Positions 1 through 64,000 of a stretch of DNA of 64,000 nt are shown here, one piece after another. The notes beneath the pieces were generated by a model. The model saw nothing but the letters and a program-made list of their open reading frames with translations, had not been told where the DNA came from and did not search any database. Made by a program: the position numbers and the translations under genes. Origin of the DNA: Pseudomonas sp. URMO17WK12:I2. Its GTDB lineage: Bacteria > Pseudomonadota > Gammaproteobacteria > Pseudomonadales > Pseudomonadaceae. The stretch is taken from contig NZ_QKYW01000001.1 in NCBI RefSeq assembly GCF_003253735.1, positions 496,001 to 560,000 of the forward strand. Reading direction: 5' to 3'. The stretch's first letter is position 1; each line of letters opens with the position of its first letter.

Positions 1-387
1 CTCAACAAGGACAACCTGGAGATCGACCAGTCGCCGGTGTCCGCCGAGCAGTTGGGCGGCATGATCCTGCGCATCAAGGACAACACCATCAGCGGCAAGA
101 TCGCCAAGATGGTCTTCGAAGCCCTGGCTGCCGGTGAAGGCGCAACGGCTGATGAAGTGATCGACAAGAAGGGCCTCAAGCAGGTCACCGATTCCGGCGC
201 CATCGAAGCGATGCTCGACGAAGTGCTGGCGGCCAACGCCGAGCAGGTCGAACAGTACCGCGCCAGCGACGAAGCCAAGCGCGGCAAGATGTTCGGTTTC
301 TTCGTCGGCCAGGCCATGAAAGCCTCCAAGGGCAAGGCCAACCCGGGGCAAGTGAACGAACTGCTGAAGAAAAAGCTCGAAGGCTGA
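1..387 (+). CDS. gatB: GatB C-terminus (partial): Asp-tRNA(Asn)/Glu-tRNA(Gln) amidotransferase subunit B
   Basis: The frame is open from base 1 and ends in TGA at 387, giving the last 128 residues of GatB. The visible part is the helical YqeY-like tail, including the signature [11 protein letters not shown] and the terminal stretch [18 protein letters not shown], which binds the tRNA elbow. GatB is the subunit of the cytoplasmic GatCAB complex that transfers ammonia to mischarged Glu-tRNA(Gln) or Asp-tRNA(Asn). The start and the kinase-like catalytic domain lie upstream of the window. Family assignment comes from the sequence; function is established for the family. Confidence 0.93.
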
Positions 388-398
388 GCGATTTGAAG

Positions 399-421
399 AC
401 GCCGGGTTTACCCGGCGTTTT
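399..421 (+). terminator. Rho-independent terminator after gatB
   Basis: A perfect 8-bp inverted repeat (ACGCCGGG / CCCGGCGT) with loop TTTA runs into TTTT, 11 nt after the gatB stop codon. It separates gatB from the rlpA-like gene. Confidence 0.85.
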
Positions 422-451
422 CACATCTGACGTTCGGGATGGAGAAAAACA

Positions 452-826
452 ATGCGCCGATTATCGATTCTGCTGGGTTTGTTCAGCCTGCTGCTCGCCG
501 GCTGTAGCAGCTTTGGCGGTGGTGTGCCTGGCGATTACCGCGCCGACGGCAAGGCCTCCTATTACGGCAAGGCCCACCACGGCAACAGAACCGCCAGCGG
601 CGAGCGCTTCAACCAGAATGCCCTGACCGCTGCCCATCGCACCCTGCCCTTCGGCACCCTGGTCAGGGTGACCAACCTCAACAACGACCGCAGCGTGGTG
701 GTGCGCATCAACGACCGCGGTCCCTTCGCCCGCGGGCGGATCATCGACGTGTCGCGCAAGGCGGCGGAGTCGCTGGACATGATCCGTTCGGGCGTGGTGC
801 CGGTGCGCGTGGAAAGCCTGAAGTAA
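452..826 (+). CDS. Short RlpA-like lipoprotein, double-psi beta-barrel
   Basis: 124 aa. The N-terminus is a lipoprotein signal with lipobox LAGC (Cys18), followed after a short linker by one double-psi beta-barrel of the RlpA type. Visible blocks are [35 protein letters not shown] and [17 protein letters not shown]; the last carries the family's active-site Asp and Arg region. RlpA proteins are septal lytic transglycosylases acting on denuded glycan. This copy has no C-terminal SPOR domain and is about one third of full RlpA length, so it is a paralogue rather than the septal enzyme itself. It likely sits in the outer membrane facing the periplasm. Enzymatic activity is inferred from the family. 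Confidence 0.88.
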
Positions 827-841
827 GACGGAGCGATCCTT

Positions 842-878
842 TAGGCGACATCAAAGAGACTGCTACAAGGCAAAAGCG
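842..878. repeat. Interspersed repeat, copy 1
   Basis: The stretch beginning aggcgacatcaaagagactg recurs in inverted orientation at 20195-20230 with three differences. No gene overlaps either copy. At this site it directly adjoins the palindromic element at 896-947. Confidence 0.7.
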
Positions 879-895
879 GCCATCGTTGCTTTACC

Positions 896-947
896 TGTGG
901 GAACGGGCCATGCCCGTGATTTTTCGCGGGCATGGCCCGCTCCCACA
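896..947. repeat. REP-like palindrome, copy 1 of 3
   Basis: A long imperfect palindrome (TGTGGGAACGGGCCATGCCCG / CGGGCATGGCCCGCTCCCACA with a 10-nt loop) lies between the convergent rlpA-like and lysR genes. Related copies at 30189-30254 and 45291-45356 share the same arms but carry a short extra block. It may act as a bidirectional transcript end. Confidence 0.85.
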
Positions 948-1024
948 AATACACCGCCGATGTCCGCTTTCGCCACTTTGCAGGCAAAGCGCCGAATTCG
1001 AGCCGAAAGATCGTGAACAGACGC

Positions 1025-1891
1025 TTACAGCGCCGGATCCCAGCGCTGCGACCAGTCGGCATCCTGGGCGGTGATTTCGCGCAGCAGCGCGAAGCTCTGC
1101 TGCAGAGCTGCCGAATCCCGCTCGCGGGAATACACCAGATAGGTCGGGTAGCTGAACTCCGGCGCCCTGGGCACCCGCTCCAGCACCCTCTTGTCCAGGT
1201 AGCTCTGCACCACCCGCGTGCGGAAATAACCCGAGCCGCCGTGCTCCAGGATGTATTGCAGGGCCAGCGGCCCGAGATTGAAGGACACCGGTGCCCGCGC
1301 CTTGTCCGGCAGGGCGCGGTCGTGCTGGGCGCGGAAGCTGTCGCTCCAGTCGATATACACGTAGGGCTCCGGGTTCGCCGCGCGGACCAGAATCAGCTTC
1401 TCCTCGAGCACCTGCTCGACCTGCATGCCTGCCCAGTAGCTGGGCTGGTAGACCAGGGCCGCATCCATCACGCCCATTTCCACCTGACGCAGCAAACTGG
1501 CGCACTCGGCGACCTGGGCGCGTACCGCGTAGCCTTCGATACCCTGGCGGATCGCGCTGACCCAGCGCAGCATCAGCGGGTTGCACAGGCTCACCTCGCC
1601 ACCGATATGCAGCACGTTGTGATAGCCATCCGGCAACGGCAGGTCGCGCTGCGCCGCTTCCCAGGTCTGCTGGATCTGGTTGGCGTAGGTGACGAACGCC
1701 TCGCCATCAGGCGTCAGCCGCGCGCCGGCGCGATTGCGCACGAACAGCGTGCTGCCCAGGTGGCTTTCCAGCTTCTGGATGCGCGCGGTGATCGCCGTCT
1801 GGGTGACGTGCATGCGCTCGGCGGCGGCGATAAAGCTGCCGCTGCGGACGATTTCCAGAAAGGTGCGGGTAAGGTCGATATCCATGGTCAC
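1025..1891 (-). CDS. LysR-family transcriptional regulator
   Basis: 288 aa. The N-terminal winged helix-turn-helix is clear (FLEIVRSGSFIAAAERMHVT, then ARIQKLESHLGSTLFVR), followed by the type-2 periplasmic-binding-like effector domain from about residue 90. Methionines at residues 1 and 3 are both possible starts. It is transcribed alone, away from the HPP gene at 1973. The target genes cannot be read from this window; neither neighbour is divergent to it. Confidence 0.9.
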   Translation of the reverse strand: MTMDIDLTRTFLEIVRSGSFIAAAERMHVTQTAITARIQKLESHLGSTLFVRNRAGARLTPDGEAFVTYANQIQQTWEAAQRDLPLPDGYHNVLHIGGEVSLCNPLMLRWVSAIRQGIEGYAVRAQVAECASLLRQVEMGVMDAALVYQPSYWAGMQVEQVLEEKLILVRAANPEPYVYIDWSDSFRAQHDRALPDKARAPVSFNLGPLALQYILEHGGSGYFRTRVVQSYLDKRVLERVPRAPEFSYPTYLVYSRERDSAALQQSFALLREITAQDADWSQRWDPAL

Positions 1892-1972
1892 TCTGCCGGC
1901 ACGCGATGCCGGCCATTCCTCAAGCCTGATCCGGCGCCCAGTGTACGGGCGTGCGACGGATCATTCGATGCT

Positions 1973-3103
1973 TCAGTCGAGATGCCTGAGCAGGTCGCGG
2001 TGCAGCGCGGCGACCAGATCGGTCTGGGTGACCACCCCAACCAGCCTGCCGTCGTCGAGCACCGGCAGGCAGTGCAGGCCTTCATCCGAGAGCAGCGCGA
2101 TCAGGTCGACGACATGGGTATCGGCATTCACGGTGCGCACCGGCGTGGTCATCACCTCGCCCAACACCTGCTGCTTCTGCAGGCCGAGGATGGCGCGCAG
2201 GTTGAAGCTATTGGCGCGCGTGGCGCTGACCAGATCGACCAGGCTGACGATACCGACCAGCCGCCCGGCATCGAGGATTGGCAGCGCCTTGAGGCCGTGA
2301 TGGGTCAACAGGTACAGGCCCTTGGCAACTGCCGTTTGCGGCGTGGCGTAGACCAGGTCGCGGGACATCATCTGAGCGGCGCGGATCTCGCCCATGCTGC
2401 GGCGCAGCGCGTGTTTCTCGGTGCTGCGCACGATCAGTTCGAGGTCTTCACGGGTGATGTCGACGAAGGAGCCCAATTCGTCGAGGGCGTGGTCCAGGTC
2501 GCCGGCATTGATGCCGGCGCGCTCGCTGGGCAGCGGGTCATGGGTGTGGTGGACCGCCTGCGTACCCGGATGCGGGCGCGGATAGGGCACGCGGGTGAGG
2601 TTGTTGTAGAGCAGCGCGCAAGCCAGCAGGCCGACACCGGCAGTCATCGCCACCAGCGCTGGCTGCCAGAACGGATCGCCCGGCAGGGGCGTGGCGAACA
2701 CCATGCAGAAGGCAATGGCGCCGCCCGGTGGATGCAGGCAGCGCAGCGGGCACATCAGCAGCAGACTGAGACCCAGGGCCAGAGCCGCACCCAGCAGGCT
2801 GTGATCGATGAAATGGGTGATCGTCAGCGCGACGGCGCTGGCGCACAGGTAGCTGCCGAGAATCGACCAGGGCTGAGCCAGGGCGCCTGAGGATACGGCG
2901 AACAGCAGCACCGCCGACGCCGCCAGCGGGCCGGAGAAATGCACCGCCATATGCAGGCCGAACAGTTGGCTGCACACCCAGGTGCTGAACAGGAACCCGG
3001 CGGCAGCGCCAAAGGCGGCGCGGCTCCATTCACGAGGGCGGGTGTGCAGGGCGTCAGGCAGAAAGGCGGAAAGCCATTGGGGAAAATGCGCGTGGGACTT
3101 CAT
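1973..3103 (-). CDS. HPP-family integral membrane protein with two CBS domains
   Basis: 376 aa from the chosen ATG (MKSHAHFPQW). A longer open frame to 3247 has no family resemblance upstream of this point. The N-terminal half has four hydrophobic segments and the family's LHPPGGAIA signature. The C-terminal half carries two CBS motifs (MMSRDLVYATPQTAVAKG and VMTTPVRTVNADTHVVDL regions, each followed by LPILDAGRLVGIVS-type strands) that usually bind adenine nucleotides. HPP proteins have been linked to nitrite transport in plants and cyanobacteria; the role here is unknown. A perfect hairpin lies just upstream of the start. Confidence 0.85.
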   Translation of the reverse strand: MKSHAHFPQWLSAFLPDALHTRPREWSRAAFGAAAGFLFSTWVCSQLFGLHMAVHFSGPLAASAVLLFAVSSGALAQPWSILGSYLCASAVALTITHFIDHSLLGAALALGLSLLLMCPLRCLHPPGGAIAFCMVFATPLPGDPFWQPALVAMTAGVGLLACALLYNNLTRVPYPRPHPGTQAVHHTHDPLPSERAGINAGDLDHALDELGSFVDITREDLELIVRSTEKHALRRSMGEIRAAQMMSRDLVYATPQTAVAKGLYLLTHHGLKALPILDAGRLVGIVSLVDLVSATRANSFNLRAILGLQKQQVLGEVMTTPVRTVNADTHVVDLIALLSDEGLHCLPVLDDGRLVGVVTQTDLVAALHRDLLRHLD

Positions 3104-3121
3104 CGGTATCGTCGAAAAGAT

Positions 3122-3145
3122 CGAGCCTCTCACATGAGAGGCTCG
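3122..3145 (-). promoter_or_regulatory. Perfect 11-bp hairpin in the leader of the HPP/CBS gene
   Basis: CGAGCCTCTCA-CA-TGAGAGGCTCG is an exact inverted repeat whose nearer arm lies about 20 nt upstream of the HPP start. Read on the minus strand it is followed by ATCTTTTC, a weak U-rich tract. It could be an attenuator, a protein-binding palindrome or an mRNA stabiliser; the sequence does not decide. Confidence 0.55.
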
Positions 3146-3343
3146 CTGGGCACCGCTGGACGCGGCTGACAGGAGCATCCGTCCCTGGATGATGTACTCG
3201 TCTGTTTGCAACCTTGCCCACCCCGGCAGAGAAACCGTGGCGGACAATGAGAGGGAGTGTGACGAAGGGCGATAGCGCGATCAAACGAATAATAATGAAG
3301 GATTGATAAGCTTTTTTTGATACTAAATAGCATGCATCACACC

Positions 3344-3418
3344 CGTAGCCCGAGTTGAGCGCAGCGATACCCGGGGGAACCGAATCCTGGGTATCACTGC
3401 GCTCAACCGCAGGCTACG
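3344..3418. repeat. Palindromic repeat, GTAGCC..GTTGAGC family, copy 1
   Basis: The ends are inverted copies: cgtagcccgagttgagcgca at the left and tgcgctcaaccgcaggctacg at the right, with gatacccgg / cctgggtatc as an inner stem. Related copies occur at 27054 and 43861. It sits just downstream of the last mag operon gene and could end its transcript. Confidence 0.8.
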
Positions 3419-3435
3419 TATGATCGGCTGTGCCT

Positions 3436-4236
3436 TTACGGATAGCTGAAGCTCTTCACCAGCGTCAGCTCGCCCGGTGTACGCATCGGCACCAGAAAGC
3501 TCTCCTGCTTCTCGTTGACCGTACCCTCTTCGGTGATCAGGGTGATCTGCCCGGTGGTGAGAATCTGCCCTGCGTTGCTCTCGCCTTCATCGTCATAGCT
3601 GTAACCGCCGCCGTAGTAGTTCACGTAGACGAGATACTGGCCCTTCATCGGGGTAGGCGAAGCAATCATTTCCGGGCCGTAACCGGTGGTCACGTCGACA
3701 TCCAGGGCCGCGCCATTGGCCAGCGAACGATTGCCGTACCAGACATGCTCGCCATCGGGGGTGACCAGGTGCAGGTCGAGGTCGGTGTTGTCGCTGTCCC
3801 ACGACAGCACCACGCGCAGGCGCGCCGGGGTTTCGCCACTGCCGTTGTTGTAGAACTGCACGCGGCGGCGCTGGCTGCCATCAGGGCTGCGCACCTCGAC
3901 GTTGTTGCTGCCGGCCGGGAACACGAACGGACGGTCGAAGCCACCGTCCTCGCCGATCTTCAGCGGCATGCTGGTGCCGTTGACCACCAGCCGGCCAGGC
4001 GCGCTGCTTTCATCCTTGCGCAGTTGGCTGATCGCTCCCTTGATCCGCGCCGTATCGGCCTGATTGGCGGCACTGTTGACCGAGGACGCCGGGTAATTGA
4101 CCTCCTGCATGAATTGCGCGCCGTCGCCACCGCCAAAGCGCCAGCCGCTGCGGGGGGTGTCGAGCTTTACCTCGGCCAGCGCACAAAGCGGCAGCAGGGT
4201 CAGGCAGAGGGCGATACGAGGGGTGATCAGAGCCAT
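3436..4236 (-). CDS. magF: MagF-like periplasmic DUF2135 protein (YfaP family)
   Basis: 266 aa from the ATG that begins a clean signal peptide (MALITPRIALCLTLLPLCALA). The open frame runs 32 codons further upstream but that part overlaps magE. The body has the DUF2135 core (RVVLSWDSDNTDLDLHLVTP and YLVYVNYYGGG), a beta-sandwich seen next to bacterial alpha-2-macroglobulins of the YfaS type. It starts 4 nt after the magE stop, so it is the last gene of the six-gene operon. In P. aeruginosa the equivalent protein is reported to interact with MagD; the molecular role is not known. A paralogue opens the operon at 12865. Confidence 0.88.
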   Translation of the reverse strand: MALITPRIALCLTLLPLCALAEVKLDTPRSGWRFGGGDGAQFMQEVNYPASSVNSAANQADTARIKGAISQLRKDESSAPGRLVVNGTSMPLKIGEDGGFDRPFVFPAGSNNVEVRSPDGSQRRRVQFYNNGSGETPARLRVVLSWDSDNTDLDLHLVTPDGEHVWYGNRSLANGAALDVDVTTGYGPEMIASPTPMKGQYLVYVNYYGGGYSYDDEGESNAGQILTTGQITLITEEGTVNEKQESFLVPMRTPGELTLVKSFSYP

Positions 4237-4240
4237 GATG

Positions 4241-5977
4241 TCATTCCAGTAACAGGGTGCGGGCGAGGCCTTCGACGTAGGCCTCGTCCTGTCCGTTGGG
4301 GTGGGCGACGAACGCCAGATGTAAATACTCATGCGTCAGGTCGAGGCGGTCCTGCAGGGAGAAGAAGCCGCGCACGAAGATGCGTTGCCGCTGGCGATCC
4401 ACATAGGGCCGGCCAGACGCCAACTGGCAAACGGTGAACTGCTGGATTTCTTCGTAGCCCGGCTCCATGTCCAGGCGCTGACGCCAATCGCGGCGCTGCT
4501 TGCGCAGCCATTGCTCGGCGGCAGCCAGGGGCTGGCAGGCCGCCACGGGCTTGTCCCAGCGGCTCAGCGTGGCGCGTGGGAAGGCGCGGGCCAGAATGGC
4601 GTCATAACGCAGGCCACTGTTCGCCTGCTCGACCGCTTGCGTCCAGGCCAGGCGATCAGTGCCGGGCTGGGTAGTGTGGTAGGTGACCGGCGTGCCGGCC
4701 AGCACCAGGTCGGCCGTCCACGCGGCAATAGCGCGGGCGCCCTGGCTGGCCGGGCGTGGCGCTACGCGCTGGCTGGCGCTGCTGTCATCGATACGCAGGC
4801 ACTCGCCGCGCCGCCCGGCGCTTTGCAGCAGGTAAGTGCGCGCGGTGATGGCCAGCGCCTTGGCCGCTTCGGCAGGCTGCGCCGAGGCTTCGCGATCCAG
4901 CACACGGGCCAGATAGTCCTCACGATCCAGATGGGCAGTGAGCTGAAGGCCCTCGCCCGCGCGCTCGAGAAACAGCTCGCCGTGGCTTTCGATGGGCAGG
5001 CGGTTGCCGTTGGTGAACTCGACCTCGTAACGGCCACCGAGCGCGCCAGGCTCCACTGCCGCGTTACTGCCCTCGCGCCTGAGCTGGCGCAGCGGGTAGC
5101 GGGCGAACAGGCGCACCTCGACGCAACTGCCGGCCTCGCTTGGCCAGGGCGTGGGCAGTACCTGACCGAGCGCCTCGGCATGGCGCTTGAGCACCATCAC
5201 GCTGGTGCCCGAGCCACCGGCCCAGACCGGCGTGCCGTCGGCCAGCCAGCCGGCGAAACCGCCTTGGCGAGCCTGGGGATCGTTATCGGCCAGCCAGCTC
5301 CAGGTCTTCACCCGCAGGCGACCGCCCAAGGCGCTGACCGTTGAACCGTCGCCGTTCAACAGCACATCCAGCAGCACCTTGCGGGCATCGGCCTGGGCCG
5401 GCAGTTGCGCGAGCTGCGTGAGCAGTTGTTGAACAGAGACGCGGGTAGCCGGTGTCAGACGCTGGCGCTCGCTGATCCAGCTCGGCGCCTTTCGGGCCTG
5501 CCAGTAGCGCGACCAGTCGCCTTGGTTCAGTTGCAGATTCTCCTGCTCGAAATACAGGCCGCAGGACTTGACCAGCGCCTGGTCCCGATCGATACGCTCG
5601 CCCGGGTTGCAGCAATACACCTCTTCCTTGTTGCCGCCGCGGCACTGGTAGCCGTGCTCCGGCTGTTTGCTGTCGACCAGGTAGGCATAGACGAACAATT
5701 TCCACAGGCTACCCAATGGCGCCTGCAGAGTGTCGGGCAAGGGTTCGCGGCTGACCAGCCGCTGCCCGTCGAGGCGCAGCAGTTCGCTGCCACCGGCCGT
5801 TTGCCAGGCCAGCGACAGCGGCGCCTCGCCAGCCATTGCCGAACCGCTGAAGGCGGCCAGCAAGGCCAGCGAGGCGAGGATGCAGCGCTTAGCAGGCCGT
5901 TGAAAAACGTGATCGAGGCAGCCAGCGCAAGGCAAAAGCAGGCGAAAAAGCGGAATGTACGAGTAGTACATGAGCAT
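4241..5977 (-). CDS. magE: MagE-like DUF2300 protein (YfaQ family), start displaced by an inserted element
   Basis: The conserved protein begins at the signal peptide core CILASLALLAAFSGSAMA. It has an SxxK-containing segment (PLGSLWKLFVYAYL) like serine acyl enzymes, a SpoIID-like block (DREDYLARVLDREA) and an HExxH motif (LTHEYLHLAF) near the C-terminus. A 142-bp element at 5892-6033 separates the gene from its ancestral start. Removing it and one TA rejoins AGAAGG-TCACCG-TTG-AGT-AAG, a good ribosome site and a TTG start overlapping the magD stop by 8 nt. The current frame is open through the element, so ATG 5977 (or 5971) inside it may serve as the start and adds an odd hydrophobic leader. 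Expression is therefore uncertain. Confidence 0.75.
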   Translation of the reverse strand: MLMYYSYIPLFRLLLPCAGCLDHVFQRPAKRCILASLALLAAFSGSAMAGEAPLSLAWQTAGGSELLRLDGQRLVSREPLPDTLQAPLGSLWKLFVYAYLVDSKQPEHGYQCRGGNKEEVYCCNPGERIDRDQALVKSCGLYFEQENLQLNQGDWSRYWQARKAPSWISERQRLTPATRVSVQQLLTQLAQLPAQADARKVLLDVLLNGDGSTVSALGGRLRVKTWSWLADNDPQARQGGFAGWLADGTPVWAGGSGTSVMVLKRHAEALGQVLPTPWPSEAGSCVEVRLFARYPLRQLRREGSNAAVEPGALGGRYEVEFTNGNRLPIESHGELFLERAGEGLQLTAHLDREDYLARVLDREASAQPAEAAKALAITARTYLLQSAGRRGECLRIDDSSASQRVAPRPASQGARAIAAWTADLVLAGTPVTYHTTQPGTDRLAWTQAVEQANSGLRYDAILARAFPRATLSRWDKPVAACQPLAAAEQWLRKQRRDWRQRLDMEPGYEEIQQFTVCQLASGRPYVDRQRQRIFVRGFFSLQDRLDLTHEYLHLAFVAHPNGQDEAYVEGLARTLLLE

Positions 5978-6033
5978 TTTGAGCCTGTTTTTAACGCCGC
6001 GATGGCAACGTAGATAGTTTTTCAACTGCCTGC
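5892..6033. mobile_element. 142-bp MITE-like element, TA-flanked, at the magD/magE junction
   Basis: Terminal inverted repeats GCAGGC(C/A)GTTGAAAAA lie at both ends and TA is duplicated on both sides (5890-5891 and 6034-6035). There is no transposase. On the minus strand the element contributes the G of the present magD TAG stop. Removing it restores magD...GAG TAA and a plausible TTG start for magE. A longer relative occupies 33982-34207. Confidence 0.82.
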
Positions 6034-9000
6034 TACTCAACGGTGACCTTCTGCAGCGCTGGTTCAGCTTCCAGCGCCTGCTGGCCCGGTGCATAGAGGC
6101 GCACGTAACGGGCCGGCGGCAGCACGAACTCGCCCTTCTGCGAGAAGCGCACCAGGTGACGCAGCACCAGTTCGCCCTCCAGGCTGTCCACCGGCACCGC
6201 GTAGCTGAGCTCGCCCGGCTCGTTGCGGGCCTTCTCCAGCGCCGAGGCTTCGTCGCCACCCAGGCCGCTGACCTGGATGCCCCAGGTGGTGCGCTCCACA
6301 TCGGCGCCCGGCGGCAGCGGTACTTCCAGCATGCCGTAGCGCAGGGGCTGTTCGGTTTCGCTGCTCAGGGTCACTTCGTCCAGGTACAGGTCGGCGCTGG
6401 AAATCTCGTCCTTGCCGACTTCCTCGGCGCGGAACTCGAAGGCCTTGTCGCCCGGCACCAGCCGCAGCAGACGGCGCTTCAAAGTGACCGGCACATTGCT
6501 CGGCGCGGCCTGGGCACTCTGGTAGTCGAGGCGCACATCGCTCGGCTGATCCAGATCGCCAGCCACCTGCAGGGCCTGGGGCGGTTGCGCGCCGGTCCAC
6601 TGCCAGTAACTCTCGCCGCTGGTGCCTTCCACTGCCTGCCAGTCGCCTTCCAGTGCCAGCGTCGGCTGGGCACTGCGCAGGTCCAGCGACGGCTGCAGCC
6701 AGGTCAGCGCCAGGGCGCGTTCCAGGCCGGCCTGGGCCGGTGCAAGCTCGCCGAGCAGGCGCTGGGCGCGCTGACGATCCGGGCCATTGAGGTACAGGGC
6801 GACGGCGGCCACGAAGGGCGACTGGCTTTCGGCCAGGCGGCGACGGGCGCCATCGAGCTGCCCTTGCAGCGCCTCGGCCACCGGCACATTGTTCTGCTGC
6901 GCCAGGCGCACGCCCAGCTCACGGGCAATCGCCAGGCCCAGGGCCGAATCCGGCGCCGCCATCACCAGGCTGTCGCCTTCACCGAGCACCACTTCCTCGC
7001 CTTCGCCCGCGGCGGCCAGGTCATACACCAAGCCTTCGAGCAAGGTTTTCACCGGCAGGCCCATGTCGCGGGCGAACGCCAGGATCAGCGCACGCTGCAA
7101 CAGCGGCGTTTCCGGGGCGCGCTTGGCATAGAGTTCCAGCACGCGCTGCCAGTGCTCCGGCGGCAACTGAATGGCCAGGGCGCGGCTGGCGTGCCAGTCG
7201 GCGTAATAAGCGTAGGTGGTCAGGAAGGCGTCGCCATCGGCATCACCCCCCCACCAGGTGAAGGTCGCTTCGGGGCCGGCCATCTGCACCAGGCGCAGGC
7301 GGCTGTTCTGCATGATCAGGCGCAGGCGATCCTTGATCCGCGGCTCGCCGGCGGCCAGCGCCGGGTAGGCCAGGCTCAACGGCAGCAGGCGGCTGGCGGT
7401 CTGCTCGACGCCGCCATAGGGGTAGTCGAGCAAATCATCCAGCGCGGCGTTGAACAAACCGGCGCCGCTGTCGGCCACGCGCAGTTGCACCTGGCTGGCA
7501 TCAGCCGGCAATTGCAACGGCGTGCTGCCCGGGAATACCGACAGCTGCTCGCTGCGCACCTGCTGCCAACCAGGCGCCACGGTGCTCAGTTTGATGACCA
7601 GAGCGTCGGCCACCTTGCCGGCCTGGCGCAGCTCGGCGCTGAAGTCGCCGGCGGCGATCACCGCCTCCTCGACCGGCAGGTAGTTGATGCCCTTGGCCAG
7701 CGTCACTTCAAGGCGCTGCTCCTGCTCGCCATGACGAATCAGCAGTTCGGCCTTGGCGCCCTCCTCACCCTGGTTGAAGGCGAACAGGCCCAGCGCCGGT
7801 TTGTCGCCGACACGGAAGCGGCTCGGGCCGCTCCATTTCAGATACAGCGGCTTTTCCGAACGCACGAACTGGCGCTTCTGGCCCACTTCGCCCTCGGCGC
7901 TCACCGCGCGGGCGGTGATGCGCCAGCGGGTCAGCGAGTCCGGCATGCGGAAGCTGAAGCTCGCCTTGCCATTGGCATCGGTGACCAGGTCCGGCTGCCA
8001 GGAGGCGGTGTCGACTTCCTCGCGACGTGGGCGCTCCAGCACCTTGACGCCGCGCTCGCTGCGGTTGGCGCGGCCCGGTGCACTGGGCATGCCGGGCAGT
8101 GCCAGGTCGTAGCTGATGAACGACAGGCTGGCGCTGGTGCGCACGTTGTTGCGGCGCGGGTGGTAGAAGAACTGGTCGATGCCCGGGGCAATTTCCGGCT
8201 GCAGGGCGTAGATCATCTCGTCCACCACGCTGACCGTCAGGCGTGTCGGTACCGGCTTGCCTGCGAACAGGGTGCTCAGCTCGACGGTGACCAGTTCACC
8301 CGGTTGCACCACCTCCTTGTCAGCCTTGATGGCGATGTCGATCTGCGGCGTGGCGACCTTGATGCCGGCGTTCTGGAAGCTGTAGTCACCGCCGCGGGTG
8401 TACAGCGCCGAGAAGGTGATGTTCGGCGAGAAGGTCTTGCCGACCGGAATCCGCGCGCGGTACTGGGTGTCGGACAGGCGCTCGAGCTTGAGCCAGTCGC
8501 CGCCCTTGGAGAGCAGCGCGGTGGCTTCGACCTTGTCACGTTCCAGGGTCAGCAGCGCATCGCTGACCGGCTCGGGGAAAGTGATCAGCGCCAGGGCTTC
8601 GTCGCCGGCCTGGTATTCGGCCTTGTCGAGCACGATCTCGATGGTGCCGGCCACCGACTTGACACCCTCGCCGCTGACCGAATGGCCGGTGGCGCCGAGA
8701 ATCAGGCCGCTGCTGTCCTTGAGGGTGATGCTGTAGGTGCCGGGGCGTTCGAAGTTCAGCGCGAAACCCTTGGCATCCGCCCCCAGCTCGCCATTGCCGG
8801 TGCTCTGGTCTTCCAGGCGCACCCACTCGTAGCGGGCCGGTTTGCGTTCACTGGCGCCTTCGCTCTGATAGGCGAAGTTCACCGCCTGCCCAGCAGCACT
8901 GAAGCGTTGCGGCGCGCTCAGGCGATAGCGGGCGGCGCCGCGCTCGATGAGGATTTCCTTGCTGGTCTTGACCCGGTAGGCGGCGCCATCGCTGGCGAAC

Positions 9001-10562
9001 ACGCTGAGCAGGTAGCGGCTCGGTTTGTCGGCGGCCGGCAGGTCGACCACCGCGCGGCCCTGACCGTCGGTGCTGACTTCGCTGCTGGCCAGCTCGACCG
9101 GGAACTGGCCGAGGTACTGCAGTTCGTTGTCGACCATCGACAGTTGCTGGGCGCGCAGGCTCAGTTGCACCTTGGCACCCGCCACCGGCTTGCCGTCCGG
9201 GTAAAGCAGCACCAGAGCACCCTTGACCGGCTCGCCGGTGCGGAAGTCCGGCTTGTCGAGATCCAGCGACACTTCGAAGTGCGGCTTGATGTACTCGGCG
9301 ACGCGGAAGGCGCTGCTGTACAGCCCGTCGCGGTACGCGAAGCGCAGCTCATAGCCGCCGGCCACGGCGTTGTCCGGCAGCTGGAAGCGACCCTGGCCGC
9401 CACGGGCGCTGTCGAAGTCGAGCTTCTGGGTCTGCAGCACGGTGCCGTTGGCATCCAGCACGCTGAGGCTGATCGGCGCGGTGCCGGCAGCCACCGAGTC
9501 ACGGGCGTTCTTGAATTCGCGACCGACGATCTTCACCTCCACCCAGTCGCCGGGGCGATACAGCGGGCGGTCGGTGAAGGCGTACAGCTTGGTGTCGTAG
9601 ATTTCGCTGTCGTAATAGAAGTTCTCGGAGACGAATACGCCGCCGTCGGCGTCCTCGCCGATCACGTAGGAACGTTCCGGGCTGGCGTGGCCGAGGCGCA
9701 GCAGGCCCTGGGCGTCGGTGTTGCCGCTGGTCATCACGCCCAGGCCATCGCTCCACAGCAGCTTGGCGTCGGCCACCGGCGTGCCCTGGTGCTTGTCGGC
9801 GGTCCATACCAGTAGCTCGCCGCCGGCGATCTTGCTGACCGCCACGGTGTTGGAGACGAATACCACGGTGGTGGCGCGGTACTTGCCGATGATCGCCTCG
9901 GCCAGGTACAGGCCCGGTTTGAGTTTGCCGAGCGGCACGTAGACGTTGCCCGAGGCGACGCTGACGAAGTTGCTCGACGAGCCGGACAGGTCGACGCCGG
10001 CAGGCGGCTCGATGGGCTTGGCTTCCCACAGCGGGTAGCGGAACTCGGCCACCAGCGGCAGGCCCTTCATCGGCGCGAACTGCACCTGCGGGGTGTACTC
10101 GGTCGGCGCGGCGATGGCGCTGCCCATCTTCAGCTCCGGCGCCTCTTCGGTAACCTGCTTGCGCGACTCGTAGGAGAAGGCGCGCTGCATCACCCGGCGG
10201 GATTTGCGGTACCAGTTGTCCCACAGGTACGACAGGGTATTGGACAGCCCCTCGCCCTTGAACTGGCCCTCGGCGACCACGCGGTGCAGGTTCTTCTGGC
10301 GTTTGAGGAACTCCAGCGGCTGGTCGATGCGGTACAGGCGCATGTCCACCCCGCCGTAGCCTTCCATGCGGTAGCGGCGGTAGTCGCGGCCCGGCGCTTC
10401 GAGGCGCACGGTGGCCACTTCATCGGCGGCGAAGCTCGAATCGGCGAGCAGGAAGAACGACTCACCAGACAGTGGCGTATAGCCGCTGGCCGGTACTTCG
10501 TCTTCGGCATGCGCGGCCAGGGGCATGAGCGCCAGCAGCGCGACGGCGAGCAGACGGTTCAT
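6033..10562 (-). CDS. magD: MagD: bacterial alpha-2-macroglobulin homologue (YfaS type)
   Basis: 1509 aa with a signal peptide ([19 protein letters not shown]); the ATG overlaps the magC stop as ATGA. The protein is a string of macroglobulin beta-sandwich domains, then an A2M core ([19 protein letters not shown]) and a helical thioester-domain region. The thioester site reads YPYGGVEQ near residue 1045: the Cys of the CxEQ motif is Gly, as expected of the YfaS/MagD type, so it cannot trap proteases covalently. In P. aeruginosa MagD is periplasmic and associates with other Mag proteins and PBP1b, suggesting protection of cell-wall machinery from proteases. The stop codon TAG is partly built by the inserted element at 5892-6033; the ancestral stop was probably TAA. 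Confidence 0.93.
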
Positions 10563-11197
10563 CGCGCGAGGAAATTCAGCCGATAGATGCCGATAAAGTT
10601 GGGGTTGGCGTCGTCGGGTATCCATCGGGTGTCCTTCCATGTCATGAGTTGTTGCAGGCTGACGGCACGCATGCCGTTATCCGTGGGAGTGGTGGTGCCG
10701 GTGTGGTAAACGATGTCGCGGCCCATCCAGATCATCAGGTGCTGGTCGTCGCCCTGGTCGAAGAACATCAGGTCGCCGGGGCGCGCCTGGTTCAGGTCGC
10801 GGCCGACCAGTTGGCTGTTGAACTGGATCATCTTGATCGCATTGACGTAGGGGCCCTGCTTGCCGCCGCCCTGCTGCCAGTTCTGCGCCAGGCGGCGCTG
10901 CGCGTCGTCCAGCTGCAGTTCCGGCGGCAGGTAGCGGTTGGACAGGCCATTGGCGTGCAGCCACTTGGCGTCATGCACCTTGAGCGCTTCGTTGGCGGCG
11001 AAGCGCACCAGGCCGACACAATCCTGCTGATGCCAGCGCGGGCTCGGGCCCTGGCGCAGCTGCTCCTGGGCGATACGCACGAACCAGGCGCGAAAGATCT
11101 GCGACTGCTCGGGATCTAGGCCCGGCGCCTGCTCGGCGCGAGCGCATAGGCCGAACGCGAGCAGCGCCGCAGCTAGCAGCACGCGCCAGGCGGGCAT
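10559..11197 (-). CDS. magC: MagC-like DUF1175 protein with NlpC/P60-like catalytic signature (YfaT family)
   Basis: 212 aa starting at the ATG that opens the signal peptide [21 protein letters not shown], 8 nt after the magB stop. A second ATG at 11221 would overlap magB and lengthen the N-terminus without a better ribosome site. The mature part has DCVGLVRFA (Cys60) and [17 protein letters not shown] (His153), the Cys/His arrangement of NlpC/P60 papain-like peptidases, although family members have not to my knowledge been shown to cut peptidoglycan. The 3' end overlaps magD by 4 nt, indicating translational coupling. Confidence 0.85.
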
Positions 11198-11205
11198 GGC
11201 GGTGA

Positions 11206-12849
11206 TCAAAGCGAACGCCATTCCAGGGGCACCCACTTCCAGTCATCGTCGGCCTCGGTGCCTTTCGGCAGCGTCAGCGCGAATTGGCCGTAACCGCCCA
11301 TGGCGCGCAGCTTGGGCAGCAGGTGGGTGTCGGCGGCGTTGCGGAACACCGGCTCGTAGTTGGCCGGCAGGCTGTCCAGGGTTTCCTGCTCGAGCAGCCG
11401 CGACAGGCCCTCGGGCGCCAGGTATCCAGGCACCAGGCCGTCGGCGGGCAGCACTTCGGCCAGCGGCGGGTAGCGCTTGTTGAGGGTATCCAGGGCCTTG
11501 ATCACCAGCGTGTCATCCAGCGAAAACAGCAGCGTCTGGCCCTGGCGCGCCAGGCTGACGTTGAAGAATGCGCGGGACGCCAGGGCGTCGGGGGTGTTGC
11601 TGGCTTCGGTCGGGTACTGACCAAAGTTGGAGCCCACCTGGCGGTGCCAGATATGGCCGTCGGCGATGCTCTGGCTTTCTACCGGGAAGCGACCATTTTC
11701 CACATTGGGCTCGAAGGCGCCGATCATGCCGTCGAACAATCCGCCGATGGCCTGATCCAGCTCCGGCGTGGCGGCTTCGTCGAGGTGCGTGACCAGCAGC
11801 GGCGAGTGCAGCCGCGAGTCGGCGTACCAGCACAGGCCGGCGGTGCTGCCCAGGCGTTTCTGCAGGTCCTCGCTGACGGCCTTGCTCGCGCCGACCCGCT
11901 CCAGCAGCTTCTCGGCACTGCCCGGTGCAACGGGCACGGCGACGCAGGCGCTGGCGCCCATGGGCATGGCTTTCCAGATCGGGGTGAAATCCATGGCCGG
12001 TTGATCGTCGACTTCGTTGAGTGCCAGGAAGCTGCTCCAGCCGCCCTCGCCTTTCTCGAAACGCACGCCGGCAAACGCCGGGAAGAAGCGCTGGTAACCC
12101 AGCGCGACGTACTCGCCACTCAGGGAAATACGCTGCTGTTCGGTCTCGCGCGCCTTGAGGCCGAAGCGCTTGGCAAAGGGATTGTCGCCGTCGAGCAGCG
12201 CCTCGACGGACTCGGTGGCCGCACGGCCAAGCTTGTCGTCCTCACCGAACAGCATGCCGGGAGACGACAGCACCAAGAGCTTGTCGCCGTGGCTGGCCAG
12301 CAGCAGGGCGCGATCGCCCAGGTAGTTGAGGCGGTACAGCGGCACGCTGCCGCCATCGACGTGCAGCTCGCCGGCCTTGCTGAGCTGGGTGTCGTCCAGG
12401 GCGACATGGGCCAGCGGCTCGAGGACCTTGGCCAGGCCACCACGCTGCATGACCATCACGAAGTGCTTGAGCTTGCCATCGGCGCCCTTCCACAGCGCCA
12501 CGTCGGCGGGCTGGTCGAGCAATTCGTCGAGCAGCTCGTCGCGCAGCTTCAGGTCGCGCTCGTAGATGATCCGCCGCAGACTGCCGACCAGACCGAGGCG
12601 GTCGGCGTTGTGCTCGTAATAGAACACGAAGTCTTCGGTGAGGGTGTCGCGCAGCAGCGGCACCGCCAGCAGATCCTTGGGCAGACGGCTGAGCGAGGCA
12701 CTCTCGATCAGCGCATCGGGGCGCTGCAGATCCAGACCCAGGGCGCTGCGCTCACCCAGGTCGCGCGAATCCTGGCCACAGGCGGCGAGCAGGCCAGCCG
12801 CCAGCAGGAGAGCGACGTGGCGCAGGTGGGCAGTGGTATTCCGGTTCAT
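11206..12849 (-). CDS. magB: MagB-like DUF2138 lipoprotein (YfaA family)
   Basis: 547 aa. The N-terminus is a lipoprotein signal with lipobox LAAC ([11 protein letters not shown], Cys24), so the protein should be anchored in the outer or inner membrane facing the periplasm. The rest matches the YfaA/DUF2138 family that always accompanies YfaS-type macroglobulins. No catalytic motif is evident. It follows the magA-like gene by 15 nt. In P. aeruginosa MagB takes part in the MagD complex; membrane tethering of the complex through this lipid anchor is a reasonable inference. Confidence 0.87.
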
Positions 12850-12864
12850 CCGAGCCTCGGGATA

Positions 12865-13728
12865 TCAGTAATTGAAAGATTTGACGAACAGCAGCTCACC
12901 GATGGCGCGTAGCGGCACCACGAAGGTCTCGCGCTTCTCGTTGACGGTGTTCTCGTTGAAGATCAGGTTGATCTGCGCCGTGATGATCTCGTTCTGGTTG
13001 CTGCCGGCCTCGAAGTTGTAGCCCTCGCTGCCCAGGTTGCCCCAGTAGTTCACGTAGATCAGGTAGGTGCCTTGCAGCGGCGCGGTCATGGTGAACATTT
13101 CCGGGCCGGGGCCATCGACGCTATCCACATCCAGGCCGCCGCCGTTGCTGAGCACCGGTTGGCTCCAGAACGCGTGCTGACCATCCGGGGTGACCACATG
13201 CAGGTCGAGCTCGGCCTTGGGGTCGTCCCAGCCGAGCACCATGCGAATGCGCGCCGGCGTGCGCAGGTTGTTGGCCTCATAGAACTGCACCCGCTTGAGC
13301 GATTTGCCTTCGCCGGCCACCAGTTCCACGCTGTTGGAGCCGGCGCCGAAGGCATAGGGTCGGGCGAAGCTGCCCTGCTCGTCGGTATACAGCGGCAGCG
13401 GGTTGCCGTTGACCACCAGCCGGTGCGGCGTGCGCAGGTGACCGATGTTCTGCAGGGTGCCCTCGATCAGGCTGCGCCCGCGCTGGGCGCCACGGTCGAT
13501 GGGCGGCGTCGGATAAGCCACCCGCGCCTCGTTGTCGCCGTCATTGAGGCCGTAATAACGCCAGCCGCCGATGGGGCCTTGCAGGGAAACGGAGGGGTCG
13601 GCCCGGCCAGGCTCGGCCCAACTCATCGGGGCGGCCATGGCAGCGCAGATCAGCAGCACGCTACGCACCCGCCAGGCAACGGCGAGAGCAAACCGAATCG
13701 CTCGGCGCTGCGAAAGAAAGCGGACCAC
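12865..13728 (-). CDS. magA: MagA-like DUF2135 protein, first gene of the mag operon
   Basis: 287 aa from a GTG preceded by AAGGAG at 9 nt; the open frame extends to 13842 with an alternative ATG at 13758. The chosen start gives a basic N-region and a hydrophobic core (SVLLICAAMAAPMSWA), a long signal sequence. The mature protein is a DUF2135 beta-sandwich (RMVLGWDDPKAELDLHVVTP and YLIYVNYWGN), paralogous to the protein encoded at 3436. So the operon begins and ends with members of the same family. In P. aeruginosa the mag operon is under Gac/Rsm control; the GGA in AAGGAG here is compatible with Rsm binding but is not evidence for it. Confidence 0.85.
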   Translation of the reverse strand: MVRFLSQRRAIRFALAVAWRVRSVLLICAAMAAPMSWAEPGRADPSVSLQGPIGGWRYYGLNDGDNEARVAYPTPPIDRGAQRGRSLIEGTLQNIGHLRTPHRLVVNGNPLPLYTDEQGSFARPYAFGAGSNSVELVAGEGKSLKRVQFYEANNLRTPARIRMVLGWDDPKAELDLHVVTPDGQHAFWSQPVLSNGGGLDVDSVDGPGPEMFTMTAPLQGTYLIYVNYWGNLGSEGYNFEAGSNQNEIITAQINLIFNENTVNEKRETFVVPLRAIGELLFVKSFNY

Positions 13729-13967
13729 CGCACTGCACTCCTTGTGCTGGTCGGGCATAAAAAGCCTGACACCCGCACTCACACTGGGCTCTGGGAAGGA
13801 AGTTGCGTCTTGAGTGCGGCCCTGTCGAGACGGCGGCGTCACATCAAGTTACAAGCGTGGCGAGGATGCTAGCGAGTTGCCTTGAACCTGACAATCGTGG
13901 CACTTGCGAATCGGTACTGGATCACAATGATCGCGCGCCGAACCACAAGCCCGCCGGGTAGCTGACT

Positions 13968-14915
13968 CTACACCCAGCCCGCCCACTGCAGCAGCAACAG
14001 CCCGACGTTGGTGGTGACTACCGCGGCCAGGGTGGTGATCACGATGATCGCGGCGGCGAGCTGGTAGTTGCCGTTCACCGCCCGGGCCATAACGAAACTG
14101 GCCGCTGCCGTGGGGCTGGCGAAGTACAGGAAGAGGATCGCCAGGTCGGCGTCGCGGAAGCCGAACGCCCAGGCACCGAGCGTGGCCAGCAGCGGCAACC
14201 AGACCATCTTCATCAGGCTCGAGCCGATCGCCACGCTGCTGCTCTCGCGCAACGAAGTCAGCGACAGCGTGCCGCCGATGCAGATCAGCGCCAGCGGCAG
14301 GGTCATCTGCGCGAAGTAGTCGCCGGACACCATCGCCCAGTGCGGCAGCGGGATTCGCCAGTAGGCGAAGGGGATGGCCAGCAGTACGCCGATGATCAGC
14401 GGGTTGCTGAAGATGCTTTTGCACAGCATCCAGGGATCGGCCTTCATGTTCGCGCTGTAGATCGCCAGCACGATGGCCGACAGCACGTTGTAGCAGAGGA
14501 TCACCACGCCGCCGAGCACCGCGCCTACCGACAGGCCGTAGTCGCCGTACATGCTGGTGGCCAGCGCCAGGCCGACGATGCCGTTGTTACCGCGAAAGGC
14601 GCCCTGGGTGTAGATGCCGCGGTCGGCTTGCGGGCAACGCCAGATCGCCCAGCTCCAGGCGATGAAGAAGCACACCAGGGTGGCGAACACGAAATAGCCG
14701 ATCAGCGCCGGCTGCAGCGCGGTACTCAGGTCGGCATTGATGATGCTGAGGAACAGCAATGTCGGCATGGTGCCGCGAAACACCAGGGACGAGGCGGTGT
14801 TGATGAAGGCATCGTCGATCCAGCGCAGCCGCTTGAGCAGCACGCCGAGGAACAACATGGAGAAAACGGGCGCGGTGATCGCGAGCGTTTGCTGAAGCAC
14901 AGCGAGCATGGGCAT
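13968..14915 (-). CDS. AEC-family (auxin efflux carrier-like) membrane transporter
   Basis: 315 aa with about ten hydrophobic segments in two five-helix halves. Family features are the N-terminal MLFLGVLLKRLRWID, the mid-region GAFRGNNGIVGLALA and the second-half GGTLSL, typical of bacterial malonate/malate or amino-acid permeases of the AEC/BART group. Substrate cannot be told from the sequence. The start may be ATG 14915 or 14909 (MP-ML). It is monocistronic; the 239 bp before the mag operon promoter side contain no gene. Confidence 0.9.
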   Translation of the reverse strand: MPMLAVLQQTLAITAPVFSMLFLGVLLKRLRWIDDAFINTASSLVFRGTMPTLLFLSIINADLSTALQPALIGYFVFATLVCFFIAWSWAIWRCPQADRGIYTQGAFRGNNGIVGLALATSMYGDYGLSVGAVLGGVVILCYNVLSAIVLAIYSANMKADPWMLCKSIFSNPLIIGVLLAIPFAYWRIPLPHWAMVSGDYFAQMTLPLALICIGGTLSLTSLRESSSVAIGSSLMKMVWLPLLATLGAWAFGFRDADLAILFLYFASPTAAASFVMARAVNGNYQLAAAIIVITTLAAVVTTNVGLLLLQWAGWV

Positions 14916-15009
14916 TCCGGAAACAGGCGAAAGGCATCGTGAAACAGCGACGTGCCTGGGATTCAGGCACGTCGATAGCCTGCTAATGATAGCAAGGCTT
15001 CAGCACCTA

Positions 15010-15302
15010 GGGTCTGTTGCCGTTTCACGCACGGCCGCGCCGGAGCTCGTTTTGCCGCGAGGCAAGGCACGAGCCGCGAAGTTTAGTGGGCTAAATGAGC
15101 CGGCGAGAAACGCAGCGTCGCGACAAAACGGGCCCGGCCCTTCGGGTTGTGCGGGAAATCTCGCCATGCGTCGTTGGAGGACTTGGCAAGGGAAAACGCG
15201 GACGGCTAGTCCATTACCTGCGTCCTCCGCCTAGCGGATCGCCGCCCGGCCTGGCGAGATTTCTCGCGACAACGCGGCTCGCGTTGAAACGGCAACAGAC
15301 CC
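15010..15302. mobile_element. 293-bp miniature element with 18-bp terminal inverted repeats
   Basis: Perfect terminal repeats GGGTCTGTTGCCGTTTCA are present at both ends, with TA directly flanking each side. The interior is GC-rich and encodes no convincing protein or transposase. It lies between the AEC transporter promoter side and the 3' end of roxR, 21 nt from the roxR stop. Its terminal repeats differ from those of the elements at 5892 and 33982, so it is a separate family. Confidence 0.82.
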
Positions 15303-15323
15303 TATAGCCTGCAGCGACTCGCT

Positions 15324-15884
15324 TTAGCGACGAACCGGGCGCTTCTGCAGTTTGCGCTGCAAGGTACGGCGGTGCATGCCCAGGGCCCGGGCGGTGGCCG
15401 AGATGTTGCCTTCGTGCTCGGCCAGCACACGCTGGATGTGCTCCCACTGCAGACGGTCCACCGACATCGGGTTTTCCGGCACCAGGGTGTCGAGGTCGGC
15501 GTGCTGGGTCAGCAGTGCGGCGAGCACGTCGTCGGCATCGGCCGGCTTGCACAGGTAGTTGCAGGCGCCGCGCTTGATCGCCTCCACGGCGGTGGCGATG
15601 CTCGAGTAGCCGGTGAGGATCACCACACGCATCTCGGCATCCAGCTCCAGCAGCTTGGGCAACAGCACCAGGCCGGAGTCGCCTTCCATCTTAAGATCGA
15701 GCACGGCGTAGTCCGGCAAATCCTGAGTGGCCACGGCCAGGCCTTCCTCGGCGGATGCCGCGGTGGACACACGCAGCCCGCGGCTGCTCATGGCCCGCGC
15801 CATCACCCGGGTGAACGTCGGGTCATCGTCGACCAGCAGCAGGTGGGGTTGTTCTTCGCTTTCCAGCAGTGTTTCGTCACTCAT
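15324..15884 (-). CDS. roxR: RoxR (ActR/PrrA/RegA family) redox response regulator
   Basis: 186 aa. The receiver domain has the acidic pair LLLVDDDPTF, the phospho-acceptor in YAVLDLKMEGDSG (Asp63) and the Lys of NYLCKPADADDV. A short linker leads to a Fis-type helix-turn-helix (NISATARALGMHRRTLQRKLQK). This compact architecture and that HTH are the hallmark of the RegA/PrrA/RoxR group, which responds to respiratory electron flow and controls terminal oxidases. It lies 72 nt downstream of the kinase gene, in the same direction. Confidence 0.94.
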   Translation of the reverse strand: MSDETLLESEEQPHLLLVDDDPTFTRVMARAMSSRGLRVSTAASAEEGLAVATQDLPDYAVLDLKMEGDSGLVLLPKLLELDAEMRVVILTGYSSIATAVEAIKRGACNYLCKPADADDVLAALLTQHADLDTLVPENPMSVDRLQWEHIQRVLAEHEGNISATARALGMHRRTLQRKLQKRPVRR

Positions 15885-15956
15885 GGGTCACTCCTCCAAA
15901 CATGCTCGCGGCCTGCCGCTGCGGCAGTACGGCGTATCGACAATCCTGCGTCGGGC

Positions 15957-17216
15957 TCATACCCGGGCGTAGGCGCGCGGCAACTTGAGCTCGGTGAGCG
16001 TGCCGCCTTCTTCATGGTTATACAACTTCACGGTACCGCCGGCGCGAGTCACGCTGGCCTGGCTGAGAAACAGGCCGAGACCGAACCCCTTGCCCTTGCT
16101 CTTGGTGGTGAAGAACGGTCGCCCCAGTTGCTCGGCGATGGCCAAGGGTACACCGGCGCCGTAATCACGGATGCTCAGGCGTACCCACTGGTGATCCCAA
16201 TCCAGGTGAATTTCCAGGTTGTCCGGGCAGGCATCGGCCGCATTGTTGAGCAGGTTGAGCAGCGACTGGGTGAGGTCCGCGGGCGGCATCAGCTGCGGCG
16301 GCTTGCCGACGCCCAGGCACTCATAACGATAGCTGGCCTCGGGGCGCATCAGGTGCCAGCGATTGAGGGTGGTTTCCAGCCAGCTCACCGCAGAGATTTC
16401 CACCACGGCCTGGCGACGATCCGCTTCGGCGGCACGCACCAGGTGCTGCAGGGTCTCCTTGCACAGCTTGACCTGTTCCTGCAGCAGCGCCAGATCTTCC
16501 TGCAGCAGCGGGTTCTGGTGCTCGCGACGCAGCTCCTTGATCAGCACGCTCATGGTCGCCAGCGGCGTACCCAGTTCGTGGGCGGCACCAGCGGCCTGAG
16601 TGGCCACGGCCAGCAGTTGCTGATCACGCATGCCCTCTTCGCGGCGTTCGGCACGCAGTTTTTCCTGCTGGCGCAGCTCCTCGGCCATCTTGGCGACGAA
16701 GAAGGTGATCAGCCCCGCCGCCAGGGCGAAGCTCAGCCACATGCCATAGACCAGCAGGCTCTCGCGCGGCCCCACCGGCAGTTGCAGCGGGTGCGACCAG
16801 ACCAGCAACAGCGTGTAGGAGGCCAGCGCCATGCCGCCGAGAATCATGGTGAACAGCCACGGCAGGGTCGCCGCGGCGATGGTCAGCGGCACCAGGTAAT
16901 AGGACACGAAGGGGTTGGCCGAGCCGCCCGAGTAATACAGCAGCACGCTGTGGATGATCAGGTCGAAGCCCAGGTGGATGGCGTACTCGGCCTCGGTCAC
17001 CGGCCAGGGCCCGCGCAGGCGCAGTGCAGTCAGCAGGCACAGCACCAGGGAGGCGCCCAGGGTGATGCTCAGCTGCAACCAGGGCAGTGGCAACAATTCG
17101 GATTTGTAGGCCAGGCCAACCGAACCGGCCTGCGCGGCGAGCACCAGAAAGCGAATCAGGGTCAGCCGCCAGAGGTTCTGGCGGCTGGCCGAAAGTAGTT
17201 GTACGGGGGCGAGCAT
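15957..17216 (-). CDS. roxS: RoxS (RegB/PrrB family) redox sensor histidine kinase
   Basis: 419 aa from ATG 17216, preceded by AGAGGAG. Six membrane segments occupy roughly residues 15-175. The loop YYSGGSANPFVSYYLVPL (about 95-110) is the quinone-sensing signature of the RegB family. The H-box is AAGAAHELGTPLATM (His213). Cys252 in VKLCKETL sits where the redox-active cysteine of RegB lies. N and G boxes (NLLNNAADACPDN, DYGAGVP, GFGLGLFLS) are complete. It forms a two-gene operon with roxR. Confidence 0.94.
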   Translation of the reverse strand: MLAPVQLLSASRQNLWRLTLIRFLVLAAQAGSVGLAYKSELLPLPWLQLSITLGASLVLCLLTALRLRGPWPVTEAEYAIHLGFDLIIHSVLLYYSGGSANPFVSYYLVPLTIAAATLPWLFTMILGGMALASYTLLLVWSHPLQLPVGPRESLLVYGMWLSFALAAGLITFFVAKMAEELRQQEKLRAERREEGMRDQQLLAVATQAAGAAHELGTPLATMSVLIKELRREHQNPLLQEDLALLQEQVKLCKETLQHLVRAAEADRRQAVVEISAVSWLETTLNRWHLMRPEASYRYECLGVGKPPQLMPPADLTQSLLNLLNNAADACPDNLEIHLDWDHQWVRLSIRDYGAGVPLAIAEQLGRPFFTTKSKGKGFGLGLFLSQASVTRAGGTVKLYNHEEGGTLTELKLPRAYARV

Positions 17217-17467
17217 CGATACTCCTCTATGCTCGTTGGCGAGCCCGGCGAGTATAACCAAGCCCGCCGGCGGCCTGATGCGGCAACGCGCCGCAGTCGT
17301 ACGATGATTCCCGCCTGGCACCGGATCAGCGCAGTCACTTGCCGATCACGGTGGTCAGAGGTGGGGTGAATATTTTTTTCGATTCGCTTAACCCGAATCG
17401 CCAGGTTGCCTCGTCTAACCCCATGAACACGGTCTTTGTCCGTGCCCGCTATCGATAAGGAATCGCC

Positions 17468-18175
17468 ATGCTGCCACTGTCCCGTCTCGCCACCGCACTG
17501 GCTTTCAGCACCGCCGGCCTGCTCAGCATCGCTGCGCACGCCGAGGAGCCACGCTATAACCAGATCTCCCTGAGCACCCAGGTCAGCCACGAGGTGGCCC
17601 ACGACCTGATGCAGGTCACCCTGTACACCGAAGCCCAGCAGAAGGACCCGGCGGCGCTGGCCGCCGAGATCACCCGCACCCTGAACGCCGGCCTCACCCA
17701 GGCACGCGACGTGAAGGGCGTGACCGTTTCCCAGGGCAGCCGCAACAGCTACCCGGTGTACAGCGAGAAAGGCGAAGCGATCAACGCCTGGCGCGAGCGC
17801 GCCGAGATCCGCCTGGAAAGCGCCGACTTCGCTGCGCTGTCCAAGCTCACTGGCGACATGTTGAAAACCCTGAAGATGGGCGGCATGAGCTTCAGCATCG
17901 CCGACGCCACGCGCAAGAAGGAAGAAGACGCACTGATCAAGGATGCCGTCGCCGCCTTCAAGGAGCGCGCCCAATTGACCACCGAAGCACTGGGTGGCAA
18001 GAGCTACAAGCTGGTCAGCCTGAACCTCAACAGCGGCGGTTTCGTACGCCCGCCGATGCGCATGGAAGCCATGAAGGCCTCGGCCTTCTCCAGCGACAGC
18101 GCCACCCCGGAAGTCGAAGCCGGCACCAGCCAGGTGACCATGAATGCCGACGGTGTGATCGAAGTGCAGTTGTAA
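17468..18175 (+). CDS. Periplasmic SIMPL-domain (DUF541) protein
   Basis: 235 aa, ribosome site AAGGA 7 nt before ATG. A signal peptide (MLPLSRLATALAFSTAGLLSIAAHA) precedes a SIMPL domain that runs to the end, with the characteristic repeated strand-helix pattern (ISLSTQVSHEVAHDLMQVTL and RAQLTTEALGGKSYKLVSLN). The family is named for a mouse signalling protein, and bacterial members are periplasmic or surface proteins of unclear function. In P. aeruginosa a gene of this kind also sits between roxSR and the dipeptide cluster. It is followed by a strong terminator. Confidence 0.86.
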   Translation: MLPLSRLATALAFSTAGLLSIAAHAEEPRYNQISLSTQVSHEVAHDLMQVTLYTEAQQKDPAALAAEITRTLNAGLTQARDVKGVTVSQGSRNSYPVYSEKGEAINAWRERAEIRLESADFAALSKLTGDMLKTLKMGGMSFSIADATRKKEEDALIKDAVAAFKERAQLTTEALGGKSYKLVSLNLNSGGFVRPPMRMEAMKASAFSSDSATPEVEAGTSQVTMNADGVIEVQL

Positions 18176-18199
18176 ACCAGCCTGCTGACACCACAAAAG

Positions 18200-18237
18200 A
18201 GGAGGCTGCGACCGCTGTTGCAACCTCCTGTTTTTTT
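18200..18237 (+). terminator. Terminator after the SIMPL gene
   Basis: AGGAGGCTGC / GCAACCTCCT form a 10-bp stem with one mismatch, then a run of seven T. It begins 24 nt after the stop codon. Confidence 0.85.
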
Positions 18238-18372
18238 GACCAAAGCTTTTCGGCACAACCCGTGCATAGCCTCAAACAAGGTCTAGGCTCATGGCAGGCT
18301 CGTCACCATCCGACCCGCCCCGCTTTGCCGCAACAGACCCCTCGCAAAAATCACAATAGACATGAGGTAACC

Positions 18373-19971
18373 ATGCACAAGAACGCCTTTATCCAGGCTT
18401 TTGTCGTCGCCGGCCTGATTGCCAGCGCCCCCTTCGCACAGGCAGCCGGCAACCTGGTGTACTGCTCCGAAGGCAGCCCGGCGGGGTTCGATCCCGGGCT
18501 CTACACCACCGGTACCGACTTCGATGCCGGCGCCGAAACGGTTTTCAACCGCCTCTCGCAATTCGAGCGCGGCGGCACCTCGGTAATCCCCGGCCTGGCC
18601 GAGAAATGGGACATCAGCGACGACGGCCTGACCTACACCTTCCACCTGCGCCAAGGCGTGAAATTCCACACCACCGACTACTTCAAGCCGAGCCGCGAAT
18701 TCAACGCCGACGACGTGCTGTTCACCTTCAATCGCATGCTCAACAAGGACGACCCGTTCCGTAAGGCCTACCCCACCGAGTTCCCGTACTTCACCGACAT
18801 GGGCATGGACAAGAACATCGCCAGGATCGAGAAGGTCGACGAGCACACGGTGCGCTTCACGCTCAACACCGTCGATGCCGCGTTCATCCAGAACATGGCC
18901 ATGAGCTTCGCCTCGATCCACTCCGCCGAATACGCCGCCCAGCTGCTCAAGGCCGGCAAGGCTTCGGACATCAACCAGAAGCCCATCGGCACCGGCCCGT
19001 TCGTGTTCAGCCGTTACCAGAAGGACGCGCAGATCCGCTACAAGGGCAACAAGGAATACTGGAACCCGGATGACGTGAAGATCGACAACCTGATCTTCGC
19101 CATCAATACCGACCCATCGGTGCGCATGCAGAAGCTGCGTGCCGGCGAGTGCCACGTCAGCGTATTCCCACGCCCGGCCGACCTGGAAACCCTGAAGAAG
19201 GATCCCAAGCTGCAGATGCCCGAGCAGGCTGGCTTCAACGTCGGCTACCTGGCCTACAACACCGAGCACAAGCCGTTCGACAAGCTCGAAGTGCGCCAGG
19301 CCATGGACATGGCGGTCAACAAGCAGGCAATCATCAATGCCGTTTACCAGGGCGCCGGCCAGGTAGCCGTGAACGGCATGCCGCCGACCCAGTGGTCCTA
19401 TGACGACACCATCAAGGACACCCCCTACAACCCGGAAAAGGCCAAGGAACTGCTCAAGGCCGCCGGCGTGAAGGAAGGTACCGAGATCACCCTGTGGGCC
19501 ATGCCGGTGCAGCGCCCGTACAACCCCAACGCCAAGCTGATGGCCGAAATGTTGCAGGCCGACTGGGCGAAGATCGGTATCAAGGCACGCATCGTCAGCT
19601 ACGAGTGGGGCGAGTACAACAAACGCGCCAAGGCTGGCGAGCACGACGCGCTGCTGATCGGCTGGACCGGCGACAACGGTGACCCCGACAACTGGCTGAG
19701 CGTGCTGTATGGCTGCGACGCCATTGGCGGCAACAACTACAGCCGCCTGTGCAACAAGGAGTTCGACGCCCTGCTGAAGAAGGCCAAGGCGATCAACGAC
19801 CGCGAAGAGCGCACCGTGCTCTACAAGCAGGCCCAGCAGTTGCTCAAGGCCGACGTGCAGAACACGCCGATCGCCCACTCCACGGTGTACCAGCCGATGA
19901 GCACGCGCGTGAAGGACTTCAAGATCAGCCCGTTCGGGATCAACTCCTTCTACGGTGTCAGCATCGAATAA
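18373..19971 (+). CDS. dppA: DppA-type dipeptide-binding protein 1
   Basis: 532 aa. ATG 18373 follows GAGGTAA; the 37-codon upstream extension is not conserved. The signal peptide (AFVVAGLIASAPFAQA) leads to a cluster-C (SBP_bac_5) substrate-binding protein with the block VYCSEGSPAGFDPGLYTTGT typical of DppA. It captures peptides in the periplasm for the DppBCDF permease encoded downstream. It is about 80% identical by eye to the protein at 22422. It has its own terminator and no PsdR-type palindrome upstream, so it is likely regulated separately from the other copies. Confidence 0.92.
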   Translation: MHKNAFIQAFVVAGLIASAPFAQAAGNLVYCSEGSPAGFDPGLYTTGTDFDAGAETVFNRLSQFERGGTSVIPGLAEKWDISDDGLTYTFHLRQGVKFHTTDYFKPSREFNADDVLFTFNRMLNKDDPFRKAYPTEFPYFTDMGMDKNIARIEKVDEHTVRFTLNTVDAAFIQNMAMSFASIHSAEYAAQLLKAGKASDINQKPIGTGPFVFSRYQKDAQIRYKGNKEYWNPDDVKIDNLIFAINTDPSVRMQKLRAGECHVSVFPRPADLETLKKDPKLQMPEQAGFNVGYLAYNTEHKPFDKLEVRQAMDMAVNKQAIINAVYQGAGQVAVNGMPPTQWSYDDTIKDTPYNPEKAKELLKAAGVKEGTEITLWAMPVQRPYNPNAKLMAEMLQADWAKIGIKARIVSYEWGEYNKRAKAGEHDALLIGWTGDNGDPDNWLSVLYGCDAIGGNNYSRLCNKEFDALLKKAKAINDREERTVLYKQAQQLLKADVQNTPIAHSTVYQPMSTRVKDFKISPFGINSFYGVSIE

Positions 19972-19986
19972 CGGAGTTGCCTGAAT

Positions 19987-20018
19987 GAAAACGCCCGGCC
20001 AATTGGCCGGGCGTTTTC
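19987..20018. terminator. Bidirectional terminator after dppA copy 1
   Basis: GAAAACGCCCGGCCAA / TTGGCCGGGCGTTTTC is a perfect palindrome with an A-run at one side and a T-run at the other, 16 nt past the stop codon. It should stop transcripts from either strand. Confidence 0.9.
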
Positions 20019-20093
20019 GTTTCCAGGAACCTGCTCATGATCTTGCGGATCGACTTCAGCACGTTGCCTGCAAAGTGGCGGGAGCGGAAATTT

Positions 20094-20183
20094 GTAGGGT
20101 GGACGACGCTTCACCTACGCGGCCCGACCCGTCCACCGCTCTGCAATCGCAATGGTGGATGAAAAGAGCGTCATCCACCCTAC
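20094..20183. repeat. Palindromic repeat, GTAGGGTGGA family, copy 1
   Basis: The outer ends gtagggtggacgacgct and gagcgtcatccaccctac are inverted copies, with an inner pair around the centre (gacccgtccacc / aatggtggatg). Copies of the family are at 26971-27043 and, degenerate, at 30268-30373. Confidence 0.8.
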
Positions 20184-20194
20184 GCTGGGAACGT

Positions 20195-20230
20195 CCGCTC
20201 TTGCCTTGCAGCAGTCTCTTTAATGTCGCC
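20195..20230. repeat. Interspersed repeat, copy 2 (inverted relative to 842-878)
   Basis: The sequence ccgctcttgccttgcagcag and the bases to 20230 are the reverse complement of 842-878 apart from three positions. It lies next to the palindromic repeat at 20094. Confidence 0.7.
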
Positions 20231-20261
20231 TGAAAAATCGTTGACAGGCGCCAAGGACGGC

Positions 20262-21491
20262 TCAGGCGTTCACCCCGAACGGGTCGTCCACCGAATGGCT
20301 GGGCTGGGTAAACCAGCGCGGGCCTTCGGCCGTCATGTAGAAGTGGTCTTCCAGGCGGATACCGAATTCGCCGGGCACGCAGATCATCGGCTCGTTGCTG
20401 AAGCACATGCCCTCGGCCAGCGGCGTGTCATCGCCGCCGACAAGGTACGGGCCTTCGTGGATGTCCAGGCCGATACCATGGCCGGTGCGGTGCGACAGGC
20501 CCGGCAGCTTGTAGCCCGGGCCCAGGCCGGCGGCTTCCAGGCTGCGCCGTGCGGCGGCGTCTACGCTGGCGCACGGCGCGCCCAGTACGGCGGCTTCGAA
20601 GGCAGCCTGCTGAGCGGCCTTTTCGGTGTTCCAGAACTCGCGCTGGCGCTCGCTCGGCGTGCCGAAAACGTAGCTGCGGGTGATGTCCGAGAGGTAGCTG
20701 TGCACCTGGCAGCCGGTGTCGATCAGCACCATGTCGCCATCTTTCAGGGTCTGCGCATGCTTGACGCCATGGGGGAAGGCGCTGGCCGGGCCGAACAACA
20801 CGATGCAGAAGATCGAACCCGGCGCGCCGACCTTGCGGTGTGCCTGGCGAATGAACTCGGCCACCTCGGTGGTGCTGATGCCTTCATGGAGAATGCTGGC
20901 GGCGGCCTTGTGCACCTCCAGGGTCATGTCCTTGGCGCGCTGCATCAGGGCGATTTCCGCCGCGGATTTACGCTGCCGGCAGGTGGTGGTGATCACCCCG
21001 GCATCGACGAAACGGTAACCGCTGGTCAGCTTGCGAATGCCTTCGAACATGAAAAAAGGCAAGGAAGAACAAAGACCTACCTGAGGCGGCGCACCATCAT
21101 TGGGCACCACGCCGAGGCGGCGCAGGCAGCGCAGCAGCAGCGCATAGGGGCTCTCGTGCTCCTCCCAGGTGTTGATGGTGCCTGGCACCACCTGGAAGTC
21201 GCGCACGGTGCCTTCCTCGAAGGCCGGCGCCAGGTATTCCAGCGCGCCACTGGCCGGCAGAATCGCCCCGACCATGCGTTCGCTGGGGTTCCATTTCACC
21301 CCGGTGAAATACTGCAGGTTGCTGCCTGCGGCGATGAACAGCGCCTCGATGCGCTGCTCGCGCATCAGCGCCTGGGCCCGTTCAATACGCGCCTGATATT
21401 CCGCCTCGCCGATCGGCTGCGCGCCGGCTGTCATGTCCTGCAGGCGCGCCAAGGCCTGCTCCGGCGTGCTACCGCCCACTCCCAGTGTCAT
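20262..21491 (-). CDS. mdpA: M24-family metallodipeptidase (MdpA-like)
   Basis: 409 aa from ATG 21491 (GAGG 8 nt upstream; a 9-codon longer frame exists). A creatinase-type N-domain precedes the pita-bread metallopeptidase fold. All five metal ligands of M24 are in place: LIDTG, SDITRSY, HRTGHGIGLDIHEGP, FSNEPMI and GIRLEDHF. No signal peptide, so it works in the cytoplasm, where it would split dipeptides brought in by Dpp. It is divergent from the psdR-like gene, and its promoter (TTGACC 17 nt TAAATT) is overlapped by one of two 21-bp palindromes. The same gene order is found in P. aeruginosa, where PsdR represses mdpA. Confidence 0.9.
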   Translation of the reverse strand: MTLGVGGSTPEQALARLQDMTAGAQPIGEAEYQARIERAQALMREQRIEALFIAAGSNLQYFTGVKWNPSERMVGAILPASGALEYLAPAFEEGTVRDFQVVPGTINTWEEHESPYALLLRCLRRLGVVPNDGAPPQVGLCSSLPFFMFEGIRKLTSGYRFVDAGVITTTCRQRKSAAEIALMQRAKDMTLEVHKAAASILHEGISTTEVAEFIRQAHRKVGAPGSIFCIVLFGPASAFPHGVKHAQTLKDGDMVLIDTGCQVHSYLSDITRSYVFGTPSERQREFWNTEKAAQQAAFEAAVLGAPCASVDAAARRSLEAAGLGPGYKLPGLSHRTGHGIGLDIHEGPYLVGGDDTPLAEGMCFSNEPMICVPGEFGIRLEDHFYMTAEGPRWFTQPSHSVDDPFGVNA

Positions 21492-21552
21492 CTGCACATC
21501 CTCGTCTGGCGACGGCAACGGATATCGCTGCCGGGGTCAATCACTGCAGCAA

Positions 21553-21581
21553 AATTTAAGTGCAACTTAAATTACGGTCAA
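21553..21581 (-). promoter_or_regulatory. mdpA promoter with overlapping palindromic operator
   Basis: On the minus strand TTGACC (21581-21576) and TAAATT (21558-21553) are separated by exactly 17 nt. The perfect palindrome AATTTAAGT-N3-ACTTAAATT at 21553-21573 covers the spacer and -10 box. The layout predicts repression. The dppA promoter at 22304-22332 has the same design. Confidence 0.75.
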
Positions 21582-21585
21582 AGTA

Positions 21586-21606
21586 TTTTTCAGTGTCACT
21601 TAAAAA
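21586..21606. promoter_or_regulatory. Second candidate PsdR operator between mdpA and psdR
   Basis: TTTTTCAGT-N3-ACTTAAAAA is a 9+3+9 palindrome with one mismatch, matching the form of the site at 21553-21573. The two centres are 33 bp apart, three helical turns, so the sites face the same side of the DNA. It lies just upstream of the mdpA -35 box. Confidence 0.65.
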
Positions 21607-21682
21607 ATCATCCGCATCTTCCGGCTGAAGTCCCCACGTTGCCTGGGTATACTCCATGCATTCGAACAGTGAACCTCTCTCC

Positions 21683-22249
21683 ATGACCGCAGATCGCATT
21701 GGCGAACGCTTGCGCCGCTACCGGCGGGCCGCCGGCAAGACCCTCAGCCAGGTGGCCGCGGACGCTGGCCTGACCGCCAGCTTCCTGTCCCAGGCCGAGC
21801 GCAACCTCACCGGTGTGTCGATCTCCTCCCTGGCCAGCATCGCCAAGTCCCTGGATATCCCGCTCAACGCCTTGTTCGACCAACCCGCCCAGGCGCAACC
21901 CGACTCACACGTCAGCGAGCGCGTGCGCTACACGGTCGGCGGCCAGCTGCTGGCCTACGAGCGGCTGTCCAGCTCGTTTCCCGGCAACTCGATCAACGCT
22001 GTGAAGATGAATATCCCGGTGGGCTACGAATCGGAGCTGATCGCCCATGAGGGCGTGGAGTTCTCCTATGTGCTGGCCGGGCAGATCGTCTACACCATCG
22101 AGGGCCGCGACTATCCACTGGGGCCTGGCGACTCGGTGCATTTCGATGCCGGCAAGCTGCACCGACTGGTCAACGCCGCTGATGAGCCGGCCGAGGTGCT
22201 GACCATGACCACCATGGCATTGTTTGATGATCAACCCGCTACCGAGTGA
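21683..22249 (+). CDS. psdR: XRE-cupin transcriptional regulator (PsdR-like)
   Basis: 188 aa from ATG 21683; ATG 21656 is in frame but would lie at about the transcription start predicted from TATACT at 21648-21653. An N-terminal helix-turn-helix (KTLSQVAADAGLTASFLSQA) is joined to a C-terminal cupin (ELIAHEGVEFSYVLAGQIVY ... GPGDSVHFDAGKLHRL), the standard layout of XRE-cupin repressors that sense small metabolites. Gene order matches P. aeruginosa psdR, the repressor of dipeptide uptake and mdpA. Four 21-bp palindromes in the adjacent promoters are its likely targets. Confidence 0.9.
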   Translation: MTADRIGERLRRYRRAAGKTLSQVAADAGLTASFLSQAERNLTGVSISSLASIAKSLDIPLNALFDQPAQAQPDSHVSERVRYTVGGQLLAYERLSSSFPGNSINAVKMNIPVGYESELIAHEGVEFSYVLAGQIVYTIEGRDYPLGPGDSVHFDAGKLHRLVNAADEPAEVLTMTTMALFDDQPATE

Positions 22250-22279
22250 TTTCCGCCCCAATTCGGGGCAAATATGCGC

Positions 22280-22332
22280 AATGTTAGTGCTGCTTAATTT
22301 TTGTTGACCGAAATTTCAGCATGACTTAATTT
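22280..22332 (+). promoter_or_regulatory. dppA copy 2 promoter with two candidate PsdR operators
   Basis: TTGACC (22304-22309), 17 nt, TAATTT (22327-22332) form the promoter. AATGTTAGT-N3-GCTTAATTT (22280-22300) lies upstream of -35 and AATTTCAGC-N3-ACTTAATTT (22312-22332) covers the spacer and -10. Each half-site agrees with the perfect mdpA operator at 6 or 7 of 9 positions, and the centres are 32 bp apart, almost the mdpA spacing of 33. Confidence 0.65.
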
Positions 22333-22421
22333 CGAGCCCGACCCGGTGAGCTATCCGCTTTCACCGCATTCCGAGCTCGCGCTGAACCCCAGGCGCGAAC
22401 AAAAAGAAAAAAGAGGTTCGC

Positions 22422-24017
22422 ATGCGCATGTCTCTCCTGTGCAAGGCTCTGCTCACTGCAGGTCTGCTCTCCAGTGTTTCGCTCGCCCAAGCCAGCAATC
22501 TGGTGTATTGCTCCGAAGGCAGCCCGGGCGGTTTCGACCCAGGCCAGTACACCACCGGCACCGACTTCGACGCGGCATCGGAAACCATCTTCAACCGCCT
22601 GGCCGAATTCGAGCGCGGCGGCACCAAGGCCCAGCCGGGCCTGGCCACTTCCTGGGACATCAGCGAAGACGGCCTGACCTACACCTTCCACCTGCGTGAA
22701 GGGGTCAAGTTCCACACCACCGACTACTTCAAGCCGACCCGCGAATTCAATGCCGACGACGTGCTGTTCACTTTCCAGCGCATGCTCGATCGCAACCATC
22801 CGTTCCGCAAGGCCTACCCGAGCGAGTTCCCGTACTTCACCGATATGGGCCTGGACAAGAACATCGCCAAGATCGAGAAGACCGACGACCACACCGTGGT
22901 CTTCACCCTCAACGCCGTGGACGCCGCCTTCGTGCAGAACCTGGCGATGAACTTCGCCGCCGTGCACTCGGCCGAGTACGCCGACCAGTTGCTCAAGGCC
23001 GGCAAGGCCTCGGAAATCAACCAGAAGCCCATCGGTACCGGCCCTTTCGTGTTCAGCCGTTACCAGAAGGACGCGGCGATTCGCTACAAGGGCAACAAGG
23101 AATACTGGGCGCCTGATCAGGTGAAGATCGACAACCTGATCTTCTCGATCAACACCGACGCCTCGGTGCGTGCGCAGAAGCTGCGTGCCGGCGAATGCCA
23201 GGTCACCCTCAACCCGCGCCCGGCCGACCTCAAGGGCCTGCAGGCCGACAAGAACCTCAACGTGCCGACCGCTCCGGGCTACAACCTGGGCTACATCGCC
23301 TACAACGTGACCCGTGCACCGTTCGACAAGCTCGAAGTGCGCCAGGCCCTGGACATGGCCGTGAACAAACAGGCGATCATCGACGCCGTGTACCAGGGCG
23401 CCGGCCAACTGGCCGTCAACGGCATGCCGCCGACCCAGTGGTCCTACGACGAATCGATCAAGGACGCCGGCTACAACCCTGAAAAGGCCAAGGAGCTGCT
23501 CAAGGCTGCTGGCGTCAAGGAAGGCACCGAGATCACCCTGTGGGCCATGCCCGTGCAGCGTCCGTACAACCCCAACGCGCGCCTGATGGCCGAGATGCTC
23601 CAGGCCGACTGGGCCAAGGTCGGCGTCAAGGCGCGCATCGTCAGCTACGAGTGGGGCGAGTACATCAAACGCGCCCACGCCGGCGAGCACGATGCCATGC
23701 TGATCGGCTGGACGGGCGACAACGGTGACCCCGACAACTGGCTCGGCACCCTGTACGGCTGCGCCTCGGTAGACGGCAACAACTTCTCCAAGTGGTGCAA
23801 CGCCGAATACGACAAGCTGGTGGTGGCTGCCAAACGCGTGACCGACCAGAACGAGCGTACCGAGCTGTACAAGCAGGCTCAGGTGGTGCTCAAGCGTGAA
23901 GTGCCGATCACCCCGATCGCCCACTCCACCGTTTACCAACCGATGCGTGCCAGCGTGAAGGGCTTCCAGATCAGCCCCTTCGGCCGCAACAGCTTCATCG
24001 GTGTGAGCAACGACTGA
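22422..24017 (+). CDS. dppA: DppA-type dipeptide-binding protein 2 (PsdR-controlled copy)
   Basis: 531 aa; ribosome site AAGAGG 5 nt before ATG. Signal peptide (KALLTAGLLSSVSLAQA), then a full SBP_bac_5 protein close to the one at 18373, with identical blocks such as ITLWAMPVQRPYNPNA and LIGWTGDNGDPDNWL. It is the first gene downstream of psdR in the same direction, and its promoter has the paired palindromes also found in front of mdpA. Ligand specificity relative to the other two copies cannot be read from the sequence. Confidence 0.92.
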   Translation: MRMSLLCKALLTAGLLSSVSLAQASNLVYCSEGSPGGFDPGQYTTGTDFDAASETIFNRLAEFERGGTKAQPGLATSWDISEDGLTYTFHLREGVKFHTTDYFKPTREFNADDVLFTFQRMLDRNHPFRKAYPSEFPYFTDMGLDKNIAKIEKTDDHTVVFTLNAVDAAFVQNLAMNFAAVHSAEYADQLLKAGKASEINQKPIGTGPFVFSRYQKDAAIRYKGNKEYWAPDQVKIDNLIFSINTDASVRAQKLRAGECQVTLNPRPADLKGLQADKNLNVPTAPGYNLGYIAYNVTRAPFDKLEVRQALDMAVNKQAIIDAVYQGAGQLAVNGMPPTQWSYDESIKDAGYNPEKAKELLKAAGVKEGTEITLWAMPVQRPYNPNARLMAEMLQADWAKVGVKARIVSYEWGEYIKRAHAGEHDAMLIGWTGDNGDPDNWLGTLYGCASVDGNNFSKWCNAEYDKLVVAAKRVTDQNERTELYKQAQVVLKREVPITPIAHSTVYQPMRASVKGFQISPFGRNSFIGVSND

Positions 24018-24179
24018 TCGCGTAACGGCCACTTCGCGGCTACAGCCGCGCAGTGGCCGGGCGATAAGCTGAAACAGGCAAGGGCCGTCAGGGTGAGAAC
24101 GCTCACCTGCGGCGCCTGCGGCTTATCGACCGGTACGTGCGACGCCGCGTGACCCACGTGGCGTTCAATACTTTCTGGG

Positions 24180-24222
24180 CATAGATGTCACGGTCTGCAG
24201 CGTGCGGACCGTGACGTCTATG
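24180..24222 (+). promoter_or_regulatory. Long hairpin in the leader of dppA copy 3
   Basis: CATAGATGTCACGGTC and GACCGTGACGTCTATG pair along 16 positions with one mismatch around an 11-nt loop. The right arm ends 26 nt before the ATG at 24249. No T-run follows, so it is not a standard terminator; mRNA protection or a processing site is possible. A second hairpin (ggccac..cgcggct / agccgcg..gtggcc) lies near 24027-24058. Confidence 0.6.
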
Positions 24223-24248
24223 CTCAAGTGATTAGCAGGGGGCACTCC

Positions 24249-25844
24249 ATGAAATCGTTACCGCTACGCGCCGCCCTGGCCGCCATCGTTCTCGGCGCCG
24301 CCGGCAATCTCGCTGCCAAGCCGCTGGTGGTATGCACCGAAGCGAGCCCGGAAGGCTTCGACATCGTCCAGTACACCACCGCGGTGACCGCCGATGCTTC
24401 GGCCGAAGCGCTGTTCAACCGCCTGGTCGACTTCAAGCCCGGCACCACGGACATTCAGCCGGCCCTGGCCGAAAGCTGGGAAATCAGCGACGACGGCCTG
24501 ACCTACACCTTCCACCTGCGCCAGGGTGTGAAGTTTCACAGCACCGAGTACTTCACGCCCACCCGCGACTTCAACGCCGATGACGTGCTGTGGAGCCTCA
24601 ATCGCCAGCTCGACCCAAAACACCCGTGGCACGACAAGGTCAACGTCGGCTATCCCTACTTCGAGAGCATGGCGTTCCGGCAATTGCTCAAGTCGGTGAC
24701 CAAGACCGACGAGCACACCGTGGTCATCACCCTGAACCAGCCGGAAGCGCCATTCCTGCGCGACATGGCCATGGCCTTCACCTCGATCTACTCTGCCGAG
24801 TACGGCGATCAGTTGCTCAAGGCCGGCAAGACCGCCGAGCTCAACAGCAAGCCGATCGGCACCGGGCCCTTTATCTTTCAGCGCTACAACAAGGACGCCC
24901 AGGTTCGCTACAAGGCCAACCCCGACTACTTCCGTGGCAAGCCGCCCAGCGACCCGCTGATCTTCGCCATCACCACCGACAACAACGTGCGTTTGCAGAA
25001 GCTGCGCGCCAACGAATGCCAGGTGGCGGTATATCCCAAGCCCGATGACGTGCCTTCGATCAAGGCCGACGCCAACCTCAAGGTCGACGAGATCGAGGCC
25101 ATCGTCACCGGCTACATCGCCATGAACACCGAGCACAAATACCTGAGTGACGTGCGCGTGCGCCAGGCGATCAATATCGCCTTCGACCGCCAGCGCCATG
25201 TCGAGCAACTATTCGGCAAGGGCAACGCGCTGGTGGCGGTCAATCCGTACCCGCCAACCCTGATCGGCTACAACGACGACAACCGCAACCCGCCCCGTGA
25301 CCTGGACAAGGCCCGTGCCCTGCTCAAGGAAGCCGGCGTGCCGGAAGGCACCGTGATCACCCTGTTCACCCGTAACGGCGGTGGCCAGACCAACCCCAAC
25401 CCGCGCCTGTCGGCGGAAATGCTGCAGGCCGACCTCGCCGAGATCGGCCTCAAGGTCGACATCCGGGTGATGGAGTGGGGCGAAATGCTGCGCCGCGCCA
25501 AGAAGGGAGAAGCCGATCTGGTCGCCTCGGGCTGGGCCGGCGACAACGGCGACCCGGACAATTTCCTGAGCCCGCTGCTGAGCTGCGAGGCGGCAAAAAA
25601 CGGCGAGAACTATGCGCGCTGGTGCAACCCTAAGTTCCAGGAGCTGATCACCCAGGCCCGTGGCGTGACCGACAACGATGAACGCGCCAGCCTCTATCGC
25701 CAGGTCCTGGCGATCTACGCCAAGGACCAGCCCTGGATCAACGTTGCTCACCCGAAACTGTTCACCGCCATGCGCAAGGACGTCGAGGGCTATCACATCA
25801 GCCCCCTGACCACTAACAACTTCGCCACCACCCGGGTGAAGTAG
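24249..25844 (+). CDS. dppA: DppA-type peptide-binding protein 3
   Basis: 531 aa from ATG 24249, after AGGGGG; a 7-codon upstream extension is not favoured. Signal peptide (LRAALAAIVLGAAGNLAA). It is a more distant SBP_bac_5 paralogue than the first two (VVCTEASPEGFDIVQYTTAV; SGWAGDNGDPDNFLSPLLSC). In P. aeruginosa a similar binding protein directly precedes dppBCDF, as here, so it may belong to the permease operon. A porin gene present at this place in P. aeruginosa is absent; the 200-bp gap holds hairpins only. Confidence 0.9.
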   Translation: MKSLPLRAALAAIVLGAAGNLAAKPLVVCTEASPEGFDIVQYTTAVTADASAEALFNRLVDFKPGTTDIQPALAESWEISDDGLTYTFHLRQGVKFHSTEYFTPTRDFNADDVLWSLNRQLDPKHPWHDKVNVGYPYFESMAFRQLLKSVTKTDEHTVVITLNQPEAPFLRDMAMAFTSIYSAEYGDQLLKAGKTAELNSKPIGTGPFIFQRYNKDAQVRYKANPDYFRGKPPSDPLIFAITTDNNVRLQKLRANECQVAVYPKPDDVPSIKADANLKVDEIEAIVTGYIAMNTEHKYLSDVRVRQAINIAFDRQRHVEQLFGKGNALVAVNPYPPTLIGYNDDNRNPPRDLDKARALLKEAGVPEGTVITLFTRNGGGQTNPNPRLSAEMLQADLAEIGLKVDIRVMEWGEMLRRAKKGEADLVASGWAGDNGDPDNFLSPLLSCEAAKNGENYARWCNPKFQELITQARGVTDNDERASLYRQVLAIYAKDQPWINVAHPKLFTAMRKDVEGYHISPLTTNNFATTRVK

Positions 25845-25915
25845 ACAAAAAAATAACCGCCGGCGGTACACATGCCGGCGGGCTGCCCTGACCGGCCAAT
25901 GAGGTACCTCCGACG

Positions 25916-26926
<1,011 letters not shown>

Positions 26927-26970
26927 TAAAGGAGCCTGCAATGTCCCTGAACCAGCCCTGCTGGCAACCC

Positions 26971-27043
26971 GTAGGGTGGATGACGCTTTTCTCATCCACC
27001 ATGACCGCGCCGCGGTGGACGGATGAAGCGTCGTCCACCCTAC
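26971..27043. repeat. Palindromic repeat, GTAGGGTGGA family, copy 2
   Basis: gtagggtggatgacgct at the left end and agcgtcgtccaccctac at the right end are inverted copies; inner arms catccacc / ggtggacgg are also related. It sits inside the dpp operon between dppB and dppC. Confidence 0.82.
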
Positions 27044-27053
27044 AAACTACTTC

Positions 27054-27127
27054 CGTAGCCTGGGTTGAGCACAGCGATACCCAGGTCGCTCCTTCCCGGA
27101 TGTCGCTCCGCTCGACTCGAGCCACGT
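27054..27127. repeat. Palindromic repeat, GTAGCC..GTTGAGC family, copy 2
   Basis: The left arm cgtagcctgggttgagcaca matches the repeat at 3344; the right arm is degenerate (gctccgctcgactcgagcc). It lies directly behind the previous repeat, so two unrelated families have accumulated in the same operon gap. Confidence 0.6.
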
Positions 27128-27155
27128 CCCAACCCAATACCCATGAGGTGCGAGC

Positions 27156-28064
27156 ATGACCTCGACCACCACCACGCAGCTCGACCAGAGCCTGGTCTAC
27201 CCCTCGCCGCTGAAGGAATTCTGGAGCGCGTTCAGCCACAACAAGGGCGCCGTCGCCGGCCTCGGCTTCATGATCCTGATGGTGTTCTGCGCGCTGTTCG
27301 CACCGTGGATCGCGCCCTACTCGCCCAGCGAGCAGTTCCGCGATGCGCTGCTGACCCCGCCGGTCTGGCTGGATGGCGGCCAGTGGCGCTTCATCCTCGG
27401 CACCGACGAGGTCGGCCGTGACCTGCTTTCGCGCTTGATCCACGGCGCGCGCCTGTCGCTGCTGATCGGCCTGGCCTCGGTGGTCATCTCGCTGATTCCC
27501 GGCCTGCTGCTGGGCCTGGTTGCCGGGTTCTTCCCGCGCCTGATGGGGCCGTCGATCATGCGCCTGATGGACATCATGCTGGCCCTGCCGTCGCTGCTGC
27601 TGGCGGTGGCCATCGTCGCCATCCTCGGCCCAGGGCTGATCAACACCGTGATCGCCATCGCCATCGTTTCGCTGCCCTCCTACGTGCGCCTGACCCGCGC
27701 CGCGGTGATGGGCGAGCTGAACCGCGACTACGTCACCGCGGCACGCCTGGCCGGCGCCAGCCTGCCGCGCCTGATGTTCATCACTGTGCTGCCCAACTGC
27801 ATGGCGCCGCTGATCGTACAGGCGACCCTGAGCTTCTCCTCGGCGATCCTCGACGCTGCCGCCCTGGGCTTCCTTGGCCTTGGCGTGCAACCGCCTACGC
27901 CCGAGTGGGGCACCATGCTGGCCTCGGCGCGTGACTACATCGAGCGCGCCTGGTGGGTGGTGACGCTACCTGGGCTGGCGATTCTGCTCAGCGTATTGGC
28001 GATCAACCTGATGGGCGACGGCCTGCGCGATGCGCTGGACCCGAAACTCAAGAACGCGATCTGA
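27156..28064 (+). CDS. dppC: DppC, dipeptide ABC transporter permease
   Basis: 302 aa; GAGGTG 5 nt upstream of ATG. A cytoplasmic N-terminal helix (PSPLKEFWSAFSHNKGAVAG) precedes six membrane segments; the region after the first contains WRFILGTDEVGRDLLSRLI, a DppC/OppC signature. The EAA loop is RDYVTAARLAGASLPRLMFI. Partner of DppB in the inner membrane. The start codon overlaps the stop of the small repeat-derived frame at 26941. Confidence 0.95.
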   Translation: MTSTTTTQLDQSLVYPSPLKEFWSAFSHNKGAVAGLGFMILMVFCALFAPWIAPYSPSEQFRDALLTPPVWLDGGQWRFILGTDEVGRDLLSRLIHGARLSLLIGLASVVISLIPGLLLGLVAGFFPRLMGPSIMRLMDIMLALPSLLLAVAIVAILGPGLINTVIAIAIVSLPSYVRLTRAAVMGELNRDYVTAARLAGASLPRLMFITVLPNCMAPLIVQATLSFSSAILDAAALGFLGLGVQPPTPEWGTMLASARDYIERAWWVVTLPGLAILLSVLAINLMGDGLRDALDPKLKNAI

Positions 28065-28074
28065 GGAGGCCGCC

Positions 28075-28131
28075 ATGAACCTGTTCTGCACCCAGGCCGC
28101 CCCCTGCCATTCGATGGAGGCCACCCGATGA
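28075..28131 (+). CDS. Possible 18-aa leader peptide overlapping dppD
   Basis: Ten nt after the dppC stop, GAGGAGGCCGCC-ATG opens an 18-codon frame ([18 protein letters not shown]) whose TGA overlaps the dppD ATG as ATGA. The ribosome site for this small frame is much stronger than the one before dppD itself, so its likely effect is to deliver ribosomes to dppD by translational coupling. The peptide has two Cys and no known family. Confidence 0.45.
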
Positions 28132-29102
28132 GCCTGCTGGAAATCAACAACCTGAGCGTGCGCTTCGGCGATGCCAATGCCGTACCCGTGGTCGATGGCC
28201 TTGACCTGAAAGTCGACAAGGGTGAAGTGCTGGCCATCGTCGGCGAGTCCGGCTCCGGCAAGTCGGTGACCATGATGGCGCTGATGGGCCTGATCGACTC
28301 GCCCGGCATCGTGCGCGCCGACCGGCTGCTCTTCGATGGCACCGACATGCTGAAACTCAAAGGCCGCCAGCGTCGCCATATCGTCGGCAAGGACCTGTCG
28401 ATGATCTTCCAAGACCCGATGACGGCCCTGAACCCCAGCTTCACCGTCGGCTTCCAGATCGAGGAAGTGCTGCGCCAGCACCTCGGCCTGAAGGGCAAGG
28501 CCGCGCGCCAGCGCGCCCTGCAATTGCTCGAGCGGGTGGAGATTCCCGGCGCCGAGAGCCGCCTCGATGCCTTCCCGCACCAGCTCTCCGGTGGCATGAG
28601 CCAGCGCGTGGCCATCGCCATGGCGATTGCCGCCGAGCCCAAGCTGCTGATCGCCGACGAGCCGACCACCGCGTTGGACGTGACCATTCAGGCGCAGATC
28701 ATGGAACTGCTGCTCGACCTGCAGCGCGAGCAGAACATGGGCCTGGTGCTGATCACCCATGACCTGGCCGTGGTCGCCGAAACCGCCAACCGCGTCTGCG
28801 TGATGTACGCAGGGCAAGCGGTGGAGCTGGGCCAGGTACCGGCGCTGTTCGACATGCCGACTCACCCGTATACCGAGGCGCTGATCAAGGCGATTCCCGA
28901 GCACAGCCTGGGCGCCACGCGCCTGTCGACCTTGCCCGGCATCGTCCCCGGCCGCTATGACCGGCCCCACGGCTGCCTGCTGTCGCCGCGCTGCCCCTAC
29001 GTGCAGCCCAAGTGCCGCGAGCAACGCCCGGCCCTGGAACCCCACGAGCGCGGCGCTGTGCGCTGCTATTTCCCACTCAATCTGAATGCTGAGGTGGCGT
29101 GA
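28128..29102 (+). CDS. dppD: DppD, dipeptide ABC transporter ATPase
   Basis: 324 aa ABC ATPase with Walker [10 protein letters not shown], signature LSGGMSQRV, Walker [10 protein letters not shown] and switch His (LVLITHD). The C-terminus has the oligopeptide-transporter extension with [14 protein letters not shown], a four-cysteine-type motif that in Dpp/Opp ATPases can bind an iron-sulfur cluster. It overlaps the leader frame at 28075 and the dppF gene, indicating a tightly coupled operon. Confidence 0.95.
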
Positions 29103-30070
29103 TGACGACTGTCCTGACCGCACGCCAACTGACGCGCCACTACTCCGTGTCCCAGGGCCTGTTCAAGCCCAGCGCCACGGTGCAGGCGCTCAATGGTGTG
29201 TCCTTCGAATTGCAGGCTGGCAAGACCCTGGCCGTGGTCGGTGAATCCGGCTGCGGCAAATCCACCCTGGCGCGTGCGCTGACCCTGATCGAAGAACCTT
29301 CTTCGGGCTCGCTACAGATCGCCGGCCAGGAAGTGAACGGCGCCAACGCACAGACGCGCAAGCAACTGCGTCGCGACGTGCAGATGGTGTTCCAGAACCC
29401 TTACGCCTCGCTCAACCCGCGGCAGAAGATCGGTGATCAACTGGCCGAGCCGCTGCTCATCAACACCAGCCTGTCGCGTGCCGAACGCCGCGAGAAGGTG
29501 CAGGCGATGATGAGCCAGGTCGGCCTGCGCCCCGAGCATTACCAGCGCTACCCGCACATGTTCTCCGGCGGCCAGCGCCAGCGTATCGCCCTGGCCCGCG
29601 CCATGATGCTCACCCCCAAGGTGCTGGTGGCCGACGAGCCGACCTCGGCGCTGGACGTGTCGATCCAGGCCCAGGTGCTCAACCTGTTCATGGATCTGCA
29701 GGAAGAGTTCAAGACCGGCTACGTGTTCATCTCCCACAACCTCTCGGTGGTGCGCCACGTCGCCGATGACGTGCTGGTGATGTACCTCGGCCGCCCGGCG
29801 GAGATTGGCCCCAGCGAGCGCATCTACGAACGCCCGCTGCACCCGTACACCAAAGCGCTGCTGTCGGCCACGCCGACCATTCACCCCGACCCGAGCAAGC
29901 CGAAGATCAAGATCGTCGGCGAGCTACCCAACCCGCTGAACCCGCCTTCCGGCTGCGCCTTCCACAAGCGCTGCCCGTACGCCACCGAACGCTGCCAGAC
30001 CGAGCTGCCACTGCTGCGCCCGCTCGACGGCCGTGAAGTGGCCTGCCACCACGCCGAGCAGTTTCTCTGA
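29102..30070 (+). CDS. dppF: DppF, dipeptide ABC transporter ATPase
   Basis: 322 aa. The ATG at 29102 overlaps the dppD TGA by one base (TGATG), with GAGG 7 nt upstream; a GTG one codon earlier is less likely. Walker A GESGCGKST, signature FSGGQRQRI and Walker B VLVADEPTS are complete, and the C-terminal CAFHKRCPYATERC motif parallels DppD. It pairs with DppD to power uptake. Last gene of the operon. Confidence 0.95.
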   Translation: MTTVLTARQLTRHYSVSQGLFKPSATVQALNGVSFELQAGKTLAVVGESGCGKSTLARALTLIEEPSSGSLQIAGQEVNGANAQTRKQLRRDVQMVFQNPYASLNPRQKIGDQLAEPLLINTSLSRAERREKVQAMMSQVGLRPEHYQRYPHMFSGGQRQRIALARAMMLTPKVLVADEPTSALDVSIQAQVLNLFMDLQEEFKTGYVFISHNLSVVRHVADDVLVMYLGRPAEIGPSERIYERPLHPYTKALLSATPTIHPDPSKPKIKIVGELPNPLNPPSGCAFHKRCPYATERCQTELPLLRPLDGREVACHHAEQFL

Positions 30071-30188
30071 CCGCCCGCCGAGCGCAGCTCCAGGCTGCGC
30101 CCGGTGCACCAAGAGCCTGTTCACGATCGTCCTGCCGGGCTTTATCTATGTTGACGGCGACGTGCCGGGAGCGGCCGTACCGCTATCC

Positions 30189-30254
30189 TGTGGGAACGGG
30201 TGGGGACGCCTAGTCCATGCCCGTGATTTTTTCGCGGGCATGGCCCGCTCCCAC
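30189..30254. repeat. REP-like palindrome, copy 2 of 3
   Basis: Same arms as 896-947 (tgtgggaacggg / cccgctcccac) with the additional block tggggacgcctagtcc in the left arm, a block also present in the third copy. Confidence 0.85.
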
Positions 30255-30267
30255 GATGGATCAGGAC

Positions 30268-30373
30268 GCAGGGTGGATCGGGGCGCGCAGCTGACGTTTT
30301 TTCATCCACCATCGCGATTGCAGAGTGGTGGACGGGTCGGGCCGCGCGGGTGAAGCGTCAGTTACGCCCCTAC
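30268..30373. repeat. Palindromic repeat, GTAGGGTGGA family, degenerate copy 3
   Basis: gcagggtggatcggg, ttcatccaccatcgcgatt, gtggacgggtcgggc and gtgaagcgtcagtta match successive parts of the copy at 20094-20183 in inverted order. Several positions have drifted. Confidence 0.6.
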
Positions 30374-30406
30374 GAACTGCAGTGCGGCGCAAGCGACCGC
30401 GATCTC

Positions 30407-30475
30407 GTAGGAGGGGCTTTAGCCCCGAGCTCTTTGAACCTTGTCAGGCACAATCGAGGCTAAAGCCTCTCCCAC
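30407..30475. repeat. GTAGGAG..TTTAGCC hairpin repeat
   Basis: gtaggaggggctttagcccc at the left and aggctaaagcctctcccac at the right are imperfect inverted copies, the pattern of a very common Pseudomonas intergenic repeat. It lies at the 3' side of the convergent reductase gene. Confidence 0.75.
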
Positions 30476-30542
30476 AAGTGAATGTCCGCTTCTGCCTCGA
30501 AGTTGCCCGTCCCCATGCCCAGAAAGCTCGCGAGCAGGGACC

Positions 30543-33062
30543 TCAATAAACATCCCGCCGATACCGCCCCTGCTCCACCAGCTCCTCGACAACGGCGTCA
30601 CCCAGCACTTCTCGCAGTACCTGATCCACACCCGCCGCCATGCCCTGCAGGCTGCCGCACACATAAACCGCAGCCCCATCCTCGATCCACGCCTGCAGTT
30701 CATCGGCCGCCTCGCGCAAGCGATCCTGCACGTAGAGACGCCGTGCCTGATCGCGGGAAAAGGCCGGGTCCAGACGGTGCAGTTGATAGCCGGCCAGCCA
30801 GGCCTGCAGTTCGTCGCGGCAGTAGAAATCGTGCTCGGCATTGCGCTCGCCGAACAGCAGCCAGTTGCGCGAGTGACCGGCAGCGATGCGCGCCTTGATC
30901 AGGCTGCGCAGGCCGGCGAGCCCGGTACCATTGCCGATCAGGATCATCGGCCGATCATCCTCCGGGGCATGAAAACCACTGTTGCGCCGCACCCGCGCCA
31001 GCAGCTGCTCGCCGACCGGCAGGTGCGCGGTCAGCCAACCCGAACCAGCGCCGAACTCACCATTGGCCAGGTGCTGCTGGCGCACGATCAGCTCCAGCAC
31101 GCCGTCTTCGGGCAGCGAGGCAATCGAGTATTCCCGACTCGGCAACGGCACCAGCGCCTCGAGCAGCGCCTGGGCATGCAGGCCGACCAGGTGACTGGCA
31201 CTGTACGGCAGCTGGCGAGCGGCCAGCGCCTCGCCGAGGGTATGGCCGAGCGGCTCGATGACCACGGATTGCAGCGCCTGCAAACCGTGCTCCTGCAGCC
31301 AGCGTTGCACCTGCGCCGCACCATTGCGCGGGAGGATTTCCAGAATATCGCCGGCCTGCCAGTGCGCCCCGGCCGGCGGCTGCAGGCCGACCAGCCAGGT
31401 GCTCTGGCCCTGGCTACCAGGGTTCAGGCACCTACGCTCGCGCAGCACCCAGCCGTCGAACGGCACCTGCTGCACGGCAAGCGGTTGCGCGCCGGTCAGG
31501 TCGGCCACCTGCCGTTGCCAACTTTGCAACGCGTGCTGATCATCGCCATCCACCTCGATACGCTCGCCAAGGCGCTGGGCGCCACGACCGGCCAGCCAAT
31601 CGTCGACACGGCGGGCGAAGCCGCAGAACTGCGCGTACTGGCGATCGCCAAGGCCCAGCACGGCGTAACGCAGGCCGGGCAAATCCAGCGCTGCCGCCAG
31701 CCACTGGCGCTCGACACCACGGGCGCTGTCCGGTGCCTCGCCGTCACCAAAGGTGCTGAGTACCAGCAGCGCACGGGGCGTGGCGCTGAGCTTGGCGGTA
31801 TCGATGCGCGCCAGCGGCTGCACCTCCACCGCCATGCCGGCGGCCTGCAACTGCCCGGCGGTCTGCCAGGCCAGCTGTTCGGCGAAGCCACTCTGGCTGG
31901 CAAAGCCGACCAGCCAGGGCTCCCCGCCTTCGCCACCGCCAAGCGCCTGGCGGGCCGTAAGCGCTGCGCGTTTCTTGCGACGACGATCCAGGTACAACAG
32001 CAGGCCGGTGATAAAGAACAATGGCATCAGCAAGCTGGCGACCATCATCAGGATGCGCCCGGGCATGCCGAAATACTCGCCGGTATGCAGGGCATAGACA
32101 CTGGCCAGCAATCGCGCCTTGAATGACTTGTCGGTGTAACGCTCGATCTGCTTGGCTTCGCCCGTAAGCGGGTCGAGCAGCATCTGGTTGAAGGCGCGCG
32201 AGTGCTCGGCATCGCGCAGCATGAAAAACACCCGCGCCGGCTGGCCGGCCGTGTTGGGCAGCTGCAGGCTGTAGGCGCTGAGCGTGTCGCCCGCCGTGCG
32301 CTGGATGCCCTGCCAGAGGTTGGCGTAGTCCACTGGCGGCATGGGCTGGCCATCCACAGGCGGGCCGCGCCGACCGCGCTCTTCACCGGCCGCTCGCGGC
32401 GCATCGCTGAGCAGGCTTTCCAGCCCGCTGCGGTACCAGTCATAGGACCAGTACAAGCCCGTCAGCGCCGCGCACAGATACAGCGGCAGGCACCAGGTAC
32501 CGACCACCGCGTGCAGATCCCAATTGAACGCGCGACCCTTCTTGGCCCAGTCGAAGGTCAGCCAGGCGCGCCAGCTCCACACCTTGCGTGGCCAGCGCAG
32601 GTAGAGCCCCGACAGGCAGAAGAACACCAGGGCGATGGTACAGGCACCGGTGATCTGCCGGCCGCTCTGCCCCATGGCCAGGAATCGATGCAGCTGCAGC
32701 ATCAGGCCGAAGAACTGCAGGCCTCGCGGCTCGCCCAGGGACTCGCCCGTATAGGGGTCGACGAAGCGCACGCCGCCACGTCGTTCACCTGGCGGCGGGG
32801 TCAGGAAGACCCGCGTCGGCTGGCCGCCCTCGGTGTCCACATACAGCCCGGAAACGCTGAGGCCCTGCGCCTGCACGCGCGCGACCAGCTCGCCCGGATC
32901 GAGTACCGGCCCCGGCTGGCTGACCACTGCATGCGGATTGATCACCTGCAGGATCTCATCCTGAAAACTGTACAGCGCACCGGTCACGCCCATCAGGGCC
33001 AGCACCAGCCCGGCGCTGATGCCGAAAAACCAGTGCAGTTGGAACAAGGCTTTCTTGAACAC
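30543..33062 (-). CDS. PepSY-TM / flavodoxin / FAD-NADPH reductase fusion, probable ferric-siderophore reductase
   Basis: 839 aa from GTG 33062; TTG 33071 is a three-codon longer alternative and neither ribosome site is strong. Residues 1-380 form a PepSY-associated membrane domain with four hydrophobic segments and conserved His ([20 protein letters not shown]). Around 390-530 is a flavodoxin-like domain ([33 protein letters not shown]), and 540-839 a P450-reductase-type FAD/NADPH module ([43 protein letters not shown]). Such proteins move electrons from cytoplasmic NADPH across the inner membrane, in known cases to reduce ferric siderophores. A Fur box lies upstream. In P. aeruginosa a homologue sits next to a TonB-dependent receptor gene, which is missing here. 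Confidence 0.87.
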
Positions 33063-33238
33063 CGCAATCAACTCTGAGACTAGATGCCGCGAACGAGGGA
33101 ACCGGCTGCCGGCCTGTGCATGTCTCGAGCCTGGCGGTCAGGCATGCAAAATCCCGCATGACCTGAAAGCGGCAGGCGAGGCTTTTCGAAAACGAGGCAA
33201 GCACAAGGCAACCGTGCCGGAGGGGCGCGAGTCTATTC

Positions 33239-33257
33239 GATAATGATTGTCATGTAC
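33239..33257 (-). promoter_or_regulatory. Fur box upstream of the PepSY reductase gene
   Basis: GATAATGATTGTCATGTAC matches the 19-bp Fur consensus GATAATGATAATCATTATC at 14 of 19 positions, with the left half perfect. It is about 180 bp from the reductase start with no gene between, predicting induction by iron starvation. Confidence 0.75.
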
Positions 33258-33309
33258 TAGATGTTCGCATCTTTACCCCTGTAAAGATGCGCGCGACGGC
33301 GGCATCCGC

Positions 33310-33774
33310 TCAGCGCAAACGCCGCACTTCGAATGGCTTGGCCAGCACGAACAGGTCGCGGGCGATGCTTTCCGGGTACTGGTCGAGTGCCGGGGCGGCT
33401 GGCAAGTACAGTGCCACGGCATCCAGGGTCGACAGCGAGAACTCCAGCTCCATGCCGCAGGACTGGAACAGATGAAGCACCGCCTCGACTTCCGCAGCAC
33501 AGCTGCAGTTGACCCGGCGATCTGCGTAGAAGGCGTTGAGCTGGTCGCAGACCTTCTCGGCGGCAAGGCCGGTGGCTTCCGCTTCAAGCAACGACAGGCC
33601 GAGGTCTTCCTCACACATCGAGTCCAGCGCGGTCAGGCCGGCAGCGGGCTTGATGATGGCGGACATGCTCGAGCCGGGCACTGCCGCACCGATTTCGATA
33701 GGGAATGGCCCCTGCACGCTCTGGTAGAAGCGAACGGCCATGGCGCCTTCGAGCATTCCTGGGATCTGTTTCAT
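33310..33774 (-). CDS. Hypothetical protein, 154 aa
   Basis: I do not recognise a family. The start MKQIPGMLEGAMAVRF at 33774 is the most likely; the open frame extends far upstream only because of high GC. The protein has no signal peptide or membrane segment. It is acidic, begins with a hydrophobic helix-like stretch and contains four Cys (CEEDLG, VCDQ, CSC, CGMELE region). It lies between the Fur box and a MITE-like element, is transcribed in the same direction as the reductase gene, and may use its own promoter. It is not clearly part of the iron response. Confidence 0.6.
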   Translation of the reverse strand: MKQIPGMLEGAMAVRFYQSVQGPFPIEIGAAVPGSSMSAIIKPAAGLTALDSMCEEDLGLSLLEAEATGLAAEKVCDQLNAFYADRRVNCSCAAEVEAVLHLFQSCGMELEFSLSTLDAVALYLPAAPALDQYPESIARDLFVLAKPFEVRRLR

Positions 33775-33981
33775 GACACGACTCTCGTTGTTCCGGTGGT
33801 AACGCCAACTCACGCGGCGCCATCCTGCGCCGCAACGGGGAACGATTGTCGGCGTCTTGTGTGTAAGAGTCGTGACAGTGAAGCGAGGTTGAGGTTTTTT
33901 GCCGACCAGCCGTCCGGGAAACCGCTGGAGCCAGGCAGCAACAGCGCGCAGCAAGAGTGCCCCGCCGCGCGTACCGCGTTT

Positions 33982-34206
33982 GGCGGCCGTTGAAAAACGT
34001 GAGCGAGGCAGCCGACGCGAGGCCTGGGCGGCCCCGCAAAAACAGCCGAAACGTAGCGCAGCGAAGTAACAGCCGAAGGCTGGCCCGCAGGGCGAACGAA
34101 GTGAGTCAAAAGCGGCGTGTGCGAGTTGGGGGCGCCTAGACCTGGCTCGCACGCGAGGTGTTTTCAACCACGCGGCGGCCACCTAGGTGGTTTTTCCAAC
34201 CGCCTG

Positions 34207-34207
<1 letters not shown>
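33982..34207. mobile_element. 226-bp MITE-like element forming the gdhA stop codon
   Basis: The left end (ggcggccgttgaaaaacgtg) matches the left end of the 142-bp element at 5892, and the right end (tttttccaaccgcctgc) is its inverted counterpart, followed by TA. On the minus strand gdhA ends GTG-GTG-TAG, where TA is the target and G the first base of the element. This is exactly the relation seen at magD. The interior is GC-rich with no transposase. The 207 bp between 33775 and the element contain nothing recognisable. Confidence 0.72.
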
Positions 34208-35592
<1,385 letters not shown>

Positions 35593-35735
35593 CTAGCAAG
35601 AACGGAGCGCCCTAAAAAAGAGCAAAATGACGCTTTTATGAAAGTTTCTGGTGCTTTGCTATAAATAGACCCGCAAAAACAGGGCTTTCACCAGCCTGAA
35701 ACGCGCACCAAATCGGCATCACTACGCACCAAAAA

Positions 35736-37340
35736 TCAGCCACCCCGGATGGTCTGCCAGCTCAAGCCGAAGCGCGCCAGGTACTTGCGCAGGCGATCGG
35801 CATCGTTGGGCTGCGCCTTGGCCTGGCGGCTGATATCGAACAGCAGCCGGCCGGCCTCGGACAGGCTGCCCGCCTGCCGACAGATAGCGATCACCGCCTG
35901 CAGTTGCAGGCGGTCGAACAGGTCGATCTCGGCGGCCGCCTCACCGAGCAGATCCGACAGCCCATCATCGACCTGCGGCACACCCCAGGCGCGCCGCAGC
36001 CGTTCGATCTCCTCCAGCACCTGAGCCTCGTCGATACGACCGCTGTCGGCCAGGGTCGCCATACGGGTGATCGAGGCCGACAGCTCGCGAAAGTTGCCCT
36101 GCCAGGCCGCCTCGCTGGAGCTGGCGAAAGCCAGGTAGCGGCGCCGCGCCTCCAGGTTAAAGCGCACCATCCGTCCCTGCTCGCGGGCATGGCGCTCGAG
36201 CTCGAAATCGATGTTCGGCTCGATGTCCTCGCGGCGCCCGGCCAGCCCCGGCAGCTCGAAGGTCCACAGATTGATGCGCGCATACAGGTCTTCACGGAAC
36301 AGCCTTTCGGCGACCCGCGCACGCAGGTCGCGATGGGTGCCGGCGATCAGCAGGAAATCACTGCTCACCTCCTTGTCCGCGCCCATGGGGAAGAAGCGTT
36401 TTTCCTCGACGGCCTTGAGCAGCATGGCCTGCTCGTCCAGGCCCAACTCGCCGATTTCGTCGAGAAACAGCATGCCGCCATCGGCGGCGCGCAGCAGGCC
36501 ATCGCGGGCGTTCTGCGCACCGGTGAAGGCGCCCTTGATATGACCGAACAACGCCGACATGGCGCCGTCGCCACGCAAGGTCGCGCAGTTGACCTCGACG
36601 AAGCGGCCATCCACCAGGTGCCGGCTGCGCTTGAGCTCGTAGACACGCCGGGCCAGGAACGACTTGCCCGCGCCGGTCGGGCCGATCAGCAGCATCGGTG
36701 CCGAGGAGCGCACGGCGACCCGCTCGATCTGCTCGATGGAGCGATTGAACGCCGCGTTGCGCGTGGCGATACCGGACTTGAGAAACGCCAGCCCCTCCAG
36801 CCGCTCGTGCTGGAAGCGCGTGGCGATGCGGTCGTAGCGCGACAGGTCGAGGTCGATCAGCGCGTGAGTGCCGGTGACCTGGGTCTGCTCATCACGCTTG
36901 CGCGCCGGCGAGGTCTGCACCAGCCGCGCCGGCAGGTAGCGCGCCTCGGTGAGCAGGAACCAGCAGATCTGCGCCACGTGGGTCCCGGTGGTGATGTGCA
37001 CCAGGTAGTCCTCACGCTCGGTATCGAAGGCGTAACCGCTGGTGAAGTCATGCAGCGCGCCATACACCTCCTCGAAATCCCAGGGGTTGCGCAGGTGCAT
37101 CGGCTGCAGGCGCACCTCGGTCTCCGGGGAGATCTGCTCGATATCGGCGCGAATACGCTCGGCGAGGCTGATGTCACGCGCATCGGTGCCGTGAATCAGC
37201 TCCAGGCGATCGATCAGCAGGTCAGGCTGCTGGCACAGGCCGATACTCGGCCGCCACTTGTTCCAGCGATTGGCGCCCTTGCCGACCCGATCCAGTGTGG
37301 CGCCGATAAAGCCGATAGCGACGGTAGGTTTGCGGGCCAT
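35736..37340 (-). CDS. rtcR: RtcR, CARF-domain sigma54 activator of the RNA-repair operon
   Basis: 534 aa from ATG 37340, preceded by AGGAGGAATTGACC. Residues 1-180 form a CARF-like sensor domain (AIGFIGATLDRVGKGANRWN; HITTGTHVAQICWFLLTEA). A sigma54-type AAA+ domain follows with Walker A GPTGAGKS, the sigma54-contacting loop GAFTGA, Walker B LFLDEIGEL and arginine-finger region. A C-terminal helix-turn-helix is likely. In enterobacteria RtcR is activated by RNA with 2',3'-cyclic phosphate or damaged tRNA, after which it turns on the rtc operon. It is divergent from rsr, and palindromic candidate binding sites lie in the gap. Confidence 0.94.
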   Translation of the reverse strand: MARKPTVAIGFIGATLDRVGKGANRWNKWRPSIGLCQQPDLLIDRLELIHGTDARDISLAERIRADIEQISPETEVRLQPMHLRNPWDFEEVYGALHDFTSGYAFDTEREDYLVHITTGTHVAQICWFLLTEARYLPARLVQTSPARKRDEQTQVTGTHALIDLDLSRYDRIATRFQHERLEGLAFLKSGIATRNAAFNRSIEQIERVAVRSSAPMLLIGPTGAGKSFLARRVYELKRSRHLVDGRFVEVNCATLRGDGAMSALFGHIKGAFTGAQNARDGLLRAADGGMLFLDEIGELGLDEQAMLLKAVEEKRFFPMGADKEVSSDFLLIAGTHRDLRARVAERLFREDLYARINLWTFELPGLAGRREDIEPNIDFELERHAREQGRMVRFNLEARRRYLAFASSSEAAWQGNFRELSASITRMATLADSGRIDEAQVLEEIERLRRAWGVPQVDDGLSDLLGEAAAEIDLFDRLQLQAVIAICRQAGSLSEAGRLLFDISRQAKAQPNDADRLRKYLARFGLSWQTIRGG

Positions 37341-37368
37341 GGTCAATTCCTCCTGAGCCTGCCATCTA

Positions 37369-37405
37369 TTATCCATAAAGATAAATAACTATCTATAAAG
37401 ATAGT
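37369..37405. promoter_or_regulatory. Two palindromic upstream sites, candidate RtcR binding
   Basis: TTATC-N6-GATAA (37369-37384) and ACTATCT-ATAA-AGATAGT (37388-37405, perfect 7-bp arms) have centres 20 bp apart, two helical turns. They share the core TATC(T/C)ATAAAGATA and lie about 120-145 bp upstream of the sigma54-type promoter, a usual place for an enhancer-binding activator. They overlap the rtcR leader, so autoregulation is possible. Confidence 0.65.
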
Positions 37406-37471
37406 AAAAACAGGAATCCCATCTCGATAAAAACCCGTAGATCATCAAGAAATAAAAATAAAATCATTAAT

Positions 37472-37484
37472 AATCATATAGTTA
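37472..37484 (+). promoter_or_regulatory. Candidate IHF site between enhancer and promoter
   Basis: AATCATATAGTTA agrees with the IHF consensus WATCAANNNNTTR at all but one position. It lies in an AT-rich tract between the palindromes and the sigma54-type promoter, where DNA bending would be expected. Confidence 0.4.
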
Positions 37485-37513
37485 AAAATATCATCCGGAT
37501 AAAAATGAAAACT

Positions 37514-37529
37514 TGGCACAGCCGCTGCA
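37514..37529 (+). promoter_or_regulatory. Sigma54-type promoter of the rsr/Y-RNA/rtc operon
   Basis: TGGCACAGCCGCTGCA fits the -24/-12 consensus TGGCACGNNNNTTGCW with the GG and GC doublets 12 nt apart. It lies 40 nt upstream of rsr and is paired with a divergent sigma54 activator gene, which makes the call strong. Confidence 0.85.
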
Positions 37530-37568
37530 ATAACTCTGGCAACAACGGACAACACAGCGAGAGCCAAG

Positions 37569-39119
37569 ATGGCCAACTTCAATCTGTTCAATACCCGGCA
37601 AGCCCAACTGCCGGCCAGCGACACACTGAACAACCAGCAAGCCCCGGCCTACAGCTACAAGTCCAAGCACAAGCTGGCCCAGTTGGCCGTTACCGGTTGC
37701 TTGAACCAGACCTACTACGCCGATGCTGAAACCCAGTTGGCCGAGGTATTGAAGCTGGTCGCCGAACTGGACGCCCGCTACGTGGCAAAGGCCGCTGTGT
37801 ACGCTCGCAAGAAAGGCCACATGAAGGACATGCCGGCTCTGCTACTGGCAGCCCTGGCCGCACAGCGCTCTAGCCTGGTGCCGGCGCTGTTCGCCGAGGT
37901 GGTGGATAACGGCAAGATGCTGCGCACCTTCGTACAGATCCTGCGCAGTGGCGTGACCGGTCGCAAGTCGCTCGGCTCGCAGCCGAAGCGCCTGGTACAG
38001 ACCTGGCTGAACAGCGCCAGCGAACGCCAGCTGCTGCAGGCCGCGGTCGGTAATCAGCCATCACTGGCGGACGTGGTGAAGATGGTTCACCCCAAGCCGG
38101 CAGAAGCGTGGCGCGAAGCGTTCTTCGCCTGGCTGATCGGCAAGCCGGCGGATGCCGCCGCCCTGCCACCGCTGACTCGCGCCCTGCTGGCGTTTCGCAG
38201 CGGAGCGAGCAGCGAGCTGCCAGACGTACCGTTCCAGTTGCTCGGCAACGAGATGTTGAGCGCGGCGCAATGGGCGGAGCTGGCAGGCCGCATGGGTTGG
38301 CAGGCGCTGCGTATGAACCTGAACACGCTGCTGCGCAACGGCGCATTCGAGATCGAGGGCTGCACGGAAATAGTCGCCGCACGGCTGGCAGACGCAGAGG
38401 CGATAGCCAAGGCGCGGGCGTACCCGTACCAGTTGCTGGCGGCCTATCGCATGGCCGGCAACGGTGTACCGGTGGTGGTACGTGAAGCGCTGCAGGATGC
38501 CCTGGAGCTGTCGCTGGCCAACGTGCCGGCACTGAGCGGCAACGTGGTGGTGTGCCCGGATGTATCCGGCTCGATGGCGAGCCCGGTAACCGGCTACCGC
38601 CAGGGTGCGACCACGGCGGTACGCTGCATCGATGTGGCGGCGCTGGTGGCAGCGGCGATATTGCGCAAGCAGCCGCATGCCCAGGTTCTGCCGTTCGAGA
38701 ACAAGGTGGTGAAGGTAACGCTCAACCCGCGTGACAGCGTGATGAGCAACGCGCAGAAGCTGGCAGCGATCGGCGGTGGCGGAACCAGTTGCTCGGCGCC
38801 GCTCAAGCAACTGGCGGATGCCAGGGCCAAGGTGGATACGCTGATCCTGGTTTCCGACAACGAATCCTGGATCGACGCCCGCCGCCATGGCGCAACGGAG
38901 ACGATGCGCCAGTGGGAGGGGATCAAGCAGTTCAACCCGCAAGCGCGGCTGATCTGCATCGACCTGCAACCCCATGGCACCACCCAGGCGCCGGATCGTG
39001 CAGACATCCTGAATGTCGGCGGCTTCAGTGACGCGGTGTTCGACGTGGTGGCGCAGTTCGCCAGCGGCACGTTCGGTACCGGCCACTGGGTCGACGCCAT
39101 CGAGAAGATGGAGATATGA
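37569..39119 (+). CDS. rsr: Rsr, bacterial Ro60 protein (TROVE plus vWA domains)
   Basis: 516 aa. Residues 1 to about 320 are a TROVE/HEAT-like ring (AKAAVYARKKGHMKDMPALL; FVQILRSGVTGRKSLGSQPK). Residues 324-516 are a von Willebrand A domain with an intact MIDAS (DVSGSM, Asp331) and GGTSCSAPL. Ro60 proteins bind Y RNAs on the outside of the ring and pass single-stranded ends of misfolded RNAs through the hole; in bacteria they act with exoribonucleases such as PNPase. It is the first gene after the sigma54-type promoter and is followed by five Y-RNA-like units, so the RNA partners appear to be co-transcribed. Confidence 0.93.
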   Translation: MANFNLFNTRQAQLPASDTLNNQQAPAYSYKSKHKLAQLAVTGCLNQTYYADAETQLAEVLKLVAELDARYVAKAAVYARKKGHMKDMPALLLAALAAQRSSLVPALFAEVVDNGKMLRTFVQILRSGVTGRKSLGSQPKRLVQTWLNSASERQLLQAAVGNQPSLADVVKMVHPKPAEAWREAFFAWLIGKPADAAALPPLTRALLAFRSGASSELPDVPFQLLGNEMLSAAQWAELAGRMGWQALRMNLNTLLRNGAFEIEGCTEIVAARLADAEAIAKARAYPYQLLAAYRMAGNGVPVVVREALQDALELSLANVPALSGNVVVCPDVSGSMASPVTGYRQGATTAVRCIDVAALVAAAILRKQPHAQVLPFENKVVKVTLNPRDSVMSNAQKLAAIGGGGTSCSAPLKQLADARAKVDTLILVSDNESWIDARRHGATETMRQWEGIKQFNPQARLICIDLQPHGTTQAPDRADILNVGGFSDAVFDVVAQFASGTFGTGHWVDAIEKMEI

Positions 39120-39124
39120 AAGTC

Positions 39125-39149
39125 ATGCTCCGCCCACTGGGCGGAGCAT
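39125..39149 (+). promoter_or_regulatory. Perfect 11-bp hairpin just after rsr
   Basis: ATGCTCCGCCC-ACT-GGGCGGAGCAT starts 6 nt after the rsr stop and is followed by ATAAAAAG, not a T-run. It may stabilise the 3' end of the rsr message or guide processing of the downstream RNAs. Confidence 0.65.
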
Positions 39150-39172
39150 ATAAAAAGAGCAATTTCGCGGCA

Positions 39173-39285
39173 CCATGAATGCCGTCGAGACTACAGGTAA
39201 GCGAGGCCGGGAACTCCGGTACGAGCGAGCAGGTTCAAGCCCTGCAACGCGCTAGCGCGAAAGGTCTCGGCGAACTTGGTCATGG
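39173..39285 (+). ncRNA. Y-RNA-like unit 1 (T-arm and capped stem, no D-arm seen)
   Basis: The ends CCATGA / TCATGG form the outer helix. The inner helix CCGTCGAGAC / GTCTCGGCG has one G-U pair. The internal loop between them carries GAATG on one side and GAACTTGG on the other, resembling the CGAA / ACUUG Ro-binding loop of animal Y RNAs. The module has a T-arm-like hairpin GCAGG-TTCAAGC-CCTGC (39229-39245) and a CGCG-CTAG-CGCG stem (39248-39259). A further hairpin CCGG-GAACT-CCGG is at 39207-39219. Confidence 0.75.
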
Positions 39286-39293
39286 CGAAGCGA

Positions 39294-39379
39294 GGCACGA
39301 ATGCCAGTGGCTGTACAGGTTATGCCGGTTTCGATACCGGCCCGTGGCAACACGGAACAGTCGCCCCTCTTGTCGTGCC
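39294..39379 (+). ncRNA. Y-RNA-like unit 2 (short module)
   Basis: Outer helix GGCACGA / TCGTGCC (7 bp, perfect); inner helix GTGGCTGT / ACAGTCGC with two G-U pairs; loop signals CGAATGCC and CTCTTGTCG. The module is a T-arm-like hairpin GCCGG-TTTCGATA-CCGGC (39325-39342) and the stem CCGTG-GCAA-CACGG (39342-39355), capped by a GNRA tetraloop. No D-arm is visible. It is the smallest of the five units. Confidence 0.75.
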
Positions 39380-39395
39380 ACCTGATTCACGGTTT

Positions 39396-39527
39396 TGCGA
39401 CGAATGCCGGTGGAACTACACCCTTCCACGGTCGAGATGCGGGTTCGAATCCCGTCGGCTCCATCACTGAGGGGCCGTAGTTCAATGGCAGAACACGAAA
39501 ATACGTTTCACCACCTTTGTCGTCGCA
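39396..39527 (+). ncRNA. Y-RNA-like unit 3 with a complete circularly permuted tRNA module
   Basis: Outer helix TGCGACGA / TCGTCGCA (8 bp, perfect); inner helix GGTGGAAC / GTTTCACC (8 bp, one G-U); loop signals CGAATGCC and ACCTTTGTCG. In the module a canonical T-arm GCGGG-TTCGAAT-CCCGT (39439-39455) leads to the acceptor strand CGGCTCC, an 8-nt loop ATCACTGA, the partner GGGGCCG (7 bp, one G-U), then TA and the D-arm GTTC-AATGGCA-GAAC (39480-39494). Order is 3' half then 5' half of a tRNA. TCTTTTTC follows the outer helix and may cause some termination. Confidence 0.85.
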
Positions 39528-39537
39528 TCTTTTTCAG

Positions 39538-39644
39538 GCAGCGAATGCGGCCGGGCATTCCATCGGAACTGTGGGTTCGAATCCCACCTTGCGAAAGCAA
39601 GGCGCTCACCTGGCAGAGCACATGTCCGCCGAACTTGTCGCTGC
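39538..39644 (+). ncRNA. Y-RNA-like unit 4 with permuted tRNA module, GAAA cap
   Basis: Outer helix GCAGCGA / TCGCTGC (7 bp, perfect). The inner helix GGC-(C)-GGGCAT / ATGTCC-GCC has one bulged C, as in the Ro-binding helix of animal Y RNAs. Loop signals are CGAATG and CGAACTTGTCG. Module: T-arm GTGGG-TTCGAAT-CCCAC (39571-39587), acceptor mimic CTTGC-GAAA-GCAAG (39588-39601), 2-nt linker, D-arm GCTC-ACCTGGCA-GAGC (39604-39619). Confidence 0.85.
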
Positions 39645-39646
39645 AC

Positions 39647-39668
39647 GGAGGCCTGCCTCCACTTTTTT
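39647..39668 (+). terminator. Terminator-like hairpin between Y-RNA units 4 and 5
   Basis: GGAGG-CCTG-CCTCC followed by ACTTTTTT has the form of a short Rho-independent terminator. It would release units 1-4 and let only read-through reach unit 5 and rtcB. The stem is only 5-6 bp, so termination is probably partial. Confidence 0.5.
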
Positions 39669-39676
39669 GATTGACC

Positions 39677-39791
39677 CGGCGAATGCCGGTGGAACTACAG
39701 AACGTGAAGGTTGCGGGTTCAACTCCCGCCCCGGCGACGGGTAGCTCAATTGGATAGAGCAACGCGCATGTTTCACCAACGATTGTCGCCG
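39677..39791 (+). ncRNA. Y-RNA-like unit 5 with permuted tRNA module, GCGA cap
   Basis: Outer helix CGGCGA / TCGCCG (6 bp); inner helix GGTGGAAC / GTTTCACC, identical to unit 3; loop signals CGAATGCC and AACGATTGTCG. Module: GTT/AAC extension, T-arm GCGGG-TTCAACT-CCCGC (39713-39729), acceptor mimic CCCG-GCGA-CGGG (39730-39741), TA, D-arm GCTC-AATTGGATA-GAGC (39744-39760) with the invariant GG. It ends 39 nt before rtcB. Confidence 0.85.
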
Positions 39792-39830
39792 TACTGCAAA
39801 CGCTGGCACGACCAGCCCGAATACGAGTGA

Positions 39831-41063
39831 ATGATGATGCAAACCAAGACCTACAACCTGCTGGAAGTCGCCAATGGCAAGCCGATCAAGCTGTGGACGC
39901 AAGGCGTTCCGGTCGAGGAAGACGCCAGGCAGCAACTGATGAATACCGCGAAGATGCCCTTCATCTTCAAGCACCTGGCCGTGATGCCGGACGTGCATCT
40001 GGGTAAGGGCTCGACCATCGGCAGCGTGATTCCCACGGTCGGCGCGATCATCCCGGCGGCGGTCGGGGTGGATATCGGTTGCGGCATGATCGCCGCGCGC
40101 ACCTCGCTGATGGCCTCCGACCTGCCGGACAACCTGGCCGGCCTGCGCGCCGCCATCGAGAAGGCCGTGCCCCATGGGCGCACTGCTGGTCGTGGGGCTC
40201 GCGATAAAGGCGCCTGGGAAAACGTGCCGGAGCTGGCCGACCACGCCTGGTCGGCACTGAGCCAGCGCTTCAAGGCCATCACCGACAAGTACCCACGGCT
40301 GGAGAAGACCAACAACCGCAAACACCTGGGAACCCTGGGAACCGGTAACCACTTCGTCGAGGTGTGTCTGGACGAGGCGAATCGTGTCTGGTTCATGTTG
40401 CACAGCGGGTCACGCGGCGTGGGTAACGCCATTGGCAACCTGTTCATCGAACTGGCCCAGGCCGATATGCGCCATCACATCGCCAACCTGCCAGACCGTG
40501 ACCTGGCCTATTTCGAGGAAGGCAGCCAGCACTTCGACGATTACGTGGAAGCGGTGGGCTGGGCCCAGGACTTCGCCAAGCAGAACCGCGCATTGATGAT
40601 GCACGCGGTGGTCGCGGCAGCCCGCGGGGTGATCGCCAAGCCGTTCGAGGTCGCGCTGGAGGCGGTGAACTGCCACCACAACTACGTGCAGAAGGAACGT
40701 CACTTCGGTGAAGAAGTGCTGGTAACGCGCAAAGGCGCAGTGTCGGCAAAGAAGGGCGAACTGGGCATCATCCCCGGCTCCATGGGTGCCAAGAGCTTCA
40801 TCGTGCGCGGACTGGGTAATGAGGAAGCGTTCTGCTCCTGCAGCCACGGCGCCGGCCGCACCATGAGCCGCACCAAGGCGAAGAAGCTGTTCACCGTGGC
40901 CGACCAGATCAAGGCCACGGCCCACGTCGAATGCCGCAAGGACGCCGACGTGATCGACGAAATCCCGATGGCCTACAAGGATATCGACCAGGTCATGGAC
41001 GCCCAGCGCGAGCTGGTGGAAGTGGTGCACACCCTGCGTCAGGTGGTGTGCGTGAAAGGATAG
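39831..41063 (+). CDS. rtcB: RtcB, RNA 3'-phosphate/2',3'-cyclic-phosphate ligase
   Basis: 410 aa; three ATG codons in a row (39831, 39834, 39837) follow GAG. Conserved blocks: DVHLGKGSTIGSVIPT, GVDIGCGMIAAR (metal-binding Cys), GTLGTGNHFVEV, CHHNYVQKE, and SCSHGAGRTMSR with the His that is guanylylated. RtcB joins 3'-phosphate or cyclic-phosphate ends to 5'-OH ends using GTP and Mn2+. The length is that of the shorter bacterial type. It follows the Y-RNA array by 39 nt, so its messages carry or are processed from the array. Confidence 0.95.
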   Translation: MMMQTKTYNLLEVANGKPIKLWTQGVPVEEDARQQLMNTAKMPFIFKHLAVMPDVHLGKGSTIGSVIPTVGAIIPAAVGVDIGCGMIAARTSLMASDLPDNLAGLRAAIEKAVPHGRTAGRGARDKGAWENVPELADHAWSALSQRFKAITDKYPRLEKTNNRKHLGTLGTGNHFVEVCLDEANRVWFMLHSGSRGVGNAIGNLFIELAQADMRHHIANLPDRDLAYFEEGSQHFDDYVEAVGWAQDFAKQNRALMMHAVVAAARGVIAKPFEVALEAVNCHHNYVQKERHFGEEVLVTRKGAVSAKKGELGIIPGSMGAKSFIVRGLGNEEAFCSCSHGAGRTMSRTKAKKLFTVADQIKATAHVECRKDADVIDEIPMAYKDIDQVMDAQRELVEVVHTLRQVVCVKG

Positions 41064-41068
41064 AGATT

Positions 41069-42421
41069 ATGAAACACCTGAAAGATTGGCTGCAGTGGCT
41101 GAAAAGCCGACCGACCTCCGGCGACTACTGGGAAGACCGTCGCCTTCACGAAGCAATGGAAGCCCTCGCTGGCTGTAAGGGCGAAAGCGACTGGCTCACG
41201 CTGAGCCGTCACGGCAACGGTTTCGTGCGCGAGGTGGCGGTGCGTGAGCTGAGCGAGTTGCCTTCACCAGAAGCCCTGGCTGCCCTGCTCGAACTAGTCA
41301 ACGATTGGGTGCCACAAGTACGTCAATTGGCCAATGCTGGTGTGCAGCGCTATCTCACGTCCGAGCATGCGCCAGCGTTGCTGCATGCCCTGCAACCGCT
41401 GATGGCGCTTGCCGAGCGCCAACGCGCCGACCACAGCCAGACACTGGCTGCAGCCCGTACCGTACTGCAGGGTGCCGAAGTACGCGATGCGGTGCTGACG
41501 GCATTCCTCGCACAACAAGGCAAAAGCGCTCGATTTCTGTTCGACCTGCTGCTGGAGGCAAGCGATGAGCCGACCGACCTGCTCGGCAAGGCACTGGCAC
41601 ACCGCGAGATGACGGTACGGCAGATGGCGGTTTCGGCCTGCCAGAGCCTGCCCGCCGAACAGGCAGTGCCGCTACTGCAGCTGGCACTGGCTACACCCGG
41701 TGCCAGCGTACGGGTCAAAGCCATGCATGCGCTGCTGAGCCAGCTCGACGATCCACGCGAGATGCTGCGCAGCGCCCTGCTGGATGCTTCGCCGGCGGTG
41801 CGTAGCCTGGCCCGCTGGGCGGCGCCGCGCTGGCAACTCGATGCCGGCGAAGTGCTCGCAAAGCGACTGGACACAGCACTGCCGAAATCCAGGCGCGAGT
41901 GGCTGGGCGTGCTTGGCCTAGCCAGCGAACTGGAGGTCAGCCTGGATGAGCGCTGGCGCGCTGCAGCGCTTCGTTCGCCCATGGCCAGCGTGCGCCTGGC
42001 GGCGCTGACGAGCCTCGGCGACGGGCACCTGGGCGAACAGTTGGCGATGCTGGATGATCCTGCCGACAAAGTCTTCGCCAAAGCTTGCGAACGCCTGGGT
42101 CGCCAGCCCTGGGATGCATTGCAAGCAGAGCTCGACGGCCGCCTGGATAGTGACTGGCAGAGCCTGCCTGACCACCGCCGCGCCGCCCTGATGGCGTTGC
42201 GACCACGCTGGCAACAACTGGCCTACCTGCTGCGTCGCCTGGATAGCGATATCCAGCAGCGCGACTACTGGCTGGTCTGGATCGCCAACTGGTGCCAGCA
42301 GCAATACCTGATGGTCGACCCGACCACAGCGCCAGCCGAACGGCGCAGGTTGCTTGCCCGGGTTAGCGAACTGCAGGACAGCGGCGCCCTGCCGTCAGGT
42401 TGCGTGACGCGCCTGACGTGA
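41069..42421 (+). CDS. HEAT-repeat protein of the rtc operon
   Basis: 450 aa from the ATG 5 nt after the rtcB stop, with GGATAG nearby as a weak ribosome site. The sequence is almost entirely amphipathic helical repeats (VREVAVRELSELPSPEALAA; VRQMAVSACQSLPAEQAVPL; VRVKAMHALLSQLDDPREML; VRLAALTSLGDGHLGEQLAM), giving an alpha-solenoid. There is no catalytic motif, signal or membrane segment. Its place directly behind rtcB and in front of two more small genes suggests a scaffold or RNA/protein-binding role in RNA repair; that is inference from position only. Confidence 0.82.
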   Translation: MKHLKDWLQWLKSRPTSGDYWEDRRLHEAMEALAGCKGESDWLTLSRHGNGFVREVAVRELSELPSPEALAALLELVNDWVPQVRQLANAGVQRYLTSEHAPALLHALQPLMALAERQRADHSQTLAAARTVLQGAEVRDAVLTAFLAQQGKSARFLFDLLLEASDEPTDLLGKALAHREMTVRQMAVSACQSLPAEQAVPLLQLALATPGASVRVKAMHALLSQLDDPREMLRSALLDASPAVRSLARWAAPRWQLDAGEVLAKRLDTALPKSRREWLGVLGLASELEVSLDERWRAAALRSPMASVRLAALTSLGDGHLGEQLAMLDDPADKVFAKACERLGRQPWDALQAELDGRLDSDWQSLPDHRRAALMALRPRWQQLAYLLRRLDSDIQQRDYWLVWIANWCQQQYLMVDPTTAPAERRRLLARVSELQDSGALPSGCVTRLT

Positions 42422-42468
42422 AACAACCGCCTGCTCGAGGCATGCGAATAACGGGATGAGGTGAGGCC

Positions 42469-43047
42469 ATGCTGCAACCCATGCAAAGCCAGCGACTCGA
42501 TGAACTGCGCACCCGCCTGGAAGAGGCGGGCTGCGTGTTCGACTTCATGGTGACCGCGCTCGATCCAACCGCCACGCCTGGCGAGGCGGAGCATCGGCTG
42601 GTGTTGCGGCTGCTGTTCGAGGCCATCCAGGAGCGCGCGCGGACCTGGCAACAGAAGCTGATCGCCCAGGATGCCCGTTACGCGAAACATCGTTGGCCCG
42701 AGTTGACTGCCGACCTGGCTCAGGCCCGCCCACAGCCGCTCACGGCCGATGCCGCTCGGGAACTGGCCAGTGAGGACGGTTTGCTGTGCCGCAACTTCCG
42801 CGACCCGCCCTACGGCACCCCGTTGCAGGTGGTGGATTTTCGCGAATGGCTGCAAGTGCTGCGGCTGTATCCGGAAGAAGGCATGCAGGTGCTCGATTGG
42901 GTCGGCGATGCGCACGAAGATCCGCAACGCAGCGCCTGGAGCGATTATTTCGACGACGGCAAGGAATGGTGGGGCATCTGGTGCCTCACTCTATACAACC
43001 CGCATCGCCGAACATTGTCCGCGCTGGCCGCCAGCGCGACAGACTAG
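42469..43047 (+). CDS. Uncharacterised rtc-operon protein, 192 aa
   Basis: Good ribosome site (GAGGTGAGGCC-ATG). I do not recognise a domain. The N-terminal half is predicted helical (SQRLDELRTRLEEAG, RLVLRLLFEAIQERARTWQQ). The C-terminal half is rich in aromatic and acidic residues (DPPYGTPLQVVDFREWLQVL, WSDYFDDGKEWWGIWCLTLY). No signal peptide. It sits between the HEAT gene and a nucleotidyltransferase gene in the same direction, with gaps of 47 and 15 bp. It is likely co-expressed with the repair enzymes. Confidence 0.75.
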   Translation: MLQPMQSQRLDELRTRLEEAGCVFDFMVTALDPTATPGEAEHRLVLRLLFEAIQERARTWQQKLIAQDARYAKHRWPELTADLAQARPQPLTADAARELASEDGLLCRNFRDPPYGTPLQVVDFREWLQVLRLYPEEGMQVLDWVGDAHEDPQRSAWSDYFDDGKEWWGIWCLTLYNPHRRTLSALAASATD

Positions 43048-43062
43048 ACAAGGATCGAACAG

Positions 43063-43851
43063 ATGGACATGCAACACCACCACCCACTCAGCGATGCCAT
43101 GCGCGCGCGGGTGCTGGCTGAACTGGACCGGGTCGAGCGCGAGCGCAACGTCAAGGTGCTGTATGCCTGCGAGTCGGGCAGCCGCGCCTGGGGGTTCGCC
43201 TCGACGGACAGCGACTACGACGTGCGCTTCGTCTACGTGGAGAAACCGGACTGGTTCGTCCAGGTCGATGCGGGCCGCGACGTGATCGAACGCCCGCTGG
43301 ACGACGAGCTGGACGTCAGCGGCTGGGAACTGCGCAAGACCTTGGGCCTGCTGCGCAAATCCAATCCGACGCTGCTGGAGTGGCTCGACTCGCCCCTGGC
43401 GTACCGCCAGGAAGATCAAGCCACGGCGCGCCTGCGCGAGCTGGCCGAGCACTTCTACAGCCCGCCGGCGGCGCGTAACCACTACCTGTCGATGGCCAGG
43501 AAGAACTTTCGCGGCTACCTGCAGGACGAGACGGTGCGTTTGAAGAAGTACTTCTACGTGCTACGCCCGCTGCTCGCCGTACTGTGGATCGACCAGGACC
43601 GTGGCCGGCCGCCGATGACTTTCGCCGACCTGCTGCAGACGGTGGACGATTCAGCGCTGCTGGCCGAGGTGGACGAACTGCTGGTGCTCAAGCGCAGTGC
43701 CGACGAGTCCGCCTACGGCCCGCGCCGCCCTGCCCTGCACGCCTTTATCGAGGCGCAGCTGGAGCGGCCGGTGCCGAGCCTGCCACGTACCCCGGCGGAC
43801 AGCGGCCTGCTCGATGCCTACCTGCGCGAGATGGTTGGCCGCTATGCCTGA
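43063..43851 (+). CDS. Predicted nucleotidyltransferase (YcgL/COG3541-like)
   Basis: 262 aa. The N-terminal part contains a textbook polymerase-beta-type nucleotidyltransferase motif: SGSRAWGFASTDSDYDVRFV, with GS and the DxD pair of metal-binding aspartates, followed by a third-strand region (LDVSGWELRKTLGLLRKSNP). The C-terminal part (LRPLLAVLWIDQDRGRPPMT) is the family's helical region. Substrate is unknown. Its position in the rtc operon suggests adding nucleotides to RNA ends or modifying a protein during repair; families of this type are known neighbours of RtcB. Confidence 0.85.
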   Translation: MDMQHHHPLSDAMRARVLAELDRVERERNVKVLYACESGSRAWGFASTDSDYDVRFVYVEKPDWFVQVDAGRDVIERPLDDELDVSGWELRKTLGLLRKSNPTLLEWLDSPLAYRQEDQATARLRELAEHFYSPPAARNHYLSMARKNFRGYLQDETVRLKKYFYVLRPLLAVLWIDQDRGRPPMTFADLLQTVDDSALLAEVDELLVLKRSADESAYGPRRPALHAFIEAQLERPVPSLPRTPADSGLLDAYLREMVGRYA

Positions 43852-43860
43852 GCCACGCCT

Positions 43861-43954
43861 GTAGCCCGGGTCGAGCACAGTGATATCCGGGCTACCACCG
43901 GGGGGACGCGGAGCGTCCCGATAGGCTTTCCCACGCAGAGCATGGGAACGATCA
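43861..43954. repeat. Compound palindromic repeat between the nucleotidyltransferase gene and rtcA
   Basis: gtagcccgggtcgagcacag / tgatatccgggctac is a short member of the family at 3344. It is followed by ggggacgcggagcgtcccg and cccacgcagagcatggga, palindromes whose inverted counterpart is at 45128-45180. The block lies inside the operon, 15 nt before rtcA. Confidence 0.7.
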
Positions 43955-43968
43955 CCAAGGATTTATAG

Positions 43969-44994
43969 ATGAACAAGGATATGCTCGAACTCGATGGCGC
44001 CATCGGCGGTGGGCAGGTACTGCGCACGGCGCTGAGCCTGTCGATGATCACCGGCACGCCGTTTCGCATTGCGAACATTCGCGCCAAGCGCAGCCGGCCG
44101 GGCCTGCTGCGCCAGCACCTGACCGCGGTGCTGGCCGCCGCCGAAATCAGCCGGGCCGAAACCGAAGGTGCCGAGATGCACGCGACCAGCCTGGTGTTTC
44201 GCCCCGGCACGATCCGCGGAGGCGACTACCGCTTCGCCATCGGCTCGGCGGGCAGTTGCACCCTGGTGCTGCAGACCATCCTGCCAGCCCTGCTGCAGGC
44301 CGCCGAAGCGAGCCGCGTGCAGATCAGCGGTGGCACCCACAACCCGGCCGCGCCACCGTTCGACTTTCTCGAGCGGGCCTGGCTGCCGCTGTTGCGGCGC
44401 ATGGGCGGGCAGGTGGAGCTGCAGCTGCATCGCCATGGCTTCGTGCCCGCCGGTGGCGGCGCACTGGAGGCGTTCATCCAGCCGTCGCAGCTGATGCCCC
44501 TGCACCTGCCCGAGCGGGGCGCGCTGATCGACCACCGCGCGGACGTGTTGCTGGCTGGAATTCCCGGCCACGTGGGCGAGCGCGAGCTGGCGCGCGTCGG
44601 CAAACGCCTGCAGTGGCCGGACGACCATCTGCACTGCACCTGGCTGGATCAGGAGTATGGTCCGGGCAATATCCTGATGCTGACGGTGGCCTGCGAGCAG
44701 CTGACGGAACAGTTCTGTGCCTTTGGGCAGACCAGCGTGCGCGCCGAAGCGGTCGCGGACCAAACCATCGAACCGCTGCGTAAGTGGCTTGCCAGCGGCG
44801 CAGCGGTGGCCGAGCACCTGGCCGACCAGTTGCTGCTGCCGATGGCACTGGCGGGCCGCGGCAGCTTCACCACCACGCACCTGAGCGAGCACCTGCAGAG
44901 CAATATTCAGGTGATCGAAGCCTTCTGCCCGGTGGCCGTGCGTTGCACGCCGACCGGCAAGGCGTTGCGGGTCGAGGTCGGTGTCCGCGACTAG
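43969..44994 (+). CDS. rtcA: RtcA, RNA 3'-terminal phosphate cyclase
   Basis: 341 aa; AAGGA lies 10 nt before the ATG. Signature blocks are LDGAIGGGQVLRTALSLS, RSRPGLLRQHLTA, SAGSCTLVLQTILPALL and the C-terminal THLSEHLQSNIQVIEAF, whose His308 matches the adenylylated catalytic histidine of E. coli RtcA. It converts RNA 3'-phosphate to 2',3'-cyclic phosphate via RNA-AMP, creating RtcB substrates. It is the last gene of the operon. Confidence 0.95.
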   Translation: MNKDMLELDGAIGGGQVLRTALSLSMITGTPFRIANIRAKRSRPGLLRQHLTAVLAAAEISRAETEGAEMHATSLVFRPGTIRGGDYRFAIGSAGSCTLVLQTILPALLQAAEASRVQISGGTHNPAAPPFDFLERAWLPLLRRMGGQVELQLHRHGFVPAGGGALEAFIQPSQLMPLHLPERGALIDHRADVLLAGIPGHVGERELARVGKRLQWPDDHLHCTWLDQEYGPGNILMLTVACEQLTEQFCAFGQTSVRAEAVADQTIEPLRKWLASGAAVAEHLADQLLLPMALAGRGSFTTTHLSEHLQSNIQVIEAFCPVAVRCTPTGKALRVEVGVRD

Positions 44995-45127
44995 AATCTG
45001 TTCACGATCGCTGTCTACCGGCGACGCGCAGTCCCTTGAGTCGACGGCAATAAGGCAGAAGCGGGCATTGCTGCTTTACCTGTGGGAGACTTATGACCGC
45101 TGACACCGACGAAAGCAGCCCCCCAAC

Positions 45128-45180
45128 TGATCGTTCCCCACGCTCTGCGTGGGAATGCCGCAGAGGACGCTCTGCGTCCG
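45128..45180. repeat. Palindromic repeat related to 43900-43954
   Basis: tgatcgttccccacgctctg, then cgtgggaatgccgcagagga and cgctctgcgtccg are the inverted form of the second part of the repeat before rtcA. The two copies bracket the rtcA gene in opposite orientation. Confidence 0.65.
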
Positions 45181-45290
45181 CTGTGCATGCCGCGTGCAGC
45201 CGAAGCAGGCGCAGAGCGCCTTGGCCTGAGCTGCCACGCTGGAGCGTGGGTGCCATCGTAAAGGCAGAAGCGGACATCGCTGCTTTACCA

Positions 45291-45356
45291 GTGGGAACGG
45301 GCGGGGACGCCCAGTCCATGCCCGTGATTTTTTTCGCGGGCATGGCCCGCTCCCAC
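45291..45356. repeat. REP-like palindrome, copy 3 of 3
   Basis: gtgggaacgggcggggacgc ... gcgggcatggcccgctcccac repeats the element at 30189-30254 with only a few changes. Confidence 0.85.
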
Positions 45357-45461
45357 AGATAGTCACCAGCCTCCCTAACGTGAAAGAACGGCTGCTTGCG
45401 CCACATTGCGGTCACCGAAATGGAAGCAAGTCGAAAACGTGCCAAGGAAACGCAGCCATAA

Positions 45462-45489
45462 AAAAACGGAGCCTTAAGGCTCCGTTTTT
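45462..45489. terminator. Bidirectional terminator at the 3' end of ettA
   Basis: AAAAACGGAGCC-TTAA-GGCTCCGTTTTT is a perfect palindrome with A-run and T-run, starting 12 nt beyond the ettA stop. Confidence 0.9.
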
Positions 45490-45500
45490 CACAACAGCGC

Positions 45501-47165
<1,665 letters not shown>

Positions 47166-47493
47166 AATTCAGACCTCACTAATAAATGGCGACGATGGCG
47201 CGCACCCTATGCCAAGACGCCGCTGCAAGCAAACGAAGAAATGCCGCGCCGGGGAGCGAGCCAGGCCGTGCAGGCGGCACCTCTATTAAGGAGACGAGCT
47301 GCACGACGGTGACCGGGCATTTTCGGCGATCTGCGTCAAACTAGGAAGAGTAGCAAGTGTGCGACATTCGTCGCCTTGGCTGGCACTTAGCCATATTTAT
47401 GGCATGCTAGCCGCCCCGGGAAGCGGACGCCCCTGAACACCTTATCGCAGCGCCACCTGCCTACTCGACCTCGCCGTTGCAGGACGTCATCAC
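47166..47493. other. 328-bp divergent intergenic region, ettA / morA
   Basis: It must contain both promoters. I see no RNA gene, repeat or convincing operator. An AT-rich patch around 47390-47405 (catatttatggcatg) is the only candidate core promoter region. Confidence 0.5.
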
Positions 47494-50400
47494 GTGTCAG
47501 CCGCCGAAACCATTCGCCCTCAACGTGATACCACGATCACGCCGATGCGCCGTTCCCTCAAGGGCACGTTGATCGTGCTGGTGCTCGGCCTCATGGTGCT
47601 GCTGCTCTGGCAACTGCAATTCGATTTTCGCCAGCTCAAGGACAACCAGCGCGCGCTCAACCTGGCGGTCAGCGAACAACTGGCCAAGCAACTGGGCCTG
47701 AGCATGGCCTCGATGGCCGGTGCCGGGTGCGCCGTTCTCTACGCCACCGAAGAGTCCTCCATGGCCGCGCAGCACGAGCGCTACCTGGATAACCTGCGCG
47801 TGGTGTTCCCCAGCCTGCAACGTCTGACGCGCCTGGATGCCAGCGGCCAGCCGCTACCGGGCAGCACACTGCTGCCTGCCGAGCGCCAGACACTCGCCGA
47901 ACTGGTCGCACGCGGCGGCGGCCGGCACTACTACTATGCCTTCGACCCGAACGACGGAGGGCGCATCTACCTGCTGTTGCACATTGAGCAGGGCAACTGG
48001 GCGTTGCAGTTGCGTGCCGATGCCCTGAACAACTGGTTGCTCAAGGGACCGCAGGAAGAGGTGTCCTGGTTGCTGGAAGACACCACCAGTCAACGGGTAA
48101 TCGCCGACTCGCGTGGCTTCATCGCCCGCGAGGACAGTTACCCCGCGGTTACCGCTGCCAACCAGGCGCAGACGATCCTGCTGCAGGATCTGCCCGGTGC
48201 CGACTGGCAACTGCGCGCGATGCTGGACGAGAGCAAGGTGCAGGCTCAGGTGCTGCCGGAGATGCTCGGCAAGATCCTGCTGTTCACCCTGTGCAGCCTG
48301 CTCACCCTGTTCGCGCTGTACCGCCTGGTGCGCGAACAGGGCCAGCTGCACGCGCTCAACGCCGCCTCGCGGCGCTCGCTGCACCAGGCCGCCAGTGCCC
48401 TGGGCGCGATCGAGGAGCGGGTGCTGGTCACCGACGTCACCGGCCGCCTGACCTACCTCAACCCCCAGGCCGAAGCGATGTTCGGCCTGGCCACCCAGCA
48501 CGCGCACCAGTGGCACCTGCTCGAGCTGCTGCCGAGCCTCGACCCGCTGCTGCTGCACGCCACGGCCTTTCACAGCGACCAGGGGCCCGACGTGGTGGAG
48601 ATCCGCCAGAACGGCCAGAGCCGCCTGTTCACCATCACCCGCAGCGACCTGCGCGAGGCCTCCCGCCAGCTGGGTTTCGTCTGGGTGTTGCGTGACGTGA
48701 CCGAGCAGCAGCAGGCAACCCGCGTGCTGCAGGAGACTCGCCGCCGCTACCAAGACATCTTCGATGGCACCGGCACCGCACTGTGCGTGCTCGACCTCGC
48801 CGGCCTCTACCACTTTCTGCGCGAGCAGGGCCTGAACAGAGGTGCCGAACTCAAATCCTGGCTCGACGCCAACCCGCAGCGCCATGCCGAACTGCTGCGC
48901 CACATGCGCTTTACCGAAACCAACCAGATCGCCCTGCGCCTGCTCGGCGTGAGCACCACCGAGCAGGCCTGGGAACAGCTGATCAACCGCGGCGCAGTGC
49001 GTGCCGATGGTTTCCGCGCGCAGCTCAGCGCCGCGCTGCTCGATGGCGGTGGCCACCTGGAACTGGAAAGCCACATCGAAGGCAGCAACGGCATCACCCG
49101 CCACCTGTGGCTGGTAATGCGTCTGCCGGAGAGCCCGCAGGATCTGCACGCGGTCGCCCTGAGCATCAGCGACATCACCAGCCGCAAGCGCATGGAGCTG
49201 TCGCTGGTCGAACGTGAGCGCTTCTGGTCCGAGGTGGTGCGGGCGGTGCCGGACACCCTGTACGTCACCGACCTGCCCACCCGCACGCTGCTGTTCAGCA
49301 ACCACGACTTCGCCAGCCGCCTGGGCTATGACGACAGCACGTCAGCCGGCAAGGGCGACGACTGGTGGAAGCTGCTCGTCCACCCCGACGACCACGACCT
49401 GCACGAACGCGTGCGCAACCAGCAGCGCGTGCTGGGCGATGGCGTGCTGCTCGAATCGCAGCTGCGTGTACGCCACCGCGACGGTTCCTGGCGCTGGTTC
49501 AGCATCACCGAGCAGGCCCTGGCGCGCGACGCCAATGGCTGGGTCAGCCGTCTGATCAGCGTGGCCAAGGACATCACCGGGCAGATCGCCCGCAACGAAT
49601 CGCTGCGCGAGAACGAGCACCGCTACCGCATGCTCGCCGAAAGCATCAGCGACGTGATCTTCTCCACCGACAGCCAGCTCAACCTCAATTACGTCAGCCC
49701 TTCGGTGCAGACCGTACTCGGCTATTCGGCCTCATGGGTACAGGCCAACGGCTTTGGCAGCCTGGCTACCAACCCGCAGCAACTGGCCGTGGTATACGCC
49801 TTGCTCGAGCGCATCCGCGGCGCCCTCGGCGTGCAGCAAGAGATGCACGAGCTGCGTGAGAGCCTCACCCCCCAGGTGTTCATCCTCGACTTCCTGCGCG
49901 CCGATGGCCGCAAGGTCCCCGTGGAGCTGCGCCTGCTGCCGATGTGGGACGACAACGGCAAGTTCGAAGGCCTGCTCGGGGTGGGCCGCGATGTGGCCCA
50001 GCAGCGTCGCGCCGAGAAGGACCTGCGCATGGCCGCCACGGTGTTCGAGCATTCCACGGCGGCGATTCTGGTCACCGACCCGGCGGGCTACATCGTGCAG
50101 GTCAACAATGCTTTCAGCCGGGTCAGCGGCTACAGCGCCGAGCAGGTGCTCGACCAGTTGCCCGGCATGCTCACCGCCGACAGCCAGCAGAGCACGCACC
50201 TGCATTACGTGCTCAACCAGTTGCACCAGCGCGGCACCTGGGAAGGCGAGATCTGGCTCAAGCGCCGCGACGGCGAGAACTTCCCGGCGTGGGTCGGCAT
50301 CACCGCCGTGCACGACGAAGAAGGCGACCTGGTCAGCTACGTGTGCTTTTTCAGCGACATCAGCGAGCGCAAGGCCAGCGAGCAGCGTATCCATCGCCTG

Positions 50401-51711
50401 GCCTACTACGACGCCCTGACCCAGCTGCCCAACCGCACCCTGTTCCAGGACCGCCTGCACACCGCCCTGCAGCATGCCGAGCGGCACCGCGAATGGGTGG
50501 TGCTGATGTTCCTCGACCTCGACCGCTTCAAGCCGATCAACGACTCCCTGGGCCACGCCGCCGGCGACCGCATGCTCAAGGACGTGGCCGTGCGCCTGGC
50601 CGCCTGCGTGGGCGAGGACGACACCGTGGCGCGCATGGGCGGCGACGAATTCACCCTGCTGCTGCGCTCCAGCGCCAGCCGCGACGCGGCCCTGCATCGC
50701 GCCATCCACGTCGGCGAACAGATTCTCGCCAGCCTGGCCCAGGCCTTCGTGCTCGAAGGCCGCGAGTTCTTCGTCACCGCCAGTATCGGCATCGCCCTCG
50801 GCCCGCAGGACGGCAACGAGCCGAGCCAACTGATGAAGAACGCCGACACCGCGATGTACCACGCCAAGGAGCGTGGCAAGAACAACTTCCAGTTCTACCA
50901 GGCGGCCATGAACGCCAGCGCCCTGGAGCGCCTGGAACTCGAGGGCGACCTGCGCCACGCGCTGGAACAGGGCGAGTTCCTGCTCCACTACCAACCGCAG
51001 TTCTCCGGCAACGGCAAGCGCCTGACCGGCGTCGAGGCGCTGCTGCGCTGGCAGCATCCCAAGCGCGGCCTGGTGGCACCCGATGCGTTCATCCCGGTGC
51101 TCGAAGAACTCGGCCTGGTGGTCCAGGTCGGCGACTGGGTGCTGGCCGAGGCCTGCCGGCAGATGAGCATCTGGCACCACAACAAGATCCGCGTGCCGAA
51201 GGTCTCGGTGAACCTCTCGGCCCGCCAGTTCAGCGACGGCGACCTGCGCCAGCGCATCGAACGCATCCTGATCGACAGCCGCATACCGGCGGCGTGCCTG
51301 GAGCTGGAACTCACCGAGAGCATCCTCATGCAGGACGTCGGTGCCGCGCTGCAGACCCTCACCGACCTGAAGAACCTGGGCCTGTGCATCGCCATCGACG
51401 ACTTCGGCACCGGCTACTCGTCGCTCAACTACCTCAAGCAGTTCCCCATCGACGTGCTGAAGATCGACCGCAGCTTCGTCGACGGCCTGCCCCAGGGCGA
51501 GCAGGACGCACAGATCGCCCGCGCCATCATCGCCATGGCCCACAGCCTGAACATGTCGGTGATCGCCGAGGGCGTGGAGACCCAGGAGCAGCTCGACTTC
51601 CTGCGCACCCACGACTGCGACGAAGTGCAGGGCTATCTGCTGGGCCGGCCGATGCCCGCCCACCAGTTCGAGGCGCAATTCTGCGGGCGCAGCCTGTTCA
51701 TGCTCGAGTGA
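47494..51711 (+). CDS. morA: MorA-like multi-PAS GGDEF/EAL c-di-GMP regulator
   Basis: 1405 aa from GTG 47494 (AGGA 9-10 nt upstream). Two membrane segments (about 23-41 and 258-277) enclose a periplasmic sensor. From about 300 to 970 several PAS/PAC domains follow. The GGDEF domain has an intact ARMGGDEFTLLL near residue 1050, but the inhibitory-site RxxD position reads GEDD. The EAL domain (1150-1395) has EALLRW, ELTESILMQD and DDFGTGYSSLNYLKQFPIDV, so both activities look possible. Gene order ettA...morA-glyA and the size match P. aeruginosa MorA, which affects motility and biofilm. Confidence 0.92.
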   Translation: MSAAETIRPQRDTTITPMRRSLKGTLIVLVLGLMVLLLWQLQFDFRQLKDNQRALNLAVSEQLAKQLGLSMASMAGAGCAVLYATEESSMAAQHERYLDNLRVVFPSLQRLTRLDASGQPLPGSTLLPAERQTLAELVARGGGRHYYYAFDPNDGGRIYLLLHIEQGNWALQLRADALNNWLLKGPQEEVSWLLEDTTSQRVIADSRGFIAREDSYPAVTAANQAQTILLQDLPGADWQLRAMLDESKVQAQVLPEMLGKILLFTLCSLLTLFALYRLVREQGQLHALNAASRRSLHQAASALGAIEERVLVTDVTGRLTYLNPQAEAMFGLATQHAHQWHLLELLPSLDPLLLHATAFHSDQGPDVVEIRQNGQSRLFTITRSDLREASRQLGFVWVLRDVTEQQQATRVLQETRRRYQDIFDGTGTALCVLDLAGLYHFLREQGLNRGAELKSWLDANPQRHAELLRHMRFTETNQIALRLLGVSTTEQAWEQLINRGAVRADGFRAQLSAALLDGGGHLELESHIEGSNGITRHLWLVMRLPESPQDLHAVALSISDITSRKRMELSLVERERFWSEVVRAVPDTLYVTDLPTRTLLFSNHDFASRLGYDDSTSAGKGDDWWKLLVHPDDHDLHERVRNQQRVLGDGVLLESQLRVRHRDGSWRWFSITEQALARDANGWVSRLISVAKDITGQIARNESLRENEHRYRMLAESISDVIFSTDSQLNLNYVSPSVQTVLGYSASWVQANGFGSLATNPQQLAVVYALLERIRGALGVQQEMHELRESLTPQVFILDFLRADGRKVPVELRLLPMWDDNGKFEGLLGVGRDVAQQRRAEKDLRMAATVFEHSTAAILVTDPAGYIVQVNNAFSRVSGYSAEQVLDQLPGMLTADSQQSTHLHYVLNQLHQRGTWEGEIWLKRRDGENFPAWVGITAVHDEEGDLVSYVCFFSDISERKASEQRIHRLAYYDALTQLPNRTLFQDRLHTALQHAERHREWVVLMFLDLDRFKPINDSLGHAAGDRMLKDVAVRLAACVGEDDTVARMGGDEFTLLLRSSASRDAALHRAIHVGEQILASLAQAFVLEGREFFVTASIGIALGPQDGNEPSQLMKNADTAMYHAKERGKNNFQFYQAAMNASALERLELEGDLRHALEQGEFLLHYQPQFSGNGKRLTGVEALLRWQHPKRGLVAPDAFIPVLEELGLVVQVGDWVLAEACRQMSIWHHNKIRVPKVSVNLSARQFSDGDLRQRIERILIDSRIPAACLELELTESILMQDVGAALQTLTDLKNLGLCIAIDDFGTGYSSLNYLKQFPIDVLKIDRSFVDGLPQGEQDAQIARAIIAMAHSLNMSVIAEGVETQEQLDFLRTHDCDEVQGYLLGRPMPAHQFEAQFCGRSLFMLE

Positions 51712-51834
51712 CGGGCGGCGCTGCGTGAGCGCCACTTGTCCCGGCCATGATCACGCTTCATATGCCTGGTCAGCTCGGATGCGGTAGAATCCGCCCCCTA
51801 TTTCATCCGCCCAGCTGACTTTCAGGGGATTGCC

Positions 51835-53088
<1,254 letters not shown>

Positions 53089-53108
53089 GCTACCGCGCGG
53101 CAAGCAAG

Positions 53109-53133
53109 AGCCCGGCTGATGCCGGGCTTTTTT
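53109..53133 (+). terminator. Terminator after glyA
   Basis: AGCCCGGC-TGAT-GCCGGGCT followed by a T-run, 20 nt past the stop codon. Confidence 0.92.
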
Positions 53134-53182
53134 ATGCCTGCCGCCTCGTCCCGAGCACGCCCGCGAACAACAGGCGCAAACG

Positions 53183-53205
53183 AAAAAACCGCGCAAGGGC
53201 GCGGC
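53183..53205 (-). terminator. Terminator for the minus-strand lipoprotein gene
   Basis: Read on the minus strand, CCGCGC-CCTT-GCGCGG is followed by six T. It lies about 50 nt beyond the lipoprotein stop codon and faces the glyA terminator, insulating the convergent genes. Confidence 0.85.
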
Positions 53206-53256
53206 TTTTCGGCGGGTCTTTCAGGCGGGGATCGCGCGGCTATGCCGCCGCTTCGA

Positions 53257-53643
53257 TCAACGCGATGCGGCGGTCGGCGCGGCAGCCGCCGTGCACGGTG
53301 CACTGGCGCCCAGACCGGCGGTCATGCTCTCGACGTTGTTGAGCACGTCGTTACCCTGGTTGACCTTCTGGGCCTTCTCCGCCGCCTGCATACGCTGCGC
53401 GTAGGTGGTCGAGTCACCCTGGAAGCTCTGCTGGGTTTCCAGCACGGAGTTGGCGATGCTCAGCAGGCTGCGGCCCGTAGAGATCAGATTGTCGGAGGTG
53501 CTTGGCGTGCAGGGTGCGGCGCCATTGGCGGCGACCTGGGAGCTGTGCAGCCCCTGGCTTTGGGTGTTCTGCGGCAGGCACCCGACGAGGCTGGCCAGCA
53601 CCGGCGCCACCAGCAGAGCCCCAAGCGTTCCTTTGATACTCAT
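53257..53643 (-). CDS. Small predicted lipoprotein, 128 aa
   Basis: Start ATG 53643 with GAGGGA 7 nt upstream. The N-terminus MSIKGTLGALLVAPVLASLVGC ends in a lipobox (LVGC, Cys22). The mature part is mostly helical and Gln/Ser/Ala rich (LISTGRSLLSIANSVLETQQ, TYAQRMQAAEKAQKVNQGND), with two further Cys (PCTPSTSDN and PCTAAAAP) that could form a disulfide. No domain is recognised. It is a single-gene unit with its own terminator; Asp is absent after the lipid Cys (next residue Leu), so outer-membrane sorting is likely. Confidence 0.75.
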   Translation of the reverse strand: MSIKGTLGALLVAPVLASLVGCLPQNTQSQGLHSSQVAANGAAPCTPSTSDNLISTGRSLLSIANSVLETQQSFQGDSTTYAQRMQAAEKAQKVNQGNDVLNNVESMTAGLGASAPCTAAAAPTAASR

Positions 53644-53831
53644 GTCAGTTCCCTCGGTCACTGGGCTCCGGCCCGGTGCCGAAGCGATGTCGAGGATTCT
53701 AGAAAGCGTGCCTGCCTGGCGAAATAGTACGGATGTGCTAGAGGCACTTTACCCCCCACGCGCGCCTTGCACCGCCAAGTGGCGACGGCCTATGGTGGGT
53801 GGATATCTGCATCAGCGCCCAGGGAGCCGTC

Positions 53832-55463
53832 ATGCTGGCCACAGCCTCTCCGCAATACGATGTCGAACGCGCCCAGGCAGTGGTACGCCTGGTCATCGCC
53901 CCGATCGCCATCGGCTATACCCTGGTGATGCACCTGCGCTCGGCCATCGACCCCACGCTGGCCGGCTGGATCCTGCTGCTCGAATCCCTGTTCCTGGCTG
54001 CCTCCCTGGCCCTGTGGAACGACATTCGCCGACGCCCCGGCAACCACCCGGTGCGCCGCGTGCTGACCATGCTCAGCGACTACACCTGCATCACCCTGAC
54101 CATAGCCATCGGCGGCGAACCGATGCTGCCGGTCTACGCCATCCTCATCTGGGTCACGGTGGGCTATGGCCTGCGCTACGGCTCCAGCTACCTGCTGCTG
54201 GCGACCGTGCTGGCCACCCTGTCGCTGCTGATCATCGCCAGCGTGTCGACCTACTGGCAGTCGCAGCCCTACCTGATCATCACCCTGCTGCTCACCACCC
54301 TGATGGTGCCGGCCTACATGCACGCCCTGCTCAAGCGCTCGCGCCTGGCCGCCGAAGCCGAACAGGCGGCCAACCGCGCCAAGTCGCAGTTTCTCGCCCA
54401 GGCCAGCCATGACCTGCGCCAGCCCATCCATTCCATCAGCCTGTTCACCGCCTGCCTGCGCGACAGCAGCCTGGACGGCGAGCAGCATCGCCTGGTGGAG
54501 AACATCGACAAGTCCCTGAACAGCGTCGCCCAGCTGTTCCGCACCATCCTCGACATGTATTCGCTGGACAGCGGCAAGGTGGTCGCGCACCTGGAGCCAG
54601 TGCCGCTGCAAGGCCTGCTGCGCCAGCTGATCCAGCAGAACACCGAGGCAGCACGCTGGGCCGGCGTGGAGATCCGCCTGCACTGCCCGAACCTCTACGT
54701 GCACGTCGACCAGGGCCTGCTGACCACCATGCTGCAGAATCTGCTCACCAACGCACTCAAGTACGCCCCCGGCCAGCCCATGCTGATCGGTTGCCGGCGG
54801 CGCGGCGCGACTCTATCCATCGAGTTCTACGACAAGGGCCGCGGCATCGCCGAGGCGCACCTGGAAAACATCTTCGAGGAGTTCTACCGGGTGCGCCAGG
54901 CCCGCGACAGCGACGTGGAAGGCATGGGCCTGGGGCTGACCATCGTGCGCCGCCTGGGCAAGCTGATGGATCTACAGGTGCGCATCCGCTCCGTCGAGGG
55001 CAAAGGCACCCTGGCGGCCATCGATGGCCTGCAGCTGGCCAGCGCGCCCGCCGCACAGGCACCTGTGCAATCGGCCAGGCCCCAGGCGCAGAGCATGCTC
55101 AACGGCCTGCGCGTGTGCCTGATCGAGGATGACCAGAACGTGCTGCTGGCCACCGCCACCCTGCTGAAGAAATGGGGCTGCGTGGTCGACACCTACACCT
55201 CGCTACCTGACGTGGCCGCGGATATCGACCTGGTGGTAACCGACTTCGACCTCGGCCTGGAAGCCTCCGGCGCCGACTGCATCGCCCATGTGCGCGCCCT
55301 CGCCGCCCGCCAGGTACCGGCCATCATCATGACCGGCCACGATGTGCGCCGCGTGCAGGAGGCGGTAGGCGACGACGAGATTCCGATCCTTTCCAAACCC
55401 GTGCAACCGGCGGAACTGCGCTCGCTGCTGGTAGCGCTGAAACTCAAGGCCAAGGTGGCTTAG
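53832..55463 (+). CDS. Membrane hybrid sensor histidine kinase with C-terminal receiver
   Basis: 543 aa from ATG 53832 (AGGGAG 6 nt upstream); an 11-codon longer frame lacks a ribosome site. About six membrane segments span residues 15-165. The H-box is [20 protein letters not shown] (His193), of the HDLRQP type, followed by N and G boxes ([45 protein letters not shown]). A receiver domain from about 425 has [17 protein letters not shown] and a Lys ([10 protein letters not shown]). The last bases overlap the convergent LuxR-type regulator gene, an obvious partner. Signal unknown. Confidence 0.88.
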
Positions 55464-56113
55464 CGCAGCCCGGCCTTGGCGCCCATGGCCGCGGCTGCGG
55501 CACGGCTGTTCACATCCAGCGTGCGCATCAGCGCCGACACGTGGATGCGCACGGTAAAGGGCGAGATATCCAGCTCACGGGCAATCTCCTTGTTCGCCAG
55601 GCCGCGCACCAGCAAGCGCAACACGTCCTGCTGGCGTGGCGTGAGCTGCTCCAGCAGATGCCGCACCTCGGCAAAGGCCGGCACCCCGGCCGGCCCCAGG
55701 GTCAGCACGAAATCCCCATCACGGACCGCCTGCAGCGCCTCGGCGATCTCGTCGGGCGGCGTCGCCTTGCCGATAAAGCCATCGGCGCCCGCCGCCATCA
55801 CCTCGTCGATCAATTCGCGGTAGTCGACCATCGACACGATCACGATGGAGCTGCGCGTGAAGCGCTGACGCAACGCGCTGATCGCCTCCGGCGATTGCCC
55901 GGGGAACAACAGGTCGAGCATGAACAGACTGGGCGGCGCCCCGGCAGCGGCCAGGGTCAGCACCTCGTCCATATCGCCGGCCTCGAGAATGCAGGCATGG
56001 GGAAACACCCGCTGCGCAATACGGCTCAGCCCCTCTCGGAAAACCGGGTGATCATCGGCCACGATGATGCGTTCTTGCGGAGGGAGCTCGGGGGTGGGCG
56101 GCGTGTTGGTCAT
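55460..56113 (-). CDS. LuxR/NarL-family response regulator
   Basis: 217 aa. Receiver domain with [10 protein letters not shown], phospho-acceptor FMLDLLFPG (Asp67) and Lys in [12 protein letters not shown]-terminal LuxR-type HTH ([37 protein letters not shown]). It is convergent with the hybrid kinase gene, sharing 4 bp at the 3' ends, and probably receives phosphate from it. Regulated genes are not evident here. Confidence 0.9.
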
Positions 56114-56471
56114 GGACTCAGACTAAAGTCTTATACCCAAGCGCGCTAGCACTGGTTCACAGACTGGCGCGATGACACCAAAGACCGCTTGCGACAAGGG
56201 CAACGGCAACAACGGAAATGAACGCACGAAAAAAGGAAGAGCTGTGCAAGGCGCGGCCTTTCGGACGTAGCCTAGAGCCAACCGTGCAGGCAGGAAAGAC
56301 TCAGGGGAAACTGACACGCTCAACGGCGAGCACGAAAACGATCTGCAAACTGCATGTAGCTCTGTCGGGGCAGATAAGACGTGGCGCTGACGAACTGTGC
56401 TCGGTTCGGCTAACGCACGTGGTGCGTTGAGCTGCATTCAAACTCGTGGGCCGTGCACCGATAGTTGTCGC
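56114..56471. other. 358-bp spacer without recognisable features
   Basis: No supported coding frame, RNA or repeat. Base composition is closer to average than the flanking genes. It separates core genes from the accessory block that follows and may be where foreign DNA begins. Confidence 0.45.
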
Positions 56472-56999
56472 TCAGCTCGCCGCCCTGGCTCGGAAACGTC
56501 CCCGCCACCAGCGCGCCAACCATGAGCAGGGCTCGTGTGGCGCCGGCTGGGCCTGCCGATGGAAACGAGGTAACTCACGCAGCGCAATCCACAACTCCCC
56601 CTGCCACTCCAGCAGATTGACCTGCTGGTTATCCCAGACCATCAGGCATCGGGATGGCCCCTGATCAGCACCCGCCTCGCTGTCACGCAGCGCCGGCAAC
56701 GCCACCTGGCTAAGCCAGCGGCGTAGGTGCCGATTCTCCGGATGCGAGAAGCGCCACAACGCCCGGTACAGGCCCGACTCGCTAAGCACCTCCACCGCCT
56801 CCAGCTGCCCACTGGCCAGCTGAAAGTGCACCACCCGCACCTGATCGGCATCCATCAACCGACAGATCCGCTCCGGGTGGCGATGCCCCACCAACCGCGC
56901 AAACTCACGGGCACAGACCCATGGCTGGCGGTCGATCATCACGCCGCGCAAGGGGCGGCGATGGCGCATCAGGATGGTGGGGGTGTAGGCATCTCCCAT
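56472..56999 (-). CDS. BRO-N / antirepressor-like protein, 175 aa
   Basis: The start follows GGAGG at 4 nt. Residues 12-110 resemble the BRO-N domain of phage antirepressors (RGVMIDRQPWVCAREFARLV; VEVLSESGLYRALWRFSHPE). The C-terminal half is Trp/Arg rich and lacks a known effector domain. It is divergent from a small XRE repressor gene across a perfect palindrome, the usual arrangement of a lysis/lysogeny-type switch. It may be a prophage relic or a free-standing regulatory pair. Confidence 0.78.
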   Translation of the reverse strand: MGDAYTPTILMRHRRPLRGVMIDRQPWVCAREFARLVGHRHPERICRLMDADQVRVVHFQLASGQLEAVEVLSESGLYRALWRFSHPENRHLRRWLSQVALPALRDSEAGADQGPSRCLMVWDNQQVNLLEWQGELWIALRELPRFHRQAQPAPHEPCSWLARWWRGRFRARAAS

Positions 57000-57023
57000 A
57001 AGGCCTCCAACGGCAATCGTATA

Positions 57024-57040
57024 TATCTGAAAATCAGATA
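57024..57040. promoter_or_regulatory. Palindromic operator between BRO-N and XRE genes
   Basis: TATCTGA-AAA-TCAGATA is a perfect 7-bp inverted repeat; a related half-element (gattagata) follows at 57047. It is centred in the 94-bp divergent gap, so it can control both genes and is the likely target of the XRE protein. Confidence 0.65.
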
Positions 57041-57093
57041 ACTGAAGATTAGATATACCGTACCTGTCCTGTCAACGGACGGAAGCGCCTCCT

Positions 57094-57357
57094 GTGGAAA
57101 AATCGGTCTATCGAGACGAGAACCTCGTTTTCTTGAAATTGCTCAAACAGTGCCGGGTCGAGGCGGGGCTGACACAGGGCGACTTCGCCAAAGCGCTTGA
57201 CCGCCCACAGTCGTTTGTCAGCGACGTAGAACGCGGGTTGCGCCGACTGGATCTGATACAGCTGCGGGATGTTTGTCAGGTGCTGGGCATCAGCTTGAGC
57301 AGCTTCGTACAGCGCTTTGAGGATGAGTTGGCTGGAAAAGCGGTCAAGACAGGATAG
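57094..57357 (+). CDS. Small XRE-family HTH regulator, 87 aa
   Basis: GTG start with GGAAG 8 nt upstream. Nearly the whole protein is one Cro/CI-type helix-turn-helix (GLTQGDFAKALDRPQSFVSD; QVLGISLSSFVQRF). It is probably a repressor of itself and of the divergent BRO-N gene through the palindrome at 57024. Codon use is less GC-biased than in the surrounding core genes. Confidence 0.85.
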   Translation: MEKSVYRDENLVFLKLLKQCRVEAGLTQGDFAKALDRPQSFVSDVERGLRRLDLIQLRDVCQVLGISLSSFVQRFEDELAGKAVKTG

Positions 57358-57730
57358 CTTTCGTTTAAGCATTAGACGGTTGGCAGAATCGAACCGTGGA
57401 CCAAAAGATTATGAGCCCGAGAAAAGATCAGACCTTATCACGCAAAACCCAGTGAAACCGGGGTTTTAAAAGATATTGCCGCGCAAGGTTCGTCAATATC
57501 TCTTAGCAACGTGGACGCAATGTGGACACAAAACGTGTACCTCTTTGCACACCTCTTCAATTCCTTTCACAACGTGAAAAGCGCCCTCCCCTGCCAGGCC
57601 CCGCGCCGCTGTTGGTCTGCAGCATCTCTTTCACCACCACCGTGGTTTGCACAATTTTTTGATGCAAAGCCCGCCGGCGGGAGGGGGATAAGTCCGTTTT
57701 CGGGTCGATTTTTTTCCTGGCGGCGATTTT
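57358..57730. other. 373-bp spacer at the apparent prophage boundary
   Basis: No coding frame is supported. On the minus strand 57425-57376 contains CTCATAATC...GGTTCGATTC, which resembles the anticodon-to-T-loop part of a tRNA but pairs poorly; it may be a degenerate att remnant. At 57670-57681 CCCGCCGGCGGG followed on the minus strand by CTTTG may end the umuDC transcript. Confidence 0.4.
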
Positions 57731-59005
57731 TCAGCGGCACGGGATCTGCCACAGCTCGTCGAGCCTGGTCGTGTAGGTCGGGCTCAGGAACTCGCGCCGC
57801 ATCTTCCATTCCGGGTCGGTGGGCACCGCACCTGGTCGGATGGTGCTGCTTCCCCATCTGGCGTTGATGGTGTCCAGTACCTGCATGACGCGATCCGAGC
57901 TTTCGGGCTGTTGCTGTGCGAACAGATCCAGGGTGTGCTCGTTGCGGCCACACAGATCGAGCAGCAGCACCTCGGCTTTGGCGTATGAGAAGCCGCGACG
58001 GTAGGCCGCCTCCAGGGCGCGATTCGCGGCCTGTATGAGTTGCCTGGTGTCATCGGTAGGGTATGGCAGCTTAACGGCCACACCGTTCGCGAATTTGGCC
58101 TCGTCGGGGTTGAACATGCCGGTGCGAATGCTCACGCGCAGTTGGCGGCACACCGACCCTTGGGCCCTGAGCTTTTCCGCTGCCCTGGTGCAGTAGCTGG
58201 CCACTGCTTCACGGATCGGGGCGAGGTCTTCCAGGCGGTCGCCGAACATGCGGCTGCAGCAGATCTCCTGCTTGGCCGGGGGCTCGTCCTCGAGCTCCAT
58301 GCAGGCAATGCCGTTCAGCTCCCGGGCTGTGCGCTCGAGCACGACGCTAAATTTCTTGCGCAGGCTCCAGGCATCGGCCTGGGCGAGATCCCAGGCGGTG
58401 AAGATGTCTATCGCTTCGAGCCGTTCCTGCAGGCGTCGGCCCACGCCCCACACTTTGCCCACTGGGGTGACCTTCAGCACCTTGGCTAGGCGATCGGGAT
58501 CGGACAGGTCGACCACGCCGCCGGTCTGGGCTCGCCAGCGTTTGGCCGAGTGGTTGGCCAGCTTGGCGATGGTCTTCGTTGGGCCGATACCGACGCCTGT
58601 GGGAATGCCAGTGCGCTTCAGCACCTGGCCTCGGATCTGTTTGCCCAACAGCTCAAGCGAGCCCTGGACGCCTGTCAGCTCGGCGAATGACTCGTCGATG
58701 CTGTACACCTCGACGCTGGGCACCATGCTTTCGATCACGGTCATAACGCGCTGGCTCATATCGCCGTACAGCGCGTAATTCGAGCTGAAAGCGACGATGC
58801 CGTGCCGGCGCAGCAGGTGCTTCACCTTGTGGAATGGGTCGCCCATCGAAATAACGGCCTTGGCCTCTGATGATCGAGCGATCACGCAGCCGTCGTTATT
58901 GCTGAGCACCACGATGGGCGTACGGGCCAGATCCGGCCGAAACACGCGCTGGCAGTTCGCATAGAACGAGTCGGCATCGATGAGGGCGAAGCGGCGCTCA
59001 GCCAT
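57731..59005 (-). CDS. umuC: UmuC, Y-family translesion DNA polymerase subunit
   Basis: 424 aa from ATG 59005 (GGAGG upstream), overlapping umuD by 8 bp. Catalytic residues are in place: DADSFYANCQRVF (Asp10) and YSIDESFAEL (Asp104, Glu105). The thumb HhH region (GKVWGVGRRLQERLEAI), little finger and C-terminal UmuC tail follow. A possible beta-clamp motif is LDLFAQQ. With UmuD' it forms Pol V and bypasses DNA damage. Its position next to phage tail genes and under a LexA-type box indicates a prophage-borne mutagenesis cassette. Confidence 0.93.
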   Translation of the reverse strand: MAERRFALIDADSFYANCQRVFRPDLARTPIVVLSNNDGCVIARSSEAKAVISMGDPFHKVKHLLRRHGIVAFSSNYALYGDMSQRVMTVIESMVPSVEVYSIDESFAELTGVQGSLELLGKQIRGQVLKRTGIPTGVGIGPTKTIAKLANHSAKRWRAQTGGVVDLSDPDRLAKVLKVTPVGKVWGVGRRLQERLEAIDIFTAWDLAQADAWSLRKKFSVVLERTARELNGIACMELEDEPPAKQEICCSRMFGDRLEDLAPIREAVASYCTRAAEKLRAQGSVCRQLRVSIRTGMFNPDEAKFANGVAVKLPYPTDDTRQLIQAANRALEAAYRRGFSYAKAEVLLLDLCGRNEHTLDLFAQQQPESSDRVMQVLDTINARWGSSTIRPGAVPTDPEWKMRREFLSPTYTTRLDELWQIPCR

Positions 59006-59435
59006 GGCACAGGTGCCTCCGGACGCTGTTGCCCACAACGCCCCAGATACGCAGCTCGTCGGCCTCCATGATGTAGCGCGGCGGGTATTTGGGGCTTTCC
59101 GACTTGAGCACCCACGTCTCGCCCTCTTTCTCGAGGCGTTTCACGAAGTGCTCGCCGTTGATGCACGCGATCACGATGTGCCCGTGCTTCGCGTCCTTGG
59201 ACTTGTCCACGATCATCAGGTCACCGTCGAAGATACCGGCGCCAATCATGCTGTCGCCGATCGCCCTGGCGATGAACGTTTGGGGCGCGTTGATTTCCAG
59301 CAGCTCATCGAGCGATAGCCGCGCCTCGAGGTAATCCTGGGCGGGGCTGGCAAAGCCAGCGGGCACACGATCCAGGAACAGCGGGAGCGTGGTATTCGAG
59401 GGGTCTAGCGAACAGATGAATTTGGCGGTGGGCAT
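58998..59435 (-). CDS. umuD: UmuD, self-cleaving Pol V subunit (S24 peptidase)
   Basis: 145 aa from ATG 59435. The cleavage site is VPAGFAS (Ala26-Gly27), the nucleophile is in GDSMIGAGIFDGD (Ser62) and the general base in GEHFVKRL (Lys99). Length and spacing match UmuD. RecA-stimulated autocleavage would give UmuD' for Pol V. The 3' end overlaps umuC (ATGGCTGA), so the two are translated together. A LexA-type box lies 20 bp upstream. Confidence 0.93.
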   Translation of the reverse strand: MPTAKFICSLDPSNTTLPLFLDRVPAGFASPAQDYLEARLSLDELLEINAPQTFIARAIGDSMIGAGIFDGDLMIVDKSKDAKHGHIVIACINGEHFVKRLEKEGETWVLKSESPKYPPRYIMEADELRIWGVVGNSVRRHLCHG

Positions 59436-59454
59436 GATGGCAGGCTGCAGTGTA

Positions 59455-59470
59455 CTGGTTGAATGTACAG
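59455..59470 (-). promoter_or_regulatory. LexA-type SOS box upstream of umuDC
   Basis: On the minus strand CTG-TACATTCAAC-CAG has the CTG-N10-CAG form. It overlaps the perfect palindrome AATGTAC-A-GTACATT-type sequence at 59462-59476. DNA-damage induction is expected. Confidence 0.7.
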
Positions 59471-59606
59471 TACATTGCACAGCCTATGCCTGGTCAAGGT
59501 AGCAGTGACGACCGGTCTTTGTAGACCAATACTACCGGTAGTTCTCGTCTCTGCTCGTAGCCAGTGGCATCGTCTCCCGGTGGGCGGTTAGATAGTGAAG
59601 CGAGAC

Positions 59607-61103
59607 TTATTTTAATGAGTCAAAAAAAGAAGTTTTAGTGCCTTTGCCGATTTGCAAGCTATCGAGCTCATCCGAAACTTTTCTTATTGCATCAGCATCG
59701 CTCATTATTGAAGTATCTTTTATAATTATTGTTCGACTAGCATCTGCAATGCCACTAACCTCGGTGATAATTTCGTCCACGATAGGTTTGAGTAGCAACA
59801 TATCTTCGCTTATGATTTCCAACGCGTCAGCTTCGCTCGAAATGCCCGCAGATAAAGCAACGAAATGGCTAATTCGCATTTCCCTAGAAGGATCAGGGTT
59901 CGGAAAATTACTGTAGTCACCAGCTAAAAATTTCATTATTGAACTTACAATTTCGCCAACAACTATATCTAAGGAAACTTCAGATGAGCCATATTTTTTA
60001 TGGTAGGCCTCTGAGGTCATTGCACCCCTCATAAAAATCGGAATTATAACTCTTACTAAATATTGACCGACAACCACAACTGTAATCGGGCGTATTCTAT
60101 CTTCGTGAACCAGCGGTATCGTTATCTTCTCATACATAAGACTCATAACTTTTTCAGTTATAACTGATAGAGCCTTTACATTGAAAAACTGCCGAACAGC
60201 CTCAATTCTTTTTAAAAACTCTTCAAACTCTTCATTTGAAAAGTAGGCATATAGCTCTCTGTCATATCCAAATATATCAACATGGCCAAAGCTGACCCGC
60301 TTAGACGAGTGTATTTTCGATATTCTTTCCTGCACTTCTATCAGATGCTCGTCAGTAAGAAGCTTCAACCCCATTTTTTCTCCGAAGGTATTCAAAAGCT
60401 CTTCAAGCACCGGCGCAATCGTCTCCTTTTCAACATACACTTTCGTTCGAAAAAAAGCCGCTGCTACCCTCGAGTTATGGGCAAGCCTAACGTCCAGGTC
60501 ATTAGCGTCGTGCTTCAATAGCTTTAACTTTTTAAGTTCGTCAGCCACCCTAGCTAAGGGTGGCGAGACTTGAAAACCTTGGAATGCCTCATAAAAATTA
60601 ATTACAGCTAGCAGTTGCTTTTCAAAAAGGCCATTAGCCAAGTCGGCATTTATGGTCACCTCCGGAGAATCAAATAGCTTTTGCGTTTGTTCTGTAAGGC
60701 CTCCGGGCGCATACATGTGATATTCAGTTTGCCCGGAAGTAGATACAAGTGACTCATCGAGTATGCAATGTAGAATGTATTTGATTATTTCTTTATAAGC
60801 AGCAGGCTTATCCAGACGTTTGGCTAGCTTTTTACATTGCACTACACCAGCAACCCCGTGGGATGAGTACAGAATTATATCTCTACCTCGCTCACCCACA
60901 CCTTGCATTAAGGATACTTTGGAAACATCTGGAACTTCTCCACGCGTGATTTCATCCTTCAGAAGCGAGTAGATGAGGATTTCAAACTCGCGATCATCAA
61001 GGTCTTTATAAGGGAAACCATCTAGCCCGGCGATCAAAGCGTTTGGCTTGATAATAGACTTCAGCTCAGCACTTATTCTCTGAGGGCTAACTTCCGTTTG
61101 CAT
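59607..61103 (-). CDS. AT-rich gene with Mrr-like nuclease motif, candidate phage-borne defence protein
   Basis: 498 aa; AAAGGA 6 nt before the ATG. Residues 30-95 look like a restriction-endonuclease fold of the Mrr kind: DLDDREFEILIYSLLKDEI, then GERGRDIILYSS (Asp75) and GVAGVVQCKK (Gln89-Cys-Lys91), the D...QxK arrangement. The remaining 400 residues are helical with no family I recognise. The gene is visibly AT-rich beside its GC-rich neighbours, is flanked by umuDC and tail genes, and has its own ribosome site. This is the pattern of a cargo gene. Nuclease activity and a defence role are inferences. Confidence 0.7.
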   Translation of the reverse strand: MQTEVSPQRISAELKSIIKPNALIAGLDGFPYKDLDDREFEILIYSLLKDEITRGEVPDVSKVSLMQGVGERGRDIILYSSHGVAGVVQCKKLAKRLDKPAAYKEIIKYILHCILDESLVSTSGQTEYHMYAPGGLTEQTQKLFDSPEVTINADLANGLFEKQLLAVINFYEAFQGFQVSPPLARVADELKKLKLLKHDANDLDVRLAHNSRVAAAFFRTKVYVEKETIAPVLEELLNTFGEKMGLKLLTDEHLIEVQERISKIHSSKRVSFGHVDIFGYDRELYAYFSNEEFEEFLKRIEAVRQFFNVKALSVITEKVMSLMYEKITIPLVHEDRIRPITVVVVGQYLVRVIIPIFMRGAMTSEAYHKKYGSSEVSLDIVVGEIVSSIMKFLAGDYSNFPNPDPSREMRISHFVALSAGISSEADALEIISEDMLLLKPIVDEIITEVSGIADASRTIIIKDTSIMSDADAIRKVSDELDSLQIGKGTKTSFFDSLK

Positions 61104-61141
61104 GATTCATCCTTTGTCGAAAGGTTTGACCAATTATTCGA

Positions 61142-62098
61142 TCATGGCAAGATAATGGCGTTTAGCTTAGCCCATAGGTTCTGGCTCATAGAAGCTGATT
61201 TTCTAAACGCAAATGCATCCGCCGGGCTCGGCGTAGGCCCCGGCACGTGCGTATGCGCCGCCAGTTGGGTATTCATCTGCTCCACCAGGTCGAGCAGGTC
61301 GCACAGGATCTGCAACACGTTGACCGACTCCGATCCCAACCAGGTCTTGGGCGCCACGCTGCGCCGTATGCCCTGGATCCGCTCGAGCATGTCGCCGCCC
61401 ACTGCGCTGTTCAGCTTCTGGCCCACCACCACGTTCAGGTCACGGCCGGTAGCCTGGTGCAGGTCGTCCACAGCGGCCAGGCTGGCCGAGCCGCCCGACA
61501 GCAGCTTCAACGCGCCCAGGGCTTCCACCTTCTTGATGCCGCCCACCGACTCGGTGCTGTGATCTAGGATCTGCACCGAGCTGCTGTCGTAGTGCTCGGC
61601 GTTGTCCATAGCCTCCACTTTCCGCTCGATGGCCTTGTCCTCGATCCGGCCATCGGTCTGGCGTAGCCAGTTGCCGTCCGCGTCGACGCGCTGCTGGCAG
61701 GCCTCGCTGTGCTGCCACACCTGGTCGCCTTTCGGTACCCGCGGCAGGCTCAGGCCCTGGGCGAGGATCTGCTGGATAAAGGGCTTGTGTGGCAGGCCAT
61801 AGGCGAAGCACACCACTACAGCGGTGCCTTCCTCGGGGAAGCCATACATGCCGGCCTCCTGGCCGCCGTTCGGTACCGGCAGCGGCAGGCTCTGCAGGAT
61901 CGGCAGATCCGGATCCGGCTCGCCATTGGGCAGCAGCACTTCCACGTCGACGGCGAAGCGTGGGCGGAAGTCGTCGCACAGCCCGGGCTGCGCCGGCGCG
62001 TCCGGTACCGCGACCACGCGGCCGAACCGCGGCAGGTGATAGCCGCCGGTCAGTTCAGGGAATTGGCGCTCTACAGCGCGGCGGATTGCGTCTTCCAT
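61142..62098 (-). CDS. Phage baseplate/spike protein, gpV/gp5-like
   Basis: 318 aa from ATG 62098, overlapping the upstream gene by 28 bp. The N-terminal third (FGRVVAVPDAPAQPGLCDDF, MYGFPEEGTAVVVCFAYG) resembles the OB-fold of baseplate assembly proteins. The middle (QILDHSTESVGGIKKVEALG) has features of a repetitive beta region, and the C-terminus (LAAHTHVPGPTPSPADAFAF) resembles spike ends with an HxH motif that may hold a metal. It would form the central tail spike. Phage family uncertain. Confidence 0.7.
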   Translation of the reverse strand: MEDAIRRAVERQFPELTGGYHLPRFGRVVAVPDAPAQPGLCDDFRPRFAVDVEVLLPNGEPDPDLPILQSLPLPVPNGGQEAGMYGFPEEGTAVVVCFAYGLPHKPFIQQILAQGLSLPRVPKGDQVWQHSEACQQRVDADGNWLRQTDGRIEDKAIERKVEAMDNAEHYDSSSVQILDHSTESVGGIKKVEALGALKLLSGGSASLAAVDDLHQATGRDLNVVVGQKLNSAVGGDMLERIQGIRRSVAPKTWLGSESVNVLQILCDLLDLVEQMNTQLAAHTHVPGPTPSPADAFAFRKSASMSQNLWAKLNAIILP

Positions 62099-62775
62099 CG
62101 GATGGCCATTTGCGTGTCGACGAGCGTCACCGAGGTGATGCGTTCGTCCTGGTTGATCGATACGCCTGGTCGCAGCCCGGGCAGGGCCGCCACCATCGCG
62201 CTTTGGTTGCCCTGGTAGCCGTCGAACAGCTCGGCCGGCAGTGACAGGGCGCTGCGTGTGCCCCAGTAGCTGTGCGCCCAGCTGCCCACGTACACCTCGC
62301 CGTCGCCCTGCTGTTGCCACATGAAGTCCGGGATATCAAAAACCCGGGCCAGGCTGTCTAGGGCCTGGTACCCGTTGGCCAGGCTATAGAAGTACGGTGC
62401 CTTCACGCGGGCATAGGCCTGATCCGGTACCCGGAACTGCAGGCCGGTGCGACCGCCGATATCGGCGAGCACCTGGTGCAGATCCACATGCCGCAAATTC
62501 ATGGGCAGCGGCAGGGCCAGCACGCTGGTCAGCTCGCGGCAGAACAGCACCTGCTGCTGGGGGTGCGACGATGTGCAGCGCTCCACGTGGCCGATGAAAT
62601 GGCGCTTCAGCGGGTTCTGGTCATAGCCGATATCAAGCGTCACCAGGCCGCGCACCGGCTCGGTGGTGGTGATGGTGAAGGTCGCCCGGCCGGGGCTGCG
62701 CAGATCCAGCCGCACCTCGTCTTTGATCAGCGGGTACGGCTGGCCGGCGACGGTCAGCACCTTGTGCAGCTTCAT
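62071..62775 (-). CDS. Phage tail/baseplate hub protein, gpD-like
   Basis: 234 aa; the ATG overlaps the upstream gene stop as ATGA. Features such as VTLDIGYDQNPLKRHFIGHV, LRHVDLHQVLADIGGRTGLQ and DSLARVFDIPDFMWQQQGDG are those of late-control D / baseplate hub proteins, here shorter than usual. It precedes the spike gene, the common order hub then spike. Confidence 0.68.
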   Translation of the reverse strand: MKLHKVLTVAGQPYPLIKDEVRLDLRSPGRATFTITTTEPVRGLVTLDIGYDQNPLKRHFIGHVERCTSSHPQQQVLFCRELTSVLALPLPMNLRHVDLHQVLADIGGRTGLQFRVPDQAYARVKAPYFYSLANGYQALDSLARVFDIPDFMWQQQGDGEVYVGSWAHSYWGTRSALSLPAELFDGYQGNQSAMVAALPGLRPGVSINQDERITSVTLVDTQMAIRWKTQSAAL

Positions 62776-63299
62776 TCCAGGGCCTCGTCCAGGCGCTTCA
62801 GCACGCGCTCGAAGCCGGTCAGCTCGACCGGCTGTTCGCCCTCGCCGACGCCCCCGGTCACTGCCTGCCCCGGGGCGGATTGCTGCTTGACCGGGTTGCC
62901 CGGCCGGCGGGTCTCCACGCGCTCGGAGTTGGACAGTTTCTCGGCCAGGGTGAACTGCACACGCCAGGCGTGCAGGGTGTCGTCTTCGCGAGCGCTCACG
63001 CCCTCGGTGAACTCGACCTGGCGCACGCCGAAGGCTTCGGCCGTGTCGTTTACGATGCGGTACGTCTTGCGCTGCCCGCCGGCGCCGGTGGCCTCGGCCA
63101 GGCGCATGAGCGCCGTCAGCTGGCCGCGCTCGCGGTAGGTGATCATCAGCGCCACGGTTAGCGTCTTGGGCTTGAAGCCCTTGTGCGCAGCCGCGGTGTT
63201 GCTGGTCTGGCCGGACATATCGGCCGATTCGATGCGCAGGTTCGCGGTCACCTTCAGCGACTTGCCCTGCACCTTTTGACCATCGAGCAATAGCGTCAT
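62772..63299 (-). CDS. Phage structural protein of unknown type, 175 aa
   Basis: ATG 63299 overlaps the upstream stop by ATGA and the gene overlaps the hub gene in the same way. The sequence begins MTLLLDGQKVQGKSLKVTAN and has KPKTLTVALMITYRERGQLT and DDTLHAWRVQFTLAEKLSNS. This beta-rich pattern fits a tail-tip or baseplate connector, but I cannot name the family. Function is inferred from the tail gene context and translational coupling. Confidence 0.65.
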   Translation of the reverse strand: MTLLLDGQKVQGKSLKVTANLRIESADMSGQTSNTAAAHKGFKPKTLTVALMITYRERGQLTALMRLAEATGAGGQRKTYRIVNDTAEAFGVRQVEFTEGVSAREDDTLHAWRVQFTLAEKLSNSERVETRRPGNPVKQQSAPGQAVTGGVGEGEQPVELTGFERVLKRLDEALE

Positions 63300-64000
63300 A
63301 GGCCAACCAGCTCCTGGACGAAACTCAGGCCCTGGCGGGAACCCACCAGGACGACGCCGGCGCACAGCACCCACTCATGCCCGGGCGGATCGAGCTGCAG
63401 CAGCTCGGCGCGTAGCTGCGCCGGGTTGCCGGGGCCCAGCAGGCGAGCGCGTATGGTGTCGTCAGGTGTGCCGCCCTCGAGCAGCGCCTGCAGGTCGGCC
63501 AACTGCTGGTTGCGGCCCTGCTGCTGCGCCGACTTGCGGGTGGCCAGGGCCGCCAGGTCAGCCATGGGCGAGCTGTCGGCCGCGTAACTCTCCAGCACGG
63601 CGAGCTGGCCGGCCATGGATTGGCGCGCCGCCTTGGTGATAGTGCAGCGCTCCAGGGGCAGCGACTGCCAGCGCGGCAGGGGTTCAGCCCGGGGCATCTC
63701 CCACTTTTCCACCTCGAGCTGTGCCAGGTGCCGCGCTCGACGTTCAGCGCGCACCAGATCCGGTACCGGCATCAGCGCATTGAACCGGGCCAGGCCCTCG
63801 GCAAAGCGATCGTAGCGCGTGGCCAGGAACAGGATCGGCAGTGCGTACAGCTCGGCGATCGGCGCCGGCGCAGCTACCAACTTGCCGGCCAGCAGCTGCA
63901 CCAGGTTCGGCGCCGACAGGTAGCGCTGATGCCCGCGGCCCTGGCCAATGCCCGACTGAAACGGCGTCACCGCCAGGCAAGCCGGCGCCTCGCCCAGCTG
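63296..64000 (-). CDS. Phage tail-region protein (partial, 5' end outside the window)
   Basis: The frame is open through base 64000, so the start lies beyond the window; at least 234 residues are present. The sequence is helical and alanine-rich (QLAVLESYAADSSPMADLAA, QQGRNQQLADLQALLEGGTP), with a hydrophobic C-terminal strand region (EWVLCAGVVLVGSRQGLSFV). It resembles proteins annotated near DNA-circularisation/tail-completion genes in transposable-type phages, but the assignment is weak. It is coupled to the next gene by an ATGA overlap. Confidence 0.6.
   Translation of the reverse strand, partial: QLGEAPACLAVTPFQSGIGQGRGHQRYLSAPNLVQLLAGKLVAAPAPIAELYALPILFLATRYDRFAEGLARFNALMPVPDLVRAERRARHLAQLEVEKWEMPRAEPLPRWQSLPLERCTITKAARQSMAGQLAVLESYAADSSPMADLAALATRKSAQQQGRNQQLADLQALLEGGTPDDTIRARLLGPGNPAQLRAELLQLDPPGHEWVLCAGVVLVGSRQGLSFVQELVGL

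What the first reader, a model, noticed from the sequence alone, without database searches (positions are those of the whole stretch)
39173..39791. Array of five Y-RNA-like genes between rsr and rtcB
Seen directly: the 5' signal CGAATGCCGGTGGAA recurs (with variation) at about 39177, 39298, 39401, 39542 and 39681, and each has a downstream partner of the type (A/C)(A/C)CTTGTCG. In every unit the flanks of these signals pair into an outer helix of 6-8 bp and an inner helix of 8-9 bp around an internal loop. The CGAA and ACTTG loop signals match the Ro60-binding helix of animal Y RNAs. Compensatory changes keep the outer helix paired in all five (CCATGA/TCATGG, GGCACGA/TCGTGCC, TGCGACGA/TCGTCGCA, GCAGCGA/TCGCTGC, CGGCGA/TCGCCG). 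The rsr gene immediately upstream encodes the expected binding protein. Established: bacterial Y RNAs of the YrlA type lie next to rsr and mimic tRNA. A tandem set of five divergent units in one transcript is, to my knowledge, unusual.
Basis: partly seen in the sequence, partly recalled or inferred. Interest (0 to 1): 0.95.

Follow-up and report, generated by a model that had tools for sequence, protein, structure and literature searches.

The report
Tandem Y RNA genes, swappable heads
Between two genes of an RNA-repair operon, this Pseudomonas carries five small RNA genes in a row that share one type of protein-binding stem but carry different, partly tRNA-like heads, and comparison with relatives suggests that such arrays gain, lose and swap heads.

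Summary
Five Y RNA units lie between rsr and rtcB (39173-39791). A Y-stem detector finds 5 here and none in 20 shuffles. Units 3-5 match Rfam YrlA strongly, though only unit 5 passes its cut-off; they are circularly permuted tRNAs with the Y stem where the anticodon arm would be. Units 1-2 keep only a T-arm-like hairpin; their weak YrlA scores are no better than those of real tRNA clusters in the same genome. Covariation supports units 2-5. Such RNAs beside rsr are a known kind, and five is not rare: 81 of 81 rsr loci examined have 1-8 units by strict count. New to me: heads change while the slot's stem stays (unit 4: ends 91-96% identical to relatives, inside 54-62%); some relatives have heads opened in the D loop; and six related Burkholderiales genomes carry a unit whose head resembles permuted 23S rRNA helices 69-71, which Rfam's 23S model did not pick up. 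Best reading: Rsr-bound RNAs whose heads mimic RNAs the repair operon handles. The mechanism is inferred.

The parts
35736..37376 (-). rtcR, sigma-54 activator of the operon
   Evidence: Pfam RtcR 285 bits, Sigma54_activat
37514..37529 (+). sigma-54 type -24/-12 site TGGCAC-N5-CTGCA upstream of rsr
   Evidence: only match in the window, 0.19 expected by chance; a relaxed form lies within 160 nt upstream of rsr in 56 of 67 relatives that could be checked, without a shuffle control
37569..39119 (+). rsr, Ro60-type Y RNA-binding protein
   Evidence: Pfam vWA_Ro60 and TROVE
39173..39285 (+). Y RNA unit 1: outer helix CCATGA/TCATGG, 10-bp inner helix, three hairpins inside; T-arm-like hairpin at 39229-39245; no D arm
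   Evidence: Y stem, fold (z -2.1); YrlA 24.5 bits, not discriminating; no counterpart in the other 397 Pseudomonas genomes searched, of which 38 carry rsr if the draw is the same
39294..39379 (+). Y RNA unit 2: outer helix GGCACGA/TCGTGCC; T-arm-like hairpin 39324-39341 and capped hairpin 39342-39355
   Evidence: z -3.5; 6 pairs with compensatory change; YrlA 23.9 and YrlB 15.5 bits, both below cut-off
39396..39527 (+). Y RNA unit 3, permuted tRNA head: T arm 39439-39455, acceptor strands 39456-39462 and 39471-39477 closed by an 8-nt loop, D arm 39480-39494
   Evidence: YrlA 56.3 bits; unsupervised consensus: outer 8, inner 8, T 5, acceptor 7, D 4 pairs; 5 pairs compensatory
39538..39644 (+). 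Y RNA unit 4, permuted tRNA head: T arm 39571-39587, acceptor hairpin with GAAA loop 39588-39601, D arm 39604-39619
   Evidence: (YrlA 46.7 bits); head differs from that of close relatives while the stem ends are conserved
39647..39668 (+). terminator-like hairpin GGAGGCCTGCCTCC followed by AC and T6, between units 4 and 5
   Evidence: 4 terminator-like sites found in the region, 2.4 expected in shuffles; conserved only in part of the relatives
39677..39791 (+). Y RNA unit 5, permuted tRNA head: T arm 39713-39729, acceptor hairpin 39730-39741, D arm 39744-39760
   Evidence: YrlA 92.4 bits, over the 69-bit cut-off; 98.0% of cells paired; 29 cells with both sides changed, 9.4 in shuffles
39831..41063 (+). 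rtcB, RNA ligase
   Evidence: Pfam RtcB 438 bits
43969..44994 (+). rtcA, RNA 3'-phosphate cyclase
   Evidence: Pfam RTC 259 bits

Best explanation
The stretch is a cassette array of five bacterial Y RNA genes inside an RtcR/sigma-54-type RNA repair operon (rsr, Y RNAs, rtcB ... rtcA). Shown here by comparison: units 2-5 are separate Y stems (outer helix, internal loop with the signals, inner helix), each carrying its own head; three heads (units 3-5) are circularly permuted tRNAs with T arm, closed acceptor and D arm, the Y stem taking the place of the anticodon arm; units 1 and 2 have reduced heads with a T-arm-like hairpin; units are gained, lost and re-headed between species. Inferred from the published system (Salmonella, Deinococcus): when tRNAs are cut, RtcR switches the operon on, the transcript is processed into Y RNAs, and Rsr holds each by its stem. 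My inference: the heads are interchangeable mimics of the RNAs that the operon deals with (tRNAs here, a 23S rRNA segment in some relatives) and bind proteins that recognise those RNAs, serving as adaptors for PNPase-type decay and/or as decoys that lack the usual cutting loop. Several heads would let one Rsr serve several partners.
For: Rfam YrlA matches of units 3-5. 208 distinct units picked by motif alone across the rsr loci: outer helix of at least 5 bp in 188 and inner helix of at least 6 bp in 192, against means of 48 (max 56) and 90 (max 101) when 3' parts are dealt out anew. Orthologue covariation, units 5 and 4: 98.0% and 97.5% of cells paired, cells changed on both sides 29 vs 9.4 and 12 vs 3.1, 0 of 500 shuffles as high; compensatory pairs also in units 3 and 2. 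Changed head in slot 4 and a different unit in slot 1. Operon genes and sigma-54 site. 23S-like heads in relatives. Literature: YrlA is not cut by the Salmonella anticodon nuclease, and competitive inhibition was proposed as one possibility (PMC7790460, passages); the head binds PNPase, and YrlA is a substrate of DusA and TruB (PMC8394870, passages).
Against: No expression or binding data for this organism. Units 1-4 are below Rfam's YrlA cut-off. Real tRNA clusters of this genome score 20-27.7 bits with the YrlA model, so the scores of units 1 and 2 carry no weight, and unit 1 is not listed in the genome-wide search; that search also rings in 13 of 14 control genomes, none over the cut-off. 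No head is a copy of one particular tRNA of this genome. Unit 5 folds only weakly better than shuffles on its own, and the lone fold of unit 3 differs from the comparative one. In some searches, two and one of five measures (numbers of varied pairs or pair types) are not beyond the shuffles. Unit 1 has no orthologue and hence no covariation of its own; it could be recent or decaying. Redundant copies with one shared function would look much the same.
Confidence: 0.6

Rival explanations
1. Redundant YrlA copies: all tRNA-like heads do the one known job, tethering Rsr to PNPase through the tRNA fold (RYPER); copy number only sets dose.
For: The head is known to bind PNPase (PMC8394870, passages). 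27 of 81 arrays have exactly 2 units and 11 have 1 by strict count, so one or two suffice in many species.
Against: Slots keep distinct stems and heads across Pseudomonas instead of homogenising. Head types differ: two permutations, T-arm-only heads, and a 23S-like head. D arms within one array can resemble different tRNAs (L079 units 1 and 3 Leu-like, units 2 and 7 of the common Thr-like type).
Confidence: 0.25
2. Decoys only (a narrower form of the best explanation; the two figures overlap): the heads compete with real tRNAs (or 23S rRNA) for the ribonucleases that trigger the operon; because the cutting loop is replaced by the Y stem they bind but cannot be cut, and arrays diversify with the nucleases met.
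For: YrlA was not cut by the RecA-dependent anticodon nuclease in Salmonella, and the authors name competitive inhibition as a possibility (PMC7790460, passages). Type A heads lack the anticodon loop, and the 23S-like heads are opened where the helix 69 loop would be. In slot 4 the window's head has changed more than the stem ends.
Against: Type D heads are opened in the D loop, which as far as I recall is not the usual cut site. No nuclease that recognises the tRNA elbow is known to me in this organism. I did not test whether the helix 69 loop is a cut site.
Confidence: 0.3
3. The stretch is mainly a structured leader that controls rtcB (attenuation or processing) rather than a set of trans-acting RNAs.
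For: It lies directly upstream of rtcB and holds a terminator-like hairpin between units 4 and 5.
Against: The terminator is conserved only in part of the relatives. Conservation is that of separate closed units with their own heads, and the strict unit number varies from 1 to 8.
Confidence: 0.07
4. A decayed tRNA cluster or chance repeats.
For: Many tRNA-like motifs, ARAGORN calls no tRNA, and real tRNA clusters reach 27.7 bits with the YrlA model.
Against: Compensatory changes in four units and a shared Y stem in 81 of 81 rsr loci.
Confidence: 0.02

Closest known systems
YrlA (Rfam RF02553), Salmonella-type bacterial Y RNA
   Same: Y stem, permuted T-acceptor-D head (units 3-5), place next to rsr in an rtcR/rtcBA operon
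   Different: Five units instead of YrlA plus YrlB; only unit 5 passes the family cut-off; slots have their own stems and heads, and at least one head differs from that in close relatives on the same stem
YrlB (Rfam RF02565)
   Same: Second Y RNA of the Salmonella operon; unit 2, without a D arm, has the comparable place (comparison recalled)
   Different: Unit 2 scores 15.5 bits against a cut-off of 97
Deinococcus radiodurans Rsr/Y RNA/PNPase (RYPER)
   Same: Expected mechanism: Ro60-type ring plus Y RNA plus PNPase (PMC8394870 passages)
   Different: Not shown in Pseudomonas; here several heads per Rsr
Phage-borne tRNA sets and bacterial accessory tRNA operons (recalled, not read here)
   Same: Tandem RNAs thought to offset tRNA-cutting defences
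   Different: Those are real tRNAs in normal order; these are permuted mimics on Ro60-type stems

Membership tests
YrlA (RF02553) | Covariance model score at or above the gathering cut-off (69 bits) | tested here: inconclusive
   Unit 5 met (92.4); units 3 and 4 not met (56.3, 46.7) but well above the tRNA clusters of the genome (at most 27.7); units 1 and 2 not met (24.5, 23.9) and not above those clusters
YrlA (RF02553) | Permuted tRNA-like head with T arm, acceptor and D arm | tested here: met
   Units 3, 4, 5. Not met by units 1 and 2: no D arm
Bacterial Y RNA (wider sense) | Conserved Y stem with the GAATG and CTTGTC signals closed by outer and inner helices | tested here: met
   All five units have it; compensatory changes in orthologues of units 2-5
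Bacterial Y RNA (wider sense) | Gene next to rsr/Ro60 | tested here: met
   Unit 1 starts 53 nt after the end of rsr; rsr identified
Bacterial Y RNA (wider sense) | Bound by Rsr in the cell | not testable with these tools
   Needs pull-down
YrlA (RF02553) | tRNA-type modifications, PNPase binding | not testable with these tools
   Reported elsewhere (PMC8394870 passages)
YrlB (RF02565) | Gathering cut-off 97 bits | tested here: not met
   15.5 bits for unit 2
tRNA (RF00005) | tRNA gene call | tested here: not met
   ARAGORN 0 genes; best RF00005 match 25.2 bits (cut-off 29), straddling units 3 and 4

The most novel reading that the evidence does not exclude
Bacterial Y RNA arrays are evolving libraries of permuted RNA mimics. 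Each head copies the fold of an RNA at risk (different tRNAs; in at least six Undibacterium-related genomes the helix 69-71 region of 23S rRNA), opened at a loop that is replaced by the Ro60-binding stem. Heads are swapped into fixed slots, so one Rsr can present many uncuttable targets to nucleases or to repair and decay enzymes.
Probability: 0.25. Interest if true: 0.85.

Novelty: new variant of a known kind. Interest (0 to 1): 0.62.

Why it matters
What the head of a bacterial Y RNA is for is still open; [quoted passage not shown] An array with several natural heads on one kind of stem, a changed head on a conserved stem between close species, and a 23S-like head in relatives turn that into a direct test: fix the stem, change only the head, and ask what binds and what is protected. 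It also warns annotators: read across two neighbouring permuted units, the array gives a normal-order tRNA match over Rfam's cut-off in one relative (L009 5846-5963, 32.6 bits, cut-off 29).

Tried and rejected
Each head as a copy of one specific tRNA of the host: rejected for the window. The best matches are mosaics or ties (unit 3 Gly(TCC), with an acceptor stem that looks Ala-like by eye; unit 5 about equally Arg, Trp, Thr). D-arm comparison gives only a weak isotype signal, and its extraction failed for several units, taking the wrong segment (e.g. L079.6, L016.2, L085.3); the clearest case is in a relative (L079 units 1 and 3, Leu-like).

A conserved terminator or second promoter between units 4 and 5: my stricter scan calls a terminator in 3 of 12 relatives (L014, L044, and a different hairpin in L009) and not in the window itself, although one search lists one there.

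rRNA similarity by plain local alignment: not conclusive alone. L050.4 scores 34, but L064.1 scores 32 by what I take to be chance (shuffled units: mean 19.5, max 25). Rfam's models, the 23S model included, did not report these units in L050, L055 and L087 at E up to 0.1. The alignments printed cover only the stretch downstream of the cut; the swapped strand GGCCGT is seen in the sequences and pairs. For L140 the best offset was 1995 (39.0), with 38.0-38.5 at 1890-1905. One of the five pattern hits (L143) is not a Y RNA; the reversed-pattern control hit 3 of 294 genomes.

Phage or plasmid origin: no DNA match of the array in phages; array DNA was not searched in plasmids. Rsr relatives exist in 350 phage and 67 plasmid records; the viral contig scan gave none.

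Unit-specific outer helices as barcodes that prevent mispairing: only partly true. Own pairing averages 6.7 bp against 3.7 between units, but 129 of 628 cross pairs reach 5 bp, and unit 5 of the window pairs equally well with two other units.

Searches used the wrong strand for three rows and are discarded. (fold of the E. coli 23S stretch) was not used. The first script crashed and was rerun. My regular expressions for head types are crude: L065.3 and L066.3 are counted as T-only although a D arm is visible, and 12 of 81 arrays come out with no type A or D unit, some of them for that reason.

Full report
What is there. The window lies in a bacterial genome of 29 contigs that I take for a Pseudomonas, because the nearest named Rsr relatives are Pseudomonas at 90-92% identity. 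rtcR (35736-37376, minus strand) and rsr (37569-39119, plus strand) are divergent. rtcB (39831-41063), a HEAT-repeat gene (about 41069-42421), an unknown gene (42469-43047), an RlaP nucleotidyltransferase (43063-43851) and rtcA (43969-44994) follow. A sigma-54 type site TGGCAC-N5-CTGCA stands at 37514-37529, 0.19 expected by chance in the window; a relaxed form lies upstream of rsr in 56 of 67 relatives that could be checked, without a shuffle control.

The array. In the 711 nt between rsr and rtcB a detector for the Y stem (GAATG, TTG(G)TC, outer helix of at least 5 bp) finds five units and none in 20 dinucleotide shuffles; over 81 such gaps it finds 235 units against 1.0 in shuffles. Rfam YrlA scores unit 5 at 92.4 bits (cut-off 69), unit 3 at 56.3, unit 4 at 46.7, units 1 and 2 at 24.5 and 23.9. 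The last two figures mean little: real tRNA clusters of the same genome reach 27.7, 26.1, 20.3 and 19.9 bits, the genome-wide search does not list unit 1, and it rings in 13 of 14 control genomes, none over the cut-off (the tRNAs at those places are). Units 1 and 2 therefore rest on the Y stem. Units 3, 4 and 5 contain, in this order, a T arm (5 bp, 7-nt loop), an acceptor stem closed by a loop, and a D arm; the Y stem is where the anticodon arm would be. A circular permutation of this kind is reported for the Salmonella Y RNA structure 6CU1 (PMC11472068, passages). Unit 3 has full tRNA spacing: a 7-bp acceptor directly after the T stem, two bases, then a 4-bp D stem. Unit 1 has three hairpins, the middle one a T arm; unit 2 has a T-arm-like hairpin and a capped hairpin.

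Structure by covariation. Selecting units by the two motifs only, without asking for pairing, gives 208 distinct units: the outer helix reaches 5 bp in 188 and the inner helix 6 bp in 192, against means of 48 and 90 when 3' parts are dealt out anew among the units. In orthologue alignments, unit 5 (18 sequences) has 98.0% of cells paired and 29 cells with both sides changed (shuffles 9.4; 0 of 500 as high); the helix standing in for the anticodon stem shows both-side changes in 5 of 5 pairs, with 90% of its cells paired. Unit 4 (18 sequences): 97.5% and 12 (shuffles 3.1). Two of the five measures and one (numbers of varied pairs or pair types) are not beyond the shuffles. The acceptor stem was left out because its register differs between rows. 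Unit 3 (17 sequences) folds without guidance into outer 8, inner 8, T 5, acceptor 7 and D 4 pairs, with 5 pairs compensatory. Unit 2 (17 sequences): 6 pairs compensatory, although its T-like hairpin is not recovered as such in the consensus. The rows were chosen from the lists: the window plus 17 of 18 relatives for unit 5, 17 of 17 for unit 4, 16 of 17 for unit 3 and 16 of 35 for unit 2. The unit 4 list holds few of the closest relatives, because the strict detector misses their 3' signal. Unit 1 has no orthologue to compare.

How common. Loci came from the best 80 of 88 relatives found with the window's own Rsr, so they lean to gamma- and betaproteobacteria. Strict unit counts per locus, window included: 1 unit in 11, 2 in 27, 3 in 21, 4 in 12, 5 in 6, 6 in 1, 7 in 1, 8 in 2. 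These are mostly lower bounds: close relatives with 2-4 strict hits show five slots in the alignment, by eye. Three loci (L046, L048, L049) lacked an rtcB match, and up to 1500 nt after rsr were used. Within the genus, 39 of 398 genomes searched carry rsr, one of them split by stop codons. As an independent check on six loci, Rfam YrlA finds the same 8 units in L079 as the detector, 1 of 8 over the cut-off.

Turnover. In the alignment with ten close relatives the slot order is the same. For slot 4, the first 11 and last 12 nt of the window unit are 91-96% identical to the relatives, but the inside only 54-62%, while the relatives agree with each other at 83% on average. Slot 1 is 30-48% identical throughout: the relatives have a short Y RNA there, the window a 113-nt unit without a counterpart in the other 397 genomes of the genus searched; the four other hits are matches of 24-46 nt in DNA that shows no Y stem by eye. 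If one search drew the same genomes, only 38 of those 397 carry rsr at all. The nearest relatives of the unit 4 head are 76-80% identical, in 3 of 397 genomes, all three with rsr. So the head has changed on a kept stem in slot 4, and the whole unit differs in slot 1. Exchange is my reading; fast divergence is not excluded.

Head types beyond the window. Of 220 distinct units, a crude classification gives 101 type A (as in window units 3-5), 7 type D, 28 with a T arm only and 84 without a recognised T arm; 31 of 81 arrays have at least two type A or D units and 12 have none by this rule. In type D the Y stem opens the D loop: the head reads D-stem 3' strand, a tetraloop-capped hairpin in place of the anticodon arm, T arm, closed acceptor, D-stem 5' strand. 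The lone folds of 3 of 7 (L079.8, L065.4, L082.3) show this cloverleaf directly and L067.2 nearly so; L048.4, L052.3 and L088.3 do not. In L087, L050 and L055 one unit has the head AACGGTCCTAAG... ending in GGCCGT. A pattern search finds it in 4 of 5 genomes tried; in a search of 294 genomes of the family 4 of 5 hits are true cases, two of them new, making six genomes. The control with the reversed pattern hits 3 of 294. Against E. coli 23S rRNA (fetched), cut at every fifth position, the six units score 38-47.5 with the cut near 1890-1915, while cuts more than 130 nt away give at most 31-38.5 (for L140 the best cut is 1995 with 39.0). The consensus of the six closes the head with ACGGTC/GGCCGT, the two strands of 23S helix 69 (helix number recalled) in swapped order, and holds hairpins where helix 71 and the next hairpin follow in 23S; two of 33 pairs change on both sides, none in the helix 69 stem. 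Rfam's 23S model did not report these units at E up to 0.1. I read this as a permuted 23S helix 69-71 mimic opened in the helix 69 loop. It is a resemblance in sequence, order and fold; function is untested.

How it most likely works. [quoted passage not shown] YrlA is not cut by the anticodon nuclease there, and competitive inhibition was named as one possibility (PMC7790460, passages). The Y stem binds Rsr, the head binds PNPase, and DusA and TruB modify the head (PMC8394870, passages). Inference for this locus: cut tRNAs induce the array, the units are released, Rsr binds the stems, and the different heads serve as adaptors or decoys. Multiple, changing and in relatives rRNA-like heads favour a library of mimics over simple dose, but do not prove it. 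Redundancy is the main rival.

Novelty. Y RNAs next to rsr with permuted tRNA heads are known. I found no report of multi-unit arrays with head exchange, of the D-loop permutation or of 23S-like heads in searches of the held open-access library (listings, and passages of six papers). The central papers (Chen 2014, Wang 2018, Sim and Wolin 2018, Sim 2020) are not held, so absence from print is not claimed. From memory, Chen 2014 says that at least one Y RNA per species has a tRNA-like domain, which implies that several per species were seen.

Noticed in passing
L141:1408-1536 (-), L140:1497-1623, L142:340-466, L145:1497-1623, L139:1406-1534 (-), L144:1406-1534 (-): Y RNA units whose head resembles permuted 23S rRNA helices 69-71; in L050, L055 and L087 they were seen inside the rsr array.
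   Followed up: partly
L048.4, L052.3, L065.4, L067.2, L079.8, L082.3, L088.3 (units): Heads that look like tRNAs permuted in the D loop, with a tetraloop hairpin in place of the anticodon arm; the cloverleaf is direct in 3 of 7 lone folds.
   Followed up: partly
L079:6060-7909: Andreprevotia lacus array of eight units in a 2971-nt gap; two D arms look Leu-like, others of the common Thr-like type.
   Followed up: partly
window 39124-39150: Strong 12-bp hairpin 4 nt after the rsr stop codon, no T run on the + strand; relatives have another GC-rich inverted repeat there (by eye). Possibly an mRNA end or processing signal.
   Followed up: no
window 39477-39588; L009:5846-5963: Read across units 3 and 4, the tandem permuted tRNAs give a normal-order tRNA match (25.2 bits in the window, 32.6 in L009, cut-off 29): a source of false tRNA annotation.
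   Followed up: no
G000:C3:468174-468273, G000:C19:220-349, G000:C1:647253-647431: The converse: real tRNA clusters of this genome score 20-27.7 bits with the YrlA model, because neighbouring tRNAs read across their boundary give the permuted order.
   Followed up: no
window 41069-43851: Between rtcB and rtcA: a HEAT-repeat protein, a 192-aa protein without a Pfam match, and an RlaP nucleotidyltransferase.
   Followed up: no
G403:C1:2335605-2337153: An rsr relative split in two pieces with stop codons, probably a broken copy.
   Followed up: no
L157:4001-6705: Myxococcus phage Mx1 carries a full-length Rsr relative (44%) followed by a tRNA-Gly and a peptidyl-tRNA hydrolase; Rfam reports no YrlA there at E up to 0.1.
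   Followed up: partly
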